From contig CALAOT010000071.1 in NCBI GenBank assembly GCA_937889545.1, positions 1 through 64,000 on the forward strand: 64,000 nt of DNA, written 5' to 3'. Numbering within the stretch: the first letter of the stretch is position 1; each line of letters begins with the position of its first letter. A program made the translations under genes and the position numbers. Origin of the DNA: an uncultured Opitutaceae bacterium (GTDB taxonomy: Bacteria; Verrucomicrobiota; Verrucomicrobiia; Opitutales; Opitutaceae). The notes below the pieces were generated by a model. The model searched no databases and was not told the origin of the DNA. It saw only the letters and a program-made list of their open reading frames with translations. This document shows, one piece after another, positions 1 to 64,000 of this stretch.

Positions 1-51
1 GTTCATGGGCAGCCTCCGCCGCGCGGGCCGCCTCGGAGGCTGCCCATGAAC
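1..51. repeat. Perfect inverted repeat at the left edge
   Basis: Positions 1-18 are the exact reverse complement of positions 34-51, with a 15-base spacer. The repeat lies inside the symporter reading frame, in a stretch that looks like a low-complexity loop. A perfect 18-bp fold-back exactly at the first base is typical of a contig-end assembly or chimera artefact, although a real hairpin cannot be excluded from sequence alone. Confidence 0.85.
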
Positions 52-665
52 GCGGCAACGCGGCCAGGGCCGAGACAAGGGCTGCCCTGGGGGGCGCCGG
101 GCGGCGGGCGACGGCGAACGATTCGGACTATGTCTTCATCACCTTCATCCTGGATTACCTGCCCCACGGGCTGATCGGCCTGCTTGTAACGGCCTTTTTC
201 GCCGCCGCGCTGTCCTCCAAGTCGGGCGAGCTAAACGCCCTCGGCTCCACGACGACCGTCGACATCTACCGCCACATCATCAGGCGCGAGGCGACCGACG
301 CGCACTATGTGGCCGCCTCGAAGTGGTTCACGGCCCTCTGGGGCCTGGTTGCGATCGGCTTTGCGCTGTTCGCCAACCTGGCCGAGAACCTCATCCAGGC
401 CGTGAACATACTAGGCTCCATCTTCTACGGCGTCGTCCTGGGGCTTTTCCTCGTGGCCTTCTTCCTCAGGAGGGTCGGCGGCACGGCGGTCTTCTGGGCC
501 GCCCTGGCCGCCCAGGGGCTGGTGTTCGCTCTCTATGCCGAGCTCAGCATATCCTACCTCTGGTACAACCTGATCGGATGCGCGGCCTGCGTGGCGTTCA
601 GCCTCGCTCTCCAGGCCGCGATCGGGGTCTCCGGCAGGGCCGGCGCGGCCCCCGCGAAGCCATGA
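3..665 (+). CDS. Sodium:solute symporter (SSS family), C-terminal part
   Basis: The frame is open from base 3 and lacks its start, so only about the last 220 codons are present. After an Ala/Arg-rich loop it reads NDSDYVFITFILDYLP, then a hydrophobic segment with AAALSSKSGELNAL and STTTVDIYRHI. This is the conserved SSS-family stretch in which transmembrane segments flank a small-residue SS.xGELNA motif. Further hydrophobic helices follow to the C-terminus. Members import sugars, acids or other solutes with sodium through the inner membrane; the substrate here cannot be read. The stop overlaps the next start (ATGA at 662-665), so it is probably co-transcribed with the bacillithiol genes. The first 50 bases may be artefactual. 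Confidence 0.85.
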   Translation, partial: SWAASAARAASEAAHERGNAARAETRAALGGAGRRATANDSDYVFITFILDYLPHGLIGLLVTAFFAAALSSKSGELNALGSTTTVDIYRHIIRREATDAHYVAASKWFTALWGLVAIGFALFANLAENLIQAVNILGSIFYGVVLGLFLVAFFLRRVGGTAVFWAALAAQGLVFALYAELSISYLWYNLIGCAACVAFSLALQAAIGVSGRAGAAPAKP

Positions 666-1438
666 CGCAGCCGCCCGTCATCTGCTTCGGCCAGCAGCCT
701 TGCGGTTTCTTCCCGCGGCGCTTCCTGGCCGCGAAGATCGTCACGGCCAGGCGCCTCCAGGCCGAGCTCGGCGGCGAGATCGTCTTCTTCTACCACGACA
801 GCGACCACGACCCGCGCGAGACCCAGACCACGTTCCGTGACCGCAAGACCGGCAAGCCGCACACGCTGAACTTCGCATTCGAGAACAGGCTCCAGCGCAA
901 GTTCTCCCCGCTCTACGCGAAGCGGATTCCCGCCGGCTGGCGCGAGAAGACGGCCCGCCAGCTTCCCGCCTACGTCGATTTGCGCTGGGTCGAGGAGTTC
1001 AAGCAGGTGGCGGCGGCAAACGCGGCCGACTTCTGCCTGGAGATGTACCGCCGGATGGGGCTCCTCGGTGGGATTCGCGTCGCGCGCTCCGGCGACGCCG
1101 CGCTGCGGCGCCTGGCATGCGACGTCCCCGAGTTCTTCGTGGATGTGCAGCATGAGGGCGAGGCGGTGCGGGCAAGATTCGTCGATGGCGCGTTGCAACT
1201 GCACGAGGGTGGGGCTTCATTCGTCACCCTGCCCCCCGTGCCCTTCGACAAGTCCCAGATCAGCCCCGCCCGCGACTCGCGCCTCCGCTGGATGCAATCG
1301 GTCGTGCACTGCACGCACTATGTCGTCGGCGCAGGCGAGAAGGTTTACCTGCGCCGCGAGGACGCGAGCGATGTCAGCTTTGTCGACCGCGACCCCATCG
1401 ACCGCTCGGATGAAGCCTACTGCGAAATCCCCGTTTGA
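662..1438 (+). CDS. Compact BshC-like protein, putative bacillithiol cysteine-adding enzyme
   Basis: A 258-residue protein. Its start ATG overlaps the symporter stop by 4 bp. The N-terminus has GQQ (10-12), Lys25 and SDHDPRE (47-53). These match the order and spacing of the GQQ...K...EDHD..E motifs near the front of BshC, the enzyme thought to attach cysteine to glucosaminyl-malate. Near the C-terminus, YVVGAGEKVY (220-229) resembles the BshC signature YVGGPxExxY, preceded by an SPxxxxR stretch like that of BshC. BshC is normally about 540 residues, so this would be a half-size version lacking the helical middle and C-terminal regions. It is followed directly by bshB and bshA. The assignment rests on motif order plus context; I see nothing else it resembles. 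Confidence 0.6.
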   Translation: MTQPPVICFGQQPCGFFPRRFLAAKIVTARRLQAELGGEIVFFYHDSDHDPRETQTTFRDRKTGKPHTLNFAFENRLQRKFSPLYAKRIPAGWREKTARQLPAYVDLRWVEEFKQVAAANAADFCLEMYRRMGLLGGIRVARSGDAALRRLACDVPEFFVDVQHEGEAVRARFVDGALQLHEGGASFVTLPPVPFDKSQISPARDSRLRWMQSVVHCTHYVVGAGEKVYLRREDASDVSFVDRDPIDRSDEAYCEIPV

Positions 1439-2147
1439 TTCCGCGCCGCTGCTGGCCTTCGGGGCACATCCCGACGACATCGAATTCGGCTGCGGGGGCG
1501 TGATCGCCCGCGAGACCCTCGCCGGGCGCGCGGCGCACTTCGTCATCTGCTCGCGCGGGGAATCCGGCACCCACGGCACGGCGGCAGAGCGCGCCGCGGA
1601 GGCCAGAAAGGGGGCCGCCCTCCTTGGGGCGGGCGTGGAGTTCGTCCTTCTGGACGGCGACGCACAGCTTGAGGTCAAAGCCGCACACGCGCTCAAACTG
1701 GCGGCTGTCATCAGGCGCGTGCGGCCGGGGGTCGTGCTCGCGCCGAGCCTGGTGGAGAACCAGCATCCCGACCATCCGCGGCTTGGCCAGCTTGTGCGCG
1801 ACGCGGCGCGGCTTGCCCGCTATGGCGGCGTGGCCAAGCTGCGGGCGAAACCGGCGCACGCGATCGGCCCGCTGTTCTTCTACGCGGTGACCCCGGAGGC
1901 GGAGCCGGCCGGGATCCTGCCGGTGCTGATGGACATTTCCGCGCCGAAGGTCGTCGCGGCCTGGACGGCGGCCATGGAGGCGCACGCCTCGCAGATGCGC
2001 ACCAGGAACTACGTCGAGCTGCAGCTCGCCCGAGCGCGGGCCCAGGGCCTGCGGGCCGGCGTCGAGTACGCGCAGCCGCTCTATCCGCACGACCCGCTGG
2101 TCTTCGATTCGCTTGCGCCGCTGACCCGGGCAGCGCGCCGCTTCTGA
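1410..2147 (+). CDS. bshB1: LmbE/PIG-L family deacetylase, BshB type
   Basis: Predicted zinc-dependent N-deacetylase of 245 residues that removes acetyl from N-acetylglucosaminyl-malate, the second step of bacillithiol synthesis. The diagnostic GAHPDDIEFGCGG lies near the N-terminus, where His, Asp and Asp bind and activate the metal. NQHPDHPRLG in the middle supplies another metal ligand and the HPDH signature. A SRGESGTHG segment is also typical of BshB. The chosen ATG lies 29 bp inside the upstream gene and gives a normal N-terminus just ahead of AHPDD. The stop is one base from the start of bshA. The LmbE assignment is firm; BshB rather than another LmbE role is inferred from bshA next door. 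Confidence 0.88.
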   Translation: MKPTAKSPFDSAPLLAFGAHPDDIEFGCGGVIARETLAGRAAHFVICSRGESGTHGTAAERAAEARKGAALLGAGVEFVLLDGDAQLEVKAAHALKLAAVIRRVRPGVVLAPSLVENQHPDHPRLGQLVRDAARLARYGGVAKLRAKPAHAIGPLFFYAVTPEAEPAGILPVLMDISAPKVVAAWTAAMEAHASQMRTRNYVELQLARARAQGLRAGVEYAQPLYPHDPLVFDSLAPLTRAARRF

Positions 2148-2148
2148 C

Positions 2149-3294
2149 ATGGCATCCGAGCGGCCCCTGAGGATCGGCATAACCTGCTACCCGTCGGTCG
2201 GGGGCAGCGGCATCCTCGCCTCCGCCCTCGGTGAGGAGCTTGCCCGCCGCGGGCACGAGGCCCATTTCATCAGCTACGAGCGGCCGTTCCGTCTGCCCGC
2301 GGACGCCCCCCGGCTGTTTTTCCACCCCGTGGTGATCAACAGCTACGAGCTGTTCAAGTATCCCGACTACACGCTTCCGCTCTCGGTCAAGATGGCGGAG
2401 GTGAGCCGCGACCATGGCCTCGACGTCCTCCATGTCCACTATGCGGTCCCGCACGCCACGGCCGCGATTCTCGGGCAGTCGATGCTCCCGCCCGGCCAGA
2501 GGCCCCGCGTGGTGACGACCCTCCACGGCACGGATACCACGCTTCTCGGGCGCGATGCGGGCTACGGCCCGGCGATAACGTATGCCTTAGACCGCTCGGA
2601 TGCCGTGACGACCGTGTCCGCCTACCTGGAGCAGGAGACGCGGCAGCTGCTGTCGGTGAGGCGGCCGATAGACGTGATCCACAATTTCTTCGAACCCCAT
2701 AAGCCGCGGCGCTCGCGCGAGGAGGTGCGCCGAGAGCTGGGAGTCGGCAGGGAGGCCCTGTTGCTGCACTCGTCGAACCTTCGGGCCGTCAAGCGGATCG
2801 ACCTCCTGCTCGAGTGCTGCGCCCGCATCCGGCCGCGGGAGTCCTTCAAGCTCCTTGTCCTCGCGGGGGCCAGCTTTGCGCCGTTCATGGGCGACGTCCG
2901 CCGCCTTGGCCTCGAGGACCGCGTGATCGTGCGCGAGAACGTGACCGAGATTGAGGATTATCTGCAGGCGGCCGACATAGGGCTTTTCACCTCGGACATG
3001 GAAAGCTTCTGCCTGAGCATCCTCGAGGCGATGTGCTTCTCCTGCCCGAGCGTCGCGGCGGCGGTGGGCGGGATCCCCGAGGTGGTGGTGTCGGGCAGCT
3101 CGGGCCTGCTGGTCGCCCCGGGCGACGCGGACGCCTTCACGCGCGCCGTCGAATCATTGATCTGCGATCCCGCACGCCGGGCCGAGCTGGGCACGTCGGC
3201 CAGGCAACGAGCCCGCGAGCTGTTTTCGGCCGATGTGATCGTGACTCGGTATGAGGGCCTTTATCGCCGGGTCTGCGCCTTGGGCCGGGGCTAG
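2149..3294 (+). CDS. bshA: N-acetyl-alpha-D-glucosaminyl L-malate synthase BshA
   Basis: GT4-family retaining glycosyltransferase of 381 residues that joins GlcNAc from UDP-GlcNAc to L-malate, the first step of bacillithiol biosynthesis in the cytosol. The N-terminal Rossmann domain has ITCYPSVGGSG, the BshA form of the GG(S/T)G loop. HVHYAVPHA and TTLHGTDTTLLG are typical of BshA (HGTDIT-type motif). The C-terminal nucleotide-binding half has ESFCLSILEAMCFSCP, the E-x7-E motif of GT4 enzymes, followed by GGIPEVV. Length is as expected for the family (about 375-385). It starts one base after bshB ends. Confidence 0.92.
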   Translation: MASERPLRIGITCYPSVGGSGILASALGEELARRGHEAHFISYERPFRLPADAPRLFFHPVVINSYELFKYPDYTLPLSVKMAEVSRDHGLDVLHVHYAVPHATAAILGQSMLPPGQRPRVVTTLHGTDTTLLGRDAGYGPAITYALDRSDAVTTVSAYLEQETRQLLSVRRPIDVIHNFFEPHKPRRSREEVRRELGVGREALLLHSSNLRAVKRIDLLLECCARIRPRESFKLLVLAGASFAPFMGDVRRLGLEDRVIVRENVTEIEDYLQAADIGLFTSDMESFCLSILEAMCFSCPSVAAAVGGIPEVVVSGSSGLLVAPGDADAFTRAVESLICDPARRAELGTSARQRARELFSADVIVTRYEGLYRRVCALGRG

Positions 3295-3379
3295 GGCATT
3301 TTCGATTCAGAAAGGCCCGTTGGACCTGAAGGGAGCAGGAGCCATCGACCCCAAGGCCGGCAATTCCTGAAGGCGAAAG

Positions 3380-3916
3380 TTACGGCTTGGCGGCCTGGGT
3401 CGTCGGGGCTGCCACTGCGCCCTGCGCCTCAACCCGGGCGGCTTCGGCGATCTTCTGGATCTTCGGCATCAGGTCTCTTTGCATGCTCGTAACATACGGC
3501 ATGATCTTCTGCATGATCTGGGGCTGCTTCTCGACCATCGACACTCCCTCGGGCGATTCATAGAAGGCCTTCATCGCCCTGAGCTCGGCCGGCGAGTAGA
3601 CCTCGGCGTAGATCACGTCCATCTTGTCCACGAGGCCCTTGGCCGCCTCAATCGAGAGCGCCATGACTTGGCTTGAGACCTTCGCCGCGGCCGCCTTCTG
3701 CTCGGGCGTCAAGTTCGCCGTGTTGAGACTCAATGACTGGGCGGCAATCTTCTGCATCTGGACGGACATCTGGTCGAACGCCCGGTCCGCATGCATGGAT
3801 TTGATGACCTGGTGGGCCAGCTCGATCTGGGCGGCGTCCGGCGCCGGGGCGGGCTCCGCCGCCCTTAGGAATGGGATCAGGGCGAGGCAGAGGACGAGGG
3901 GGGGGATTCTCTTCAT
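3380..3916 (-). CDS. DUF2059 secreted protein
   Basis: A 178-residue protein with an N-terminal signal peptide (MKRIPPLVLCLALIPFLRA, cleavage near residue 20). The body is helical and fits DUF2059: a repeated pattern around VIYAEVYSPAELRAMKAFYESPEGVSMVEKQPQIM, where AEL..M..FY.SP.G is the family signature. DUF2059 proteins are envelope proteins of unknown biochemical function. The gene converges on bshA across an 85-bp gap. The tail is rich in Ala, Pro and Thr. Confidence 0.8.
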   Translation of the reverse strand: MKRIPPLVLCLALIPFLRAAEPAPAPDAAQIELAHQVIKSMHADRAFDQMSVQMQKIAAQSLSLNTANLTPEQKAAAAKVSSQVMALSIEAAKGLVDKMDVIYAEVYSPAELRAMKAFYESPEGVSMVEKQPQIMQKIMPYVTSMQRDLMPKIQKIAEAARVEAQGAVAAPTTQAAKP

Positions 3917-4219
3917 GTTCTTTGTGTTTGGGCGGGTGGGGGTATGGGTGCGAGGGTTACTGGGGACGGCTGAGTCGAAGGGAGCTTGGATGGTTTGACA
4001 TTGGCTGGCGAGCTTTGGCGTTCCACACGGCCAAGGCAGGCTTCCGCCTTCATCGCCGCGTGAAGGCCGGCGGCAAAGGTGGCCGGCCCGCCGATCCCGA
4101 TTCCGGGGCTGCCCCCTCGCTCGAGTGCAATCCCCAGGCCGCGTTCCCCGCGGCTGTGCGCCGACAACCCCCCGGTTGCGCTTTCGGGTGGGAGCTGCTT
4201 ACGTAAATGGAGACCGCCC
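3917..4219. other. Divergent intergenic region
   Basis: This 303-bp gap separates the minus-strand DUF2059 gene from the plus-strand repeat gene, so it should hold promoters for both. A TTGACA hexamer is at 3995-4000 on the plus strand, but I find no convincing -10 element at proper spacing. The stretch is less codon-like than its surroundings, with a G-rich segment at about 3925-3965. A GGAG ribosome-binding site at 4209-4212 precedes the 4220 start. No RNA gene is recognised. Confidence 0.4.
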
Positions 4220-4762
4220 ATGCCCGACGACGAAGATCCGCCCGTTCGACGCTTCGCGCTCAAGCCGAAGGAGATCACGCCCACCGAGACGGCCGCGCGC
4301 CCGGGCGACGGGACGGCGATCAGCGTCGAGCTGATTCACAGGCAGAACGAGATCGCCGCGCGACGACCGTCGCTGCGGAAAGGGGACGACCACCCTCAAT
4401 CCCCGCCCGGCGAGATGGGCGCGCCCGGGGGACGGGCCGGATTCGGGCCCAAGGAAATCACGCCCACCGAGATGGCCGCGCGCCCGGGCGACGGGACGGC
4501 GATCAGCGTCGAGCTGATTCACAGGCAGAACCGGATCGCCGGGGAAAGGCTGGGTCCGGAAATCATCGCGTTGCCGGCCAAGAGGAGGTCCAAGCGCACG
4601 CGCGACTTCATCCTGCTCGTGACCGTGGCGGGCGGCCTGGCGGGCGCCCTTGTGCTGCAGCTCCCGCGGACGCCGGGCACCCTGGTCATGTGGCTCGTCC
4701 TCGTCATCGTTGCCGCGATGCTGCTCGCATGGGTCATGTTTGGGGTGATGGATGACTACTGA
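4220..4762 (+). CDS. Hypothetical repeat protein with C-terminal membrane hairpin
   Basis: A 180-residue protein not assigned to a family. The start at 4220 is chosen because of a GGAG site seven bases upstream; the longer frame upstream has no such signal. The soluble part contains two almost identical 30-residue units (KEITPTE.AARPGDGTAISV then ELIHRQN.IA), 61 residues apart. After a basic stretch (KRRSKRTRD) come two hydrophobic helices near residues 130-175. The layout suggests a cytoplasmic tail anchored by a helical hairpin. It overlaps the methyltransferase start by 11 bp. The function is unknown. Confidence 0.7.
   Translation: MPDDEDPPVRRFALKPKEITPTETAARPGDGTAISVELIHRQNEIAARRPSLRKGDDHPQSPPGEMGAPGGRAGFGPKEITPTEMAARPGDGTAISVELIHRQNRIAGERLGPEIIALPAKRRSKRTRDFILLVTVAGGLAGALVLQLPRTPGTLVMWLVLVIVAAMLLAWVMFGVMDDY
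4268..4358 (+). repeat. Intragenic direct repeat, copy 1
   Basis: This 91-bp unit recurs at 4451-4541 with only about four mismatches. The 183-bp period is a multiple of three, so the protein frame is kept. Near identity at the DNA level, including third codon positions, implies a recent duplication or ongoing conversion. Confidence 0.9.
4451..4541 (+). repeat. Intragenic direct repeat, copy 2
   Basis: Second copy of the 91-bp unit at 4268-4358. It is in the same frame and encodes the same KEITPTE...ELIHRQN segment with Thr to Met and Glu to Arg changes. Confidence 0.9.
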
Positions 4763-5693
4763 GCCTGCCGGCCCTGGTGGCGCCTCGGTTGCATGCCGCT
4801 GCTGCGGCTCGGCGCGCGTGACGCTCAGGGGAACGAGGCACAGCCAGTTCCTCGCGCGGGATTTTGACTTCTGGCACTGCGCGGCCTGCGATTTCATGTT
4901 CGTGGAGCCGTTTTCGGGATACGCCATCTACAACGAGGCCTACTACAGGGGCCGTGGGCCCGATCCCTTTGTCGACTACGAGTCCGAGTACCGGGATTAC
5001 CGCGCGACGGACCGGATGCTCGAGTTTGACGACCTTTGGCGCGTGGCGACGGGATTCATCGCGGACAACACGCCCGAGGGCCCGGTCGAGTGGCTCGACT
5101 TCGGATGCGGGGCCGGGGGACTGCTGAAGTACCTCGCCGACAGGAGGGAATTCCGCTCTGGGGGGAATGCGCGGCCCCTGCGCCTCACCGGGCACGATGT
5201 CGGGACATATGCGGACCGGCTGAGAAGGGACGATGGCTTCAGGATCCTGGGCCCCGACGAGCTGGCATCCGAGCCGGGCGGGAGCTACGACGTCATCAGC
5301 CTCGTCGAGGTCGTCGAGCACCTTGAGTTCCCGGATCCGGTCTTCTCCCTCGCCGCAAGGCTGCTCAAGCCGGGCGGGCTGCTCCTGGTGACGACGGGCA
5401 ACGTCGCAAGCCTGGTCCCGAGGCTGAAGGGCCTCGATTACGGCTACATCATGCCGGAGGTCCACGTCGGCTATTTCACGCCGCGCGCCTTGAGGATCAT
5501 CTATGCCCGGCACGGCCTGCGGCCCGTCCGCTTCCGCTACGACGGGGCGGTGCGCTTCAAGGTGGTGAAGACGCTGAGGACCGCCGGCCGGCAGCGGCTC
5601 GCGCGGCTGGCCATGAGGCTTCCGTTCGTCGTGCGCGCGATCGACGGGCTCTTCGGAACCTCACGGATGCCCTGCGCGACGAAGCCGAGGTAG
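4752..5693 (+). CDS. Class I SAM-dependent methyltransferase with N-terminal zinc ribbon
   Basis: A 313-residue protein. The front has two Cys pairs (CRCCGS and CAACDF, about residues 16-42), consistent with a zinc-ribbon of the kind found on sugar or lipid methyltransferases. The SAM-binding motif I is [15 protein letters not shown]. Motif II/III follow at [13 protein letters not shown] and [14 protein letters not shown], as in the Methyltransf_23 group. The C-terminal part (about residues 230-313) has no clear domain. The substrate is unknown; zinc-ribbon methyltransferases of this shape often act on nucleotide-sugar or surface-glycan intermediates, which is only a family-level hint. Confidence 0.82.
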
Positions 5694-5736
5694 AACGGGC
5701 CGTCCGGAGAGGGCTCGATTGGGGGCCGGGGGGAGC

Positions 5737-5753
5737 CGATCACGAAGTGATCG
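5737..5753. promoter_or_regulatory. Palindrome upstream of prpB, candidate operator
   Basis: CGATCAC-GAA-GTGATCG is a perfect palindrome with 7-bp arms and a 3-bp centre. It lies about 50 bp ahead of the prpB start, in the only gap before the operon. The size suits a dimeric regulator site. No regulator gene lies nearby, and the role is inferred from position only. Confidence 0.4.
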
Positions 5754-5803
5754 CTGCGGTAGCCCAAACATGCTACGAGCGCGCACTAGATATCCCCATC
5801 CCC

Positions 5804-6709
5804 ATGCCGTCCCAACCCCGCACCCCGGGCGCGCGCCTGCGCTCCGCGCTCAAGGCCGAACGACCCCTTCAGGTCGTCGGAACGATAAACGCATACTGCG
5901 CCCTGCTCGCCCAGCGCGCCGGGTACCGGGCGATCTACCTCTCCGGGGGAGGGGTTGCCAACGCCTCCCACGGGCTGCCCGACCTCGGGATCACAAGCCT
6001 CAACGAGGTGTGCGAGGACATCCGGAGGATCACGCAGGCCACCGACCTTCCCCTACTGGTCGACGCCGACACGGGCTGGGGCGGGGAGTTCATGATCGAG
6101 CGCACGGTGAGGAAGATGACTCTTGCGGGCGCTGCGGGCTGCCACCTCGAGGACCAGGTCCATTCGAAGCGCTGCGGGCACAGGGAAGGAAAGCAGCTCG
6201 TGAGCTCCGCCGAGATGTGCGGCCGCATACAGGCGGCCGTCGGCGCGCGGACCGATCCGCATTTCCTGGTGATGGCCCGGACGGATTCGTATGCCTCCGA
6301 AGGCATCGGCGGGGCGGTTGCGCGGGCGCGGGCCTACGCCAAGGCCGGAGCCGACGCGATCTTCGGCGAGGCGCTGACCTCCCTCGACGAATACCGCGCG
6401 TTCACGAAGGCGCTCGGCAAGGTTCCGGTGCTCGCGAACCTTACGGAATTCGGAAAGACGCCGCTCTTCTCCCTCGAGGGGCTCAGGTCCGCCGGAGTTG
6501 CGATCGCGCTCTATCCCCTGGGAGCGTTCCGGGCGATGAGCCGGGCCGCCGAGAGGGTATACGCGGCGATCCGCAGGGAAGGCACCCAGAAATCCGTCGT
6601 CGGCGAGATGCAGACCCGCGCGGAGCTGTACGACGTCCTGGGCTACGAGGAATACGAGCGCAGGCTGGACCGCATGCTGGCTGCGCAGGAGGGAAGGGAC
6701 GAGAAATGA
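5804..6709 (+). CDS. prpB: Methylisocitrate lyase
   Basis: Cleaves 2-methylisocitrate to pyruvate and succinate, the last step of the methylcitrate cycle for propionate breakdown. The 301-residue length is normal. Seen are [18 protein letters not shown], the Mg-binding region VDADTGWGG, and the catalytic loop [11 protein letters not shown], where Cys is the general acid and KRCGH is the lyase signature. [13 protein letters not shown] follows, also typical. The ATG at 5804 (MPSQPRTPG) was preferred over an earlier in-frame start at 5747 because homologues begin shortly before GARLRSAL. No strong Shine-Dalgarno is visible. Its stop overlaps prpC by 4 bp. Confidence 0.92.
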
Positions 6710-7830
6710 GCAAGAAGTCCGTGGCGCTTTCAGGGGTCATCGCAGGCAACACCGCGATCTGCACGGTCGGACACACGGGCAACGACCTGCACTACCGCGG
6801 CTATGACATCGTGGAACTGGCGGAGAGGGGAAGCTACGAGGAGATCGCGCACCTGCTGATCCACGGAGCGCTTCCGACGCAGCAGGAGCTCGACGCCTAC
6901 CGGGCGCGCCTTGCCGGGTGCCGGCGTCTGCCCGCGGTTGTGCGCTCCGCGCTCGAGCTGATCCCGGCGGCTGCCCATCCGATGGACGTCCTTCGAACGG
7001 GCTGCTCGGCCCTCGGGGCGGCCGACCCGGAGAAGCCCGCGCACGGGGCCGCGGAGGCGCGGGCCATCGCGGACCGCCTGATCGCCTCGTTCGCCTCGAT
7101 GCTCCTTTACTGGCACCATTACGCCAACGGCGGGCGGCGGATCGAGACCGCGACGGACGAGCCCTCGCTCGCCGGCCACTTCCTCAGGCTGCTCCATGGC
7201 AGGCCTGCGTCCGCCGCCCACGTTCGCGCTCTGGACCGCGGGCTCATCCTGTACGCGGAGCACGAATTCAATGCCTCGACCTTCGCGGCCCGCGTGATCG
7301 CGGGGACGGGCTCGGACCTGCATTCGGCGATCTGCGGGGCGATCGGCGCCCTTCGCGGCCCGAGGCATGGCGGCGCCAATGAGGTTGCGATCGAAATCGC
7401 CCTCCGGTACAAGGACGCGGCCGCGGCCGAGTCCGACATCCGCGCCCGGGTGGCCTCCGGCGAAATCATCATCGGCTTCGGCCACCCCGTATACACGATC
7501 GCGGATCCGCGCAGCCCGATCATCAAGGAGATCGCGCGCGGCCTGTGCGCCGACGGTGGGGCGCCCGGCCTGTTCGAGGTCTGCGAGCGCATCGAGAACG
7601 TGATGTGGGGGCTGAAGAGGATGTTTCCAAACCTCGACTGGTACAGCGCGCCCGCTTTCCGGATGCTCGGGATCCCGACGGCGATGTTCACCCCGGTGTT
7701 TGCGATCGCGCGAACCGCGGGCTGGGCCGCGCACGTGATCGAGCAGAGGATCGACGGCAAGATCATCCGGCCGGGCGCAAGCTACACGGGCCCCCCCCCG
7801 ACGCCGTTCGTGCCCATTGCGCAGCGCTGA
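6706..7830 (+). CDS. prpC: 2-methylcitrate synthase
   Basis: Condenses propionyl-CoA with oxaloacetate. The 374-residue protein is a short-type citrate synthase. It starts with the [10 protein letters not shown]...YRGYDI lid region typical of PrpC. The catalytic residues are in HEFNAST (His), GFGHPVYT (His) and FPNLDWYSA (Asp). It overlaps prpB by ATGA and ends one base before prpD, which makes methylcitrate synthase far more likely than TCA citrate synthase. Confidence 0.92.
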
Positions 7831-7831
7831 G

Positions 7832-9289
7832 ATGAGCCACGCCGACCTAGCCCGCGCCGCCCGGCCGCCGCCCGATCCGCTCTTGGTGCAGGTCGTGGAC
7901 TACGTGCTTGACCCTGGGCGCGCGAGCGGCGCGGCCGCGCTCGAGACAGCCCGCCTCTGCCTGATGGATACGCTCGGCTGCGGCTTCCTCGCGCTCCGCT
8001 ACCCGGCCTGCACGAGGCTCCTCGGCCCGGTCGTGCCGGGCGCGGCGCTCCCCGGGCGCGGTGCGCGCGTTCCCGGGACGGCGCATGAGCTCGAGCCGGT
8101 GCACGCGGCGTTCAACGTCGGCGCCATGGTGCGCTGGCTCGATTTCAACGACACGTGGCTCGCCGCCGAGTGGGGGCATCCGTCGGACAACCTCGGGGCG
8201 ATTCTCGCCACCGCGGATTACGCGGGCCGCTCGGGGGAGGCCGGGAGCCGCGGGATGCTGCGCGTGCGCGACCTGCTGGTGGCGATGGTCCAGGCGCATG
8301 AGATCCAGGGCGTCCTCGCCCTCGAGAACGCGTTCAACCGCGTGGGGCTGGACCATGTGCTGCTTGTGCGGATCGCCTCCGCGGCGGTGGCGACGCGGCT
8401 GCTCGGGGGATCCCGCGATCAGATCGTGAACGCGCTCTCGAACGCGTTTCTCGACGGCGGCGCGCTCAGGACCTACCGCCATGCCCCCAACACGGGCTCG
8501 CGCAAGAGCTGGGCCGCGGGCGATGCCGCAAGCCGGGGCGTCCTGCATGCGATCCTGGCGCTCAGGGGCGAGATGGGGTACCCGGGGGCCCTGACCACCA
8601 AGGTCTGGGGGTTCCAGGACGTCGTCCTTCGGGGCAAGCCCCTCGCGGTCCCGGCCCAGGGCTTCGGGAGCTACGTGATGGAGAACATCCTCTTCAAGAT
8701 CTCCTATCCCGCCGAATTCCACGCGCAGACGGCGGTCGAGGCCGCGATCGCCCTCCACCCAGAGGTCGCCCCTCGGCTCGCAGAGGTGGAGAGGATCGCG
8801 ATCGAGACGCAGGAGAGCGGCCGGAGGATCATCGACAAGACCGGGCCTCTCGCCAACCCGGCGGACCGCGACCATTGCCTCCAATACATGGTGGCCGTGG
8901 GGCTGATCAAGGGTTCGCTTGCGGCCGGGGACTACGAGGATGCCGCGGCGGCCGATCCCCGGATCGATTCGCTCCGGTTCAGGATGGAGGTCGTTGAAAA
9001 CACCGCGTTCACGCGCGACTACCTGGATCCGGGCAAGCGTTCGATCGCAAACGCCGTCCAGGTGTTTTTCCGCGGCGGCGCGACAACCCGGCGCGTTTCC
9101 GTGGAGTACCCGGTCGGCCACCGGAGGCGGCGCCAGGAGGGCGTTCCGCTGCTCCACGCGAAGTTCGAAAGCGCCGTCCGCGGGCATTTCGCCGAGCCCC
9201 GAGCCAGCTCAATCCTCGCCCTTTTCTCCGATCCGGCGAGGCTCGATGCCATGCCGGTGACGGAGTTCGTCGGGATGTTTGTCCCGTAG
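7832..9289 (+). CDS. prpD: 2-methylcitrate dehydratase, PrpD family
   Basis: Dehydrates 2-methylcitrate to 2-methylaconitate without an iron-sulfur cluster. The 485-residue length is the usual PrpD size. Family landmarks are LMDTLGCGFLALRYPAC near residue 45, VRWLDFNDTWLAAEWGHPSDNLG at about residues 97-120, and YPAEFHAQTAVEAA in the C-terminal half. The ATG two bases after the prpC stop gives the best start; a TTG start 15 bp upstream is possible. It is the last gene of the prp operon. The downstream gap to the convergent lipoprotein gene is only 94 bp. Confidence 0.92.
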   Translation: MSHADLARAARPPPDPLLVQVVDYVLDPGRASGAAALETARLCLMDTLGCGFLALRYPACTRLLGPVVPGAALPGRGARVPGTAHELEPVHAAFNVGAMVRWLDFNDTWLAAEWGHPSDNLGAILATADYAGRSGEAGSRGMLRVRDLLVAMVQAHEIQGVLALENAFNRVGLDHVLLVRIASAAVATRLLGGSRDQIVNALSNAFLDGGALRTYRHAPNTGSRKSWAAGDAASRGVLHAILALRGEMGYPGALTTKVWGFQDVVLRGKPLAVPAQGFGSYVMENILFKISYPAEFHAQTAVEAAIALHPEVAPRLAEVERIAIETQESGRRIIDKTGPLANPADRDHCLQYMVAVGLIKGSLAAGDYEDAAAADPRIDSLRFRMEVVENTAFTRDYLDPGKRSIANAVQVFFRGGATTRRVSVEYPVGHRRRRQEGVPLLHAKFESAVRGHFAEPRASSILALFSDPARLDAMPVTEFVGMFVP

Positions 9290-9383
9290 GCCGGGGCCTC
9301 AGGGGGCGGGATTCCTCCAATGCCCTCGATGCCAGGCGGCGCAATCGCCAGGAACGCCGCTTGCGGGCCCTCCATCGCCCCCG

Positions 9384-9842
9384 TCAGCGGACTTGTTCGG
9401 TATCGCCGCCGTGGAGCGCGACCTTCCAGGCCCCGCCGGGCTGTCGCCTCCAAACCGTGACGTAGGTGCCCATCCGGATCAAGGGCCGCGACCCCAGCTT
9501 GGTCATGGGGACGTTCAGTATATACCGGCCCCATGTGTAGCCGACGTCGCCCGAGGCGCTCACGCCGACGAACGAAGGCTCCCACGTGAGCTTTGCGGTG
9601 GGGGGAAGCTGGATGAAGACGTCGTTCACGGCATCGGCGCCCGTCCGGGAGTCGCCAAGCAGCTTGCAGTCCCTTGCGATGGCGGCGAGGAACGCGGCCT
9701 TTGGGCCGTCTTTCACGGAGCTCGCGCAGAACGCCTTGTCGGCGGCGATGATCTCCTCCTTGTACCTCTCCGTGTCAGACTGGTTGCAACCCGCCAGGAG
9801 CGCGACCGCGGAGGAAAAGAGGGCGACGAGGCGCAGGCTCAT
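9384..9842 (-). CDS. Lipoprotein, SnoaL/DUF4440-like
   Basis: A 152-residue protein beginning MSLRLVALFSSAVALLAGC, a lipoprotein signal with lipobox LAGC and lipidated Cys19. The remainder (about 30-150) has the pattern of the NTF2-like DUF4440/SnoaL fold: an N-terminal ADKAFCASSVKDGPKAAFLA helix, then beta strands ending GTYVTVWRRQPGGAWKVALHGGD. The final W+...G.WK......G motif is characteristic. Function is not known. The gene diverges from the peptidase gene at 10395. Confidence 0.75.
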   Translation of the reverse strand: MSLRLVALFSSAVALLAGCNQSDTERYKEEIIAADKAFCASSVKDGPKAAFLAAIARDCKLLGDSRTGADAVNDVFIQLPPTAKLTWEPSFVGVSASGDVGYTWGRYILNVPMTKLGSRPLIRMGTYVTVWRRQPGGAWKVALHGGDTEQVR

Positions 9843-10394
9843 GAATTGGGTGGAATGGCCGCACACCGTGCCGCGCCTGGGTTTCGCCCGCAAACCATTA
9901 GTGCGGCAACGCAGTCCGTTGGCGGCGGGAGGGCGTTTATCAGGAGGGTCGCCGGAGTATCCCGACCCCGACGCCCCCATAGGAATGGCGCGCATGGGGA
10001 AGGAGAGCGTCGCCGTCACGGATGTCCGCGATGACGGCTGCGGCGATGGCGAGCCCCTGCCACCCGCTCAGGAGGCTGCGTGAAGCCGCGGATAGATCCA
10101 TTGGTGGTGAAACCGCGAGGTTGCCCCGCCTTCCGCCGCTGGCGACGGGAAAAGGCCGTTCCCGGCCAGAATGTGCGGGGTATCGCCGCTTTCTTGCGGG
10201 AAGGAGTTTCCAGGTCCCATGTCCGGTCTGCAGGAAACGTAAAGGACGTTGCCGGTGAAGCTTCCGCTTCTCCCGAGTCCGGCCCCGATTGGCAGGCGGG
10301 AGGGCGGCGGAGGCGGGCAAAAGTGGGGCTCGATGCGGGCGGAACTACACCGTAAGTGCTTGCTCTTCATCGACGTATTCTCTTCTCTTTCCGG
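9843..10394. other. Intergenic region between lipoprotein and peptidase genes
   Basis: About 550 bp without a convincing gene on either strand; the short frames here lack coding character and ribosome-binding sites. It must carry the promoters of the flanking divergent genes. A stretch at about 10105-10165 (GGTGAAACC, CCCCGCC, GGGAAAAGGC) faintly recalls parts of a cobalamin riboswitch. It lacks the upstream GGGAA and the CTGTnA block, so I do not call one. Confidence 0.4.
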
Positions 10395-12761
10395 ATGAAA
10401 GCGATGCGAGTGCTCGGTCCGGCCCTGGCCGGTGCGACCCTCTTGGGGTCCGTTTCTCTTGGAGCGCCGGAAGGGTTTCTGGGTTTCAGGGCCGCGTCCG
10501 CGGAGGTGGAGCAGCAGCGCGAAAAGGCGTTCGACGCGGCGATCAACCCGGCGGATCTTCGGTCGTGGCTTGAGCAGATGTCCTCGGAGCCGAACCAGGT
10601 GGGCTCGCCGCACGACAAGGCGAATGCGGATTTTATGCTGGGCAAGTTCAAGGAGTGGGGGTGGGACGCGCGGATCGAGACGTTCAGCGTCCTTTATCCG
10701 ACTCCCAAGAGCCTGACCCTCGAGCTCGTGGCCCCGGTTGCGTTCAAGGCGCGGCTGTCCGAGCCCGCGATCGAAGGCGACCGGACCTCGGCCCGCACCG
10801 CCGGGGCGCTCCCCCCCTACAACGTCTATTGCGCGGACGGGGACGTGACGGCGGACCTTGTCTATGTGAACTACGGGATGCCCGCCGACTACACGGAGCT
10901 CGAAAGGCGCGGCGTGGACGTGAAGGGCAAGGTCGTGATCGTCCGCTATGGGGCGGGCTGGCGCGGACTGAAGGGCAAGCTTGCGCAGGAGCACGGCGCC
11001 GCCGCATGCATCATCTACTCGGACCCGCACGAGGATGGCTACTGGTCGGGCGACGTCTATCCGAAGGGCGCCTACCGGACGGACGACGGCGTGCAGCGCG
11101 GATCGGTCGCGGACATCACCCTGTATTCCGGAGACCCGCTGACCCCGGGGGTCGGCGCCACGAAGGACGCGAAGCGCCTCAAGATCGAGGAAGCGCAGAC
11201 GATCCTCAAGATCCCGGTGATCCCGATCTCCAGCGGCGACGCAAAGCCGCTCCTCGGCGCGCTCGAGGGGCCGGTCGCCCCGCCGGGATGGCGCGGCGCG
11301 CTGGCATTCACCTACCACATCGGGCCCGGCCCGGCGAAGGTGCACCTTGCCATTTCCTCGGATTGGAGCCTGAAGCCGATCTATGACGTGATCGCGGTGA
11401 TGAAGGGATCCGAGTTTCCCGACCAGTGGGTCATCCGCGGAAACCATCACGACGGATGGGTGTTCGGGGCATGGGATCCCCTCGCCGGAAACATCGCGGT
11501 CATGGCCGAGGCGAAGGCGATCGGCGCCCTCGCAAAGTCCGGCTGGAGACCTAGGCGGACGCTGGTCTACGCCAGCTGGGACGGCGAGGAACCCGGGCTC
11601 CTCGGATCAACCGAATGGGCCGAGACGCACGCGGACGAGCTCAAGCGCAAGGCCGTGCTCTATGTCAATTCCGACACCAACGGCCGCGGCATCCTCTTCG
11701 CAGGAGGCAGCCATTCCTTCCAGCACTTTGTCAACGAGGTTGCCGGCGCCGTGCTCGACCCGGAGACCGGGGTGACCATCCTCGACCGCTGGCGCGCGCG
11801 GATCAAGATCGCGGACGTGGAGAGGAAGGGCCCCGACAGGATCCCCGCCACCCCGGATGAGCAGCTGCAGCTGAAGGCCGCGAAGGCGGGCGCCGACCTG
11901 CCGATAGAAGCGCTGGGGTCGGGCTCGGACTACACCCCCTTCCTCCAGCACCTGGGTGTTTCGGCGATCAACCTGGGATACGGCGGGGAGGACGTGGAGC
12001 GTTCGATCTACCACTCCACGTACGACTCGTTCGACCACTTCATCCGGTTCGGGGACCCCAAGTTCGTGTATGGCGTGGCGCTGGCGCAGACCGCGGGCCG
12101 GCTTGTGCTCCGCACCGCCCAGGCCGACGTGCTGCCCATGAGATTCGGCGACCTCGCCGAAACCGTCACGCGCTACGTGGCCGAGGTGGAAAAGCTGACC
12201 GATCGCGAGCGCGAAGAGAGCGCGGAGCTGAACAGCCTCATCGACGAAGGCGCGTTCAAGCTGGCCGCGGATCCCCAGGAAATGCGGCTGCCGCCACAAA
12301 GCCCGGCCGATGTCCCGATGCTGGCTTTCGATGCGCTGGAGCGGGCCGCAACCCGGCTCACGAAGAGCGCGAAAAGCTACGACGACGCCTTCGCGCGGGC
12401 TTCGGCCCAGGATTTCAAGCTGTCGGCCCAGGAACTCGGGCGGCTGAACGGGATTCTTCAGGGAATCGAACAGGCGCTCTCGACCGAAAGGGGGCTTCCC
12501 GGCCGGAGCTGGTACAAGCACATGCTCTATGCGCCGGGCCAGTACACGGGCTATGCCGCCAAGACGCTTCCCGGCGTGCGCGAGGCCGTCGAGTTGCGCC
12601 GCTGGCCCGATGCCATCGACTACATCACCGTGGTTGCGGACGTGTTGAACACGACCTCCTCCCGCCTGGATGAGGCGGCCGAGACGCTGACGCCCCGATT
12701 CAAGTCCTCCGGGCCGGGGAGGTCGCCCGGTACGGCGCCCCCTCCGCCTGCCGACAGCTGA
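10395..12761 (+). CDS. M28 metallopeptidase, glutamate carboxypeptidase II-like
   Basis: A secreted zinc peptidase of 788 residues with a Sec signal (MKAMRVLGPALAGATLLGSV). Domain order follows the PSMA/transferrin-receptor architecture. A protease-associated (PA) domain at about 100-270 includes VKGKVVIVRYGAGWRGLKG. The M28 catalytic domain is at about 310-560. A C-terminal helical dimerisation domain lies at about 630-755. Metal ligands and the catalytic acid are visible in RGNHHDGWVFGAWDPLAG, SWDGEEPGLLGS, and the late H-STYDSFDHF. The likely role is removing C-terminal acidic residues from peptides in the periplasm. The GTG at 10356 is an alternative start, less signal-peptide-like. Confidence 0.88.
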   Translation: MKAMRVLGPALAGATLLGSVSLGAPEGFLGFRAASAEVEQQREKAFDAAINPADLRSWLEQMSSEPNQVGSPHDKANADFMLGKFKEWGWDARIETFSVLYPTPKSLTLELVAPVAFKARLSEPAIEGDRTSARTAGALPPYNVYCADGDVTADLVYVNYGMPADYTELERRGVDVKGKVVIVRYGAGWRGLKGKLAQEHGAAACIIYSDPHEDGYWSGDVYPKGAYRTDDGVQRGSVADITLYSGDPLTPGVGATKDAKRLKIEEAQTILKIPVIPISSGDAKPLLGALEGPVAPPGWRGALAFTYHIGPGPAKVHLAISSDWSLKPIYDVIAVMKGSEFPDQWVIRGNHHDGWVFGAWDPLAGNIAVMAEAKAIGALAKSGWRPRRTLVYASWDGEEPGLLGSTEWAETHADELKRKAVLYVNSDTNGRGILFAGGSHSFQHFVNEVAGAVLDPETGVTILDRWRARIKIADVERKGPDRIPATPDEQLQLKAAKAGADLPIEALGSGSDYTPFLQHLGVSAINLGYGGEDVERSIYHSTYDSFDHFIRFGDPKFVYGVALAQTAGRLVLRTAQADVLPMRFGDLAETVTRYVAEVEKLTDREREESAELNSLIDEGAFKLAADPQEMRLPPQSPADVPMLAFDALERAATRLTKSAKSYDDAFARASAQDFKLSAQELGRLNGILQGIEQALSTERGLPGRSWYKHMLYAPGQYTGYAAKTLPGVREAVELRRWPDAIDYITVVADVLNTTSSRLDEAAETLTPRFKSSGPGRSPGTAPPPPADS

Positions 12762-12765
12762 TCCC

Positions 12766-13806
12766 ATGAGGCGCCTCCTCCGGGCCCTGCTTCCAGCGTT
12801 TCTTCTTTGCGCCGCCCGGCTCGGGGCGGACCCCATCCCGGTCAAGGTGGCCGTGGTCGTGACCTTCGAGGCGGGTGCGGACCGGGGCGACAGGCCGGGG
12901 GAATTCCAGTTCTGGGTGGAGAGGGAGAACTGGACCCAGAAGATCGACGTTCCCGGCGTGGACCATCCGGTCCTGACCGACGGAAACGGGACGATCGGCG
13001 TCGTTTCCGGCACCACCGTCCGCTCATCCAACCAGATCATGGCGCTCGCCCTGAGCGGCGTGTTCGATTTCTCGCGGACGTACTGGGTCGTGAACGGCAT
13101 CGCGGGAGTCAATCCGGCGGTCGCCTCGATCGGGAGCGCGGCCTGGGCGCACTACGTGATCGACGGGGATGTCGCCTACGAGATAGACGCGCGCGAGGCC
13201 GACGCCTCCTGGCCCTATGCGATCGTGCCGATCGGGTCCAAGACCCCAAACCAGAAGCCAACGTACGAGAAGTGGGAGCCCGACACGATGGCCTATCCCC
13301 TGGATCCTGCGCTGGTCGGATGGGCCTATGCCCTCACAAAGGACGTTCAGATCCCGGACTCCGACCAGATGAGGGCCTACCGGGCGTCCTACGGGGGGTT
13401 CCCGAACGCGCAAAGGCCCCCGTTCGTCCTCTGCGGGGAGACGTTCGGCTCGTGCCGCTACTGGCACGGAAAGGCGATGACGCAATGGGCGAGCGACTGG
13501 ACCCGGCTATGGACGAACGGGAAGGGCGTGTTTGCCATGTCCGACATGGAGGACCAGGGAATAGCCGCCGCGCTGAGCCGTCTGTCGAAGATGGGAAGGG
13601 TCGATTTCCGGCGGGTCCTTTTTCTCAGGACGGCGAGCAACTACTGCATGCAGGCGCCGAGGCAGGACGTGAACAACAGCCTGCATTCCGAATACGCCGG
13701 CTACATCCCCTCGCTCGAGGCCGCGTACCGCGTGGGGAGCCGCGTGACCCACGAGCTCGCCGCGCGCTGGGGCGAATACCGCGACCGCGCCCCGGGCTCG
13801 AACTGA
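12766..13806 (+). CDS. NUP-family (purine nucleoside permease-like) secreted protein
   Basis: A 346-residue protein with a signal peptide (MRRLLRALLPAFLLCAARLGA). The mature part begins DPIPVKVAVVVTFEAGAD and contains GVNPAVASIGSAAWAHYVIDGDVAYEID, DMEDQGIAAALSR, and a closing EAAYRVGSRVTHEL. This is the NUP family, named for a Candida nucleoside permease but structurally related to nucleoside phosphorylases. Bacterial members are soluble or periplasmic rather than polytopic; no membrane segments beyond the signal are seen here. A nucleoside-binding or hydrolysing role is plausible. It starts four bases after the M28 gene. Confidence 0.82.
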   Translation: MRRLLRALLPAFLLCAARLGADPIPVKVAVVVTFEAGADRGDRPGEFQFWVERENWTQKIDVPGVDHPVLTDGNGTIGVVSGTTVRSSNQIMALALSGVFDFSRTYWVVNGIAGVNPAVASIGSAAWAHYVIDGDVAYEIDAREADASWPYAIVPIGSKTPNQKPTYEKWEPDTMAYPLDPALVGWAYALTKDVQIPDSDQMRAYRASYGGFPNAQRPPFVLCGETFGSCRYWHGKAMTQWASDWTRLWTNGKGVFAMSDMEDQGIAAALSRLSKMGRVDFRRVLFLRTASNYCMQAPRQDVNNSLHSEYAGYIPSLEAAYRVGSRVTHELAARWGEYRDRAPGSN

Positions 13807-13818
13807 CGCACCGACGGG

Positions 13819-14910
13819 ATGGCCGACGCCGCGATCCAGAACGACACGCTTCCGGCGACCCGGAAGAAGCCCATGTTCCCCATAGGCGACGGGCTGCGCG
13901 GGTATCTGCGCACCTTCAGGCGCGAGCGGGACATACCTGTCACCTACGAGCGGCTGCGCGGGTTCACCGAGGCGATTCCGCTCGTGGACGCCGACGGCAA
14001 ACCGACCCTTTGGGACACGGTGATCTATGACCGGACCGAGATGCGCGCCCTCAACGAGGCGCTCAAGGAGGTGTACGCCCTCATCAAGGTCGACGGCGAC
14101 AAGTCGGTCGTCCAGCACCTCTATGCGGACCGCGTGGATTTCTGCACGTTCGGGAACTCGATGCCGTTCAGGATCAGGATCGTGAACGCGTACAACGACA
14201 ACCAGGACTACGTCTACATCAAGAAGGCCGACGCCTCGCGGGTCTACGGCCTCGAGCTCGAGCACCTGCTTTCCCCCAACCGCCTCAACTTCATCACGCG
14301 GGGGAACACGCTCGTGGAGGAGCACATCGCCGGGATCCCCGGGGACATCTTCATCACCCGCTGGCTCCAGCGGCCCGAGCTGAGCCCGGTGCGGGTCGCC
14401 AAGGAGCTCGTCAAGTTCAACGAGCGGTGCTTTGTGCAGCTCCTCGGGGACATGCGCTCCTACAACTTTGTGTTCGTAGTCACTCCGGACTTCGAGGATT
14501 TCCAGCTCAAGATCCGGGCGATGGACTTCGACCAGCAGAGCTACAACGGGAGAAAGAACTTCTACCGGCCGCAGTTCTTCAAGGAGAACGCGGCGCTCGT
14601 GCTCTTCTGCACGAAGCAACTGCACGCCGAGACCGCCAACCAGTACCAGCGCGAGGAGCAGACGATGATGATGCAGCGCGCCGAGCTTGCCGCCAGGAGG
14701 CTCGGCCTTCTCCTCGCGGCGATGGAGGGCGACCCGATATCGCCCCCGGAGAAGGTCCACCAGCTGCGCGAATCGCTTGCCGAGCACTACGGCAGGCCCG
14801 AGTACCGGCTTTGCGAGTCGATGGGGGCCCTCGTCCGGGAGAACCTCGAGTCGATCCGGCGCTGCGTGGGGCGTCCCGCGCTCGCCGAGCTCGCGCCGCA
14901 CCTTCACTAG
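13819..14910 (+). CDS. Unrecognised protein with kinase-like (APH-type) motifs
   Basis: A 363-residue soluble protein of no family I can name. Its motif order suggests a eukaryotic-like/aminoglycoside-phosphotransferase fold. YVYIKK (131-136) is a candidate ATP-anchoring lysine strand. TLVEEHIAGIPGD (164-176) resembles the hinge E-x-I-x-G-x-P. LGDMRSYN (209-216) has Asp211 and Asn216 five apart, as in the HGDLxxxN catalytic loop. AMDFDQ (235-240) is a candidate metal-binding D-F-D. The usual catalytic-loop His is replaced by Leu209. It lies 12 bp after the NUP gene and is presumably co-transcribed. Substrate unknown. Confidence 0.6.
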   Translation: MADAAIQNDTLPATRKKPMFPIGDGLRGYLRTFRRERDIPVTYERLRGFTEAIPLVDADGKPTLWDTVIYDRTEMRALNEALKEVYALIKVDGDKSVVQHLYADRVDFCTFGNSMPFRIRIVNAYNDNQDYVYIKKADASRVYGLELEHLLSPNRLNFITRGNTLVEEHIAGIPGDIFITRWLQRPELSPVRVAKELVKFNERCFVQLLGDMRSYNFVFVVTPDFEDFQLKIRAMDFDQQSYNGRKNFYRPQFFKENAALVLFCTKQLHAETANQYQREEQTMMMQRAELAARRLGLLLAAMEGDPISPPEKVHQLRESLAEHYGRPEYRLCESMGALVRENLESIRRCVGRPALAELAPHLH

Positions 14911-14951
14911 GGGCGCGGCCCGGTTCCCCCGGGTTCGCCCGCCGGCGCGGA

Positions 14952-15284
14952 TCAACTCGACCCGAAGCCGCGTTCGCCCGCCCCGGCGCCGGCCTCCGCT
15001 CCCGCCTCCTCCTTTTCGGGCGGCAGCTCCTCCAGGGGGGCGAACCGCTCGGACGAGAAGCCGAGCTCCTCCTTGCCTGCGTGGAACGGATCCGGGGGAT
15101 TAACCAGCTCGTGGAGCAGGAGCCCCACGGTCGCGGAGTCGCCCCCCTTGACGATCCTCTCCCGGCCGAGGAAGACCTCGCGGACCGTGTAGGTCCTGCC
15201 CTTCACCGGGAGCTGCGCGTAGACAGCCCGCACGAATTCATTGAAGTCGTCGTTGATGCAGACGATCCTCTGGCCCTTGATCAC
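14952..15284 (-). CDS. Small hypothetical protein
   Basis: A 110-residue protein starting at GTG 15284, preceded on the minus strand by GGGGAGG. It overlaps the DUF5069 stop by GTGA. The front reads as a compact beta-rich domain (IVCINDDFNEFVRAVYAQLP, then GRTYTVREVF and GLLLHELVNP). The tail is acidic and Ala/Glu/Pro-rich, probably disordered. The first part has the look of a small KOW/SH3-like module that is common near phage or housekeeping hypotheticals, but I cannot name a family. No function is assigned. Confidence 0.7.
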   Translation of the reverse strand: MIKGQRIVCINDDFNEFVRAVYAQLPVKGRTYTVREVFLGRERIVKGGDSATVGLLLHELVNPPDPFHAGKEELGFSSERFAPLEELPPEKEEAGAEAGAGAGERGFGSS

Positions 15285-15742
15285 TCGATCCTCCCCTCGT
15301 CGAAATCGATCAGGTCGGGGATGCTCTTGATGTCGTCGGCCCTGTCCGCGCATCCCATGGCCGTGAGCGCCGTCCCTAGGAACTCCCGGCCCGCGGCGGT
15401 CATCCCCTTCTGCGCGAGCTCCCGGTTCCATTTCTCGGCGCGCACTTCCGCCGGGAGAAGGCGGGCGAGCCCCCTCTCGATCTCCGCGTCATCCGCAGAC
15501 TCGCGGACGACCTGCTCAACGGCGCCGGGATCGATTCCAAGGTGCAGGCAGAGGAACCGGTCGATCCCGCGCTTGAAGTTCTTCGCATAGCTCGCGGGAA
15601 GCGATCCGTGCTCCTTGACGTACTTGCACTTGGCGATGAATCGGGGGAGGTACAGGAGCCCCGTCGGCCCGTGCGCGACATAGGGCGACGGAAGGCAGGT
15701 GAGGACCTCTCCGGTGGATCCGGGAATGGGCTTTGACGGCAT
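15281..15742 (-). CDS. DUF5069 protein
   Basis: A 153-residue protein matching DUF5069: GLLYLPRFIAKCKYVKEHGSLP then NFKRGIDRFLCLHLGIDPGAVEQVV and RAEKWNRELAQKG. DUF5069 genes are frequent in Verrucomicrobiota, Planctomycetota and Acidobacteriota; the function is unknown and no catalytic motif is evident. The start chosen is MPSKPIPGS at 15742; a TTG start 9 bp upstream is possible. It is translationally coupled to the small gene at 14952. The start is only 32 bp from the divergent Gre-like gene, so the two promoters must be very short or overlapping. Confidence 0.8.
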   Translation of the reverse strand: MPSKPIPGSTGEVLTCLPSPYVAHGPTGLLYLPRFIAKCKYVKEHGSLPASYAKNFKRGIDRFLCLHLGIDPGAVEQVVRESADDAEIERGLARLLPAEVRAEKWNRELAQKGMTAAGREFLGTALTAMGCADRADDIKSIPDLIDFDEGRIE

Positions 15743-15774
15743 CGGCAACAACGAAATACCGTAAGAACCCGACC

Positions 15775-16254
15775 ATGGACAAGCGCGCCCTTACACGGTC
15801 AGTCATCTCCCAGCTCGAGGCGGAGCTCGCCCTCCAGACGGAGGCCGCCCTCGGCTCGCGCAGCGAGGCGACGGACGAGGAAAGCAAGGCCGAGGACAAG
15901 TACGACATGCGCAGCCAGAGCGCGGCCTACCTCGCAGCCGGCCAGGCCCGGTTCGCCTCGGAGATCGCCGGCGCGATCGCGGCATGGAGGGCGCTTTCCC
16001 CGCGGGAGTTCGGGCCCGGGGAGGAGATCGCCGCCGGCGCCCTCGTGACCCTTGAGGCGAACGGCCGGCGGGCCGCGTACCTCATGGGCCCGCAATCCGG
16101 CGGGCTCGAGGCCAGCGACGGCAAATCCAAGGCGACCGTGATCACGGGCTCTTCGCCTCTCGGCCGCCAGCTCGTGGGCCGCCGCGTGGGCGACCTGGTC
16201 CGAATCGCGGACCGGCTGGGGCCGGTGCTCCACCGGGTGGCGACCGTGGAGTGA
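15775..16254 (+). CDS. GreA/GreB-like transcription factor
   Basis: A 159-residue protein. The N-terminal helical part has EESKAEDKYDMRSQSAAYLAAGQA, a pattern shared by GreA/GreB-like proteins related to Rnk and DUF-type Gre homologues. The C-terminal FKBP-like domain (about 85-155) has GALVTLEANGRRAAYLMGPQSGG and VITGSSPLGRQLVGRRVGD, the latter closely matching the GreA/B signature SP-G-x-L-x-G-x-x-x-GD. A role at the RNA polymerase secondary channel is possible. The coiled coil is shorter than in GreA, so cleavage stimulation cannot be assumed. It diverges from the DUF5069 gene. Confidence 0.72.
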   Translation: MDKRALTRSVISQLEAELALQTEAALGSRSEATDEESKAEDKYDMRSQSAAYLAAGQARFASEIAGAIAAWRALSPREFGPGEEIAAGALVTLEANGRRAAYLMGPQSGGLEASDGKSKATVITGSSPLGRQLVGRRVGDLVRIADRLGPVLHRVATVE

Positions 16255-16296
16255 CGCGCCGGGATATGGCCGGGCGCGCCCGGCGAACCCACCTGC

Positions 16297-17781
16297 CTAG
16301 GGCAGGTCCGTCTGGCCCATGAGGTAGCGGTCGCACTCGCGTGCGGCGCCACGGCCCTCGTTGATAGCCCAGACCACCAGGCTCTGCCCGCGGCGGCAGT
16401 CGCCGGCCGCGAACACGCCCGGCAGGCTGGTCGCGTATTTCTCGTACTCGGCCCTGACATTGCTGCGGGCGTCGCAGGCCACGCCCATCTCCTTGAGGAG
16501 GGGCTGCTCGGGCCCGAGGAAGCCCATCGCAAGCAGCACGAGCTGCGCGGGGCGCACGCCTTCGGTGCCGGGCAGCTCCCTCGGCACGAATTGCCCCTGC
16601 CCGTTCCTCTCCCATTCGACCTGGACGGTGACGAGGTCTTTGACCCGCGCCCCGGCGTCGGCCCCGAACTTCTTCACCGTGGTGAGATACACCCGAGGGT
16701 CGGCGCCGAACCGGGCGGCAGCCTCCTCCTGGCCGTAGTCCAGCCTGTGGACCTTGGGCCATTCGGGCCACGGGTTGTCGGCGGCGCGCTCCGCCGGAGG
16801 CCGGGGCAGGATCTCGATCTGCACGAGGCTCCGGCAGCCGTGGCGCATGGCCGTTCCGACGCAGTCGGTCCCGGTGTCGCCTCCTCCGATCACGACGACG
16901 TCCTTACCGCGCGCATGGATGGGGCTGCCGTCCGGGTTTCCGGCGAGCACCGCTGCCGTGTTGGCGCTGAGGAACTCCATGGCGAAATGGACGCCGCCCA
17001 GACCGCGGCCCTCCACCGGCAGATCGCGCGGCTGGGTGGCGCCGGTGCAGATGACCGTCGCGCTATATTCCTTCAGGAAGATCTGGGGCTCCACGTTTTC
17101 GCCTACGTTGGCTTTGCAGATGAACTTGACGCCCTCCTGCTCCATGAGCCGGATGCGGCGGAGCACGACCTCCTTCTTGTCGAGCTTCATGTTGGGGATG
17201 CCGTACATGAGCAGCCCGCCCGGAAGGTCGGCGCGCTCGAAGACCGTGACGGCATGCCCGGCGCGGTTGAGCTGCGCGGCCGCGGAAAGGCCGGCCGGAC
17301 CGGATCCGACGACCGCGACTCTCTTTCCGGTCCGCACGCGGGGGGCCTCGGGCACCACCCAGCCCTCGGCCCATCCCTGGTCGATGATCGCGCACTCGAT
17401 GTTCTTGATCGTCACCGGCGTGCTGTTGATTCCGAGCACGCACGAGCCCTCGCAGGGGGCCGGGCAGACGCGGCCGGTGAACTCGGGGAAATTGTTCGTC
17501 CGGTGCAGGCGGTTGAGCGCCTCGCGCCAGAGCCCCCGGAAGACCAGGTCGTTCCATTCGGGGATCAGGTTGTTGATCGGACAGCCCGAGGCCATCCCGC
17601 CCAGGAGCCTGCCGGTGTGGCAAAAGGGGACGCCGCAGTCCATGCACCGCGCGCCCTGCTGGCGGAGCTTCTCCTCCCCCATGTGGTGGTGGAACTCCTT
17701 CCAGTCGTTCACGCGCTTGAGCGGCGGCCGGTCCGCGGGCAGCTCGCGCAGGTATTCGAGGAATCCAGTTGGCTTGCCCAT
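16297..17781 (-). CDS. gltD: Glutamate synthase small subunit
   Basis: NADPH-dependent small subunit (494 residues) of glutamate synthase; it passes electrons to GltB. The N-terminal iron-sulfur domain has [12 protein letters not shown] followed by [15 protein letters not shown], supplying Cys for two 4Fe-4S clusters. The FAD motif is [17 protein letters not shown], and the NADPH motif is [21 protein letters not shown]. The C-terminal [19 protein letters not shown] binds FAD. Length is typical. It lies 36 bp downstream of gltB on the same strand, in gltB-gltD order. Confidence 0.96.
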
Positions 17782-17817
17782 TGTGCTAGGTCGGTGTCGG
17801 GGTTGAGCTCGCGGACG

Positions 17818-22452
<4,635 letters not shown>

Positions 22453-22536
22453 TGCGGGGAGGAGGGTTCCTCAGGCTCCGAGCATAATCGGAGCCAAGTT
22501 GGGTTTGGAAGGTGTTACCGGCGGTGGCGCGTGCGC

Positions 22537-22572
22537 AAAAAAAGGGCCGTTCTCGTTCTTCGAGAGCGGCCC
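22537..22572 (-). terminator. Rho-independent terminator after the glutaredoxin gene
   Basis: Read on the minus strand, a 12-bp GC-rich stem (22572-22561 with 22555-22544, one G:U pair) closes a five-base loop. It is followed by seven T residues (22543-22537). It lies 30 bp after the glutaredoxin stop and before gltB, so it should separate the two transcripts. Confidence 0.85.
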
Positions 22573-22601
22573 GTGATTAGAGGTTCGGAATGCTCCCGGC
22601 G

Positions 22602-22937
22602 TCAAAAAAAGCGGATCGTTTTGGTCGCCATCTTGGCGTGGTCCTCGTCCGAACAGCCTGCGTTCGTTGGGGCGCCTGTAGCGGCCTCAGTCGGTTTGAC
22701 CAGCTCGTTGCTCAGGAGGTAATTCTCAAGTTCCTCGCCGGACACGTCGGCCAGCATCACCCCGTCGACCTCGACGCAGGGGGACAGGGGCTGGCCCGAC
22801 TTGCGCACCATCTCCGCATAGCTCGCGCGGTCCCCGATGATGTCGATGTCATCGTATTCGAGGCCGTACTTGCCAAGGATGGCGCGGACGCCGTTGGACC
22901 ACCCGCAGCTGGGCTTGAGATAGGCTTTGATTATCAT
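22602..22937 (-). CDS. Monothiol-type glutaredoxin
   Basis: A 111-residue thioredoxin-fold protein. The active site reads PSCGWSNG (Cys-Gly-Trp-Ser), so only the first cysteine is present. Later elements fit the fold: QPLSPCVEVDG with the cis-Pro-like turn and DVSGEELENYL. The start at 22937 (MIIKAYLKPSCG) gives a normal beginning; a longer frame upstream is unlikely. Bacillithiol genes elsewhere in the window make a link to low-molecular-weight thiol chemistry possible, but this is inference. A Cys-containing tail (about residues 75-111) extends beyond the core. Confidence 0.8.
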   Translation of the reverse strand: MIIKAYLKPSCGWSNGVRAILGKYGLEYDDIDIIGDRASYAEMVRKSGQPLSPCVEVDGVMLADVSGEELENYLLSNELVKPTEAATGAPTNAGCSDEDHAKMATKTIRFF

Positions 22938-23095
22938 TCGCGGACAATAGGCTCGGACAGAGCCGGCGGCAAGGTATAGGGCGCGATTTGCCGCGATCAA
23001 GCCTCGTCTTTGGAATTTTTAGGCGGATTTTACGCGGGTTCTCGCCGGTTTTGAATTCTTGCGGGCAACGGAGGAGCCCGCTGATATCCGGCGCC

Positions 23096-23452
23096 ATGTC
23101 CAAAGTCATTCTCCTGCTCATCGGTTCCAACGTGTTCATGACAGTGGCATGGTACGGGCACCTGAAGCTTCGGTGGCTGGAGGGCCGGCCGGTCTTCGCC
23201 GCCATCCTGATCTCCTGGGGCATCGCATTCTTCGAATATTGCCTCCAGGTCCCCGCCAACCGCCTAGGCTACATTAACGAGCATCTCACTGGCTACCAAC
23301 TCAAGGTCATCCAGGAGGTGATCACGCTGCTGGTCTTCATCGTGTTCGCCTGGCTCGTCCTCAAGGAGCGGCTCACTTGGAACTACGCCGCGAGCTTCGG
23401 CTGCATCATCCTCGCGGTGTACTTTGCGACCGCGTTCAGGCCGCCGGCGTAG
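23096..23452 (+). CDS. DUF486 small membrane protein
   Basis: A 118-residue protein with four hydrophobic helices. Family features are WYGHLKLR near residue 20, SWGIAFFEYCLQVPANRLGY in the middle, and the EVITLLVFIVFAWLVLKE segment ahead of the last helix. These match DUF486, a relative of the drug/metabolite transporter fold. A substrate is not known. The start follows a GGAG-like site about 25 bp upstream that is poorly spaced; MSKVILLLIG is the natural N-terminus. Confidence 0.85.
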   Translation: MSKVILLLIGSNVFMTVAWYGHLKLRWLEGRPVFAAILISWGIAFFEYCLQVPANRLGYINEHLTGYQLKVIQEVITLLVFIVFAWLVLKERLTWNYAASFGCIILAVYFATAFRPPA

Positions 23453-23609
23453 CGCCGGCTCCTGCGCGGGCATGAACCTTCCCGTCGAAGCGAAGAGCCG
23501 GCACGCCTTGGCGTCCGATGGGATCGCCCGGGCGCCCAAGGCGGCGGGCGCCGGGTCGCTCACCGTGAACTCGACGCTGGCCCCGGGTTCGTGGTAGTCA
23601 TCGGGCGCC

Positions 23610-24944
23610 ATGCCGAAGAATACCCGCCCCCAATATTTCAACGTTCCGCAGATCCGATTCGAAGGCCCCCGGTCCACGAATCCGCTGGCGTTCAGGCACT
23701 ATGACCCCTCGGAGTCGATCGATGGCGTCACGCTCAAGAACCGCATGCGGTTCTCGATCGCCTACTGGCATTCGTTCCGGGGCGTCGGAGGCGATCCCTT
23801 CGGCCCCGGCACGATTAGGCGGCCCTGGGAGGAGGGCAGGGACGCCATCTCCGTCGCGAAGCGCCGGATGGACGCGGCGTTCGAGTTCTTCGTCAAGGTC
23901 GAGGCGCCGTTCTGGTGCTTTCACGACCGGGACATCGCCCCCGAGGGCGCGACGCTCGCCGAGACGAACCGCAACCTCGATAGCCTTGTCGCCCACGCGA
24001 AGGCGCTGCAGAAGGCGACCGGCGTGCGGCTGCTCTGGGGGACGGCCAACCTGTTCTCCAACCGGCGCTACATGTGCGGCGCCGCCACGAACCCCGATGC
24101 GCACGTGTTCGCCTACGCCGCCGCGCAGGTGAAGAAGGCGCTCGAGGTCACCCAGGAGCTGGGCGGGGACGGCTACACGTTCTGGGGCGGGCGCGAGGGC
24201 TACGAGACCCTGCTCAACACCGACATGAAGCGGGAGCAGGAGCATCTCGCCAGGTTCTTGCACATGGCGGTCGCCTACGCCAGGAGCATCGGGTTCAAGG
24301 GGCAGTTCTACATCGAGCCGAAACCCAAGGAGCCGACGAAGCACCAGTACGACTTCGACGTAGCCAGCGGGATCGCCTTCCTGCGGACCTTCGGCCTCGA
24401 GAAGCACCTCAAGTTCAACATCGAGACGAACCACGCGACCCTCGCCGGGCACTCGTTCCAGCACGAGATCGAGGTAGCCGCGTCCCAGGGGCTCCTAGGC
24501 TCCGTCGACGCGAACGCCGGCGACACGCTCCTCGGCTGGGACACGGACCAGTTCAACACGGACGTAAAGGAGACCACGCTCGCCATGGTCTCGATCCTGC
24601 GCGCGGGGGGCCTCGGGAAGGGCGGGTTCAACTTCGACGCGAAGCTGCGCCGCCCGTCCATCGACCCGGAGGACCTTTTTTACGCCCACATCGGCGGCAT
24701 GGACACCTTCGCTCTCGCGTTCAAGATCGCGCGCCGGATCATCGCCGACGGCGAGCTCGGGGGCTTCGTGGCGGACCGGTACTCGAGCTACGACTCCGGT
24801 TTCGGCCGTGACATAGAGAAGGGCAGGGTCGGGTTCCGGGACCTCGAGAAGCTCGTCCTCTCCAAGCTTGGCGAGCCGGTGCCGCGGAGCGGCCGCCAGG
24901 AATACCTTGAGAACCTGATCAACCGGTACGTGGACGGCCCATGA
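23610..24944 (+). CDS. xylA: Xylose isomerase
   Basis: Interconverts D-xylose and D-xylulose. It has 444 residues, the class II length. The catalytic His lies in [37 protein letters not shown] carries the metal-binding Glu, [18 protein letters not shown] the second metal cluster, and [19 protein letters not shown] the Asp-rich metal site. It overlaps xylB by ATGA, giving a two-gene operon. The ATG at 23610 begins [19 protein letters not shown], typical for the family. Confidence 0.96.
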
Positions 24945-26440
24945 GCCTCTACATCGGGGTCGACAGCGGGACCCAGAGCGTCAAGGCCGTCGCGCTCGAC
25001 CTCGAGACGGGCCTCGTGGCGGTGGAGGCGCGCTTTTCGCACCGGCTGATCCCGGGCCTTCCCCCGGGCCACATGGAGCAGCATCCGCAGGAGTGGGTGG
25101 CCGCCATGGATTCCGCCATAGGCGAGGTCGCTTCGCGCATCGACCGCTCGCGCGTGCGCGGGATCGGGGTGTCCGGGCAGCAGCACGGCTTTGTCCCGCT
25201 GGACGCGGACGGGGGTGTAATCCGCCCGGCGAAACTCTGGTGCGACACGAGCACGGCGCCGGAATGCGCGATCCTGACGCGCAAGCTTGGCGGCCGCGCG
25301 GCCGTCATCCGCCGGACTGGGCTGCCGTTCCTTCCGGGCTACACCGCGCCCAAGGTGCTGTGGCTGAAAAGGCATGAGCCGGCCAGCTTCAGGCGGCTGA
25401 GGCACATCCTGCTGCCGCACGACTACCTCAACCTGCACCTGACCGGCAGCTACTTCATGGAGTTCGGCGACGCCTCCGGGACGGGATTCCTGGACGTGAG
25501 GAGGCGCGCCTGGTCCGCGGCAGCCACGACCGCCGTGGACGCCCGCGTGGCCGACTGCCTGCCCGCGGTCTCCGCCTCGCACGAGAGCTGCGGAACCCTG
25601 AGGCCCGCTCTCGCCGCGCGCTACGGGTTCCCGGCGGGAACGGTCGTGAGCGCGGGGGGCGGCGACAACATGATGGGCGCGATCGGGACCGGCAACGTGG
25701 CACCGGGCGCCGTCACGGCGAGCTTCGGCACGAGCGGGACCATCTATGCCTTCGCGCGCAGGCCCGTCGTCGATCCATCGGGCGACATCGCGGCATTCTG
25801 CTCGTCGACGGGGGGATGGCTCCCGCTCCTGTGCACGATGAACGTCACCGGGGTCACCGAGCGGGTCAGGGCGCTTTTCGGCTGGAGCCTTGAGGACCTC
25901 GAGGGGGCCGCGGCCGGCGTCCCGGCGGGCTCGGACGGGCTCACCCTCCTCCCGTACCTCGACGGGGAGCGGACACCCAACCTGCCGAAGGGCGCGGGGG
26001 TGTACTTCGGGCTCGACCGGACGACGCTCGCGCGGGGGCACCTCGCCCGAGCCGCCATCGAGGGCACCACGCTCGGGATGAACTACGGATTGCGCCGGCT
26101 CTGCGCGCTCGGGGTCAGGCCGAGGGAGATCCGGCTCACGGGCGGCGGGGCGCGCTCGCCGCTTTGGCGGCAGATCGCCGCCGATGTCTTCGGCGTCTCC
26201 GTCGTCGCGATGGCGCAGGACGAGAGCGCCGCGCTTGGCGGCGCCCTGCAGGCGGCCTGGTGCGATTCGCCCGGCCGCGGCTCCGGCGCCGCGCTCGCGA
26301 AGCTGTGCAGCCGTTGCGTTTCCGTGGACGAGTCGACGCGATGCGTCCCCGACAGGGGCCGCAGCGCGCTCTACCGCCGGCGCCAGCTCTTCCACGACCG
26401 CCTGGGAGCCGACCTGCGGGGCGCGTTCGACGCGCGCTAG
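24941..26440 (+). CDS. xylB: Xylulokinase
   Basis: FGGY-family sugar kinase of 499 residues that phosphorylates D-xylulose. The front has [19 protein letters not shown], the phosphate-binding DxGTxS-type loop. [15 protein letters not shown] contacts the substrate (GQQHG is the xylulokinase signature), and [11 protein letters not shown] follows. The catalytic Asp is in [15 protein letters not shown]. The C-terminal [20 protein letters not shown] is the FGGY ATP-binding signature. It overlaps xylA by 4 bp. The SRAP gene follows 22 bp downstream. Confidence 0.96.
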
Positions 26441-26462
26441 GAAAGGAGGGGAGGCCCGCCTC

Positions 26463-27167
26463 ATGTGCGTTCGCTACACGCTCCACAAGAGCGACGCCGC
26501 CCTCGGCGCGATCTCAAGGGCGCTCGGCGCCCCGCTGGAGGCTCCCGATTGGGCGGGCCCCCGCTTCAATGTTTCGCTTGCGAGCACCATGCCCGTCGTC
26601 GCGTGCGGGGCGGGGCAGCCCGGCGTGCGGGCCATGAGGTGGGGGCTTGTGCCCTTCGGCGAGCGCGGCAAATCCCGGCCGCAGCTCCATGCGAACGCGA
26701 GGTCCGAGACGGCGGCCACGCTCCCCGCTTTCCGGCGGGGCACCGCGGAGAGGCGCTGCCTCGTCCCGGCGAACGGGTTCTATGAGTGGATGAGAAGCGG
26801 CGGGGTGAAGCGGCCGCATCTCTTCACGCTCCGGGACGAGGAGCCCTTCGCGTTCGCAGGGATCTGGGATCCGGCCGCGGGGCAGTTGCCGGAGACGTAC
26901 TGCATCCTCACGACCGAGCCCAACGAGCTCGTCGCCCGGGTCCACAACCGGATGCCTGTGATACTCACCGCCGAGACAATGCCGCGCTGGCTCGGCGACC
27001 GGCCCCTCGCCGCGGAGGAGCTCAGGCTTCTCGTCCGCCCGATAGCGGCCGAGCGGATGGCGTCCCGCCCCGTGAGCCGGTTCGTCAGCAACAGCCGGAA
27101 CGAGGGCCCCGGGTGCCTGGACCCTCCCGACGAGGCACCCCCGGAGCCCGAGTTCGACTTCGCGTAG
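26463..27167 (+). CDS. SRAP-domain (YedK/HMCES) DNA-damage protein
   Basis: A 234-residue protein that forms a covalent thiazolidine link with abasic sites in single-stranded DNA. The catalytic Cys2 follows the initiator Met (MCVRY), which fixes the start, supported by the GGAGGGGAGG stretch just upstream. Other family motifs are AARSETAATLPAF-like NARSET, VPANGFYEWMR with the catalytic Glu, and VHNRMPVIL with the His. It sits after xylB, but its function is unrelated. No LexA-type palindrome is seen directly ahead of it. Confidence 0.93.
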   Translation: MCVRYTLHKSDAALGAISRALGAPLEAPDWAGPRFNVSLASTMPVVACGAGQPGVRAMRWGLVPFGERGKSRPQLHANARSETAATLPAFRRGTAERRCLVPANGFYEWMRSGGVKRPHLFTLRDEEPFAFAGIWDPAAGQLPETYCILTTEPNELVARVHNRMPVILTAETMPRWLGDRPLAAEELRLLVRPIAAERMASRPVSRFVSNSRNEGPGCLDPPDEAPPEPEFDFA

Positions 27168-27286
27168 CTTGCGGCGGGTCGCGTCCGGCGCCCGTTGGGC
27201 CCCGGGCCGTTCCGAAGGGGGGCCCGCCAGCGTATTTAATTGCCTTGTGAGTGGATGCGGATTCTAGACTGCACCGAATTTCACCG

Positions 27287-28063
27287 ATGCAATGGTACTA
27301 CGCGAACGACGGGCAGCGCCAGGGACCCGTTTCCCAGGAGGATTTTGAAAGGTTGGTGCGCGACGGGGTGATCCGGGAGAACACCCTCGTCTGGACAAGC
27401 GGCATGCCGGACTGGCGCCCGTACGCCAGCGTTGCCGGGAGTCCCGCCCCCGCGGACGGGCCGCAGGTCGACGCTGACACGGCGATCTGCGCCGTCAGCG
27501 GCAAGCGGTATCCGAAGCGCGAGATGGTCCAGTACGAGGGCAAGTGGATAAGCGCGGAGCACCGCGATGAATACTTCCAGCGCCTGCGCGAGGGCGTCGC
27601 ACAGCCAGGGCAGTTCGAGTACGGCGGCTTCGGTCTGCGCTTCGTCGCGAAGTTCATCGACGGGATCGTGCTCTTCCTGGCCGGCCTGGCGGTCAACATG
27701 ACCGTTGCGGCGATTCTCTTCGGGACCCCAAATTACTTTGGCCGAGCACTGATGGCGGTCAGCGCGCACCAGCGCCTGGTATTCCAGGCGATCACGATCC
27801 CGTCCGGCATGGTATTGGCGATAGCCTACGCGTGTTTCTTCATTTCGCGCTGGGATGCCACGCCCGGGAAGATGGTGATGGGGTTGAAGATCGTCCGCTC
27901 CGACGGCGCAAAACTGTCGATCGGTCGCATTGTGGGGCGGTACTTTGCGGAATGGGTGAGCGGCATAATCCTGTTCATAGGCTACTTGATGGTGATCTTT
28001 GACGACGAACGCCGCGCGCTTCACGACCGCATCTGCGACACCCGCGTTATCAAGGAGAAATGA
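27287..28063 (+). CDS. GYF_2-RDD membrane protein
   Basis: A 258-residue protein. Residues 1-50 form a GYF_2 domain (WYYANDGQRQGPVSQEDF ... LVWTSGMPDW), a module thought to bind proline-rich peptides. Residues about 55-110 form a linker with a paired motif (AICAVSGKRYPKREMVQYEG). The C-terminal half is an RDD domain: FGLRFVAKFIDGIVLF, then WDATPGKMVMGLKIV and a last helix before DDERRALHDRICDTRVI, with the RDD-type Arg and Asp residues. It opens the ten-gene operon and overlaps the next start by ATGA. A short-chain transport or membrane-protein assembly role is possible. Confidence 0.87.
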   Translation: MQWYYANDGQRQGPVSQEDFERLVRDGVIRENTLVWTSGMPDWRPYASVAGSPAPADGPQVDADTAICAVSGKRYPKREMVQYEGKWISAEHRDEYFQRLREGVAQPGQFEYGGFGLRFVAKFIDGIVLFLAGLAVNMTVAAILFGTPNYFGRALMAVSAHQRLVFQAITIPSGMVLAIAYACFFISRWDATPGKMVMGLKIVRSDGAKLSIGRIVGRYFAEWVSGIILFIGYLMVIFDDERRALHDRICDTRVIKEK

Positions 28064-28638
28064 CCATTGGCGCCGAGCTGCCCTGTCCAAGCTGCGGGCG
28101 CTTGCTGGATTCGCTGGCATGGCACGATGCCGAAAGCGGCTCGTGCCGCAATTGCAGGGTCCATTTCGAGTTTGTGGGGTTTCCCGCGCTCAACGCCCGG
28201 CCCCAAAGGGCGGTGCCGAAGGCGGTCCTCGTCGCCGAACATGCGACGTGCTTCCACCACCCCGAGAACCAGGCCGAGGCCGTCTGCGAGGAGTGCGGCC
28301 GCTTCCTGTGCGCCGTCTGCGCGATCAGCTTCGCAGGGCGTCTTCTCTGCCCCGAGTGCATCCGGGCGGCGACGAAGAACGACATCAACTCCGTCGGCTC
28401 ACGCGTCCTCTACGACGGGATAGCGCTGTCGCTGGCAGCGCTGCCGCTGCTGATGTGGCCGGTCACCCTCGTGACGGCCCCCGTCGCTCTTGGCTCGGTC
28501 TTCGTCGGCTGGCGAAAGCCCCGCAGCCTCGTCGGGGGGGGCCGGCTGCGGTTCGTGGCCGCGGGGCTGATCGCGGTGGCGGAGATCGTCGGCTGGGTTT
28601 TCCTCTTCACCTTCCTCTGGCTGAGGAAGAAGAGATAG
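28060..28638 (+). CDS. Zinc-finger membrane protein of the MoxR operon
   Basis: A 192-residue protein. An N-terminal zinc ribbon is formed by CPSCG and CRNC (about residues 9-33). A second, B-box-like finger is at about 64-102: CFHHPENQAEAVCEECGRFLC, CAIS and CPEC. Two or more hydrophobic helices occupy about 120-187 before the final basic RKKR. The fingers would lie in the cytoplasm. No family name is certain. Overlaps the gene before it by 4 bp, and a related B-box protein is at 29177. Confidence 0.8.
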   Translation: MTIGAELPCPSCGRLLDSLAWHDAESGSCRNCRVHFEFVGFPALNARPQRAVPKAVLVAEHATCFHHPENQAEAVCEECGRFLCAVCAISFAGRLLCPECIRAATKNDINSVGSRVLYDGIALSLAALPLLMWPVTLVTAPVALGSVFVGWRKPRSLVGGGRLRFVAAGLIAVAEIVGWVFLFTFLWLRKKR

Positions 28639-28646
28639 GCGCCGTC

Positions 28647-29180
28647 ATGCCGAAGCCGCCGCGCATCTACGAGCGTCTGACCCGGCCCGCCACATCGGTC
28701 GCCAGCTACAAGAGCCTTTGGCTTGCCGCCGACCACCTGCTGATCGTCAGCTCGACGGGCTACACCGAGGATTACCAGCGGCTCCAGTTCAGCAATGTCA
28801 GGGGCTTCTTTGTCATCCCGTCCGTGCGAAGGCTGCTGTGGTCGATCCCCTGGGGCATCATGGCCCTGGTCAGCGCCGGGTTCCTGGGGACCACGCTCTA
28901 TTCCGGGCAGAGGCCTACCGTATCCGGATCCTTCCTGGCGGTTTCGGCAGTCCTCCTGTTGTGGAATCACCTGCTCGGGCCCAGTTGCTCCGTCTTCGTT
29001 GTTACCCGCGTGCAGACTGCGCGCCTGCCGTCGCTGGTGCGCCGGCGCAAGGCCCGCAGGGTGCTCGCCCGGTTGCAGCCGATCATTGCGGGCTTTCAGG
29101 CCGGCGTGGCCCCGGCCCAGGAAGCTGCGCCGGCGAGCATCCCGCAAGACGGGACCGCGGGGCCGCCGCCGATTGCGTGA
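28647..29180 (+). CDS. Hypothetical membrane protein
   Basis: A 177-residue protein not assigned to a family. It has an N-terminal strand-rich soluble part (YKSLWLAADHLLIVSSTGYTEDYQRL), two hydrophobic helices at about 65-115, then a short basic region (VRRRKARRVLARLQ) and an Ala/Pro-rich end. The fold could resemble a small PH-like domain followed by a helical hairpin, which is speculative. It sits between two zinc-finger genes; the next gene's GTG overlaps its stop. Confidence 0.72.
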   Translation: MPKPPRIYERLTRPATSVASYKSLWLAADHLLIVSSTGYTEDYQRLQFSNVRGFFVIPSVRRLLWSIPWGIMALVSAGFLGTTLYSGQRPTVSGSFLAVSAVLLLWNHLLGPSCSVFVVTRVQTARLPSLVRRRKARRVLARLQPIIAGFQAGVAPAQEAAPASIPQDGTAGPPPIA

Positions 29181-29545
29181 GCACCCCCCCGCCGAGTCCC
29201 GACCGTCCCGGGCGGGTCGCCGTCCAGATTCACACGCAGCGCTGTGCCCGCCACTCCGGCCGCGAGGCAGCCGCCCGCTGCCCATCCTGCGGCGGATTCT
29301 TCTGCCGCGAATGCGTGGTCGAGCATGAGGGCAGGCTCCTCTGCGCGCCCTGTCTGGCAAAACAGGTCGGCGGCGGCGGAATGCGCCGCAGGCGCTGGCT
29401 GGCGGTCCGCCGCCAGCTCGCGCTGGCCGCGGCGGTGCTTGCCGCCGGGCTTGTGTTCTACGCGCTGGGTTCTCTGCTGCTGAATGTGCCTCCGGACTTT
29501 CATGAGGGCACGATCTGGGGCGCCAAGACGGGCAAACTGCCGTGA
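29177..29545 (+). CDS. B-box-like zinc-finger protein with one membrane helix
   Basis: A 122-residue protein starting at GTG 29177 (GTGA overlap with the gene before). Residues about 23-62 carry CARHSGREAAARCPSCGGFFC, RECV and CAPC, a B-box-type pattern (Cys, His, Cys pairs) close to the second finger of the gene at 28060. A single transmembrane helix is at about 80-102 (LAAAVLAAGLVFYALGSLLL). It ends with a short extracytoplasmic tail. This is a paralogue-like pair within one operon. The stop overlaps the next GTG. Confidence 0.78.
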   Translation: MSTPPPSPDRPGRVAVQIHTQRCARHSGREAAARCPSCGGFFCRECVVEHEGRLLCAPCLAKQVGGGGMRRRRWLAVRRQLALAAAVLAAGLVFYALGSLLLNVPPDFHEGTIWGAKTGKLP

Positions 29546-31191
29546 ACGCAAGCCGCAGGCGCGCCACCGCCGGACCCAGCGCGATCGAGCTCATTGAGGA
29601 ATCGATGCACCTGCTGCGCGGCGTCCCCGCGGGCGCGCTTGCCGTCTACTACGCGGGCAGTGCGCCATTTGTCCTCGGCGTCCTCTTCTTCTGGGCCTAC
29701 ATGACGTGGTTCACGCCCCCGCCCGTGGTGAACGCGTGGGCGGCGGCCGGCCTTGTGGCCCTGTTCGCCGGAATGAAGGCGGCCCACGCAGAGTTTTGCG
29801 CGCGGCTGATGGCCCAGCGCATGGGCTCGGAGGCGCCGCCCCTGTCATGGGCGCGGCTATGCAGCCTCGCAGCCGGCCAGATGAGGATCCAGGCCTGGGG
29901 CCTCGTCCTGCTGCCCGTGGCGCTGGTCGCGACCGTGCCCTTCGGCTGGGTGTATGCCTACTTCCAGAATGTGAGCGCGCTCGGCGAGACGGAGGATGCC
30001 CATCAGTCGGCCGTCGACCAGGCGGAGCTCTGGCCCGGGCAGAACCATCTCGGCCTCCTGTTCATTTCGATCCTCGGGGCGACGGTGTGGGTGAACCTTG
30101 CGGCCGCATTCTGGCTCGCGCCATGGCTCGCAAACCACCTGCTTGGGGTCGAGAACGCCTTCGGCTTCTCCGGCTGGTGGCGGTTCAACACGACGTTTCT
30201 GGCCTCCGTCACGGGGATGGCCTGGCTCATCGTGGATCCCGTCGTGAAGGCGTTCTATACGCTGCGCTGCTTTTATGGCCGCGCCCGGGCCACGGGGGAG
30301 GACCTGCGGGTCCAGCTGCCGGCGCCCAGGGCCGCGACGGGCGCCGCTGGGCGCGCAATCGCGCTGCTGCTGCTGCTTGCGGCGTGGACGGGGGGCGTGC
30401 CCGGCGCCCACGCGTCCGAGGCCCCGAGGGCGGTGACATCCGTGAAGGCCGCGGACCTGGACGCCTCGATCGACGAGGTCCTCGCCGGCTCGGATTTTCA
30501 GTGGAGGCTGCGCCCGCCGGTGCGCGCGGACGACCTGACGGGAGACGGCCCGCTGAAGCATTTCGTGCGCCAGGGGGTTGAAATCCTCAAGGATCTCTGG
30601 AAGCGCGTCTGGCGGCTCTGCCTCAGAATCTACCACTGGCTGGCCCGGTGGTATCCCAAGGCCGGGGGCGAGCCCGAAGGCGGCGCCTCCTCGATTGGGG
30701 GGTCCGTGCTGAGGATGTTGCTGTATGCCTTTGGCGCGGCCGCGCTTGTCCTCATCGCCATCGTGGTGTCCCTGGTGCTGACCCGCCGCAGACGCCTCAA
30801 GAAAGTCGCGGTGGAGGCCCGGGGAGCCGCCCCGGTCGCGCCGGATCTCGAGGATGAGAGCAGTCATGCCGGCCAGCTGACGGCCGACGGATGGCTGGAG
30901 CTCGCCCGCTTCCAGATGGGGCGCGGAGAATGGCGGCTGGCATTGCGCGCGCTGTACCTCGCCACGCTCGCACGGCTGGCGGCCGAAGGGCTTCTGTCGC
31001 TCGCAAAGTTCAAGACCAACCTCGACTACGAGCGCGAGGCCGGGCGCCGTGCCATGGGGCGCGGGGAAATCGTCGCCCGGTTCGCCGCGCGCCGCGCCGC
31101 TTTCGAGGCTGTCTGGTATGGCAGGACTGAGCCCAGCGAGTCCGGCGCCCGCGACTGGCTGGTCGAGATGGAAAGGACGAGTCCGCAATGA
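29542..31191 (+). CDS. DUF4129 membrane protein
   Basis: A 549-residue protein. The N-terminal half carries about five hydrophobic helices. A hydrophobic stretch near 270-290 precedes a soluble loop, and another helix lies at about 395-415 (MLLYAFGAAALVLIAIVVSL). The C-terminal DUF4129 domain (about 440-545) reads ARFQMGRGEWRLALRALYLATLARL ... FAARRAAFEAVWYGRTEPSE. DUF4129 proteins habitually neighbour MoxR, DUF58 and DUF4350 genes. The GTG start overlaps the upstream stop; its own stop overlaps the DUF4350 start. Confidence 0.85.
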   Translation: MNASRRRATAGPSAIELIEESMHLLRGVPAGALAVYYAGSAPFVLGVLFFWAYMTWFTPPPVVNAWAAAGLVALFAGMKAAHAEFCARLMAQRMGSEAPPLSWARLCSLAAGQMRIQAWGLVLLPVALVATVPFGWVYAYFQNVSALGETEDAHQSAVDQAELWPGQNHLGLLFISILGATVWVNLAAAFWLAPWLANHLLGVENAFGFSGWWRFNTTFLASVTGMAWLIVDPVVKAFYTLRCFYGRARATGEDLRVQLPAPRAATGAAGRAIALLLLLAAWTGGVPGAHASEAPRAVTSVKAADLDASIDEVLAGSDFQWRLRPPVRADDLTGDGPLKHFVRQGVEILKDLWKRVWRLCLRIYHWLARWYPKAGGEPEGGASSIGGSVLRMLLYAFGAAALVLIAIVVSLVLTRRRRLKKVAVEARGAAPVAPDLEDESSHAGQLTADGWLELARFQMGRGEWRLALRALYLATLARLAAEGLLSLAKFKTNLDYEREAGRRAMGRGEIVARFAARRAAFEAVWYGRTEPSESGARDWLVEMERTSPQ

Positions 31192-32396
31192 GCCCCCGCG
31201 CCCAAGGGTTCTTTCTGGCCGCCGTGCTTGCGGGCACGGGGCTGGGGATCGCCGTGCTCTACCGGCTTCGGCTCGCGCAGGGGGACGTCTTTCCGGCCTA
31301 TTCGTCGCTGCGGTCCGACCCGCTCGGAACCCGCGCCCTCTACGAGAGCCTGGCGAGGTTGCCGGGGCTGCGGGTGAAGCGCCGGTTTCAGGCGCTGGAC
31401 CGGCTCGCGGCGGGGACTCCGCGAACGATCGTCATTGCGGGCATGGACTCCGCCCAGTGGGGCGCCATTTCAACCAAGGAGTTCGGAGCGCTCGACGGCG
31501 CCGTCCGCGGCGGGAGCCGGCTCGTGCTGGCGTTGCGCGCGGATTTCAAGGGCGCGGCCAGCGACTCCCCCAAGGCGAATGCGCCGAAGGACAGGCCGGA
31601 AGGGGATGCCGTCAAGGGGGAGGACGCCGAGGACGCCCGCCGCCTCTGGCCGCGAGGAGCGGAGACGGCGCCGGCCAGGAAGGTGGCTCCGAATGCGGAC
31701 CTCAAGCAGCTGTGGGGCGTCAGCCTCTCGAAGCGCATCGAGCTTGGCCACGACAAGGGCGCGATGCTGGCGCCGGATGCCCCGCGCGAACTGCCGGGGA
31801 CCCTGCGCTGGAAGAGCGGCCTCTATTTCGGCGTCGAGGCCGGCGCGGCCTGGCGCGTCATCTACAGCGACTTGGACAACCCGGTGCTGATGGAGATGCC
31901 CTATGGCCGCGGGTCGGTCGTCGTCGCCGGCGACGCCTACTTTCTGAGCAATGAGGCGCTGCAAAACGACCGGGCCACCCGGCTCCTGGCATGGCTCGTA
32001 GGGCCAAATTCCCGGGTAGAATTCGACGAGAGCCATCTCGGCGTCGTGGAGAACGTCGGTGTCGCTGCGCTCGCTCGCCGCTATGGCATGGAAGAGGCCT
32101 TCGTCACCGTGCTGCTGCTCGCGCTTCTCTTCGTCTGGCGGCGGATGGCTCTCTTTGTGCCCGTGCCCCAGGAGCAAGCCGAGACGGTCTTCTCCAGCAG
32201 CCAGACCGCCGCGCTTGAGGCGCTCCTCCTGCGCTCGGTCCCCCCGGCCGAGCTGGTCGCCGTTTGCATGGCCGAATGGCGGCGCACGGCGCGGCCCTCG
32301 GAAATCGCCCGACTGGGGGGCGCGCATGCCCCCGTCCGGGGCGTCCCGGCGCCCGAGGCTTACAATGCCATCGTGCGGGGATTGCGCCGCAAATAG
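31188..32396 (+). CDS. DUF4350 membrane protein
   Basis: A 402-residue protein. One N-terminal helix (GFFLAAVLAGTGLGIAVLY) is followed by the DUF4350 region: YSSLRSDPLGTRALYESLARLPGLRVKRR, which is the family signature (S..ratp.Gt.alye.L). A long GATase-like or binding fold comes next, with MDSAQWGAIS, and then YGRGSVVVAGDAYFLSNEAL. A second helix (FVTVLLLALLFVWRRMALFVP) is near residue 305. The C-terminal part is cytoplasmic. An acidic insert at about 125-155 is rich in Lys, Glu and Asp. Part of the MoxR operon. Confidence 0.85.
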   Translation: MSPRAQGFFLAAVLAGTGLGIAVLYRLRLAQGDVFPAYSSLRSDPLGTRALYESLARLPGLRVKRRFQALDRLAAGTPRTIVIAGMDSAQWGAISTKEFGALDGAVRGGSRLVLALRADFKGAASDSPKANAPKDRPEGDAVKGEDAEDARRLWPRGAETAPARKVAPNADLKQLWGVSLSKRIELGHDKGAMLAPDAPRELPGTLRWKSGLYFGVEAGAAWRVIYSDLDNPVLMEMPYGRGSVVVAGDAYFLSNEALQNDRATRLLAWLVGPNSRVEFDESHLGVVENVGVAALARRYGMEEAFVTVLLLALLFVWRRMALFVPVPQEQAETVFSSSQTAALEALLLRSVPPAELVAVCMAEWRRTARPSEIARLGGAHAPVRGVPAPEAYNAIVRGLRRK

Positions 32397-32411
32397 GAAC
32401 CTCACACCAAT

Positions 32412-33377
32412 ATGAACACCAGCCCCGAATCGTTCAGCGCCACGCTCGCCGCCGCGCGCGCGGAAGTCGCCAAAGTCGTCATCGGACAGGAATCAGCCGT
32501 CGAACTCGCGCTGATCACCCTCCTCACGCACCAGCATGCGCTGATCGAGGGGGTGCCCGGCGTCGCAAAGACGCTGCTCGTGCGGACCCTCAGCCGCGTG
32601 CTCGGCGTGGACACCGGGCGCGTGCAGTTCACGCCCGACCTCATGCCCGCGGACATCACGGGCACGAACATATTCAACCTTCAGACGAACCAGTTCACGT
32701 TGATCCGGGGACCCCTGTTCACGGCCTTCCTCCTTGCGGACGAGATCAACCGCGCCCCGGCGAAGACGCAGTCGGCGCTGTTGCAGGCGATGCAGGAGCG
32801 CACGGTCACGATCGACCGGGAGACCTATGTCCTCGACGAGAACTTCACGGTCTTCGCCACGCAGAATCCCGCGGAGTCGGAGGGCACGTACCCCCTTGCG
32901 GAGGCGCAGAACGACCGCTTCATGGTGAGGATCAAGATGTCGCCGCCGGCCCGCGATGAGGAGCTGACCCTTGCACGGCGCATGATGGGCGCCGACACGC
33001 CCGAACGGGTGCTGGCCGCGGGCGGGCTGCGCCCCGTGCTGGCCGCGGGAGAGTTAACCGCACTCAGAGCCGGGCTCGACAACGTGCTCGTGCGCGACGA
33101 ACTCGCCGCCTACATGGTCGACCTGGTCCGGGCCACCCGGCAGCACGAGAGCGTGCTCGTCGGCGCGGGGCCGCGGGCCACGCAGGCGCTCATCCTCGGA
33201 AGCCGGGCCCGGGCCGCGCTCGAGGGCCGGGACTTTGTGACGCCGGACGACGCCCGCGGGCTCGCCGGACCGGTCCTTGAGCACCGGCTGGTCCTGCGCC
33301 CGGAATTCGAGATCGAGGGGCTGACGATCGAGGAGGTCGTGGCCCGCATCCTGGAGCAGGTGGCTGTGCCGCGGTGA
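32412..33377 (+). CDS. MoxR-family AAA+ ATPase
   Basis: A 321-residue MoxR-type AAA+ ATPase, thought to act as a chaperone for metal insertion or assembly of the neighbouring DUF58/membrane proteins. Walker A is GVPGVAKT (47-54); Walker B is LLADEINRAPAKTQSALLQAM (108 on). The sensor region is FATQNPAESEGTYPLAEAQNDRF, a hallmark of MoxR. The C-terminal lid contains RATQALILGSRARAALEGRDFVTPDD. Two genes overlap upstream and downstream within the operon; the start lies 15 bp after the DUF4350 stop. Confidence 0.96.
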   Translation: MNTSPESFSATLAAARAEVAKVVIGQESAVELALITLLTHQHALIEGVPGVAKTLLVRTLSRVLGVDTGRVQFTPDLMPADITGTNIFNLQTNQFTLIRGPLFTAFLLADEINRAPAKTQSALLQAMQERTVTIDRETYVLDENFTVFATQNPAESEGTYPLAEAQNDRFMVRIKMSPPARDEELTLARRMMGADTPERVLAAGGLRPVLAAGELTALRAGLDNVLVRDELAAYMVDLVRATRQHESVLVGAGPRATQALILGSRARAALEGRDFVTPDDARGLAGPVLEHRLVLRPEFEIEGLTIEEVVARILEQVAVPR

Positions 33378-33384
33378 ATGCGCC

Positions 33385-34719
33385 ATGAGCCTGGTGCCGA
33401 CCCAACGCCTGCTCTGGCTGGTCTTCGGCGCGGCGCTGCTCGCCGCGGTGGCGGGACCGCTGCCGGAATTCATGCCCGCATGGCTGCTGGGGCTCCTCGC
33501 GGTGGGCCTCGTGGCGCTCGGGGACCTGGCCGCGTGCCTTGCGGGCGCGAGGCCGCCGGATGTTTCACTCCCCCCCGTGGCCCGCTTTACAAGGGGCCGG
33601 ATGGCAGCGGTTAAGCTGACGTTTGCGAACCCGGGAGGCCTCGCCTGGCACATGCGCTTCGCGCTTGGTCTGCCGCCGGCGTTTGTGTCCCGCGACGAGG
33701 AATTGAGGGTGAATGTGCCGGCCGGGTCGTCCCGCGCGAGCATCGACTGGTTCTGCACGCCGGGCCGCCGCGGTCGTTTCAAGGCTGCGCTCGCCTGCGT
33801 CGAGACGGATTCGCGGCTCGGGCTTTGGCACATGCGGACGCGCCGCGAGCTGCCGTGCGAGATGCGGGTCTACCCGAATCTCTTCCTGGGCGCCGGGCAG
33901 CTCACGGCGCTGACGCTCGCGCGCGGGCAGGGTGGAATCCGCGTCCAGCGCACCATCGGGCGCGGACGCGAATTCGAGAAGCTTCGCGACTACCTTCCCG
34001 GCGACAGCTTCGACGAGATCCACTGGAAGGCCACGGCCAAGCGCAACCGGCCGATCACGAAGGTCTTCCAGGTCGAGCGCACCCAGGAGCTCTACGTGAT
34101 TCTCGACAGCTCGCGGCTGAGCGGGCGCCTGATCATGGAACGCGGGTTCTCGCAGACCGCGCTCGAGGGCTATCTCACCGCCGCCCTCGTCCTCATGCTC
34201 GCGGCTGAAAGGCAGGGAGACCGGTTCGGGCTCGTCGCGCACGACGATCTTGTCCGGGTGTTCCTGCGCGCGGGCCATAGCGAGGCACACTACGCTGCGT
34301 GCCGGGAGGCCGTCCTCACCCTGGAGCCGAGCGAGCACACGCCGGACATGGCCGAGATCGTGCGCCATCTCTGCACCCACCTGCGCAGGCGCGCGCTGCT
34401 CTTCTTCCTGACGGACCTTTCCGATCCGGTCCTGGCGGAGGATTTCGCGCGGCACGCGCGCGTGCTTTCCCGGCAGCATCTGGTCTTTGTCTGCCAGATG
34501 CGCGCGCTGGAGGTGGCGCCCCTCTTCCAAGGGGAGGATGTCGCCTCGGTGGGCGACGTCTACAGGCGGCTTGCCGGGCACCTCCGCTGGAGCGAGTTGC
34601 GGGGGCTCTCGCAGCGGCTCAAGCCGGCTGGCGTCACGGCGGAGCTGCTCAACCAGGACACCATGGCGGCGGAACTCGTGAGCCAGTACCTCCGGGTGAA
34701 GCGGAGGCAGGCGCTGTGA
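33385..34719 (+). CDS. DUF58 protein
   Basis: A 444-residue protein with two N-terminal membrane helices (about 10-50) and a long soluble part. The DUF58 signature is GREFEKLRDYLPGDSFDEIHWKATAKRNRP at about residues 192-221, where the R-x-Y-x-x-GD and W+a-A elements are clear. The distal part (about 235-435) is vWA-like, with LYVILDSSRLSG holding a degenerate DxSxS metal site. DUF58 proteins are usual partners of MoxR ATPases. It begins 7 bp after moxR and its stop overlaps the SpoIIM GTG. Confidence 0.93.
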   Translation: MSLVPTQRLLWLVFGAALLAAVAGPLPEFMPAWLLGLLAVGLVALGDLAACLAGARPPDVSLPPVARFTRGRMAAVKLTFANPGGLAWHMRFALGLPPAFVSRDEELRVNVPAGSSRASIDWFCTPGRRGRFKAALACVETDSRLGLWHMRTRRELPCEMRVYPNLFLGAGQLTALTLARGQGGIRVQRTIGRGREFEKLRDYLPGDSFDEIHWKATAKRNRPITKVFQVERTQELYVILDSSRLSGRLIMERGFSQTALEGYLTAALVLMLAAERQGDRFGLVAHDDLVRVFLRAGHSEAHYAACREAVLTLEPSEHTPDMAEIVRHLCTHLRRRALLFFLTDLSDPVLAEDFARHARVLSRQHLVFVCQMRALEVAPLFQGEDVASVGDVYRRLAGHLRWSELRGLSQRLKPAGVTAELLNQDTMAAELVSQYLRVKRRQAL

Positions 34720-35723
34720 TCGTAAACCTCGAGCGCTTCATCGCCCTGGAGCGGCCGCGGTGGGAGCGGCTCGATGCGATGCTGTCGCGGATCGCGGAGG
34801 ATCCGTGGCGGCGGCTCCCGTTCGACGAGGCCAGGGAGCTGGAGGGGCTCTACCAGCGCGCGTCCTCGGACCTCGCGCGCCTGGCAACCTTTGCGGCTGA
34901 GCCGGAGGCGCGCCGCTACCTGGAGAACATCGTCGCCCGCGGGTACACGGAGATACATGGGGCGCCGGAGGAAGCCAGGCGCTTCCGCGTGGGCCTGTGG
35001 CTGACGCGCACGCTCCCGGACACGTGGAGAAGGCGGGCCCGGGCCTTCTGGTTCGCGATGGCGCTGATGATGGCGGGCGCGGTCTTCGGGGGCGCGGCGA
35101 TCGCGCTCGATCCCGAGGCAAAGCCGGCGCTTATCAGGCTTCCCAACCTGCAGGGGGACCCCGCCGAACGCGTGGCCCATGAAGAAAGGGACCGCGGCAG
35201 GGGCCTTGCGGACCGCAAGGCGCGCTTCTCCGGCATGCTGATCACCAACAATACGCAGGTGACCCTCTTTGCGATGGCCCTCGGGATGACCTGGGGGATA
35301 GGAACGCTTGTGCTGATGCTTCAGAACGGCGTGATGGTCGGCGCCGTGGCCGTCGACTACGTCATGGCTGGGCAAACGAAATTTCTTCTAGGATGGCTGC
35401 TGCCGCACGGCGTGGTGGAGCTGCCCGCCATCCTGATGGGCGGGCAGGCGGGCTTCGTGCTTGCCGGGGCGCTGCTGGGGCGCGGCCAGCGCATGGGCGT
35501 GGCCGCGCGGCTGGGCGCGGTGAAGGCCGACGTGGTGACGCTTTGCTTCGGCGCAACGCTGATGCTCGTCTGGGCCGGCTTTGTGGAGGCGTTCTTTTCG
35601 CAATACCACGAGCCCGTGCTGCCTTATGCCGCGAAGATGGCCTTCGGTGCGTCGGAATTCGCGGCGCTGGCGCTCTACCTCGCAGTCGCGGGCCGCGAGG
35701 CCGCGGCGAAACCCCGGACATGA
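34716..35723 (+). CDS. SpoIIM-like (stage II sporulation protein M) membrane protein
   Basis: A 335-residue protein. The cytosolic start (about 1-105) has the helical WRRLDAMLSR-type region. Several transmembrane helices follow: AFWFAMALMMAGAVFGGAAIAL, the long LFAMALGMTWGIGTLVLMLQNG stretch with VMVGAVAVDYVM, and HGVVELPAILMGGQAGFVL, which is the conserved HG.-ELPA motif. This is the SpoIIM/UPF0259-like family, found outside spore formers next to RDD and MoxR genes; sporulation is not implied. GTG start at 34716 overlaps the DUF58 stop. Confidence 0.9.
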   Translation: MIVNLERFIALERPRWERLDAMLSRIAEDPWRRLPFDEARELEGLYQRASSDLARLATFAAEPEARRYLENIVARGYTEIHGAPEEARRFRVGLWLTRTLPDTWRRRARAFWFAMALMMAGAVFGGAAIALDPEAKPALIRLPNLQGDPAERVAHEERDRGRGLADRKARFSGMLITNNTQVTLFAMALGMTWGIGTLVLMLQNGVMVGAVAVDYVMAGQTKFLLGWLLPHGVVELPAILMGGQAGFVLAGALLGRGQRMGVAARLGAVKADVVTLCFGATLMLVWAGFVEAFFSQYHEPVLPYAAKMAFGASEFAALALYLAVAGREAAAKPRT

Positions 35724-36487
35724 ACGGGGAGCGCAGCGATGTATTGCACGTGCGCACCCCCGAGGGCGTGTCGTTTGTCTTTCGCGTCGCCAGCCCCGTG
35801 ATCCGGCTCGCCGCGCTCCTGGTGGACTGGGCCGTGGTGCTCGCGGCCTGGTCGGTGATCGCGACGTTTGTGCGCCTGCTCGCGATCTTGAGCGAGGACA
35901 TCACAGGCCTGGTGGGCATCATGTTGTACTTCGCCCTGTCGCAGGGCTACCGGATCGCGGCCGAATGGAGATGGAGGGGGCAGACCCTCGGCAAGCGGCT
36001 TCTCCACCTGCGCGTGGTGGACGAGCAGGGGCGGCGGCTCACATTCGAGCAGATCGTGATGCGCAATCTGCTGCGGTTTGTGGATGCGCTGCCCATGGCC
36101 TACATGGTGGGCGGCGCTGTTGCGCTCCTGAATCGGCGCGGCCAGCGGCTGGGCGACCTGGCGGCGGGCACGCTTGTCATCTGGGAGCCGGCCGAGCCGA
36201 TGCCGGACTTCGAGCTGCTGCGCGGCGAAAAATATAACTCATTGCGCGGGAACCTCCCTGTGGTTGCCCGCCTGCGCCAGTCCGTCGCGCCCGAGGCCGC
36301 CCGGGTGGCCTGGCAGGCCCTCGTCCGCCGGGACGAACTCGAGGCTGCCGCCCGGGTGCGGCTCTTCGCCGACCTGGCGGCGTATTTTCGCGCGAGGACT
36401 CGGGTGCCGGATGAGTTGGTGGAGGGCGTTTCGGACGAGCAGTTCGTGCGCAATGTAGTGGACGTGCTCTATGTGACCCGCGGGTAG
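35720..36487 (+). CDS. RDD-family membrane protein
   Basis: A 255-residue protein and the last gene of the operon. The RDD domain spans about 20-155: FRVASPVIRLAALLVDWAVVL, then WRGQTLGKRLLHLRVVDEQG and MRNLLRFVDALP, and finally RRGQRLGDLAAGTLVIWE, where the Arg-Gly and Gly-Asp motifs are seen. The C-terminal cytosolic region (about 165-255) is helical, a common extension in the RDD proteins of MoxR operons. It overlaps SpoIIM by ATGA. A second RDD gene opens the same operon. Confidence 0.92.
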   Translation: MNGERSDVLHVRTPEGVSFVFRVASPVIRLAALLVDWAVVLAAWSVIATFVRLLAILSEDITGLVGIMLYFALSQGYRIAAEWRWRGQTLGKRLLHLRVVDEQGRRLTFEQIVMRNLLRFVDALPMAYMVGGAVALLNRRGQRLGDLAAGTLVIWEPAEPMPDFELLRGEKYNSLRGNLPVVARLRQSVAPEAARVAWQALVRRDELEAAARVRLFADLAAYFRARTRVPDELVEGVSDEQFVRNVVDVLYVTRG

Positions 36488-36502
36488 GCCGCGGCGCCGG
36501 GT

Positions 36503-36532
36503 GGGCCGGCGGATGACCCGGATGGCCGGCCC
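36503..36532 (+). terminator. Stem-loop after the RDD gene
   Basis: GGGCCGGC (36503-36510) pairs with GCCGGCCC (36525-36532) across a 14-base loop, 16 bp after the operon's last stop. No T-tract follows, so a rho-independent terminator is not proven. Confidence 0.35.
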
Positions 36533-36586
36533 TGCGACTGGGGAGGGCGCAGATGCGATTTACGGGCTTGCCTTTCGCACGGATAC

Positions 36587-36600
36587 CGTTCAATTGAACG
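36587..36600. promoter_or_regulatory. LexA-type operator 1
   Basis: CGTTCAATTGAACG is a perfect 14-bp palindrome with the core GTTC-N4-GAAC, about 50 bp upstream of the VOC gene and its lexA operon. A TGTTC-N4-GAACA LexA motif has been described for Verrucomicrobia (recalled, not checked), and this core fits it. Confidence 0.75.
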
Positions 36601-36601
36601 C

Positions 36602-36615
36602 CATTCGATTGAACG
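36602..36615. promoter_or_regulatory. LexA-type operator 2
   Basis: CATTCGATTGAACG has the same GAAC half-site and a weaker ATTC left half (TTC-N4-GAA core). Its centre is 15 bp from that of operator 1, about one and a half helical turns. The two sites appear to be tandem LexA boxes that autoregulate the operon. Confidence 0.6.
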
Positions 36616-36647
36616 CTCCACAGCTGCCGCCTTAGAAATCCCCCGCC

Positions 36648-37001
36648 ATGGACCAGACAAACAAGATCATCTACGTCGAATTCCACGCATCCGACCTCGA
36701 GAAGACGAAGGCGTTTTTCGAAAAGGTGTTCGGGTGGGCATTCACGGACTACGGCCCCGACTACACCTCCTTCACCGACGGGCGGATTGCCGGGGGCTTC
36801 TTCCGTTCCGACAAGCGCGCGTCGGTGGCCGCAGGCAGCGCCTTGGTCGTCATCTTACACCCGCGGCTGGAGGAGGCCCTCCAGCGGGTCGCGGACCACG
36901 GGGGTAGGATCACGCAGGAGATCTTTTCATACCCCGGAGGCCGCCGGTTCCATTTCACGGAGCCGAGCGGCAACGAGCTGTCGGTGTGCTCGGAACCTTG
37001 A
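36648..37001 (+). CDS. VOC-family (glyoxalase/bleomycin-resistance-like) protein
   Basis: A 117-residue protein with the two-module VOC beta-alpha-beta fold: KIIYVEFHASDLEKTKAFFEKVFGW, then IAGGFFRSD and ALVVILHPRLEEALQRVADHGG, ending GRRFHFTEPSGNELSVCSE. Metal ligands expected for VOC enzymes are partly visible (Glu12-region, His, Glu near the end), so it may bind a metal. The role is unknown; members range from glyoxalases to antibiotic-binding proteins. It is the first gene after the LexA-type operators and ends five bases before lexA, so it should be SOS-controlled. Confidence 0.88.
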   Translation: MDQTNKIIYVEFHASDLEKTKAFFEKVFGWAFTDYGPDYTSFTDGRIAGGFFRSDKRASVAAGSALVVILHPRLEEALQRVADHGGRITQEIFSYPGGRRFHFTEPSGNELSVCSEP

Positions 37002-37006
37002 TCGCC

Positions 37007-37627
37007 ATGCTGACCGAGCGTCAGGAGCAGATCCTCGACTTCATCCGGCAGTTCCAGCGGGAGAAGGGCGTGCCGCCTTCCTCCCGGGAGATCCAGCGCA
37101 GGTTCCGCCTCGGCAGCCAGTCCACCGTGATCGGGCACCTGCGCGCTCTGGCGAACAAGGGGCAGATCGAGCAGTTGGCGGGCCGGACCTGGGGGCTCAA
37201 GGCCTCCGCGGTGCAGGCGCAGCTCTTCGAGATGCCTGTCTTCGGCACGATTCCAGCGGGGCTGCCGGCGATGCAGGAGCAGACGCCCGACGAGACGATC
37301 GCCGTCAGTCCCTCCGTCTTTGGCATCCGCCGGCCGGGGCCGCACCAGGTGTGGGCGCTCCGCGTGCAGGGCGACTCGATGGTCGACGCCCACATCATGG
37401 ACGGCGACCTGGCGGTGCTCGAGCGGCGCGAGCCGCGCGAGGGCGACATCATCGCGGCGCTCGTGGACGAGACCACCACGACGTTGAAGAGGCTTGTGCA
37501 CCTGCGCGGGCGCCCCGTGCTGCGCGCGGCGAACAGGCGCTATCGCGACATCGTGCCCGAGCGGCGGCTGGAATCGCAGGGCGTCCTGGTGGGGCTGATC
37601 CGCCGGGGCGCCGCCACGTCTCTATAG
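37007..37627 (+). CDS. lexA: SOS repressor LexA
   Basis: A 206-residue LexA. The N-terminal winged helix-turn-helix (1-65) contains MLTERQEQILDFI and PSSREIQRRFRLGSQSTVIGHL. The self-cleavage site is Ala84-Gly85 (TIPAG), with catalytic Ser124 (GDSM) and Lys161 (TTLKRL). All residues for RecA-stimulated autoproteolysis are present. The start at 37007 gives the canonical beginning five bases after the VOC stop. It should repress its own operon via the GTTC-N4-GAAC sites at 36587-36615. Confidence 0.96.
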   Translation: MLTERQEQILDFIRQFQREKGVPPSSREIQRRFRLGSQSTVIGHLRALANKGQIEQLAGRTWGLKASAVQAQLFEMPVFGTIPAGLPAMQEQTPDETIAVSPSVFGIRRPGPHQVWALRVQGDSMVDAHIMDGDLAVLERREPREGDIIAALVDETTTTLKRLVHLRGRPVLRAANRRYRDIVPERRLESQGVLVGLIRRGAATSL

Positions 37628-37637
37628 ATGAACGCCG

Positions 37638-38294
37638 GTGCTCCCTCCTCCCCAAACTGTCTCCGCGCTGCGGTCGCTTCTCGCCGTGCGCTTCCCGGAA
37701 AAGACCAGGGGGCCGAGCGGCGGCGTGTCTGCGGCGGTCCGCCCGATCGATGACGCTCTCGGGGGCGGGCTGCCCGCGGGGCGGCTGACGGAGCTCGTCT
37801 CGGCCGTCCCGAGCGGAGGGGGGCAGACGGTGGTCGCGAAATTGCTCTCGGCCACCCAGGCCGCACGGCAGCGGATGGCGCTCATCGACGGCGCGGACGG
37901 CTTTGCTCCCGAGGCCGTGCCGGCCGGCGTGCTGCGCCACCTCGTGTGGGTGCGCTGCCGCGCGCCCGAGCAGGCCTTCGCGGCTGCGGACATCCTCGTG
38001 CGCGACGGCAACTATGCCGCGGTCGTCCTCGACCTGCGCGGCTGCGCGGAGCGAATCCTGCGCAGGAGCCCCGCGTCGGCCTGGTACCGCCTGCAGCGGG
38101 CCGCCGAGGGCGGTTCCGTCGCGGTTCTCGTCCAAACGACGTCCCCCCTGGTGCCCGCTGTCCCGTGGAGACTCGTCCTCGATACGCCGCTGTCGCTGGC
38201 CGACGTCAGCGCACCGCGGGAAGACGTGGCCGACCGGCTCGCCGTCCGGACGGAACGGAGCCACGCCCAGGCGATCGAGGCGCTCGCCGGATGA
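37638..38294 (+). CDS. imuA: ImuA-like RecA-fold protein
   Basis: A 218-residue protein between lexA and imuB, the usual place of ImuA (SulA2-like), an accessory factor of the ImuA-ImuB-DnaE2 mutasome. The RecA-like fold is visible in IDDALGGGLPAGRLTELVSA. The P-loop is degenerate: VPSGGGQT (57-64) has Gln63 where the Walker A Lys would be, so ATP binding is doubtful. DNYAAVVLDLRG resembles Walker B. The start is GTG 37638; an ATG at 37628 lies in another frame. Overlaps imuB by ATGA. Confidence 0.85.
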   Translation: MLPPPQTVSALRSLLAVRFPEKTRGPSGGVSAAVRPIDDALGGGLPAGRLTELVSAVPSGGGQTVVAKLLSATQAARQRMALIDGADGFAPEAVPAGVLRHLVWVRCRAPEQAFAAADILVRDGNYAAVVLDLRGCAERILRRSPASAWYRLQRAAEGGSVAVLVQTTSPLVPAVPWRLVLDTPLSLADVSAPREDVADRLAVRTERSHAQAIEALAG

Positions 38295-39742
38295 ACTACG
38301 CGGTTCTTCTCGTGCCCGACTTCGCCCTGCACGCCCTGCGAAGGGGCGATGCCGGCCTTTGCGGCCGCGCCGTCGCGCTGGTGGCGGGCGATGGGCGCAA
38401 GGCCCGGGTTGCCGAGGTTTCCCCGGAGGCGCGCGCCGTCGCGCCGGGGCTTGCGGCGGCGCTCGCGATGTCCCGGTGCCCCGGGATCATCCTCAGGCAG
38501 CGCGATCCCGCCGCGGAGGTCGAGGCCCACAGGCTCCTCCTCGCCGCGGCATTCACGCTCGCGCCGCGCGTTGAGTCGACGCGCGGCGGATGCTGCACCG
38601 TCGACCTCCAGGGCGCCGATCCGGCGCGCACGCAGGCGGCCATGCGGCTCCTTGCCGCAGAACTGGCCGCGGCGGGGCTGCCGGCCCGGATCGGGGCCGG
38701 TCCGACGCCGCTTCTCGCCTCGTACGCCGCCCGGTGCGCGGACCCCGTTCTCGTCGTCCGCGACCCGGCGGCCTTCCTGGCGCCGCTGCCCCTTGCGTTC
38801 GCGGATCCGTCGCCCGGGCAGGATGAGATCCTGCGGGGCTGGGGGATCGGCACCCTGGGGGGATTGACCGCACTGCCGAAGGCCGAGGTCGGCCGGCGGC
38901 TGGGCGCGGAGGGCGTGCTCCTGTGGGAGCGGGCCGCGGGCGAGGCGGCCCGGGTCCTGCGCCTTGTCGAGCCCGCGAGAAGTTTTGCGGCCGAATGGGC
39001 CTACGAGCCCCCGGTCGAGTCGACCGAGCCGCTGCTCTTCAAGCTGCGGCGGTTCGCCGAGCGGGTCGCTCTCGAGCTCCGGGGCGCAGGCTTCGTCGCC
39101 GAGGGGCTCTCGCTCACCCTCCTCCTTGAGGACGGGACCGACCACCGCCGCGAGTTCCGCCTGCCGGAGCCGGGCGCGGATGTGGAGGGCTGGCTGCGCG
39201 TCCTCAACGCCCACCTGGGAACCCTCCGGACCGATGCCCGGGTCGCGGGCGTCCGGCTCGTGGCCGCCCCGGCGCGCCCGCCGGAGAAGCAGGACGGCCT
39301 GTTCGACACAGGCCTGCGCGACCCGGCCTCATTCTGGGAAAACATCGCGCGCATCGCGGCCATTGTCGGCGACGACCGGGTCGGCACGCCGGCGCCGGCC
39401 GACACCCACCGGCCGGACTCCTTCGTCCTGGAAAAGCCCGCCGAGGCCGTGGCCCCCTGCGCGGAGGCGCAGGTGCATCCCCCCTGCGGGCCGACCCTGC
39501 GCCGGTTCCGGCCTCCATGGCCCGTGCGCGTCGTCTGCGACGCGGGCGCGCCCGCCCGGCTGGAGGCAGGGCGGCTGGAGGGCGAGGTGTGCGCCGCGCT
39601 CGGCCCGTGGCGCTCCGAGGGCGACTGGTGGAAGCCGCAGGCGTGGGCCGTCGAAACCTGGCAGGTCGAGATGGCCGGGGGCGGCCTCTATCAGCTCGCC
39701 CGCTCGGACGGCGGCTGGTGCGTCGAGGGGATGCTGGACTAG
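38291..39742 (+). CDS. imuB: ImuB, Y-family polymerase-like mutasome subunit
   Basis: A 483-residue Y-family polymerase homologue lacking catalytic residues. The usual start of the active site (DMDxFFAxVE) is replaced by VPDFALHAL, and no SxDE motif is seen, as expected for ImuB, which acts as an adaptor. The fingers/palm/thumb order is still visible: AVALVAGDGRKARVAEVSPEARA, then the little-finger domain at about 240-340. The C-terminal tail should bind DnaE2 and the sliding clamp. PEKQDGLFD (about 335-343) is a candidate clamp-binding motif (QxxLF). Confidence 0.88.
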   Translation: MNYAVLLVPDFALHALRRGDAGLCGRAVALVAGDGRKARVAEVSPEARAVAPGLAAALAMSRCPGIILRQRDPAAEVEAHRLLLAAAFTLAPRVESTRGGCCTVDLQGADPARTQAAMRLLAAELAAAGLPARIGAGPTPLLASYAARCADPVLVVRDPAAFLAPLPLAFADPSPGQDEILRGWGIGTLGGLTALPKAEVGRRLGAEGVLLWERAAGEAARVLRLVEPARSFAAEWAYEPPVESTEPLLFKLRRFAERVALELRGAGFVAEGLSLTLLLEDGTDHRREFRLPEPGADVEGWLRVLNAHLGTLRTDARVAGVRLVAAPARPPEKQDGLFDTGLRDPASFWENIARIAAIVGDDRVGTPAPADTHRPDSFVLEKPAEAVAPCAEAQVHPPCGPTLRRFRPPWPVRVVCDAGAPARLEAGRLEGEVCAALGPWRSEGDWWKPQAWAVETWQVEMAGGGLYQLARSDGGWCVEGMLD

Positions 39743-39765
39743 CGGGGGCCCGGGGGAATTCCTCA

Positions 39766-42700
39766 ATGCCGTACGTCGAGCTCCACGCGCGCAGCGCGTT
39801 CTCCTTCCTGCGCGGCGGATCGCTTCCGGAGGCCCTTGCCGCCGAGGCCGGGCGGCTGGGGATGCCGGCCCTGGCTCTGTGCGACCGCGACGGCGTCTAC
39901 GGGGCCGTCCGGCTCCATGTGTCCGGGCGGGAGGCCGGCGTGCGGGCCCTCGTCGGGTGCGAGATCACGATGGAGGACGGCAGCGTCGTGCCCGTCCTTG
40001 TCGCGACGCGGGCGGGATACCGGGGGCTCTGCGGCCTGCTGACGACGGCGCACCTGCGGGCGGAAAAGGGAAAGGGCAGGGTGGCCTGGCGCGAGCTCGC
40101 GGAGGCGCGCGAGGGGCTCGTCGCGCTCACCGGGGACGAGGAGGGTCCCGTGCGGCGCGCGTGGCTTGAGCACGGCCCGGAGGCCGCAGCCGAGGAGGGA
40201 GCCAGGCTCGCGGGAATCTTCGGGCGGGACCGGCTCCACGTCGAGGTCCAGCGCCACCGGGTTTCGGGCGAGGAGCGCTGGAACCGGTTCCTCGTCGACT
40301 GGGCGCGCGCCGGGCGGCTGCCGCTCCTCGCGACCAACGGCGTCCTCCACGCGACGCCGGAGTGCTGCTGCGTCCTCGATGTGTTCACCTGCCTGCGCCA
40401 CCACACGACGCTCGACGCGGCGGGCCGGCTCCTCGCCCCCAACCGCGAGCGCCACCTCAAGGACCAGCGGGCGATGGGGGACCTGTTCAGGGACCTGCCG
40501 GAGGCTGTCGCGAACACGGAGAGGCTTGCGGGGCAGCTCGAGTTCACGCTCGCGAACCTGGGATACCGGTTCCCCGAGCACCCGGTGCCCGCCGGCGAGA
40601 CGCAGGATTCGTTCCTCAGGAAAATGACGCTGTTCGGGGCCCAGCAGCGCTACGGCAGCGTGGTGGGCGAGGTGCGGCGCCAGCTCGAGCGCGAGCTGGC
40701 GCTCATCGCGAAGCTGGGCTTCAGCGGATATTTCCTGACCGTCTGGGACCTGTGCTCCTTCGCGCGCGATCGCGGATCCCTTGTCCAGGGGCGCGGAAGC
40801 GCGGCCAACAGCGCGGTGTGCTATGCGCTCGGGATCACGGCCGTCGACCCGATCGAGAGCAAGCTGCTCTTCGAGCGGTTCCTCTCCGAGGGCCGCACGG
40901 ACTGGCCCGACATCGACCTCGACCTTCCCAGCGGCGAGCGGCGGGAGGAGGTGATCCAGGAGGTGTACCGGAGGTACGGCCGCAGGGGCGCGGCGATGAC
41001 CGCGAACGTGATCACGTACAGGGGGCGGAGCACGATACGCGAGGTGGGCAAGGTGTTCGGCTTCCAGGACGACACCCTCGACCGGTTCTCGAGCCTATTC
41101 CACGGCGGCGACCTGCCCCAGACCCTCGAGCTGGAGGAGCAACTGCGGATGGCGGGGGTGCCCGGCTCGCATCCGAGGCTGCGCGCTCTCGTCGACACCT
41201 GCCGCCGGGTGCGCGGCCTGCCCCGGCACCTGGGGCAGCACTCGGGGGGGATGGTCATGAGTTCGGGGGGGCTCGACCAGTTTGTGCCGCTGGAGAACGC
41301 CCGGATGCCGGGGCGCTCCGTCCTCCAGTGGGACAAGAGCGACATCGAGGACATGGGGCTGCTCAAGGTGGACCTGCTCGGGCTTGGGATGATGGCCTCC
41401 CTCCAGGACGCGATCGAGATCTGCGCCCAGCGCGGCCAGCCGGTCGACCTGGCGCGGATCCCGAAGGACGACCCCGCCGTCTTCAAGCTGATGCAGGAGG
41501 CCGACACCGTCGGAGTCTTCCAGATCGAGAGCCGGGCGCAGATGTCGACGCTGCCGCGGATGAAGCCGCGGAACTTCTACGACCTGGCGGTCGAGGTCGC
41601 GATCATCCGGCCGGGCCCCATCCAAGGGGACGCCGTGAACCCCTATCTCAAGCGGCGCGCGGGGCAGGAGCCCGTGACGTACCCCGACGAGCGGGCGAGG
41701 CCCATCCTGGAGCGGACGCTCGGGGTCGTGCTCTTCCAGGAGCAGATCCTGCGGCTTGCGATGGAGCTCGGCGGCTTCAGCGCCTCCGAGGCCGATGAGC
41801 TCCGGCGGGCGATAGGATTCACGCGCTCCCAGGAGCGGCTCGACCGGATGAAGGCCAGGCTCGCCGTCGCGTTCCGAAAGAACGGCGTGAGCGAGCCGGC
41901 GGTGGAATACCTCATCAGGTCGCTAGCGTCGTTTGCGCTCTACGGGTTTCCCGAGTCGCATGCGATCAGCTTTGCGCTGATCGCGTATGCAAGCGCCTGG
42001 CTCAAGGTGCACAGGCCGTCCGCGTTCTATGCGTCGCTCCTGAACTGCCAGCCGATGGGGTTCTATTCTCCGGCGAGCCTCGTCCAGGACGGCCGGCGCC
42101 ACGGCGTCGCATTCCTGCCGGTCTGCGTCCAGTCCTCCGACGGGAAATGCCGCGTGGACTCGGACACGGCGGTCCGCCTGGGCCTCGAGACGGTGCACGG
42201 CGTCCGCGGCCCGGCGCTGCAGGCGATGCTCGCCGCGCGCAGGGAGCGGCCGTTCGCGTCGCTTGCCGATTTCCTGCGGCGGACGCAGTTCAACGCGGCC
42301 GAGCGCCGGGTGCTGGCCGGCGCCGGGGCGCTGAACGGGCTTGCGGGCCACCGGAGGTCCGCGCTGTGGAGCGTCGAGGCGTTCCATGGGGGCGACGACC
42401 TATTCCGGGAGGCGGCGCAGGCCGACGAGGAGGCTCTCTCGCCCCTGGAGCGGATGACGCTCCTCGAGCGCCTGCAGGCCGACTACAGGCACCTGTCGCT
42501 CACGGCCGGCGCGCACCCGATGGGGCTCGCGCGCCCCATGCTGCCGGGTGTCCGCGCCGCGGGGGAGCTCAAGGACATGCGGCCGGGGGAGCGCGTGAAG
42601 ATCTGCGGCTCGGTCATCACCCGCCAGCGTCCGGGCACGGCGAAGGGATTCTGCTTCATCACGCTGGAGGACGAGACCGGGCTTGCGAACGCGATCGTCC

Positions 42701-42867
42701 GCCCGCGGCTTTTCGAGGAGTCCCGGCTCGTCATCAACCTCGAGCCCGCGCTCGTCATCACCGGCCGCCTGCAAAACGAGATGGGCGTGATCCACGTCAT
42801 GGCGGAGGAGATAACCGGGATGCCCGACCTGGGGTTGCCCCTGAATGCGTCGCACGACTACCGCTAG
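39766..42867 (+). CDS. dnaE2: Error-prone DNA polymerase DnaE2
   Basis: C-family polymerase of 1033 residues, the error-prone DnaE2/ImuC used in SOS mutagenesis. The PHP domain (1-280) starts YVELHARSAFSFLRGGS; its first His is replaced by Glu, as in DnaE2. The palm has RGSAANSAVCYALGIT and PDIDLDLPSGER (catalytic Asp-x-Asp). EDMGLLKVDLLGLGMM and GVFQIESRAQM follow, both typical. The C-terminal OB fold is at about 945-1025. Start ATG 39766 matches family beginnings. Last gene of the SOS operon. Confidence 0.94.
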   Translation: MPYVELHARSAFSFLRGGSLPEALAAEAGRLGMPALALCDRDGVYGAVRLHVSGREAGVRALVGCEITMEDGSVVPVLVATRAGYRGLCGLLTTAHLRAEKGKGRVAWRELAEAREGLVALTGDEEGPVRRAWLEHGPEAAAEEGARLAGIFGRDRLHVEVQRHRVSGEERWNRFLVDWARAGRLPLLATNGVLHATPECCCVLDVFTCLRHHTTLDAAGRLLAPNRERHLKDQRAMGDLFRDLPEAVANTERLAGQLEFTLANLGYRFPEHPVPAGETQDSFLRKMTLFGAQQRYGSVVGEVRRQLERELALIAKLGFSGYFLTVWDLCSFARDRGSLVQGRGSAANSAVCYALGITAVDPIESKLLFERFLSEGRTDWPDIDLDLPSGERREEVIQEVYRRYGRRGAAMTANVITYRGRSTIREVGKVFGFQDDTLDRFSSLFHGGDLPQTLELEEQLRMAGVPGSHPRLRALVDTCRRVRGLPRHLGQHSGGMVMSSGGLDQFVPLENARMPGRSVLQWDKSDIEDMGLLKVDLLGLGMMASLQDAIEICAQRGQPVDLARIPKDDPAVFKLMQEADTVGVFQIESRAQMSTLPRMKPRNFYDLAVEVAIIRPGPIQGDAVNPYLKRRAGQEPVTYPDERARPILERTLGVVLFQEQILRLAMELGGFSASEADELRRAIGFTRSQERLDRMKARLAVAFRKNGVSEPAVEYLIRSLASFALYGFPESHAISFALIAYASAWLKVHRPSAFYASLLNCQPMGFYSPASLVQDGRRHGVAFLPVCVQSSDGKCRVDSDTAVRLGLETVHGVRGPALQAMLAARRERPFASLADFLRRTQFNAAERRVLAGAGALNGLAGHRRSALWSVEAFHGGDDLFREAAQADEEALSPLERMTLLERLQADYRHLSLTAGAHPMGLARPMLPGVRAAGELKDMRPGERVKICGSVITRQRPGTAKGFCFITLEDETGLANAIVRPRLFEESRLVINLEPALVITGRLQNEMGVIHVMAEEITGMPDLGLPLNASHDYR

Positions 42868-43026
42868 CAATTGGCTGTAAACAGGTTAACTCCTAACAAG
42901 CCCCGGCCCAGCTCAGATTTCAGTGTCCAACCGGAGGCGGCAAATGTATAGTTTTTCCCCCTCGAATGGCGGGCGTGGCTGAACGCACCACGACCGCCAT
43001 CATGGGAGCCCAAGACACTGACCGTC

Positions 43027-44121
43027 ATGCGACGAAACACCAAACGGGGCCCTGAGCCCGGAGCGGCGCCGCCATCCGTCCGGGACGCGACCTTCCGCAT
43101 CTACGCCAGGTGCGTGCGCCGCCACGAGAAGGCGCTGCGGCGCTGCCGGAGGCGTTTCTCGGAAAAATCGGTGCATGACTTGCGGATCGCGACACGCCGG
43201 TTGATCGCCCAGCTTGAGTTGCTGAATCCGTTCATTCCCGGCCGGACTTTCCGCAAGGTGCGGCGCAGGCTGAAAAGGCAGCTGAATGCCTCCGCCCTGT
43301 TGCGGGACGCACAGGTGCAGGTGCTCCAGGTGAGGGGACTGCTGCCGGAACATCCGGAGCTTGCGCCTGTTTACCGGCATCTGGAGATGAACGAGCTTAG
43401 TTTGCGGCGATTGGCGAAGGGGAAGCTCAAAGGCGGTGGCAAGCTTCTTCGCCGCCTCCAGGCTGTCGAAAAAACCATTGCGGCCGGCCTGCGCGCCCGG
43501 AACGGGATCCCGCGATATCGGGCAACAATGAATCTGGCCTTGAGGAGTGCCTCGGTTCGCTTGGCGGACTTCCGCCGGAGCCCGCCCCGTGATTCCGAAG
43601 GGATTCATCGCCTTCGCATCGCCCTCAGAAAGCTTCGCTATCTGGCTGAATCGCTTCCAGCGGGACTGTCGGTGCTCAAGCCCGCGGAAATCCGGCTGAT
43701 TCGCTCCCATCTGGATCTCATGGGAGAGATCCATGACCTCGATCTTCTCATCGAGCGTCTCCGGGGGGTCACAACGAAGGGAAAGCGCGTGATGAGCGGG
43801 TTTGGACCAATCCGGAAATCGTTGCGGAGCAAATATGTGGCCCAGGTCCGCAGCTGGCGCGGGCGCACAACGGAATTGTCCGCCAGCCTCGACGCCATTT
43901 CCCGGGCCGATCCCCTCCTACCGGAGGATGCCGGGCTGGGCAGGCCGTCCCTATCCAAACCCTGGCCACCCGGATTGCAGCGGCCCAAATCTCTTCTGCC
44001 ACCGCGGCCCTGCGAAGGAAACCGAGCTGAGCCTTCCCGGCGGCGGACGGCGAAGACAAAGCCCGGGAGGCGCGGAAAGGCGCCCCGCATTCCAGCCGAT
44101 GCGGTCTCCCATAAAGGATAA
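43027..44121 (+). CDS. CHAD-domain protein
   Basis: A 364-residue basic protein. The CHAD domain (about 20-300) holds the characteristic positively charged motif HDLRIATRRLIAQLELL (about residues 50-66) and HRLRIALRKLRYLAESLP (about 193-210), the His, Arg and Lys pattern that binds polyphosphate. The long tail (about 300-364) is Pro, Arg and Lys-rich. CHAD proteins are linked to polyphosphate granules or inorganic phosphate stores. It has its own upstream gap (42868-43026). It ends five bases before a phosphoribosyltransferase gene. Confidence 0.9.
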   Translation: MRRNTKRGPEPGAAPPSVRDATFRIYARCVRRHEKALRRCRRRFSEKSVHDLRIATRRLIAQLELLNPFIPGRTFRKVRRRLKRQLNASALLRDAQVQVLQVRGLLPEHPELAPVYRHLEMNELSLRRLAKGKLKGGGKLLRRLQAVEKTIAAGLRARNGIPRYRATMNLALRSASVRLADFRRSPPRDSEGIHRLRIALRKLRYLAESLPAGLSVLKPAEIRLIRSHLDLMGEIHDLDLLIERLRGVTTKGKRVMSGFGPIRKSLRSKYVAQVRSWRGRTTELSASLDAISRADPLLPEDAGLGRPSLSKPWPPGLQRPKSLLPPRPCEGNRAEPSRRRTAKTKPGRRGKAPRIPADAVSHKG

Positions 44122-44126
44122 CGCCC

Positions 44127-44786
44127 ATGATGCTCCAGTTCCGCAATCGGGCCGAGGCCGGTGAAATGCTCGCCGGAAAGCTGAAGAAGTACGCCGGGCA
44201 CCCCGGCGGGCTGGTGCTCGGCCTGCCCCGTGGCGGGGTTCCCGTGGGCCATTCGGTGGCGCGGCGGCTACGGCTCCCCCTGGATGTGTTCATCGTGCGC
44301 AAGCTCGGGGTGCCGGGCCAGGAGGAGCTGGCCATGGGCGCCATTGCCTCGGGCGGCGTATGCGCCATGAACGAGCAGATCGTCGCGGCGCTGCATCTGC
44401 CGGACGCGGCCATCGCGGCCGTCAGGGCTAGGGAGCAGCTCGAGCTCGAGCGCCGGGAGCGCCAATACCGTTCCGGCAGGCCGGAGCTTCGCGTCAAGGG
44501 GCGCACCATCATCCTCGTGGACGACGGCATCGCGACCGGCGCCACCATGCGCGCCGCCGCGCTCGCCCTGCGCGAGGGGGAGGCCGGCCGCATCGTCGTG
44601 GCCGCGCCGGTGGCCGCCGACACGGCCGGACGCGATCTTGGCGATGCCGCGGACGAATTCGTGGCCGTCCTGCAGCCGGAGTACTTTCAAAGCGTGGGCC
44701 AATGGTACTCCGACTTCACCCAGGTGACGGACGATGAGGTCGCGGCGCTGCTGGCCGCCCCGCTCGACGACTGTGCGGACCAATGA
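44127..44786 (+). CDS. Phosphoribosyltransferase
   Basis: A 219-residue type I PRTase-fold protein. The PRPP-binding loop is IILVDDGIATGATMRAA (about 130-146), the signature of the family. The hood region with GLPRGGVPVGHSVARRL and DVFIVRKLGVPGQEELAMGAIA precedes it; this LPRGGVPVG-vRKLGvP set is typical of the family of predicted phosphoribosyltransferases near CHAD, dienelactone hydrolase and PPK-like genes. The substrate is unknown. RBS AAAGGA lies just upstream within the CHAD tail, so the pair is one transcription unit. Confidence 0.88.
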   Translation: MMLQFRNRAEAGEMLAGKLKKYAGHPGGLVLGLPRGGVPVGHSVARRLRLPLDVFIVRKLGVPGQEELAMGAIASGGVCAMNEQIVAALHLPDAAIAAVRAREQLELERRERQYRSGRPELRVKGRTIILVDDGIATGATMRAAALALREGEAGRIVVAAPVAADTAGRDLGDAADEFVAVLQPEYFQSVGQWYSDFTQVTDDEVAALLAAPLDDCADQ

Positions 44787-44829
44787 GGGTGCCCCGCAGA
44801 TCCAGGCGGGATCCGGGGGCCTGATCGCC

Positions 44830-44985
44830 ATGCGGGCAATGGTGCTTCAATCCCCCGGCCGGCCGTTGCGGGCTGAAGAAGATTCATGCGCCCGAGGCGG
44901 GACGGGACCAGCTGGCCGTGCGTGTGCGCGCCTGCGCAACCCCAAAGGCGTGATCCGCGCCGCGGCGAACGGCGCCGCGGGGTGA
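44830..44985 (+). pseudogene. Remnant of a zinc-dependent alcohol dehydrogenase
   Basis: Begins MRAMVLQSPGRPLRAEE, which is the typical start of a medium-chain alcohol dehydrogenase. At about 44878-44882 the homologous frame shifts: the continuation IHAPEAGRDQLAVRVRACAT lies in the next frame and then stops. It ends just where a complete gene would read ACxVCRTDLH. One frameshift plus loss of almost the whole gene makes this a decayed fragment. The identification rests on the 37 or so residues that fit, so it is moderate. Confidence 0.55.
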
Positions 44986-45055
44986 GCCCGCGTCTGGTGC
45001 CCGTTTCGATCCCGCTGGCTTGCCATGCGCATTTTTTTAGGACGCTGTGTTAGGA

Positions 45056-46768
45056 ATGGAATTCCGGCTCGCCTCAGCCGCCTTCATCGCCGTATTCGCG
45101 ACCTACCTGTTCCTGGGCGGAATCGGGGTCACCGACCGCGGCAACCCGCATCCCAGGGACGCCGCATTCAACCTGCTCGCGCGAGGCCTCCTGTCCGGGC
45201 ACCTCTACATCGACAAGGAGGTGCCTCCGGTCCTGGAGCAGCTCAAGGATCCGTACGACCCCAGTGCCAACAGGGCCGTCCGGGACGACCCCAGGTATCG
45301 CCTGCACGATTTCAGCTACTACCGCGGAAAGCTGTACCTCTATTTCGGGGTCCCGCCGGCCCTTTTCCTCTTCGTCCCGTGGCACCTCGTGACGGGCGGC
45401 TGGCTCGCGCACTGGGCGGCCGTCGTCTTTCTTTGCTCCGCCGGCCTGCTGGTCAACCTGTCCCTCGTCAACGCGGTCAGAATCAGGATCACTCCCGGAG
45501 GGCCGCCGTGGCTCATGGCGATCTGCACGCTGATCCTGGGGCTGGGCTCCTACGCGCCGCTGCTGGTCGCCCGCGCCGACATGTGGGAGATCCCGATCGC
45601 GTTCAGCTATCTGTCCATCTCGGTCGCGCTCAGGTGCCTCTGGGAGGCGTTCGGCAACCCGGGGCGTTCGGCGAAATGGATCGCGTTCGCGAGCGCAGCG
45701 GTCGGCGCCGCGTTCGCGGCGCGGCCGACCGCCCTGCCGAATGCTGCCATTCTCCTGATCCCGTTCTTCTCGCGGGAGACCCGAAGGAGCGCCTGGGCCT
45801 GGGTCGCCTCGGCGGCTCCGCTGGCGCTTTGCGGAGCGGGCGTCGGCCTGTACAACGCCCTCCGCTTCGGCGATCCGTTCGATTTCGGGATGAGCTACCA
45901 GATGGCAGGAGTGTACGTCGCCAGGCTGCACGCCTTCAGCCCCAGGTACGTCTGGACGAATCTCGGCTTCTATCTTTTTCAGGAGGTCCGGTGGTCGTCG
46001 GTCTTCCCGTTCACCCACGAGCCCCTGTTGGGTCCCCTGCGCGCGCACCTGCCGCTGAACCACGGGGGCGTGGAGCATATCTCGGGCGCGCTCCTCAACG
46101 CCCCGATCCTCTGGGCCGCCGCCGCCGTGCCGGCCTTCGTCTGGCTCAGGCATCGGGGGCAGAGGATCCTCCTTTTCGCCGCTTCGGCGGCATGGGTCGC
46201 ATTGAGCTCCCTCGCCACGCTGTCCTTCTTCTTTGGCGCATGCTCGAGGTACCAGTTCGAGTTCGTGCCGGAGCTGGCGCTCCTCGCGGCGGTGGGCGTC
46301 ATCGAGATCGAGGGCGCCGGGACCGGACGGTTTCGCGCGATCGCGCGGTGCGCGTGGATACCCGCGCTGGTCATATCCTCGGCGTTTCCGGTGCTCTACG
46401 GAATCGAGCGCTGCGCCATGGACCACAACTATTCCGGCATCGCCTGCCTGGCGTACGGCGACGTCTCCGGTGCCCAGCGCGAGCTTGAGACCGCCCGGTT
46501 CCTCTCGCCCCGGAATCCGCTCTCGAAGCTCGGTTCCGCCTTGCTGCTCGTGACCGAGCGCAGATACCCCGAGGCCCAGGCCGCCCTCGAGGCGTTGGTG
46601 CGGGATTTCCCCGATTACGCGAAGGCCCATTTTGCCCTGGGAAACGTGCTCGCCGGCGAGGGCCGAAGGGACGAGGCGATCGCGCAGTTCCGGAGCGCCT
46701 ACCGGCTCGATCCGGACGACGCGACGATCAAGGCCGGTCTGGATGCCGCGCTCGCGGGGAAGAGGTGA
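45056..46768 (+). CDS. Polytopic membrane protein with C-terminal TPRs, copy 1
   Basis: A 570-residue protein, unassigned. About ten hydrophobic helices fill residues 5-460. The first extracytoplasmic loop is conserved: GHLYIDKEVPPVLEQLKDPYDP and RLHDFSYYRGKLYLYFGVPPAL, a pattern seen in GT-C-like membrane proteins that take lipid-linked sugars. The C-terminal cytosolic or periplasmic part (about 465-565) carries two to three tetratricopeptide repeats ending AHFALGNVLAGEGRRDEAIAQF. The next gene is a close paralogue. An AGGA site at 45039 is poorly spaced. Glycosyltransferase activity is an inference. Confidence 0.78.
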   Translation: MEFRLASAAFIAVFATYLFLGGIGVTDRGNPHPRDAAFNLLARGLLSGHLYIDKEVPPVLEQLKDPYDPSANRAVRDDPRYRLHDFSYYRGKLYLYFGVPPALFLFVPWHLVTGGWLAHWAAVVFLCSAGLLVNLSLVNAVRIRITPGGPPWLMAICTLILGLGSYAPLLVARADMWEIPIAFSYLSISVALRCLWEAFGNPGRSAKWIAFASAAVGAAFAARPTALPNAAILLIPFFSRETRRSAWAWVASAAPLALCGAGVGLYNALRFGDPFDFGMSYQMAGVYVARLHAFSPRYVWTNLGFYLFQEVRWSSVFPFTHEPLLGPLRAHLPLNHGGVEHISGALLNAPILWAAAAVPAFVWLRHRGQRILLFAASAAWVALSSLATLSFFFGACSRYQFEFVPELALLAAVGVIEIEGAGTGRFRAIARCAWIPALVISSAFPVLYGIERCAMDHNYSGIACLAYGDVSGAQRELETARFLSPRNPLSKLGSALLLVTERRYPEAQAALEALVRDFPDYAKAHFALGNVLAGEGRRDEAIAQFRSAYRLDPDDATIKAGLDAALAGKR

Positions 46769-46847
46769 TCCGGCGCCCGCGGCGTCGCACCCCGGCAGTA
46801 AACAATTGCGTGGCGGCGGGATTGCGCTCAGCCAGAGACGAGGCCAA

Positions 46848-48563
46848 ATGCAGGCCCAAAGAATGGAATTCCGGCTAGCTTCCGCAGCCTTCATCGCCGT
46901 TTTTGCGACCTACCTTTTCCTTGGTGGAATGGGAGTCACGGACCGCGGCAACCCGTATCCCAGGGACGCCGCATACAACCTGCTCGCCCGCGGCCTCATG
47001 TCCGGGCACCTCTACCTCGACAAGGAGGTGCCGCCGGTCCTGGCCGGCCTCGCCGACCCGTACGACCCGGCCATCAACCGGACCGCAAGGCTGGATCCCA
47101 GGTACCACCTGCACGACTTCAGCTACTTCCGCGGTAGGCTGTACCTATATTTCGGGGTCGCGCCCGCTCTGGTGGTCTTCATCCCGTGGCATCTCGTGAC
47201 GGGCGGCTGGCTTCCGCACTGGGCCGCCGTGGCCTTCCTCTGCTCCGCCGGTCTGCTGGCCAATCTCTCGCTGGTCCATGCGATCAGGCGGAGGGTGTTC
47301 CCCGGCTCGCCGCAGTGGATCACGGCCGTCTTGACGCTGGTCCTGGGGCTGGCCTCCTACGCTCCCCTTCTTGTTGCCCGCGGCGACATGTGGGAAATCC
47401 CGATCGCCTTCAGCTATTTCTCGGCGTCGATCGCGCTCAGGTGCCTCTGGGAGGCCTATGTGAGCCCCGGCCATCCGGCGAAGTGGATGGCGCTGGCGAG
47501 CGCGGCGTTCGGCGCCGCGTTTGCGGCGCGGCCGATCGCCCTTCCGGGCGCGGCGGTGCTCCTGCTGCCGTTCCTGTCGAGGGAGACCCGGAAGAGCGGG
47601 TGGGCGTGGGCGGCGGCGGCGGTTCCGCTGGTCCTCTGCTGCGCGGGAGTCGGCCTGTACAACGCCGAGCGCTTCGGCAACCCGTTCAACTTTGGAATGC
47701 GCTACCAGATCTCGGGCCACTATGTCGCCAGGATCCATGCCTTCAGCGCGAGCTACGTCTGGACCAATCTCCGTTTCTATCTCCTCCAGCCGGTCAATTG
47801 GTCGTCGGTGTTTCCATTCACCCATGAAGCCGCGAGCGGGGTCCTGCCCCCGAATCACGCCGGAACGGAGCACATCGCAGGAGCGCTCGTGAACGTCCCG
47901 ATCCTCTGGGCGGCGCTCGCCGTGCCGGCGTTCATCCGCATCAGGCGCGCCGACCGGAGCCTCTCCCTCATCGCGGCTTCCGCAGCGTGGGTCGCGTTGA
48001 GCTCGCTCGCCGTGCTGTCCTTTTTCATTGGGGCATGCTCGAGGTACCAATTCGAGTTCGTGCCCGAGATGGCCCTCCTTGCATCGGTGGGCATCATGGC
48101 CATCGAAGGCGCGCTGACTGGCAGGCTTCGCATCATCGCCCGCTGCGTGTGGATCCCCGCACTGGTGTTTTCCTCGGCATTTCCGGTGCTCTACGGGATC
48201 GAGCGCTGCGCCTCGGACCGCGTCTATTCCGGCCTCACCAGCCTGACGTACGGCGACCTCCCGGGTGCCGAGCGCGAGTTTCAAACCGCCCGGCTGCTCT
48301 CGCCGGGCAATCCCCTCCTGCGGCTGGGTTCGGGCCTGACGCTCGTCACCCAGGCGAGGTCCCCGGAGGCCAGTGCGGTCCTTGAGGCCCTGGTGCGCGA
48401 TTTCCCCGACTACGCGATGGCCCATTTCGCCCTGGGAAACGTGCTCTCCGGCGAGGGCCGCCGCGACGAGGCGATCGAGCAATACCGGACCGCGCATCGG
48501 CTGGATCCGGGGGACCCGGCGATCAACGCCGCCCTGGATTCCGCGGTCGCGGGGAAAAGGTAA
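46848..48563 (+). CDS. Polytopic membrane protein with C-terminal TPRs, copy 2
   Basis: A tandem paralogue of the preceding gene, 571 residues from this start. It shares MEFRLASAAFIAVFATYLFLGG, the KEVPPVLxxLxDPYDP and HDFSYxRGxLYLYFG motifs, and the final TPR block (AHFALGNVLSGEGRRDEAI). Two starts are possible: ATG 46848, taken here because of the GACGAGG stretch just ahead, or ATG 46863, which would match copy 1's N-terminus exactly. The gap to copy 1 is 79 bp with no terminator seen. DNA divergence between copies is substantial, so the duplication is not recent. Confidence 0.76.
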   Translation: MQAQRMEFRLASAAFIAVFATYLFLGGMGVTDRGNPYPRDAAYNLLARGLMSGHLYLDKEVPPVLAGLADPYDPAINRTARLDPRYHLHDFSYFRGRLYLYFGVAPALVVFIPWHLVTGGWLPHWAAVAFLCSAGLLANLSLVHAIRRRVFPGSPQWITAVLTLVLGLASYAPLLVARGDMWEIPIAFSYFSASIALRCLWEAYVSPGHPAKWMALASAAFGAAFAARPIALPGAAVLLLPFLSRETRKSGWAWAAAAVPLVLCCAGVGLYNAERFGNPFNFGMRYQISGHYVARIHAFSASYVWTNLRFYLLQPVNWSSVFPFTHEAASGVLPPNHAGTEHIAGALVNVPILWAALAVPAFIRIRRADRSLSLIAASAAWVALSSLAVLSFFIGACSRYQFEFVPEMALLASVGIMAIEGALTGRLRIIARCVWIPALVFSSAFPVLYGIERCASDRVYSGLTSLTYGDLPGAEREFQTARLLSPGNPLLRLGSGLTLVTQARSPEASAVLEALVRDFPDYAMAHFALGNVLSGEGRRDEAIEQYRTAHRLDPGDPAINAALDSAVAGKR

Positions 48564-48617
48564 GGCCGCGCCCGCAAGGTTGCATTCGCCCCGGGAGCCG
48601 GCTCGTAATGGGAATGG

Positions 48618-50396
48618 ATGAGCCGCCTGCTGATCGCCTCCTTGGTCTTCGCCGCCGCCGCGAGCACAGGGGCTGCCGATGCAATCGCATGGCAGCCCTG
48701 GTCGGACGCGGCCTTCGCGACCGCAAAGCGGGAGCACAAGTTCGTCATCATGGACCTCGAGGCCGTGTGGTGCCATTGGTGCCACGTCATGGACGAGACC
48801 ACCTATCGGGACCCTATGGTGATCGCCTTGGTCGGCGCGCGCTATGTCGCCGTCAGGGTTGACCAGGATTCCCGCCCGGACCTGGCGAACCGCTACGAGG
48901 ACTATGGATGGCCGGCGACCGTCGTCTTTGCCGCGGATGGAAGCGAAATCGCCCGCCGCCGCGGCTACCTTACCCCAGCTGAAATGGCCTCCATGCTCCA
49001 GGCCATCATAGACGATCCGTCGCCCGGGCCCTCGGTTGCGCCTGCGGCGAGGCCGCAGTACCCGCCGGATGCCCGTCCGGATGACGCCGTCGCGGAGCAG
49101 GTGAGGAAAAGGCTGCTTTCGGGATACGACAGGGCGGGCGGGGGATGGAGCGGCGAACACAAGTTCCTGGATGCGGACAACGTCGAGTTTTGCCTGCGCG
49201 CCGCGGCCCGCGGCGACTCGGAGGCCGGGGCCATTGCGCGCGACATGCTCCGGCTGCAGCGCCAGCTTTTCGACCCCGCATGGGGCGGCGTCTATCAGTA
49301 CTCGGCTGCGGGCGACTGGGTTCATCCTCATTTTGAGAAGATCATGGCGGTCCAGTCCGACAACCTGCGCATCTATGCCCTGGCCTCGGAACAGTGGCCC
49401 GATTGGGGATACCAGGAGGCGGCGGGCGAGATACGGCGCTACCTGGAGGGCTTCCTGCTAAGCGCCGGTGGCGCGTTCTACACGAGCCAGGACGCCGACC
49501 TTGTGCCGGGCCGGCACGGCGGCGACTATTTTCAGCTCGACGGCCGCGAGCGCCGGGCCCGCGGCGTCCCGCGCATCGACACCCACGTGTATTCGCGGGA
49601 AAACGGATGGGCGATCGCGGCGCTCTGCGCCCTTTCGGGCGCGGCGGGGGACGTCGCGCCGCTCAACGAGGCGGCGCGGGCGGCGGATTGGGTTATTGCG
49701 CACAGGGCGCTGCCTGGCGGCGGGTTTCGGCACGACGAAACCGACGCCGCCGGACCGTTTCTCGGCGACACCCTTGCAATGGGCTCGGCATTCTTCGCTT
49801 TGCACCAGGCCACGGGCGACGCCGCGTGGCTCGCGCGGGCAGAAGGGGCCGCCGACTTCATCAGGGGGCACTTCGCCCGGGGCGCCGAGCCGGGATTCGC
49901 GACGTCCGACACGACATCCCCCTCGTTTCCGGCGTCGCAGCCTGAGTTTGACGAGTCGATATGCCTTGCCCGGTTTGGCAATCTCCTCGGACACGCGACC
50001 GCCCGGCCGGAGGACCGGGCATTGGCGGAGTCTTCGCTGCGGTGGGCGCTTTCCCCGGAAATGGTGGGCCGGCGCGGCCCATACGTCGGAGGGCTCCTGC
50101 TTGCGGGCGATGAGATCCGCACCGAACCGCTGCACGTGACCGTTGTCGGCCACAGGGACGATCCGGCAGCCCGGGCGCTGTTTGCGGCCGCGCGCCGGGC
50201 GCCCACCGGGTACAGGCTGGTTGAGTTGTGGGACCGGCGCGAGGGGCCGCCTCCGCGCGGAGAATCCATCTTCCCGGACCTCGACCGGCCGGCGGCGTAC
50301 CTTTGCGCAAACGGCGCCTGCTCGTCCCCGATTTACGACGGCCAGGCGCTCTCACGGAGGCTGGACAAGGCGGTGGCTTCGGCGGGCCGGCAATAG
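48618..50396 (+). CDS. Secreted thioredoxin-fold/DUF255 (YyaL/SPATA20-like) protein
   Basis: A 592-residue protein with a signal peptide (1-20). The N-terminal thioredoxin domain has WCHWCHVMDETTYRDP (51-66): Cys52 and Cys55, the DUF255 signature. The remaining 450 residues form an (alpha/alpha)6 barrel like N-acylglucosamine epimerases: GGGWSGEHKFLDADNVEFCL, DPAWGGVYQYSAAGDWVHPHFEKI and FYTSQDADLV. Most family members are cytosolic, so a signal peptide is worth noting. The catalytic role is unresolved in the family. Confidence 0.9.
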   Translation: MSRLLIASLVFAAAASTGAADAIAWQPWSDAAFATAKREHKFVIMDLEAVWCHWCHVMDETTYRDPMVIALVGARYVAVRVDQDSRPDLANRYEDYGWPATVVFAADGSEIARRRGYLTPAEMASMLQAIIDDPSPGPSVAPAARPQYPPDARPDDAVAEQVRKRLLSGYDRAGGGWSGEHKFLDADNVEFCLRAAARGDSEAGAIARDMLRLQRQLFDPAWGGVYQYSAAGDWVHPHFEKIMAVQSDNLRIYALASEQWPDWGYQEAAGEIRRYLEGFLLSAGGAFYTSQDADLVPGRHGGDYFQLDGRERRARGVPRIDTHVYSRENGWAIAALCALSGAAGDVAPLNEAARAADWVIAHRALPGGGFRHDETDAAGPFLGDTLAMGSAFFALHQATGDAAWLARAEGAADFIRGHFARGAEPGFATSDTTSPSFPASQPEFDESICLARFGNLLGHATARPEDRALAESSLRWALSPEMVGRRGPYVGGLLLAGDEIRTEPLHVTVVGHRDDPAARALFAAARRAPTGYRLVELWDRREGPPPRGESIFPDLDRPAAYLCANGACSSPIYDGQALSRRLDKAVASAGRQ

Positions 50397-50547
50397 GGTC
50401 AGCCCCTTGGGGCCCCGATGGCATAGCCCGCGGGGGCGGGGCGGATGATACCCGTTGTCCGCTCGCCTCTTGAGTTCCCGCGCGGTTCGGTCCATCTATA
50501 ACAGATCTGCTGCGGCCGCGGCGTTCGCGGCCAGCCGGCTTTTTCCC

Positions 50548-52065
50548 ATGAGCTCCGTCCGAACCCTCGTTGCCCTGTCTATCCTCGCGTCGGGCGTCGC
50601 CGTTGCAGGCGCCGCCGAGGACCCGTCCCTGAAGTTGCCGCGCAGCACCCCTGAGGAACAGGGGGTCTCGTCCGCGGCCCTCCTTGGCTTTGTGCAGGCG
50701 GCCGAGCAGAGGATCGACGCGCTGCACAGCTTCATGCTGGTCCGGCACGGCCACATCGTGGCCGAGGGCTGGTGGTCGCCCTACGCGGCCGACGAGCCGC
50801 ATGCGCTCTTCTCGCTCAGCAAGAGCTTCACGTCGGCCGCGGTCGGCCTGGCGGTGGCCGACGGCAAGCTCAGCCTCGAGGACACCGTGCTCAAGTTCTT
50901 CCCCGACGAGGCGCCCGCCAACCCGAGCAAGAACCTCGGCTCGATGAGGGTGTGCGACCTGCTGAGGATGTGCACGGGCCAGCGCGACGAGGACCTCAAG
51001 GGGTTCCCGTTCCAGTCGAAGATGGATCTCGTCAGGGTCTTCCTGGAGATCCCGGTGCCGGACAAGCCCGGCTCACATTTTGTCTACAACACGGCCGCCA
51101 CGTACATGCTGTCGGCGATCGTCCAGAAAGTCACGGGGCAGACGGTGCTGGATTACCTCCGGCCGCGCCTCTTCGAGCCGCTTGGCATCTCCGGCCCGAC
51201 ATGGGATGCCAGCGCCCAGGGGATATCGCTCGGCGGCTTTGGCCTTAGCATCCGCACCGAGGACATCGCGCGCTTCGGGCAGCTTTACCTGCAGAGAGGC
51301 CAGTGGCGCGGCCGGCAGCTCATACCCGCCGGATGGGTGGACGCGGCGACTTCCCTCCAGACTTCGAACGGCAGCGATCCCAGCAGCGATTGGGACCAGG
51401 GATATGGCTACCAGTTCTGGCGCTGCAGGCACGGATTCTACCGGGGGGACGGAGCCTTCGGGCAATACTGCGTTGTCATGCCCGAATTCGACGCGGTCAT
51501 TGCCATCACGGCAGGCACCAAGGACCTGCAGTCAGTGCTGAACGTTGTATGGGACCGGATTCTTCCGGCTTTCGAGGAGACGGCGCTTCCGGCGAATCCC
51601 GAGTCCGATCGCCGGCTTATGGAAAAGCTCGCGAGCCTGAGCCTGGCCACCCAAGCCGGGCAGCCGGGGTCACCTATGGCGGAAAGGATCGCGGGGAGGC
51701 GCTATGTCTTGCCCGAGAACCCGCAGCAGATCGAATCCATTCAATTCGAGGCGCCGCGGGAGGGGGCCGATGTGGCGATCGTGGTCAGGAACGAGGGAAA
51801 GGATGAACGGATCGTGTGCGGGCGAGGCACATGGGTAAAGGGGTTGCTTTCGATGGGTCCGGAAGGCCCGGCTCCTGTCGCCGTAAGCGGGGCATGGACC
51901 AGCGAGGACACCTACACCGCCGTGCTTTGGCACTACCGGACGCCTTTTTCCACGACCCTTGACATGCGGTTCTCGGGTGACGAGGTCATCCTCGAGGCGG
52001 AGAGCAACGTCGGCTTTGATTCGGCCGGCCGGGTCCGCATGGTCGGCAAGGCGCAGCCAAAGTAG
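50548..52065 (+). CDS. Serine hydrolase of the class C beta-lactamase family
   Basis: A 505-residue exported protein (signal at 1-22). The nucleophile motif SxxK is Ser89-Leu-Ser-Lys92 within FSLSKSFTSAAVGLAV. The Tyr-Asn motif is in FVYNTAATYMLSAIV. A GDGAFGQYCVVMPEF segment resembles the HxG strand near 350-360, with Gly-Ala-Phe-Gly. A C-terminal extra domain (about 385-505) has LDMRFSGDEVILEAE, beta-rich. Family members include esterases and penicillin-binding proteins; true antibiotic hydrolysis cannot be claimed. ATG 50548 gives the signal; upstream frame is not convincing. Confidence 0.9.
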   Translation: MSSVRTLVALSILASGVAVAGAAEDPSLKLPRSTPEEQGVSSAALLGFVQAAEQRIDALHSFMLVRHGHIVAEGWWSPYAADEPHALFSLSKSFTSAAVGLAVADGKLSLEDTVLKFFPDEAPANPSKNLGSMRVCDLLRMCTGQRDEDLKGFPFQSKMDLVRVFLEIPVPDKPGSHFVYNTAATYMLSAIVQKVTGQTVLDYLRPRLFEPLGISGPTWDASAQGISLGGFGLSIRTEDIARFGQLYLQRGQWRGRQLIPAGWVDAATSLQTSNGSDPSSDWDQGYGYQFWRCRHGFYRGDGAFGQYCVVMPEFDAVIAITAGTKDLQSVLNVVWDRILPAFEETALPANPESDRRLMEKLASLSLATQAGQPGSPMAERIAGRRYVLPENPQQIESIQFEAPREGADVAIVVRNEGKDERIVCGRGTWVKGLLSMGPEGPAPVAVSGAWTSEDTYTAVLWHYRTPFSTTLDMRFSGDEVILEAESNVGFDSAGRVRMVGKAQPK

Positions 52066-52143
52066 CCGTTGCCAAGATCGTTGGCCCAGTATCGACGGTT
52101 CCAGAATCTGGGTTTCATGAGATTTGCCCCTGGTAGCACGAGC

Positions 52144-53541
52144 ATGAAAGGACAGGCCCCAATCCTGCTTGTCGCTTCAGCCTTTGTGCTCATTGGCTCC
52201 GGCTGCTCGACGTACCGCTCGAAGCCACTCGATCACGCGTCTGTCGATCGCGCTCTTGTTCCCCCAGCCATGGATTCGGTGAGAGTGGCCGCCGCGCAGA
52301 TCAGGCATCCGCTACTGGCCCCGATCGTGATCGACGGGCGCGGGGGTTACACGCCCAACGAGATTGCCGCAATGGTAGTCATTGTCAGCCCGGAGCTGCG
52401 CGCCCTTCGCGACCAGAGGGGCGTTGCCGAGGCCCAGGTCGTGCAGGCCGGAGTCCTTCCAAATCCCCAGCTTGGCTACTCGGTTGACCGGCCGCATGGA
52501 GCCTACAATCCGGCCGTCGTGGCAGGCAGGAATCTGGGATTGAGCTGGGAGGTTGCGTCGTTACTGACCCGTCACGACCAGGTCGCCTCAGCAAGGGCCG
52601 GCGCAAAGGCCGTCGACTTGTCAGTTGCGTGGGAAGAGTGGCAGACGGCCCAAGATGCACGATTGCGCGCATTTCGCATCCTGTCTATCGAACGCCGCCT
52701 TCCTCTTGCGCGATCCATCGAGGAGAGCCTGGCAGATACGCTCGCGCTGACCAAGAAAGCCGTCGCGCTTGGGCTGAAGACGACGGCGGACCTGACAACG
52801 GCCGCCGAGGTATGGTCACAGGCTCAGAACGCGCGCTTCGACCTGGAAAGGCAGTTAACCTCAGAGCGGGCCACCCTGAACCTCGGCTTGGGCATGGCAG
52901 CCCCCGACAAGGTACCCCTGAAGTACGCGGCGCCGGATTCATTCTGGGCGGAGGGACCAGCCCCGACTGCCGATGACCTCCTTCAGGGTCTCGAGGAGCG
53001 CAGGCTCGACCTGATCGCCCTGCGATGCGGCTACGAAAGCGCAGAGGCGTCCCTGCGCGCCGCGGTCATCGCACAGTTCCCGAAGATAGGCCTGAGTGTA
53101 AACAAGGCCAATGACACGACCCCCGTCTACACGCGGGGCATCGGCGTGACCGTGGATCTGCCAATTCTCGACCGCAACCAGGGCCAGATTGCCATTGGCC
53201 AGGCGACCCGCCTGCAGCTCTTTGACGAGTACGTTGCGCGCGTTGCCGAGGCGCGCTCCCAGGTGGTACAGGTCCTCGCCAACCTCGGGATCGCGCGCGC
53301 GCAGCTGGCGACGGCGGAGGCTTCGCTGCCAGAGCTTGCTGGGCTCGTTTCTTCCTACAAAACGGCCCTGGCAAGCCATAACGCGGACGAGCTCGCCTAC
53401 CGCGACGCACGGGCGGCGCTTGCGACCCGACAAATGGAGCAATGCCTTCTCCTGCAGCAGGTGATTGAACTGAGGGTGGCCCTGGAGATCGCCACGGGCC
53501 GCCCATCGATCGAGCGCAATCCTTCCCCGGGCTCCCTATGA
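52144..53541 (+). CDS. TolC-family outer-membrane efflux lipoprotein
   Basis: A 465-residue outer-membrane channel component. The signal has lipobox LIGSGC (Cys about 22). The body has the TolC/OEP repeat, two long helical hairpins: SPELRALRDQRGVAEAQVVQAGVLPNPQLGYS and, in the second half, AQFPKIGLSVNKANDTTP then GIGVTVDLPILDRNQGQIAIGQA. It is the first gene of the efflux operon and overlaps the adaptor by ATGA. An ATG at 52117 is an alternative start. Confidence 0.87.
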   Translation: MKGQAPILLVASAFVLIGSGCSTYRSKPLDHASVDRALVPPAMDSVRVAAAQIRHPLLAPIVIDGRGGYTPNEIAAMVVIVSPELRALRDQRGVAEAQVVQAGVLPNPQLGYSVDRPHGAYNPAVVAGRNLGLSWEVASLLTRHDQVASARAGAKAVDLSVAWEEWQTAQDARLRAFRILSIERRLPLARSIEESLADTLALTKKAVALGLKTTADLTTAAEVWSQAQNARFDLERQLTSERATLNLGLGMAAPDKVPLKYAAPDSFWAEGPAPTADDLLQGLEERRLDLIALRCGYESAEASLRAAVIAQFPKIGLSVNKANDTTPVYTRGIGVTVDLPILDRNQGQIAIGQATRLQLFDEYVARVAEARSQVVQVLANLGIARAQLATAEASLPELAGLVSSYKTALASHNADELAYRDARAALATRQMEQCLLLQQVIELRVALEIATGRPSIERNPSPGSL

Positions 53542-54653
53542 AAAAAATCGTCGTTATCTTGCTGCTCGCGGCGTTCGCCGCGGGCGCTTGGGTCTGGCTC
53601 AGGCCGCATCCCGACGGCGCCGCCGAGGATGGGAAGCCCGTGGCCCAGGTGCAGGTTGCCCCGCTTCGGATCCAGAAGATTGTCGAGTCGGTGCCCGCAT
53701 TTGGGGTAGTTGAGCCGACGCCGTCCGGAGCGCGCACGATGGCGCTCGCCTACGAGGCGATCGTGAAGAACATTGCGGTCTCTCCTGGCGCGACGGTCGC
53801 CGCCGGCGATGCCATCATGGAGGTTGATGCGACTCCCGACGCCAAGCTCGCCGTGAATTCAGCCCGCGGCGCAGCCAAGCTGGCCGAGCAGGGCCTCGCG
53901 GCCGCCCGCCAACGCTTCGAGCTAAAACTCGCGACAGGCCAGGACCTGCTGGCAGCTGAGCAAGCGGCGGAAGACGCCAGGCTCAGACTCGCAAGTCTCG
54001 AGGAACGCGGCCAGGCCGGTGACGGCCGGTTGGTTGCTCCTGTCGCCGGAATCGTGACCAAGCTCGACCTGCAGCCCGGAGCCGTCGTCCCCGCCGGAAC
54101 CCCGATTGTGACGATTGCTGGGAGAGGGCAGCTCGAAGCCCACCTCGCGGTCGAAGCGGCTGACGCCCGAAATGTCCGCACGGGACAGACAGTGGCGGTA
54201 ACGCCTGCCGACCGCCCTGAGGCCGAGAGTGCCCGCGGGATCGTCCGGCTGGTGGGCGCGAGCGTCGACCCTGTGACAGGTGCGGTCGACGTGCGGGTGA
54301 CGCTCTTCGCCGAGAGCACATGGTTTGCCGGGGAGCATGTGCGGGGAGCCGTCCACACACAGGAGAAGACGACCTTGGTTGCCCCTCGGGCCGCGATCCT
54401 GCCCGATGGCGACCAGCAAGTGCTTTACACGGTCAAGGACAACAAGGCCGCCAGGCATGCCGTCCAGATGGGGATTGCCGCGGACGACGCCGTTGAGGTG
54501 ATCGCCGGGGACCTTCGCGCGGGCGACATGGCGGTCATAGTTGGCAACTACGAGCTTGAGGACGGGATGGACGTCCATGTCTCCTCGAACGAATCCAAGC
54601 CCGACGGCGCCAAGGCAGGTGACACGAGACCCAATCCGGGGAAAACGCCGTGA
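53538..54653 (+). CDS. RND efflux periplasmic adaptor (HlyD/MFP family)
   Basis: A 371-residue membrane-fusion protein. The N-terminal helix (MKKIVVILLLAAFAAGAWVWL) anchors it. The lipoyl/barrel-sandwich halves are AIVKNIAVSPGATVAAGDAIMEVDATPD and LVAPVAGIVTKLDLQPGAVVPAGTPIVTIAG. A helical hairpin at about 110-160 separates them, and a beta-barrel domain with TLFAESTWFAGEHVRGAV follows. It bridges the inner-membrane pump and the TolC-type channel. Overlaps the TolC gene (ATGA) and the pump gene (GTGA). Confidence 0.93.
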   Translation: MKKIVVILLLAAFAAGAWVWLRPHPDGAAEDGKPVAQVQVAPLRIQKIVESVPAFGVVEPTPSGARTMALAYEAIVKNIAVSPGATVAAGDAIMEVDATPDAKLAVNSARGAAKLAEQGLAAARQRFELKLATGQDLLAAEQAAEDARLRLASLEERGQAGDGRLVAPVAGIVTKLDLQPGAVVPAGTPIVTIAGRGQLEAHLAVEAADARNVRTGQTVAVTPADRPEAESARGIVRLVGASVDPVTGAVDVRVTLFAESTWFAGEHVRGAVHTQEKTTLVAPRAAILPDGDQQVLYTVKDNKAARHAVQMGIAADDAVEVIAGDLRAGDMAVIVGNYELEDGMDVHVSSNESKPDGAKAGDTRPNPGKTP

Positions 54654-57600
54654 ATCTCACCGTGTGGATGCAGGCCCACCGGACGGCGATCTTGTCCCTT
54701 CTCGCCCTTCTGGTGCTGGGAGGCTTTGCGGCGGCCTTCACACTGCCGGTCGCGCTCTTCCCCCACGCCGATTTTCCCCGTATCGTGATCAATATCGACG
54801 CGGGAGACCGGCCTGCGGAACGGATGGCGATCGACGTGACCGTCCCCGTGGAGGAAGCGATCCGGTCGGTGCCGGGGCTCAGAAGCATTCGATCGAAGAC
54901 CAGCCGCGGAAGCTGTGATGTGTCGGTCAACTTTGACTGGGGAGCCGACATGGTTTCGGCGATGCTCCAGGTCGAGTCGGCGGTAAACCGGGTCCTTGGC
55001 TCTTTTCCCCCAGGAACAACCTTTGAGGTCCGCCGCATGGATCCGACCGTGTTTCCCTGCCTGGGGTACAGCCTTACGTCGGACAGTCTTTCGCCTGTGC
55101 GCCTGCGTGACACGGCGTACTATCAACTCCGTCCGATCCTGTCGACGGTCCCGGGGGTCGCAAAGATAGACGTACAGGGGGGGCTTGTAGCCGAGTACCG
55201 CGTGTTGATCGATCCGGCCCGCCTCGAGGCGCACGGCCTCGTGCTGTCGGACGTGAGCAGGGCCCTTTCGGCCGCCAACACGATCAGTGCGGTGGGCCGC
55301 TTGGAGGACCGCGACAAGCTCTATCTGGCGGTGGTCGACAACCGCCTCGCCGGCACCGATGACATCGGTGAGATCGTCGTTCAAAAAGGCACGACCGGAA
55401 TCGTGCGGGTGGCCGACATTGCCACGGTCGAACTCGGCACCGCTCCCCAGTGGACACGCGTCACCGCCGACGGGCGCGACGCGGTGATCGTGCTGGTCTA
55501 CCAGCAACCGGACGGCAACACCGTGCAAATCGCCCGTGACGTTCGCGAAAAGATGCGGCTATACGCCCCCCATCTTCCGTCCGGCCTGAAGATTGCCAAC
55601 TGGTACGACCAGAGCCAGCTGATCCTCGGCGCGGCGAGCAGCGTCCGGGACGCCGTCCTGGTGGGCATATGCCTTGCGGGCGGCGTGCTTATGCTTTTCC
55701 TGCGCAACGGGAAGGTGACGTTAATTGCGGTCATTTGCGTGCCCGCCGTGCTCGCGGCAACCGTGCTCCTTCTCAAGCTGATCCACAGCAGCTTCAACAT
55801 CATGACGCTCGGGGGGATGGCCGCGGCCGTCGGGTTGATCATCGACGACGCGATCGTGATGGTTGAGCACGTGATTCGGCGCCTGCGCGGCCACTCCGGC
55901 AGCCATCAAGGCCTGGTCTGGTCCGCCGCGGCAGAATTCACGCGCCCTCTGGTGGCTTCCTCGCTTTCAACCATCATCATCTTTGCGCCCCTGGCGTTCC
56001 TTTCGGGAGTGACCGGGGCATTCTTCAAGGCGCTGTCGATGACGATGGCCGCGAGCCTAGTGATTTCGTTCGCTGTTGCATGGCTCGCCGTGCCAATCAT
56101 GGCGGACCACCTGCTCGACGAAAAGGACGCGAATCAGAAGGAGGGCGGTCGGTTCACCGAGCGCGTCCACCTTGGTTACTCGAGCCTTCTTAATCATCTG
56201 CTCGCAAGGCCTTGGCTTGCACTCTTGGGACTGGTCCCGCTGCTCACTATTGCCTGGATCGGTTACCGAAATGTTGGTTCGGGATTCATGCCTGCGATGG
56301 ACGAGGGCGGCTTTGTTCTGGATTATTTTGCGGACCCGGGCACATCGCTCACCGAGACAGACCGGCTTCTCCGGCAGGTTGAGGCGATCCTGCAAAGCAC
56401 GCCGGACGTGCAAACCTACTCCCGGCGCACCGGGCTGCAGCTCGGCGGTGGCGTGACCGAGGCCAATGAAGGTGATTTCTTTATCCGCCTTAAGCCGCGG
56501 CCTCGCCGGCCGATCAATGAGGTTATCGACGAGGTCCGCGGCCGCGTTCAGAAGAACGTGCCTGGCCTCGACATCGAGATCGCCCAGCTCATGGAGGATC
56601 TTATCGGCGACCTAACGGCCGTGCCGCAGCCCATCGAGATAAAGCTGTATTCCGACGACGGTTCCCGATTGAAGGCTGCGTCAACGAGGGTGGTTGAGGC
56701 CCTCGGAAGCGTAGCCGGAGTCGTCGACGTTCTGCCCGGAATCGTGCTCGCGGGCGACGCTCTGACCATCGTGGTCGACCCTCACAAGGCAGCCCTTGAG
56801 GGAATGGATCCAAGTTCAGTGACCGATGCGGTCGATTCGCTGCTCGAGGGCTCGGTGGCGACATCCAAGATCGAGAGCGATCCCAAGTTGATTGGGATCC
56901 GCACGTGGATCCCAGCCAGGTTCCGCCGCACGGATGCCGACGTGGCCAACCTTCGCGTGCGCGCGCCCGACGGCCATTTCTTTCCGCTGCGCCGCGTCGC
57001 CACAGTTTCGACGGTGATCGGGCAGCCGCAAATAGACCGCGACGACCTAAAACGAACGATCGCCGTCACGGGCCGTATAAGCGGCAGGGACCTGGGCTCG
57101 ACCATCCGCGACGTCCAAGTTGCCCTTGCGAAACCCGGCGTCGTGCCCACCGGTGTCTACGCCGTGCTGGGGGGGACGTATGCCGAGCAGCAGGACGCTT
57201 TCGCGGGGTTGATGGAGGTGTTCGGCGCCGCAGTCGCGCTCGTCTTCCTGCTCCTGCTCTTTCTATACGAGAGCCTCCGGACGGCCGCAGCCATGATTGC
57301 CACCACGCTTCTGGCGCTGTCTGGAGTGACGATCGGACTCTGGGTCACCCATACGGAGCTCAATATCTCATCAATGATGGGAATGACCATGATCGTCGGC
57401 ATCGCGACAGAGGTCGCCATCTTCTACGTGTCCGAGCTCGTATCGATCCCCGCAACCCCCGATCCGCGCAAGGCGCTTATCGAGGCGGGAATGAACCGAA
57501 TGCGGCCTATCGCAATGACGGTGTTTGCCGCTATTCTGGCGCTCATGCCCCTGGCGCTCGGGCTCGGTGCGGGTTCCGCGATGCAGCAGCCCCTTGCGAT

Positions 57601-57700
57601 CGCCATCATCTCGGGTCTTTTGCTTCAAATGCCTCTCGTGCTGATCCTGCTGCCCGTCCTGCTTTCTGTCGTTTCGCCGAGGCAGGAGCAGGCGCGATGA
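54650..57700 (+). CDS. RND-family efflux pump inner-membrane subunit
   Basis: A 1016-residue AcrB/CusA-type proton-driven pump. The internal duplication is visible: each half has one helix, a large periplasmic domain and five helices. The start (NLTVWMQAHRTAILSLLALLVLGG) is the first helix. The first periplasmic part has VTVPVEEAIRSVPGLRSIRSKTS. TM4-6 includes MAAAVGLIIDDAIVMVEHVIRRL with the proton-relay Asp pair (IDDAIVM). The second repeat has MMGMTMIVGIATEVAIFYVSEL and PIAMTVFAAILALMPLALGLGAGSA. Substrate (drug or metal) is unclear; Met/His-rich CusA features are not striking. Confidence 0.93.
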   Translation: MNLTVWMQAHRTAILSLLALLVLGGFAAAFTLPVALFPHADFPRIVINIDAGDRPAERMAIDVTVPVEEAIRSVPGLRSIRSKTSRGSCDVSVNFDWGADMVSAMLQVESAVNRVLGSFPPGTTFEVRRMDPTVFPCLGYSLTSDSLSPVRLRDTAYYQLRPILSTVPGVAKIDVQGGLVAEYRVLIDPARLEAHGLVLSDVSRALSAANTISAVGRLEDRDKLYLAVVDNRLAGTDDIGEIVVQKGTTGIVRVADIATVELGTAPQWTRVTADGRDAVIVLVYQQPDGNTVQIARDVREKMRLYAPHLPSGLKIANWYDQSQLILGAASSVRDAVLVGICLAGGVLMLFLRNGKVTLIAVICVPAVLAATVLLLKLIHSSFNIMTLGGMAAAVGLIIDDAIVMVEHVIRRLRGHSGSHQGLVWSAAAEFTRPLVASSLSTIIIFAPLAFLSGVTGAFFKALSMTMAASLVISFAVAWLAVPIMADHLLDEKDANQKEGGRFTERVHLGYSSLLNHLLARPWLALLGLVPLLTIAWIGYRNVGSGFMPAMDEGGFVLDYFADPGTSLTETDRLLRQVEAILQSTPDVQTYSRRTGLQLGGGVTEANEGDFFIRLKPRPRRPINEVIDEVRGRVQKNVPGLDIEIAQLMEDLIGDLTAVPQPIEIKLYSDDGSRLKAASTRVVEALGSVAGVVDVLPGIVLAGDALTIVVDPHKAALEGMDPSSVTDAVDSLLEGSVATSKIESDPKLIGIRTWIPARFRRTDADVANLRVRAPDGHFFPLRRVATVSTVIGQPQIDRDDLKRTIAVTGRISGRDLGSTIRDVQVALAKPGVVPTGVYAVLGGTYAEQQDAFAGLMEVFGAAVALVFLLLLFLYESLRTAAAMIATTLLALSGVTIGLWVTHTELNISSMMGMTMIVGIATEVAIFYVSELVSIPATPDPRKALIEAGMNRMRPIAMTVFAAILALMPLALGLGAGSAMQQPLAIAIISGLLLQMPLVLILLPVLLSVVSPRQEQAR

Positions 57701-57721
57701 GCACAGGCGCCTCGGCCCGCC

Positions 57722-58303
57722 CTATCCCACCGTGAATTTGAAAAAATCGCGGTAGAGCACGATCTTGAAGTCGGCGGTGTCCTTGACGTAGCACCGCACG
57801 TCGTACGCGCCCGGCTTGAGGTAGACACCCAGGCCCGCGTCGTAGCGGCCATGGGAGTCGGTCTTGACGATGAGAAAGTCGTAGTACCTCTCCTGCTCGT
57901 TGTTTGGCACCGGCGTGAGCAGCAGGCTGTTGCCCGCCCTCGCTGGGTTGCCGTTGAGGGTGAGGATGTAGCCGTGATCGGGCAGCAGATCCTCGAGGGT
58001 CAGGTGGCAGGCGAATCCGCGCGGGAACGAAGGATGGAACAATATCCTGCCATGGGTGCCGGCGCTGACCGCCTTTCCCCAAGCTGGAGGGTTCACCAGA
58101 TCCATGGCCTTCTCAAACGGCGCATTGCGGGCAAGGGCCGCCCTGCAGCTTTCCAGGAACGAGGCCCGGTCCGGATCCGTCGGGGCGGGGGAGACCGCAT
58201 TGGAATCGAGGGCGAAGAAGTCCTTCTCTCCGAAGACCACGATCTGCTGCGCGGGAAGGCTCCCGCCGGAAAGAAGGAGTGCGAGGACGAGGAGTTTCTT
58301 CAC
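57722..58303 (-). CDS. Secreted hypothetical protein
   Basis: A 193-residue protein with a GTG start and a signal peptide (KKLLVLALLLSGGSLPA). No family is recognised. The mature part ends with a beta-rich Ig-like stretch: GYILTLNGNPARAGNSLLLTPVPNNEQERYYDFLIVKTDSHGRYDAGLGVYLKPGAYDVRCYVKDTADFKIVLYRDFFKFTV. This looks like a carboxypeptidase-regulatory or beta-sandwich module. It converges on the RND operon (21-bp gap). Confidence 0.7.
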   Translation of the reverse strand: MKKLLVLALLLSGGSLPAQQIVVFGEKDFFALDSNAVSPAPTDPDRASFLESCRAALARNAPFEKAMDLVNPPAWGKAVSAGTHGRILFHPSFPRGFACHLTLEDLLPDHGYILTLNGNPARAGNSLLLTPVPNNEQERYYDFLIVKTDSHGRYDAGLGVYLKPGAYDVRCYVKDTADFKIVLYRDFFKFTVG

Positions 58304-58403
58304 AGGTGGTTCCCTGCTTGTGTCAAATCCCGGCCGCGAGTCGAGGCGCGACCCTGGGACGCCGGCGCCGGCTCGCGCCCAGCCTGAACAAGCACCTCCG
58401 GAC

Positions 58404-59285
58404 TCAGCTGCGGTCGTCGTCCACGATCCCCGAGATCCTCCGGTGCTCCTGTTTCAAGAGATTGGAGATGAACTGCTTGTCCAGCTGGTAGGACTCCGGA
58501 AGGGGCCGGGCATAGGCGGCTTCCGCGGCGGGCTGGGCCGGCTTCCCAAGGGAGCCCTCGATGTCCTGCATATTGGTGAAGTTCTTTCCAAAATACAGGC
58601 CACCTCCTGCGATTAGGGCCGGAATGACCTCCTGCGGGTCCCCGCTAGTCTCCATGGTGCTCAGCTTGGTCCTCCACAGAAGCTTCGCCTCGCGGTGGAC
58701 GAGCCCTTGGTATTCATAGGCCGAGACGACCACGAAAATGCGCGGCTGGCGCGAGTCCTGCATGACGGTTTCCAGCGGCCCCGCTAGTATTCTGGGCGTG
58801 GAAACGTCCTCGTTCATCCCGCTGCCCTTCTCGCGTCCGATGATGTGGTTCTCAACCTCCGCGCCCAGCTGGTCGGTGCTGACCAGCTCGATTCGCGCCC
58901 TGAGGTTGGTCTTTATCCCATAGGGAACCCTGAGTTGGGTATGGTCGATTCGCAGGATGCCCCAATGGTAGGTGAGCACGACCGAGGGCGTCATCGTCTG
59001 GGCCCCCCGGAAGCCATGGTCGCCAAGGGCCGCATGCAAACTCTGGGCGACCTGATCGGCGGTGGGCGGCGTCTCGCCGGCGATAGGATCTCCCGCTTCG
59101 ATGTACCCTCCGTCAAATGCAACAAAGGATACCGGGTTGTCTTGCGGAGCCGGGGCGGCCTTTGCCTGTTCGGCAACCACCAGCATCCTGAAACTATTGG
59201 AAAAAACGCCGGCTGCCGCTTGCGTGCCGAGGATGGCGGCGCAAAGGACGGCGAGGCCAAGCGCGGGGTAGATGCGTGTTTTCAT
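58404..59285 (-). CDS. Secreted hypothetical protein
   Basis: A 293-residue exported protein (signal MKTRIYPALGLAVLCAAILGTQAAAG). Seen in the mature chain: VSFVAFDGGYIEAGDPIAGETPPTADQVAQSLHAALGDHGF, then PSVVLTYHWGILRIDHTQLR and a block ending PRIFVVVSAYEYQGLVHREAKLLWRTKLSTME. The pattern (conserved beta strands with TADQVAQSLHAAL helix) recalls proteins that are secreted in Opitutaceae, of unknown role. No catalytic motif is identified. The TTG four codons upstream is a less likely start. Confidence 0.68.
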   Translation of the reverse strand: MKTRIYPALGLAVLCAAILGTQAAAGVFSNSFRMLVVAEQAKAAPAPQDNPVSFVAFDGGYIEAGDPIAGETPPTADQVAQSLHAALGDHGFRGAQTMTPSVVLTYHWGILRIDHTQLRVPYGIKTNLRARIELVSTDQLGAEVENHIIGREKGSGMNEDVSTPRILAGPLETVMQDSRQPRIFVVVSAYEYQGLVHREAKLLWRTKLSTMETSGDPQEVIPALIAGGGLYFGKNFTNMQDIEGSLGKPAQPAAEAAYARPLPESYQLDKQFISNLLKQEHRRISGIVDDDRS

Positions 59286-59583
59286 GGGGAATGACAAGGC
59301 TTGGATACCTGATTCAAGTGATTTGATCCGTCGAAAATGACAACTTTCGGGACACGAAAGTACTGACGGCTTGGGAGCGTCAAAGGTTGCGGGCCCGGGC
59401 GCCAGTCGGGCGCAACCGCCTGCGGTGCGGCGGTGGTCCGGCTCGGGCCGATGCGCGAACCGGCCAAGGCTCGGGGAGCCTAACCTGCTCGGGATGATTG
59501 AGAACCGCAGGCGTTGTCACCGCCGGGCGACGGGACCTTGGCGGCGATCATCGGGAAGCCACACCCAGGCCCCGGGGGATTCC
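59286..59583. other. Intergenic region upstream of two secreted-protein genes
   Basis: About 298 bp with no convincing gene. It should contain the promoter of the minus-strand gene starting at 59285 and the 3' trailer of the fucosidase gene. CTTTCGGGACACGAAAG at 59344-59360 is an imperfect inverted repeat of 6-bp arms, possibly an operator or part of a hairpin. Nothing else is seen. Confidence 0.35.
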
Positions 59584-60645
59584 TCACTTGAGGGGCTGCC
59601 CGTGTGCCGTGCCGGCGGACCGCAGCAAGGCGCCGATTTCGCGCAGCCGCTGCAGATGGGGTCCTGAGATCAGGCCGTCGCGATCAGGCGGAACATCCAG
59701 CAGGTAATTCGCATTCCGTTCGTTGCAGGTACGGAGCCTCGCGACGACCGCCTCCGCCGGCTGGAGGTCGGACGGCTGCTTCACCTCGCGCCAGAACCAC
59801 CGGGCGCCGGTCTGGATGGTGTCGCAAACCTCCGCAGGCAGCGCATTGCCCTCGGGCGGAAGCCCCCCCTTCCACGGGAACTCGTTGCTCAGCACGTCTG
59901 AGTCGCGCAGATCCTGCGCGTTGTTGCCCAGGACGACGCAATGCGGCTGAAGCGACCTGATGTAAGCCAGGATCTCGGGCCATTGCCTTCCGGTGTACTT
60001 GTTGTCGTAGCCGTCGACCCAGAGCAGGTCGATCGGCCCGTAGCTCGTCAGCAGTTCGGCCAGTTGCTTCTTAATGAAACCCGCGTAGTCGCCCGCGGCC
60101 TCCGGAGGCAGTCCATGAAGGTTCGGCATTCCCGCGGGGGGCGCGTTCCTGTGCGCCTCGTCCGAATAGTCGCCCGGGAAGCAGTAATATAGCCCGACCT
60201 TGAGCCCGCGCGACCGGCAGGCGTCCACGAACTCGCGCACGATATCTCCTTTCCCGTTCCTGAAGTTCTTAAACAGGGTGATGTCATGCGTCGTCCACGC
60301 GCTATGGTAGAGCGCGATGCCCTCAGTGTGCTTCACCGTCAGCACCAGGTAGGTCATGCCTGCTTCCCTCGCCGCGTCGGCCCATTGCCCGCAGTCGAGC
60401 TTCCTTGGGTTGAACAGCGCCGGGTCCTCGTAGCCGCCCGCCCAGTCGAGGTCAGCAAACGTGCCGAGATTGAAATGGATGAACATGCCGAAGCGCCACG
60501 CCATGAAATCGCGCTGCCGGTCGGTGAGGCTGGCTGCGGCCGCATTCGTGGCGGCCGCTTCCCCGGCACGCGCCGGCGCCGCCAGGGGCGCCGCAAGGAG
60601 CGCCGCCGAGCAGAGGGCAATCCCGGCGCATTGAGGTGAGGTCAC
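59584..60645 (-). CDS. GH29-like alpha-L-fucosidase
   Basis: A 353-residue exported enzyme of the GH29 fold. The signal is LCSAALLAAPLAAPARAG. The start is GTG (60645). Catalytic-domain marks are WRFGMFIHFNLGTFADLDW, MTYLVLTVKHTEGIALYHSAWTTHDIT, KVGLYYCFPGDYSDEA, and the nucleophile region PIDLLWVDGYDN (Asp). GH29 enzymes are usually 430-600 residues with a C-terminal beta-sandwich; this one ends just after the barrel. It removes terminal fucose from glycans. Same strand as the GH31 gene. Confidence 0.85.
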   Translation of the reverse strand: MTSPQCAGIALCSAALLAAPLAAPARAGEAAATNAAAASLTDRQRDFMAWRFGMFIHFNLGTFADLDWAGGYEDPALFNPRKLDCGQWADAAREAGMTYLVLTVKHTEGIALYHSAWTTHDITLFKNFRNGKGDIVREFVDACRSRGLKVGLYYCFPGDYSDEAHRNAPPAGMPNLHGLPPEAAGDYAGFIKKQLAELLTSYGPIDLLWVDGYDNKYTGRQWPEILAYIRSLQPHCVVLGNNAQDLRDSDVLSNEFPWKGGLPPEGNALPAEVCDTIQTGARWFWREVKQPSDLQPAEAVVARLRTCNERNANYLLDVPPDRDGLISGPHLQRLREIGALLRSAGTAHGQPLK

Positions 60646-60685
60646 CGGACGGGTGTGCGGGAAGTCCCGGGCGTTCGCGGCGCCG

Positions 60686-61123
60686 TCACTTCGACGGCGA
60701 ATCGTCCGTCACCCCGTTCGCAGGATTGACGAGATTCGCATCGTGCTTTGCGACGGCTGCTTCCGCCTTCTTCACCATGTTGCCGTAGGTGCTCTGGGGT
60801 TGGTCCGCGACAAGCGAATGGGGCGCGGGCGAGGCAGGCTTTGCCGCCGTCGCCGCGGGCTTCGGAGTTGGGCGTGCGGAGGCGGCGGATGGGCTGGGCG
60901 CAGCGGCTAGGCTACTGGTCGGAATGGTCCCCGTCTGGCCCTTGTAGCGTATCGAGATCGTCTTGTCACCCCGCTCCAGCACCTCGACCACGGTCCCCGC
61001 CTTTATCGAGACGAGACTGCGATCCGCCCGCATTATCGTGTTGTTTGGAAGCAGGATGCCTTCCGCCATGCAGGTGCCCATCGACAGGGCCAGGGCGAGG
61101 ATTCGAAAAGGGATAAATCCCAT
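60686..61123 (-). CDS. Small secreted SH3-like protein
   Basis: A 145-residue protein with a signal (RILALALSMGTCMAEG). The mature front (about 24-70) is a small beta barrel: LLPNNTIMRADRSLVSIKAGTVVEVLERGDKTISIRYKGQTGTIPTSSLA, an SH3b-like pattern. The rest is Pro/Ala/Ser/Thr-rich, likely an unstructured linker, ending in NMVKKAEAAVAKHDANLV. Not tied to a named function. It lies between GH31 and GH29 genes. Confidence 0.72.
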   Translation of the reverse strand: MGFIPFRILALALSMGTCMAEGILLPNNTIMRADRSLVSIKAGTVVEVLERGDKTISIRYKGQTGTIPTSSLAAAPSPSAASARPTPKPAATAAKPASPAPHSLVADQPQSTYGNMVKKAEAAVAKHDANLVNPANGVTDDSPSK

Positions 61124-61278
61124 GTGTTTCTTATTTGGGCGTTCCGACCTTCGTGTCAACAGATGCGTAGGCGCGCTTTCTACGTAGCGCGGGTGTCGCC
61201 TGGGAACACGCGCCAGCCGCTGACGAGCCGCCGGTTCTTCGGGTCGCATGCGGCTGGGGGGCGGGATGGGGAGCATTC

Positions 61279-64000
61279 TCAGTGCAGGACCACCTCGACT
61301 TGGTCGCCGACGTAGTGGACGCGCTGGTCGACCGCCGCGGGGACGAGGGAGAGGCCGGCGGGCCTGGCTGCCGACACCAGCACGACGTCAAAGGTGCGTT
61401 CCGCCAGCATGCCCGGGAAGGTGCCGGTCCGCGCCCCGATCACGAGCGTGCGGGTGGCGTCGTTCCAGCGGATGGGGATGAGGGAGAAGGCCCCGCGCTC
61501 GTAACCGTAGGTGAGCCCGTCGTCCTCGTAGACCGTGAAGGCCCCATCTGCGCCGGCGTACACGTAGAGGGTGACCGGATCAGCGGGCTTTTCCCCGGTG
61601 TACTGGATCTCGGGCCCGGCCGGAATGATCGACCCGGCCTTCACATAGATCGGAATCGTGTCGAAGGGCGCGGCGGCCTCCACGGTCTGGCCTCCGCGAA
61701 GGACTGCCCCGGTCGAGAAATCGTACCAGACGCCGGTTCCAGGAAGGTAGACGCTGCGGCTGCGGGCCTGGTAGGTCGTGACCGGATTCACGAGCAGCGC
61801 GGGGCCGAACATGTACTGGTCGCCGATGTCGCGGGCCGCGGGGTCTGCGGCGAAATCCATCACGAGCGCGCGCATGATCGTGCCGTCCTGCCGGGTCACG
61901 GCGCCGGCGAGAGAATAGATGTACGGCATAAGGCGGTAGCGCAGCCGGTCAAACTTGAGCTCGGCCTGGTAGCCGGGGCTCGACTCGCCGCCGAGCTCCC
62001 ACATCTCGCGGAAGGGGAACTGCCCGTGGGCCCTGAGCAGCGGCACGAACGTGGCGAACTCGAACCAGCGCGTGCTGAGTTCGCGCCACTCGGCGACATC
62101 CGCGGGGCTTGCATCCCTGGCCGAGAAGCGCGACGGCACGGAGAAGCCGCCCGAGTCCATCGTCCAGTATGGCAGGCCGGAGATGCAGAAGCCGAGGCCG
62201 GCGGTGATCTGCTTCCTCATGGCGGTCCACGTGCTCGAGGTGTCGCCCGACCAGACGGCCGCGGCATAGCGTTGCTCCCCAGCGAATCCGGAGCGGGTGA
62301 GGATGAATACGCGCTGGTCGGGCGCGGCGGAGCGCTGGCCCTCGTAGACCGCCGCGCTGTTCAGCAGCGGATAGGCGTTTAGGACGCGCGAGCCCGGGCC
62401 CAGCGCCGTCGGGTTCGCATAGTCGCGCTGGCCGTCGAGCGTGGGCGTTGGCCGGAGGTCGGGCTCGGTTGCGTCCATCCACCAGGCGTCGATGCCGCGC
62501 CGGAAGAGCTGCCGGTCCATCTGCTCCCAGAGAAGCTTCCGGGCGCCCGGATTGAAGGCGTCGTAGAACGTGTAGGGCTGGTTCAGCCAGTCGCGGGTGC
62601 CCTCCGCGAGATTGCGCTCATAGAGATAGCCCCGGTCGCGCATCGCGGAGAAGTTCCCCGTGCCGGGATCGAATTTGCCCCAGACCGAGATCATCAGGTG
62701 CGCGTGCAGCTCATGGATGGCCTTGATCCAGCCGTCGGGATCGGGGAAGCGCGCGGGGTCGAATTCGTGCGAGCCCCAGGTGCCTTCCGGCCAGTAGCGC
62801 CAGTCCTGCACGATGTTGTCGAACGGGATGCCGCGGCTGCGGAAACCCTTCACCACGTCGAGGCTCTGCTGCGCGGTCTCATAGCGCTCGCGCGACTGCC
62901 ACAGGCCGAAGGCCCACGCCGGCATCATCGGCGCCGCGCCGGTCAGCCGCCGATAGGCGCCGATCACGCCGTCGAGCTGCGGGCCGTAGGCGAAATAGTA
63001 GTCAGTGCCGTCGCCCGCCTCCGACCACAGCGAGGTGGCGGTCTCCGCCGTCGGCGTCTTCCAGCGCAGGCGCACCGTCGGCATGCCCTCGTCGCGCGAC
63101 CATTCGAGCTTCAGGGCGTGGCGCCGGCCCGCCTCGAGGGGGACGCGCGCGATCTCAAGCCATGGCAGCCAGCCCTGGCGCCAGTGGTCCATGACGAGGC
63201 GGCCGTCGATCCAGAGCCGGATGCCGCAGTTGGAAAAGGACTCGAACATATGGACGCCGCCGGCATCCGGCACGATGAAGCCTTCCCAGCGCACGCTGCA
63301 GCCCCCCTCGTCCGGCAGGGCGGGATTGATGTCGCGGTTGGGGAGCTTCACGGCGTCGGGAATGGCGATGTCGATCCTCTGCTCCACGCGCCGATCCACG
63401 AGTCTTCTGAAATCCGCGCCTGCGAAGTAGGAGGCGGTCAGGCCGCCCGCATGGCCGTCGGCGTCGAGCAGGCGGGCCGCGGGTATGGGCGTGAATTCGC
63501 GCAGGTCGCCGAAGCGGGTGTAGGAGTTGTTGTCCCACAGCAGTCCGTAGCCGCGGCTCGATACGAGGAACGGGACGGCGACCGTGCCGTTGTGCTGCCA
63601 GAGATCGAGATCATAGCCCTTTATGTCGAGAAGGCCGAGCTGGTTCTGGCCGAGGCCGTACAGGGCCTCGCCGGGATCGGCCGCCCACGCCTGGCGGAGG
63701 TGGAAGGTCTTCGCCCCCTGCACCTCGGAGGGCTCCAGCATGCGGGTGGCAGGCTGCTCGGAAAGGATCGGGCGGCCCTCCAGGTCCAGGAAGGAGACGC
63801 CACCCGAGGAAAGATCGACGCGCGCCTGGAGCCTGGCCGTGCGCAGGGTTGCGAATTCCCCGTCGGCGACGAGCTGCCACGCGGCGGGCGCGGCGCGGCG
63901 CGGGTTTACGATCAGGCTCGCATGGGTGAAGAACATGCGGTCCTTCGCGCTCGCGACGCGGATGATGTCGTCAGCGCAGACCTGGACCTTCAGGAAGGTG
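61279..64000 (-). CDS. GH31 glycoside hydrolase with PA14 insert (partial)
   Basis: The frame is open to the last base, so the N-terminus is missing; about 907 residues are present. The GH31 barrel has the nucleophile Asp in AWWMDATEPDLR. VQDWRYWPEGTWGSHEFDPARFPDP supplies the conserved GH31 loop. A PA14-like domain (GCSVRWEGFIVPDAGGVHMFESFSNCGIRLWIDGRLVM onward) is inserted near the N-terminus, and the C-terminal beta-sandwich follows the barrel. A PA14 insert is known from alpha-xylosidases that act on xyloglucan, so this substrate is likely but not proven. Genomic context (fucosidase next door, xylAB elsewhere) agrees. Confidence 0.9.
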   Translation of the reverse strand, partial: TFLKVQVCADDIIRVASAKDRMFFTHASLIVNPRRAAPAAWQLVADGEFATLRTARLQARVDLSSGGVSFLDLEGRPILSEQPATRMLEPSEVQGAKTFHLRQAWAADPGEALYGLGQNQLGLLDIKGYDLDLWQHNGTVAVPFLVSSRGYGLLWDNNSYTRFGDLREFTPIPAARLLDADGHAGGLTASYFAGADFRRLVDRRVEQRIDIAIPDAVKLPNRDINPALPDEGGCSVRWEGFIVPDAGGVHMFESFSNCGIRLWIDGRLVMDHWRQGWLPWLEIARVPLEAGRRHALKLEWSRDEGMPTVRLRWKTPTAETATSLWSEAGDGTDYYFAYGPQLDGVIGAYRRLTGAAPMMPAWAFGLWQSRERYETAQQSLDVVKGFRSRGIPFDNIVQDWRYWPEGTWGSHEFDPARFPDPDGWIKAIHELHAHLMISVWGKFDPGTGNFSAMRDRGYLYERNLAEGTRDWLNQPYTFYDAFNPGARKLLWEQMDRQLFRRGIDAWWMDATEPDLRPTPTLDGQRDYANPTALGPGSRVLNAYPLLNSAAVYEGQRSAAPDQRVFILTRSGFAGEQRYAAAVWSGDTSSTWTAMRKQITAGLGFCISGLPYWTMDSGGFSVPSRFSARDASPADVAEWRELSTRWFEFATFVPLLRAHGQFPFREMWELGGESSPGYQAELKFDRLRYRLMPYIYSLAGAVTRQDGTIMRALVMDFAADPAARDIGDQYMFGPALLVNPVTTYQARSRSVYLPGTGVWYDFSTGAVLRGGQTVEAAAPFDTIPIYVKAGSIIPAGPEIQYTGEKPADPVTLYVYAGADGAFTVYEDDGLTYGYERGAFSLIPIRWNDATRTLVIGARTGTFPGMLAERTFDVVLVSAARPAGLSLVPAAVDQRVHYVGDQVEVVLH

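Follow-up and report, generated by a model that had tools for sequence, protein, structure and literature searches.

The locus raises the question of whether a protein of 258 residues, encoded directly before bshB and bshA, can do the work of BshC, the presumed cysteine ligase of bacillithiol synthesis, whose length is 521 to 554 residues in the sequences that we compared. It lies in a stretch of 64,000 nucleotides, hereafter the window, taken from the very start of contig 71 in an uncultured Opitutaceae genome (4.33 Mb in 128 contigs, 92% complete). A 2018 survey places Verrucomicrobia among the lineages without a documented or predicted low-molecular-weight thiol and describes an ortholog search at 30% identity, an E value of 1e-20 and similar length (PMC6282198). 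A 2025 survey of 43 phyla used an E value of 1e-20, more than 80% coverage, more than 25% identity and similar length, and its main text contains no word beginning with Verrucomicrobi (PMC12719100). Under such filters, a half-size and strongly diverged ligase would probably be passed over.

We consider that the gene at 662 to 1438 (plus strand) probably encodes a minimal, stand-alone BshC-type ligase that would attach cysteine to GlcN-malate and yield bacillithiol or a very close relative; we put the probability of this reading at roughly 0.7. It draws on the open reading frame and its profiles, the modeled fold, the conservation of core residues and the order of the genes; in addition, no full BshC was detected, and the co-occurrence with BshA is strict across the genomes that we searched.

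An earlier note on this DNA had placed the gene directly before bshB-bshA, and the overlapping run of genes on the plus strand confirms that position. The start codon (ATG, 662) shares four bases with the stop of the upstream open reading frame, the 3' part of an SSS (sodium:solute symporter) gene that is cut by the contig end (3 to 665; PF00474, E = 8.2e-14). The end of the half-size gene overlaps by 29 bases the start (ATG, 1410) of a gene for a bshB-like PIG-L deacetylase of 245 residues (1410 to 2147), and a single base separates the bshB stop from the start of bshA (2149 to 3294), which codes for an N-acetylglucosaminyl L-malate synthase of 381 residues. BshA scored 381.6 bits with TIGR03999 (cut-off 273.7) and matched the solved structures 2jjm, 3mbo and 5d00 at E values of 3.3e-81 or lower. 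The best solved match of the deacetylase was BshB1 (6p2t), and its TIGR04001 score of 127.5 bits lies under the cut-off of 182.5, indicating a member of the PIG-L/BshB family that is no equivalog by score.

Several features around this run are recorded here for completeness. Positions 1 to 50 of the contig hold an inverted repeat of 17 bases with arms at 1 to 17 and 34 to 50, and the PF00474 match of the symporter begins only at about 111; together, these features may represent an assembly-edge artefact. Downstream of bshA, a gene on the minus strand (3380 to 3916) codes for a DUF2059 protein. The open reading frame at 4220 to 4762 codes for a small protein without a Pfam match, which contains two near-identical copies of PKEITPTE.AARPGDGTAISVELIHRQN, 61 residues apart, followed by a hydrophobic-looking end. 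Further downstream is a gene of the PEP_mutase/isocitrate-lyase family (5747 to 6709), followed by a frame that we take to be citrate-synthase-like; the two are perhaps a methylcitrate pair.

All of the motifs that had been read in the 258 residues were found in the translation. GQQ (residues 10 to 12; 689 to 697) lies in the loop after strand 1 of the structural model and is invariant in 20 diverse half-size sequences and in five BshC proteins. Lys25 (734 to 736) stands at the same distance from GQQ as in BshC. SDHDPRE (residues 47 to 53; 800 to 820) provides Asp48, His49, Asp50 and Glu53, which correspond in the alignments to the invariant DHDxxE of BshC. Arg207 (1280 to 1282) has the spacing to the late motif that is found for an invariant arginine of BshC, and YVVGAGEKVY (residues 220 to 229; 1319 to 1348) includes Gly223, Glu226 and Tyr229, the invariant G..E..Y. 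These twelve positions, G10, Q11, Q12, K25, D48, H49, D50, E53, R207, G223, E226 and Y229, are all invariant in the 20 half-size sequences, and the invariant positions of the five BshC include, in the numbering of the BshC from locus L110, G88, Q89, Q90, K103, D132, H133, D134 and E137 and, in the late block, R320, G336, E339 and Y342. The spacings inside the blocks are equal in the two sets (15 residues from G to K, 5 from D to E, 16 from R to G and 6 from G to Y). The late motif follows the others in the BshC order, as proposed earlier: one spaced pattern, GQQ-x12-K ... DHDxxE ... R-x15-G-x2-E-x2-Y, derived from these same half-size and BshC alignments, fits 120 of 120 half-size sequences and the six full-length BshC read. 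A six-frame search of 132 sources (2.0 million residues) returned 131 segments with it.

The half-size sequences also have conserved residues of their own. Cys125, Cys217 and His219 are invariant in the 20 sequences and Cys14 nearly so, and none of the four matches an invariant column of the five BshC. As CysRS has a zinc site, we considered a similar one made of Cys14, Cys217 and His219; we leave it unclaimed, because Cys217 stands immediately ahead of a strand and is probably at a distance from the active edge.

The fold was predicted with AlphaFold2 from 73 sequences (pLDDT 94.3, pTM 0.91). A Foldseek search of the PDB with this model gave 900 matches at E <= 10 and a single one at E <= 0.001, 4wbd, the Bacillus subtilis BshC structure containing citrate and ADP (E = 5e-9, probability 1.00, TM 0.64 by query length); the match is a loose one, with an rmsd of 5.9 over 310 columns at 15% identity. 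The next matches were glutamyl- and tyrosyl-tRNA synthetases, at an E value of 6.5e-3 and weaker. CysRS was absent from the best 50 of the 900 matches, as was MshC, the enzyme with the matching chemistry in mycothiol synthesis, and inspection of the half-size sequence by eye showed neither a HIGH nor a KMSKS motif. The earlier note had allowed for another fold with chance motifs; BshC alone came up at E <= 0.001, and no other fold did. The model predicts for the half-size protein the Rossmann-like core fold of BshC.

Sequence evidence for kinship with BshC is thin and agrees with the fold. TIGR03998, the BshC family, was the only NCBIfam match of the window protein at E <= 10, with 11.4 bits (E = 0.11) against a curated cut-off of 265.8, and Pfam gave no match. 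Among 73 half-size members, seven matched TIGR03998 at E <= 10 (best E, 0.0037) and one matched PF10079 weakly (0.056). Searches of the PDB sequences with phmmer and hmmsearch returned no BshC, and we take the matches obtained for chance; the window protein had no match in plasmids and none in PADLOC. We then compared profiles with hhalign, using one alignment of the window protein with 72 of 76 references (L045, L049, L072 and L074 left out) and another of 20 half-size sequences, chosen by hand, with changes, from sequences listed for their low identity to one another. The BshC side comprised two proteins from Verrucomicrobiota and three from plasmid records, one each of Bacillus, Paenibacillus and Deinococcus. 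The larger alignment gave nothing significant against one single BshC. The 20 half-size sequences against the five BshC gave a P value of 7.9e-4 over the first motif block, and with L110 columns the second block scored 37.1 (P = 3.6e-4, probability 36.8%), so that significance emerged only once the profiles were diverse on both sides. In local mode, the only one used for this control, no score higher than 23.3 came from 100 column shuffles, and the reversed profile scored 13.2. A forced global alignment spanned BshC residues 79 to 404, with both motif blocks near register.

How much of BshC is missing can be read from these alignments. GQQ begins at residue 10 in the half-size protein versus 84 to 96 in the five BshC. 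Relative to the BshC of L110, about 78 residues are missing before GQQ and about 150 at the C-terminal end, and the core is shorter by about 35 residues in total, 6 between K and DHD and about 29 between DHDxxE and R. After the GxxExxY block, 29 residues remain in the half-size protein versus 179 in L110. The suggestion in the earlier note that about half of the protein had been lost holds only as a description of anatomy; the protein may have arisen by shortening of BshC or by an early separation from it. According to a 2015 review, the C-terminal coiled coil of BshC is needed for dimer formation (PMC4360819). A split BshC with its other half encoded elsewhere was considered and rejected: the coiled-coil family PF24850 had no match at E <= 10 in the window's own genome, and TIGR03998 had none at E <= 0.001 in any of 17 half-size genomes (see below). 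The protein thus has the core fold, as modeled, the core residues and the occurrence with BshA that are typical of BshC, and it falls short of the family score and lacks both the N-terminal segment (about 80 residues) and the coiled-coil (dimer) domain. As these last three were tested for and not found, we do not file it under BshC; we regard it as a distinct BshC-like family, most likely working like BshC.

We collected 271 related stretches of the half-size gene. Among the best 80 of the 271, 79 are from Verrucomicrobia by record title, and one (L061) is labeled Phycisphaerales. A match was found in 28 of 57 near-kin genomes, own included: besides the genome itself, its genus accounts for 10, its family for another 16 and its order for 1 more, where the match is only a 36-residue piece. 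Conservation was calculated on 120 half-size sequences, obtained from 125 loci by a length and stop rule that removed three intact genes (L014, L048 and L090), a locus at the same place as L014 (L115) and a short piece (L028). Some genomes are present twice in this set under two locus numbers, and a related count gave 95 distinct sequences. Seventy-one of the 258 columns are at least 98% identical, although identity to the window protein drops to 53% in the most distant half-size sequences listed. dN/dS could be computed for one pair out of nine, at 0.10 (YN00) or 0.26 (NG86), the other eight being probably saturated.

These data bear on the suggestion that the gene is a decayed bshC remnant, or that its motifs arose by chance in an unrelated protein. 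The near-zero similarity by curated profiles speaks for such an origin. Against it stand the 271 related stretches with their strong conservation, together with the dN/dS value in the case of decay, as well as the confident model with BshC as its sole match at E <= 0.001 and the shuffle controls. The option of a decayed gene that the earlier note had kept is rejected on the 71 conserved columns, chance motifs are rejected on the fold match and the shuffles, and we regard both as extremely improbable.

The gene order found in the window is widely kept. Among the best 80 of the 271 related stretches, the half-size gene, bshB and bshA follow each other on one strand in 73 loci, an SSS symporter gene lies upstream of the half-size gene in 74, a large PIG-L protein is encoded in the island in 63, and the full run of large PIG-L, symporter, half-size gene, bshB and bshA is present in 58. 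Sixteen loci have no PIG-L match, and in 12 of these the upstream DNA is shorter than 5 kb. The three-gene run is missing in seven loci. In four of them (L061, L072, L083 and L092) the downstream DNA amounts to no more than 1.2 kb; a bshA match is absent from 5 kb at L039 and L049, and L067 lacks bshB. The run is kept in the distant members G093, which belongs to another family, and G269. No bshB stands between the half-size gene and bshA in G303, G320 or L067; G320 has a weaker BshB1-like gene elsewhere in its genome, and G303 has no BshB1 match at 1e-15. In G100 and G173, two Verrucomicrobiota genomes with a full BshC, bshC is followed by bshB and then bshA, and the half-size gene thus occupies the place of bshC in its phylum.

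As for the other two genes of the island, the large PIG-L protein upstream of the symporter has about 850 residues (e.g., L029:618-3170), with PF02585 and a weak NPCBM_assoc match, and by its N terminus it is perhaps exported; the window's contig begins too late to show its gene. The nearest solved relatives of the symporter (3 to 665 in the window; L029:3043-4992) are sodium-coupled monocarboxylate and multivitamin transporters.

The distribution of the two forms was determined in one draw of 288 Verrucomicrobiota genomes, which we searched for full BshC, the half-size profile and BshA. Full BshC (TIGR03998) was found in two genomes, G100 and G173, and the half-size profile in 17. BshA (E <= 1e-60, all over the cut-off) was found in 19, which are exactly the 17 half-size genomes and the two with full BshC. 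None of the 288 genomes had both forms, and none had either form without BshA or BshA without either form. The hypergeometric probability of the co-occurrence with BshA is 1.5e-25 with genomes counted as independent and kinship uncorrected; the 17 half-size genomes belong to 12 genera, so that independent events are fewer. In the family of G100, a third member also has full BshC (3 of 3). A second, full-length bshC in the same genome would point away from a role of the half-size protein in the pathway, and the earlier note had named it as such; with PF10079 and TIGR03998, none was found in the 92% complete genome of the window. Together, these results suggest that a conserved half-size family, with core residues of BshC and its fold as predicted by the model, replaces the usual BshC in some Verrucomicrobiota. 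Within the family to which the window's genome belongs, genome G072 carries a BshB1-like gene (133 bits) on its own, without BshA and without either form of BshC.

The same distribution weighs on another explanation, that the half-size protein has the BshC fold without catalytic activity and acts as a binding or scaffold partner, while the true cysteine ligase belongs to another family and is encoded elsewhere. Class I-type folds have non-catalytic descendants, which makes such a fate conceivable, and the protein is half the size of BshC. Nevertheless, the positions of the BshC core are among its invariant ones, the either/or relation with full BshC is strict in the 288 genomes, and no full BshC was found in its own genome. 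We therefore consider this explanation improbable and retain that of a minimal ligase.

We next considered the partners of bacillithiol. YpdA and BrxA/BrxB were found over their cut-offs in the same 2 of 288 genomes, G100 and G173, and so was YtxJ among 30 genomes examined; none of these proteins was over its cut-off in the 17 half-size genomes. Below its cut-off of 339.9 bits, the YpdA profile matched in 287 of 288 genomes and in 14 of 14 controls. Among the matches listed, those of G093, G102, G032, G317 and G303 scored 96 to 151 bits, in open frames of at least 750 residues. Because G100 and G173 have similar matches (162 to 164 bits) beside their true YpdA, we take them for another flavoprotein. 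BshB1 was over its cut-off in G100 and G173 only, of 30 genomes, and in the 16 half-size genomes where BshB was found it remained under the equivalog cut-off. Of the 17 half-size genomes, three (G093, G102 and G317) have a glutathione synthetase (PF02955) over the cut-off and one (G189) has one under it; in the window's own genome none was found. This pattern argues against glutathione in most half-size genomes. The missing YpdA and BrxA/B suggest that the cluster may yield a bacillithiol relative, or that its product is recycled differently.

It may thus be that the same BshC scaffold serves a different product, with another amino acid or with cysteine on a changed sugar-malate, giving a relative of bacillithiol with recycling enzymes of its own. 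This would be in keeping with YpdA, BrxA/B and YtxJ being confined, over their cut-offs, to the two full-BshC genomes, with the BshB scores, with the strong divergence of the ligase from BshC, and with the symporter and large PIG-L genes in the island (74 and 63 of the best 80 loci). However, BshA exceeds its equivalog cut-off in each of the 17 genomes and is close to the solved BshA structures, the core residues common to the half-size protein and BshC are retained, and a thiol can stay the same while its recycling enzymes are exchanged. We hold a different product to be rather unlikely. A related version, for which we allow a slightly better though still minor chance, is a thiol on the bacillithiol scaffold other than bacillithiol, with its own minimal ligase and with reductases other than YpdA and bacilliredoxins, the symporter and the large PIG-L protein taking part in uptake or turnover.

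In the reading that we prefer, a minimal ligase for bacillithiol or a very close relative, BshA would join GlcNAc to L-malate and BshB would remove the acetyl group. The half-size protein would then be the catalyst that couples the carboxyl group of its substrate, cysteine, to the free amine of glucosaminyl-malate, presumably with ATP, to give the thiol product. The parts used would be the GQQ loop, Lys25, the DHDxxE loop after strand 2 and the R...GxxExxY end, and the protein would dispense with the N-terminal segment of BshC and with the C-terminal coiled coil through which BshC dimerizes.

The data suggest that some Verrucomicrobiota make a bacillithiol-type thiol after all. If this is true, part of the thiol gap in Verrucomicrobia closes, in a manner that can be tested in one isolate. 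The half-size protein would also be a natural minimal core for BshC, the 258 residues left being what the chemistry should need. The 2015 review states that BshC activity had never been shown in vitro and calls its mechanism unknown (PMC4360819). Within the open-access literature, which mostly leaves subscription journals outside, neither a short BshC nor bacillithiol in Opitutaceae was reported in the portions searched; PMC8261052 concerns mercury resistance and has no bearing on a half-size BshC.

Among known systems, the closest is BshC itself (YllA; TIGR03998, PF10079 plus PF24850; 4wbd). The half-size protein resembles it in the Rossmann-type core as predicted, in the order of the motifs and the spacing inside their blocks, in the slot before bshB-bshA as in two full-BshC Verrucomicrobiota genomes, and in the either/or occurrence. 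It differs in lacking the N-terminal part and the coiled coil, in scoring far below the family cut-offs and in having conserved Cys and His residues of its own. Its resemblance in fold to class I synthetases (GluRS, TyrRS and kin; E >= 6.5e-3) is weak. Compared with the bacillithiol pathway of Bacillota, Bacteroidota and Deinococcota, the half-size genomes share a BshA over the cut-off, a BshB of the PIG-L type and the neighboring bshB and bshA genes, whereas their last enzyme is another one, YpdA, BrxA/B and YtxJ are missing over the cut-offs, and a symporter gene and a large PIG-L gene accompany the cluster in most loci.
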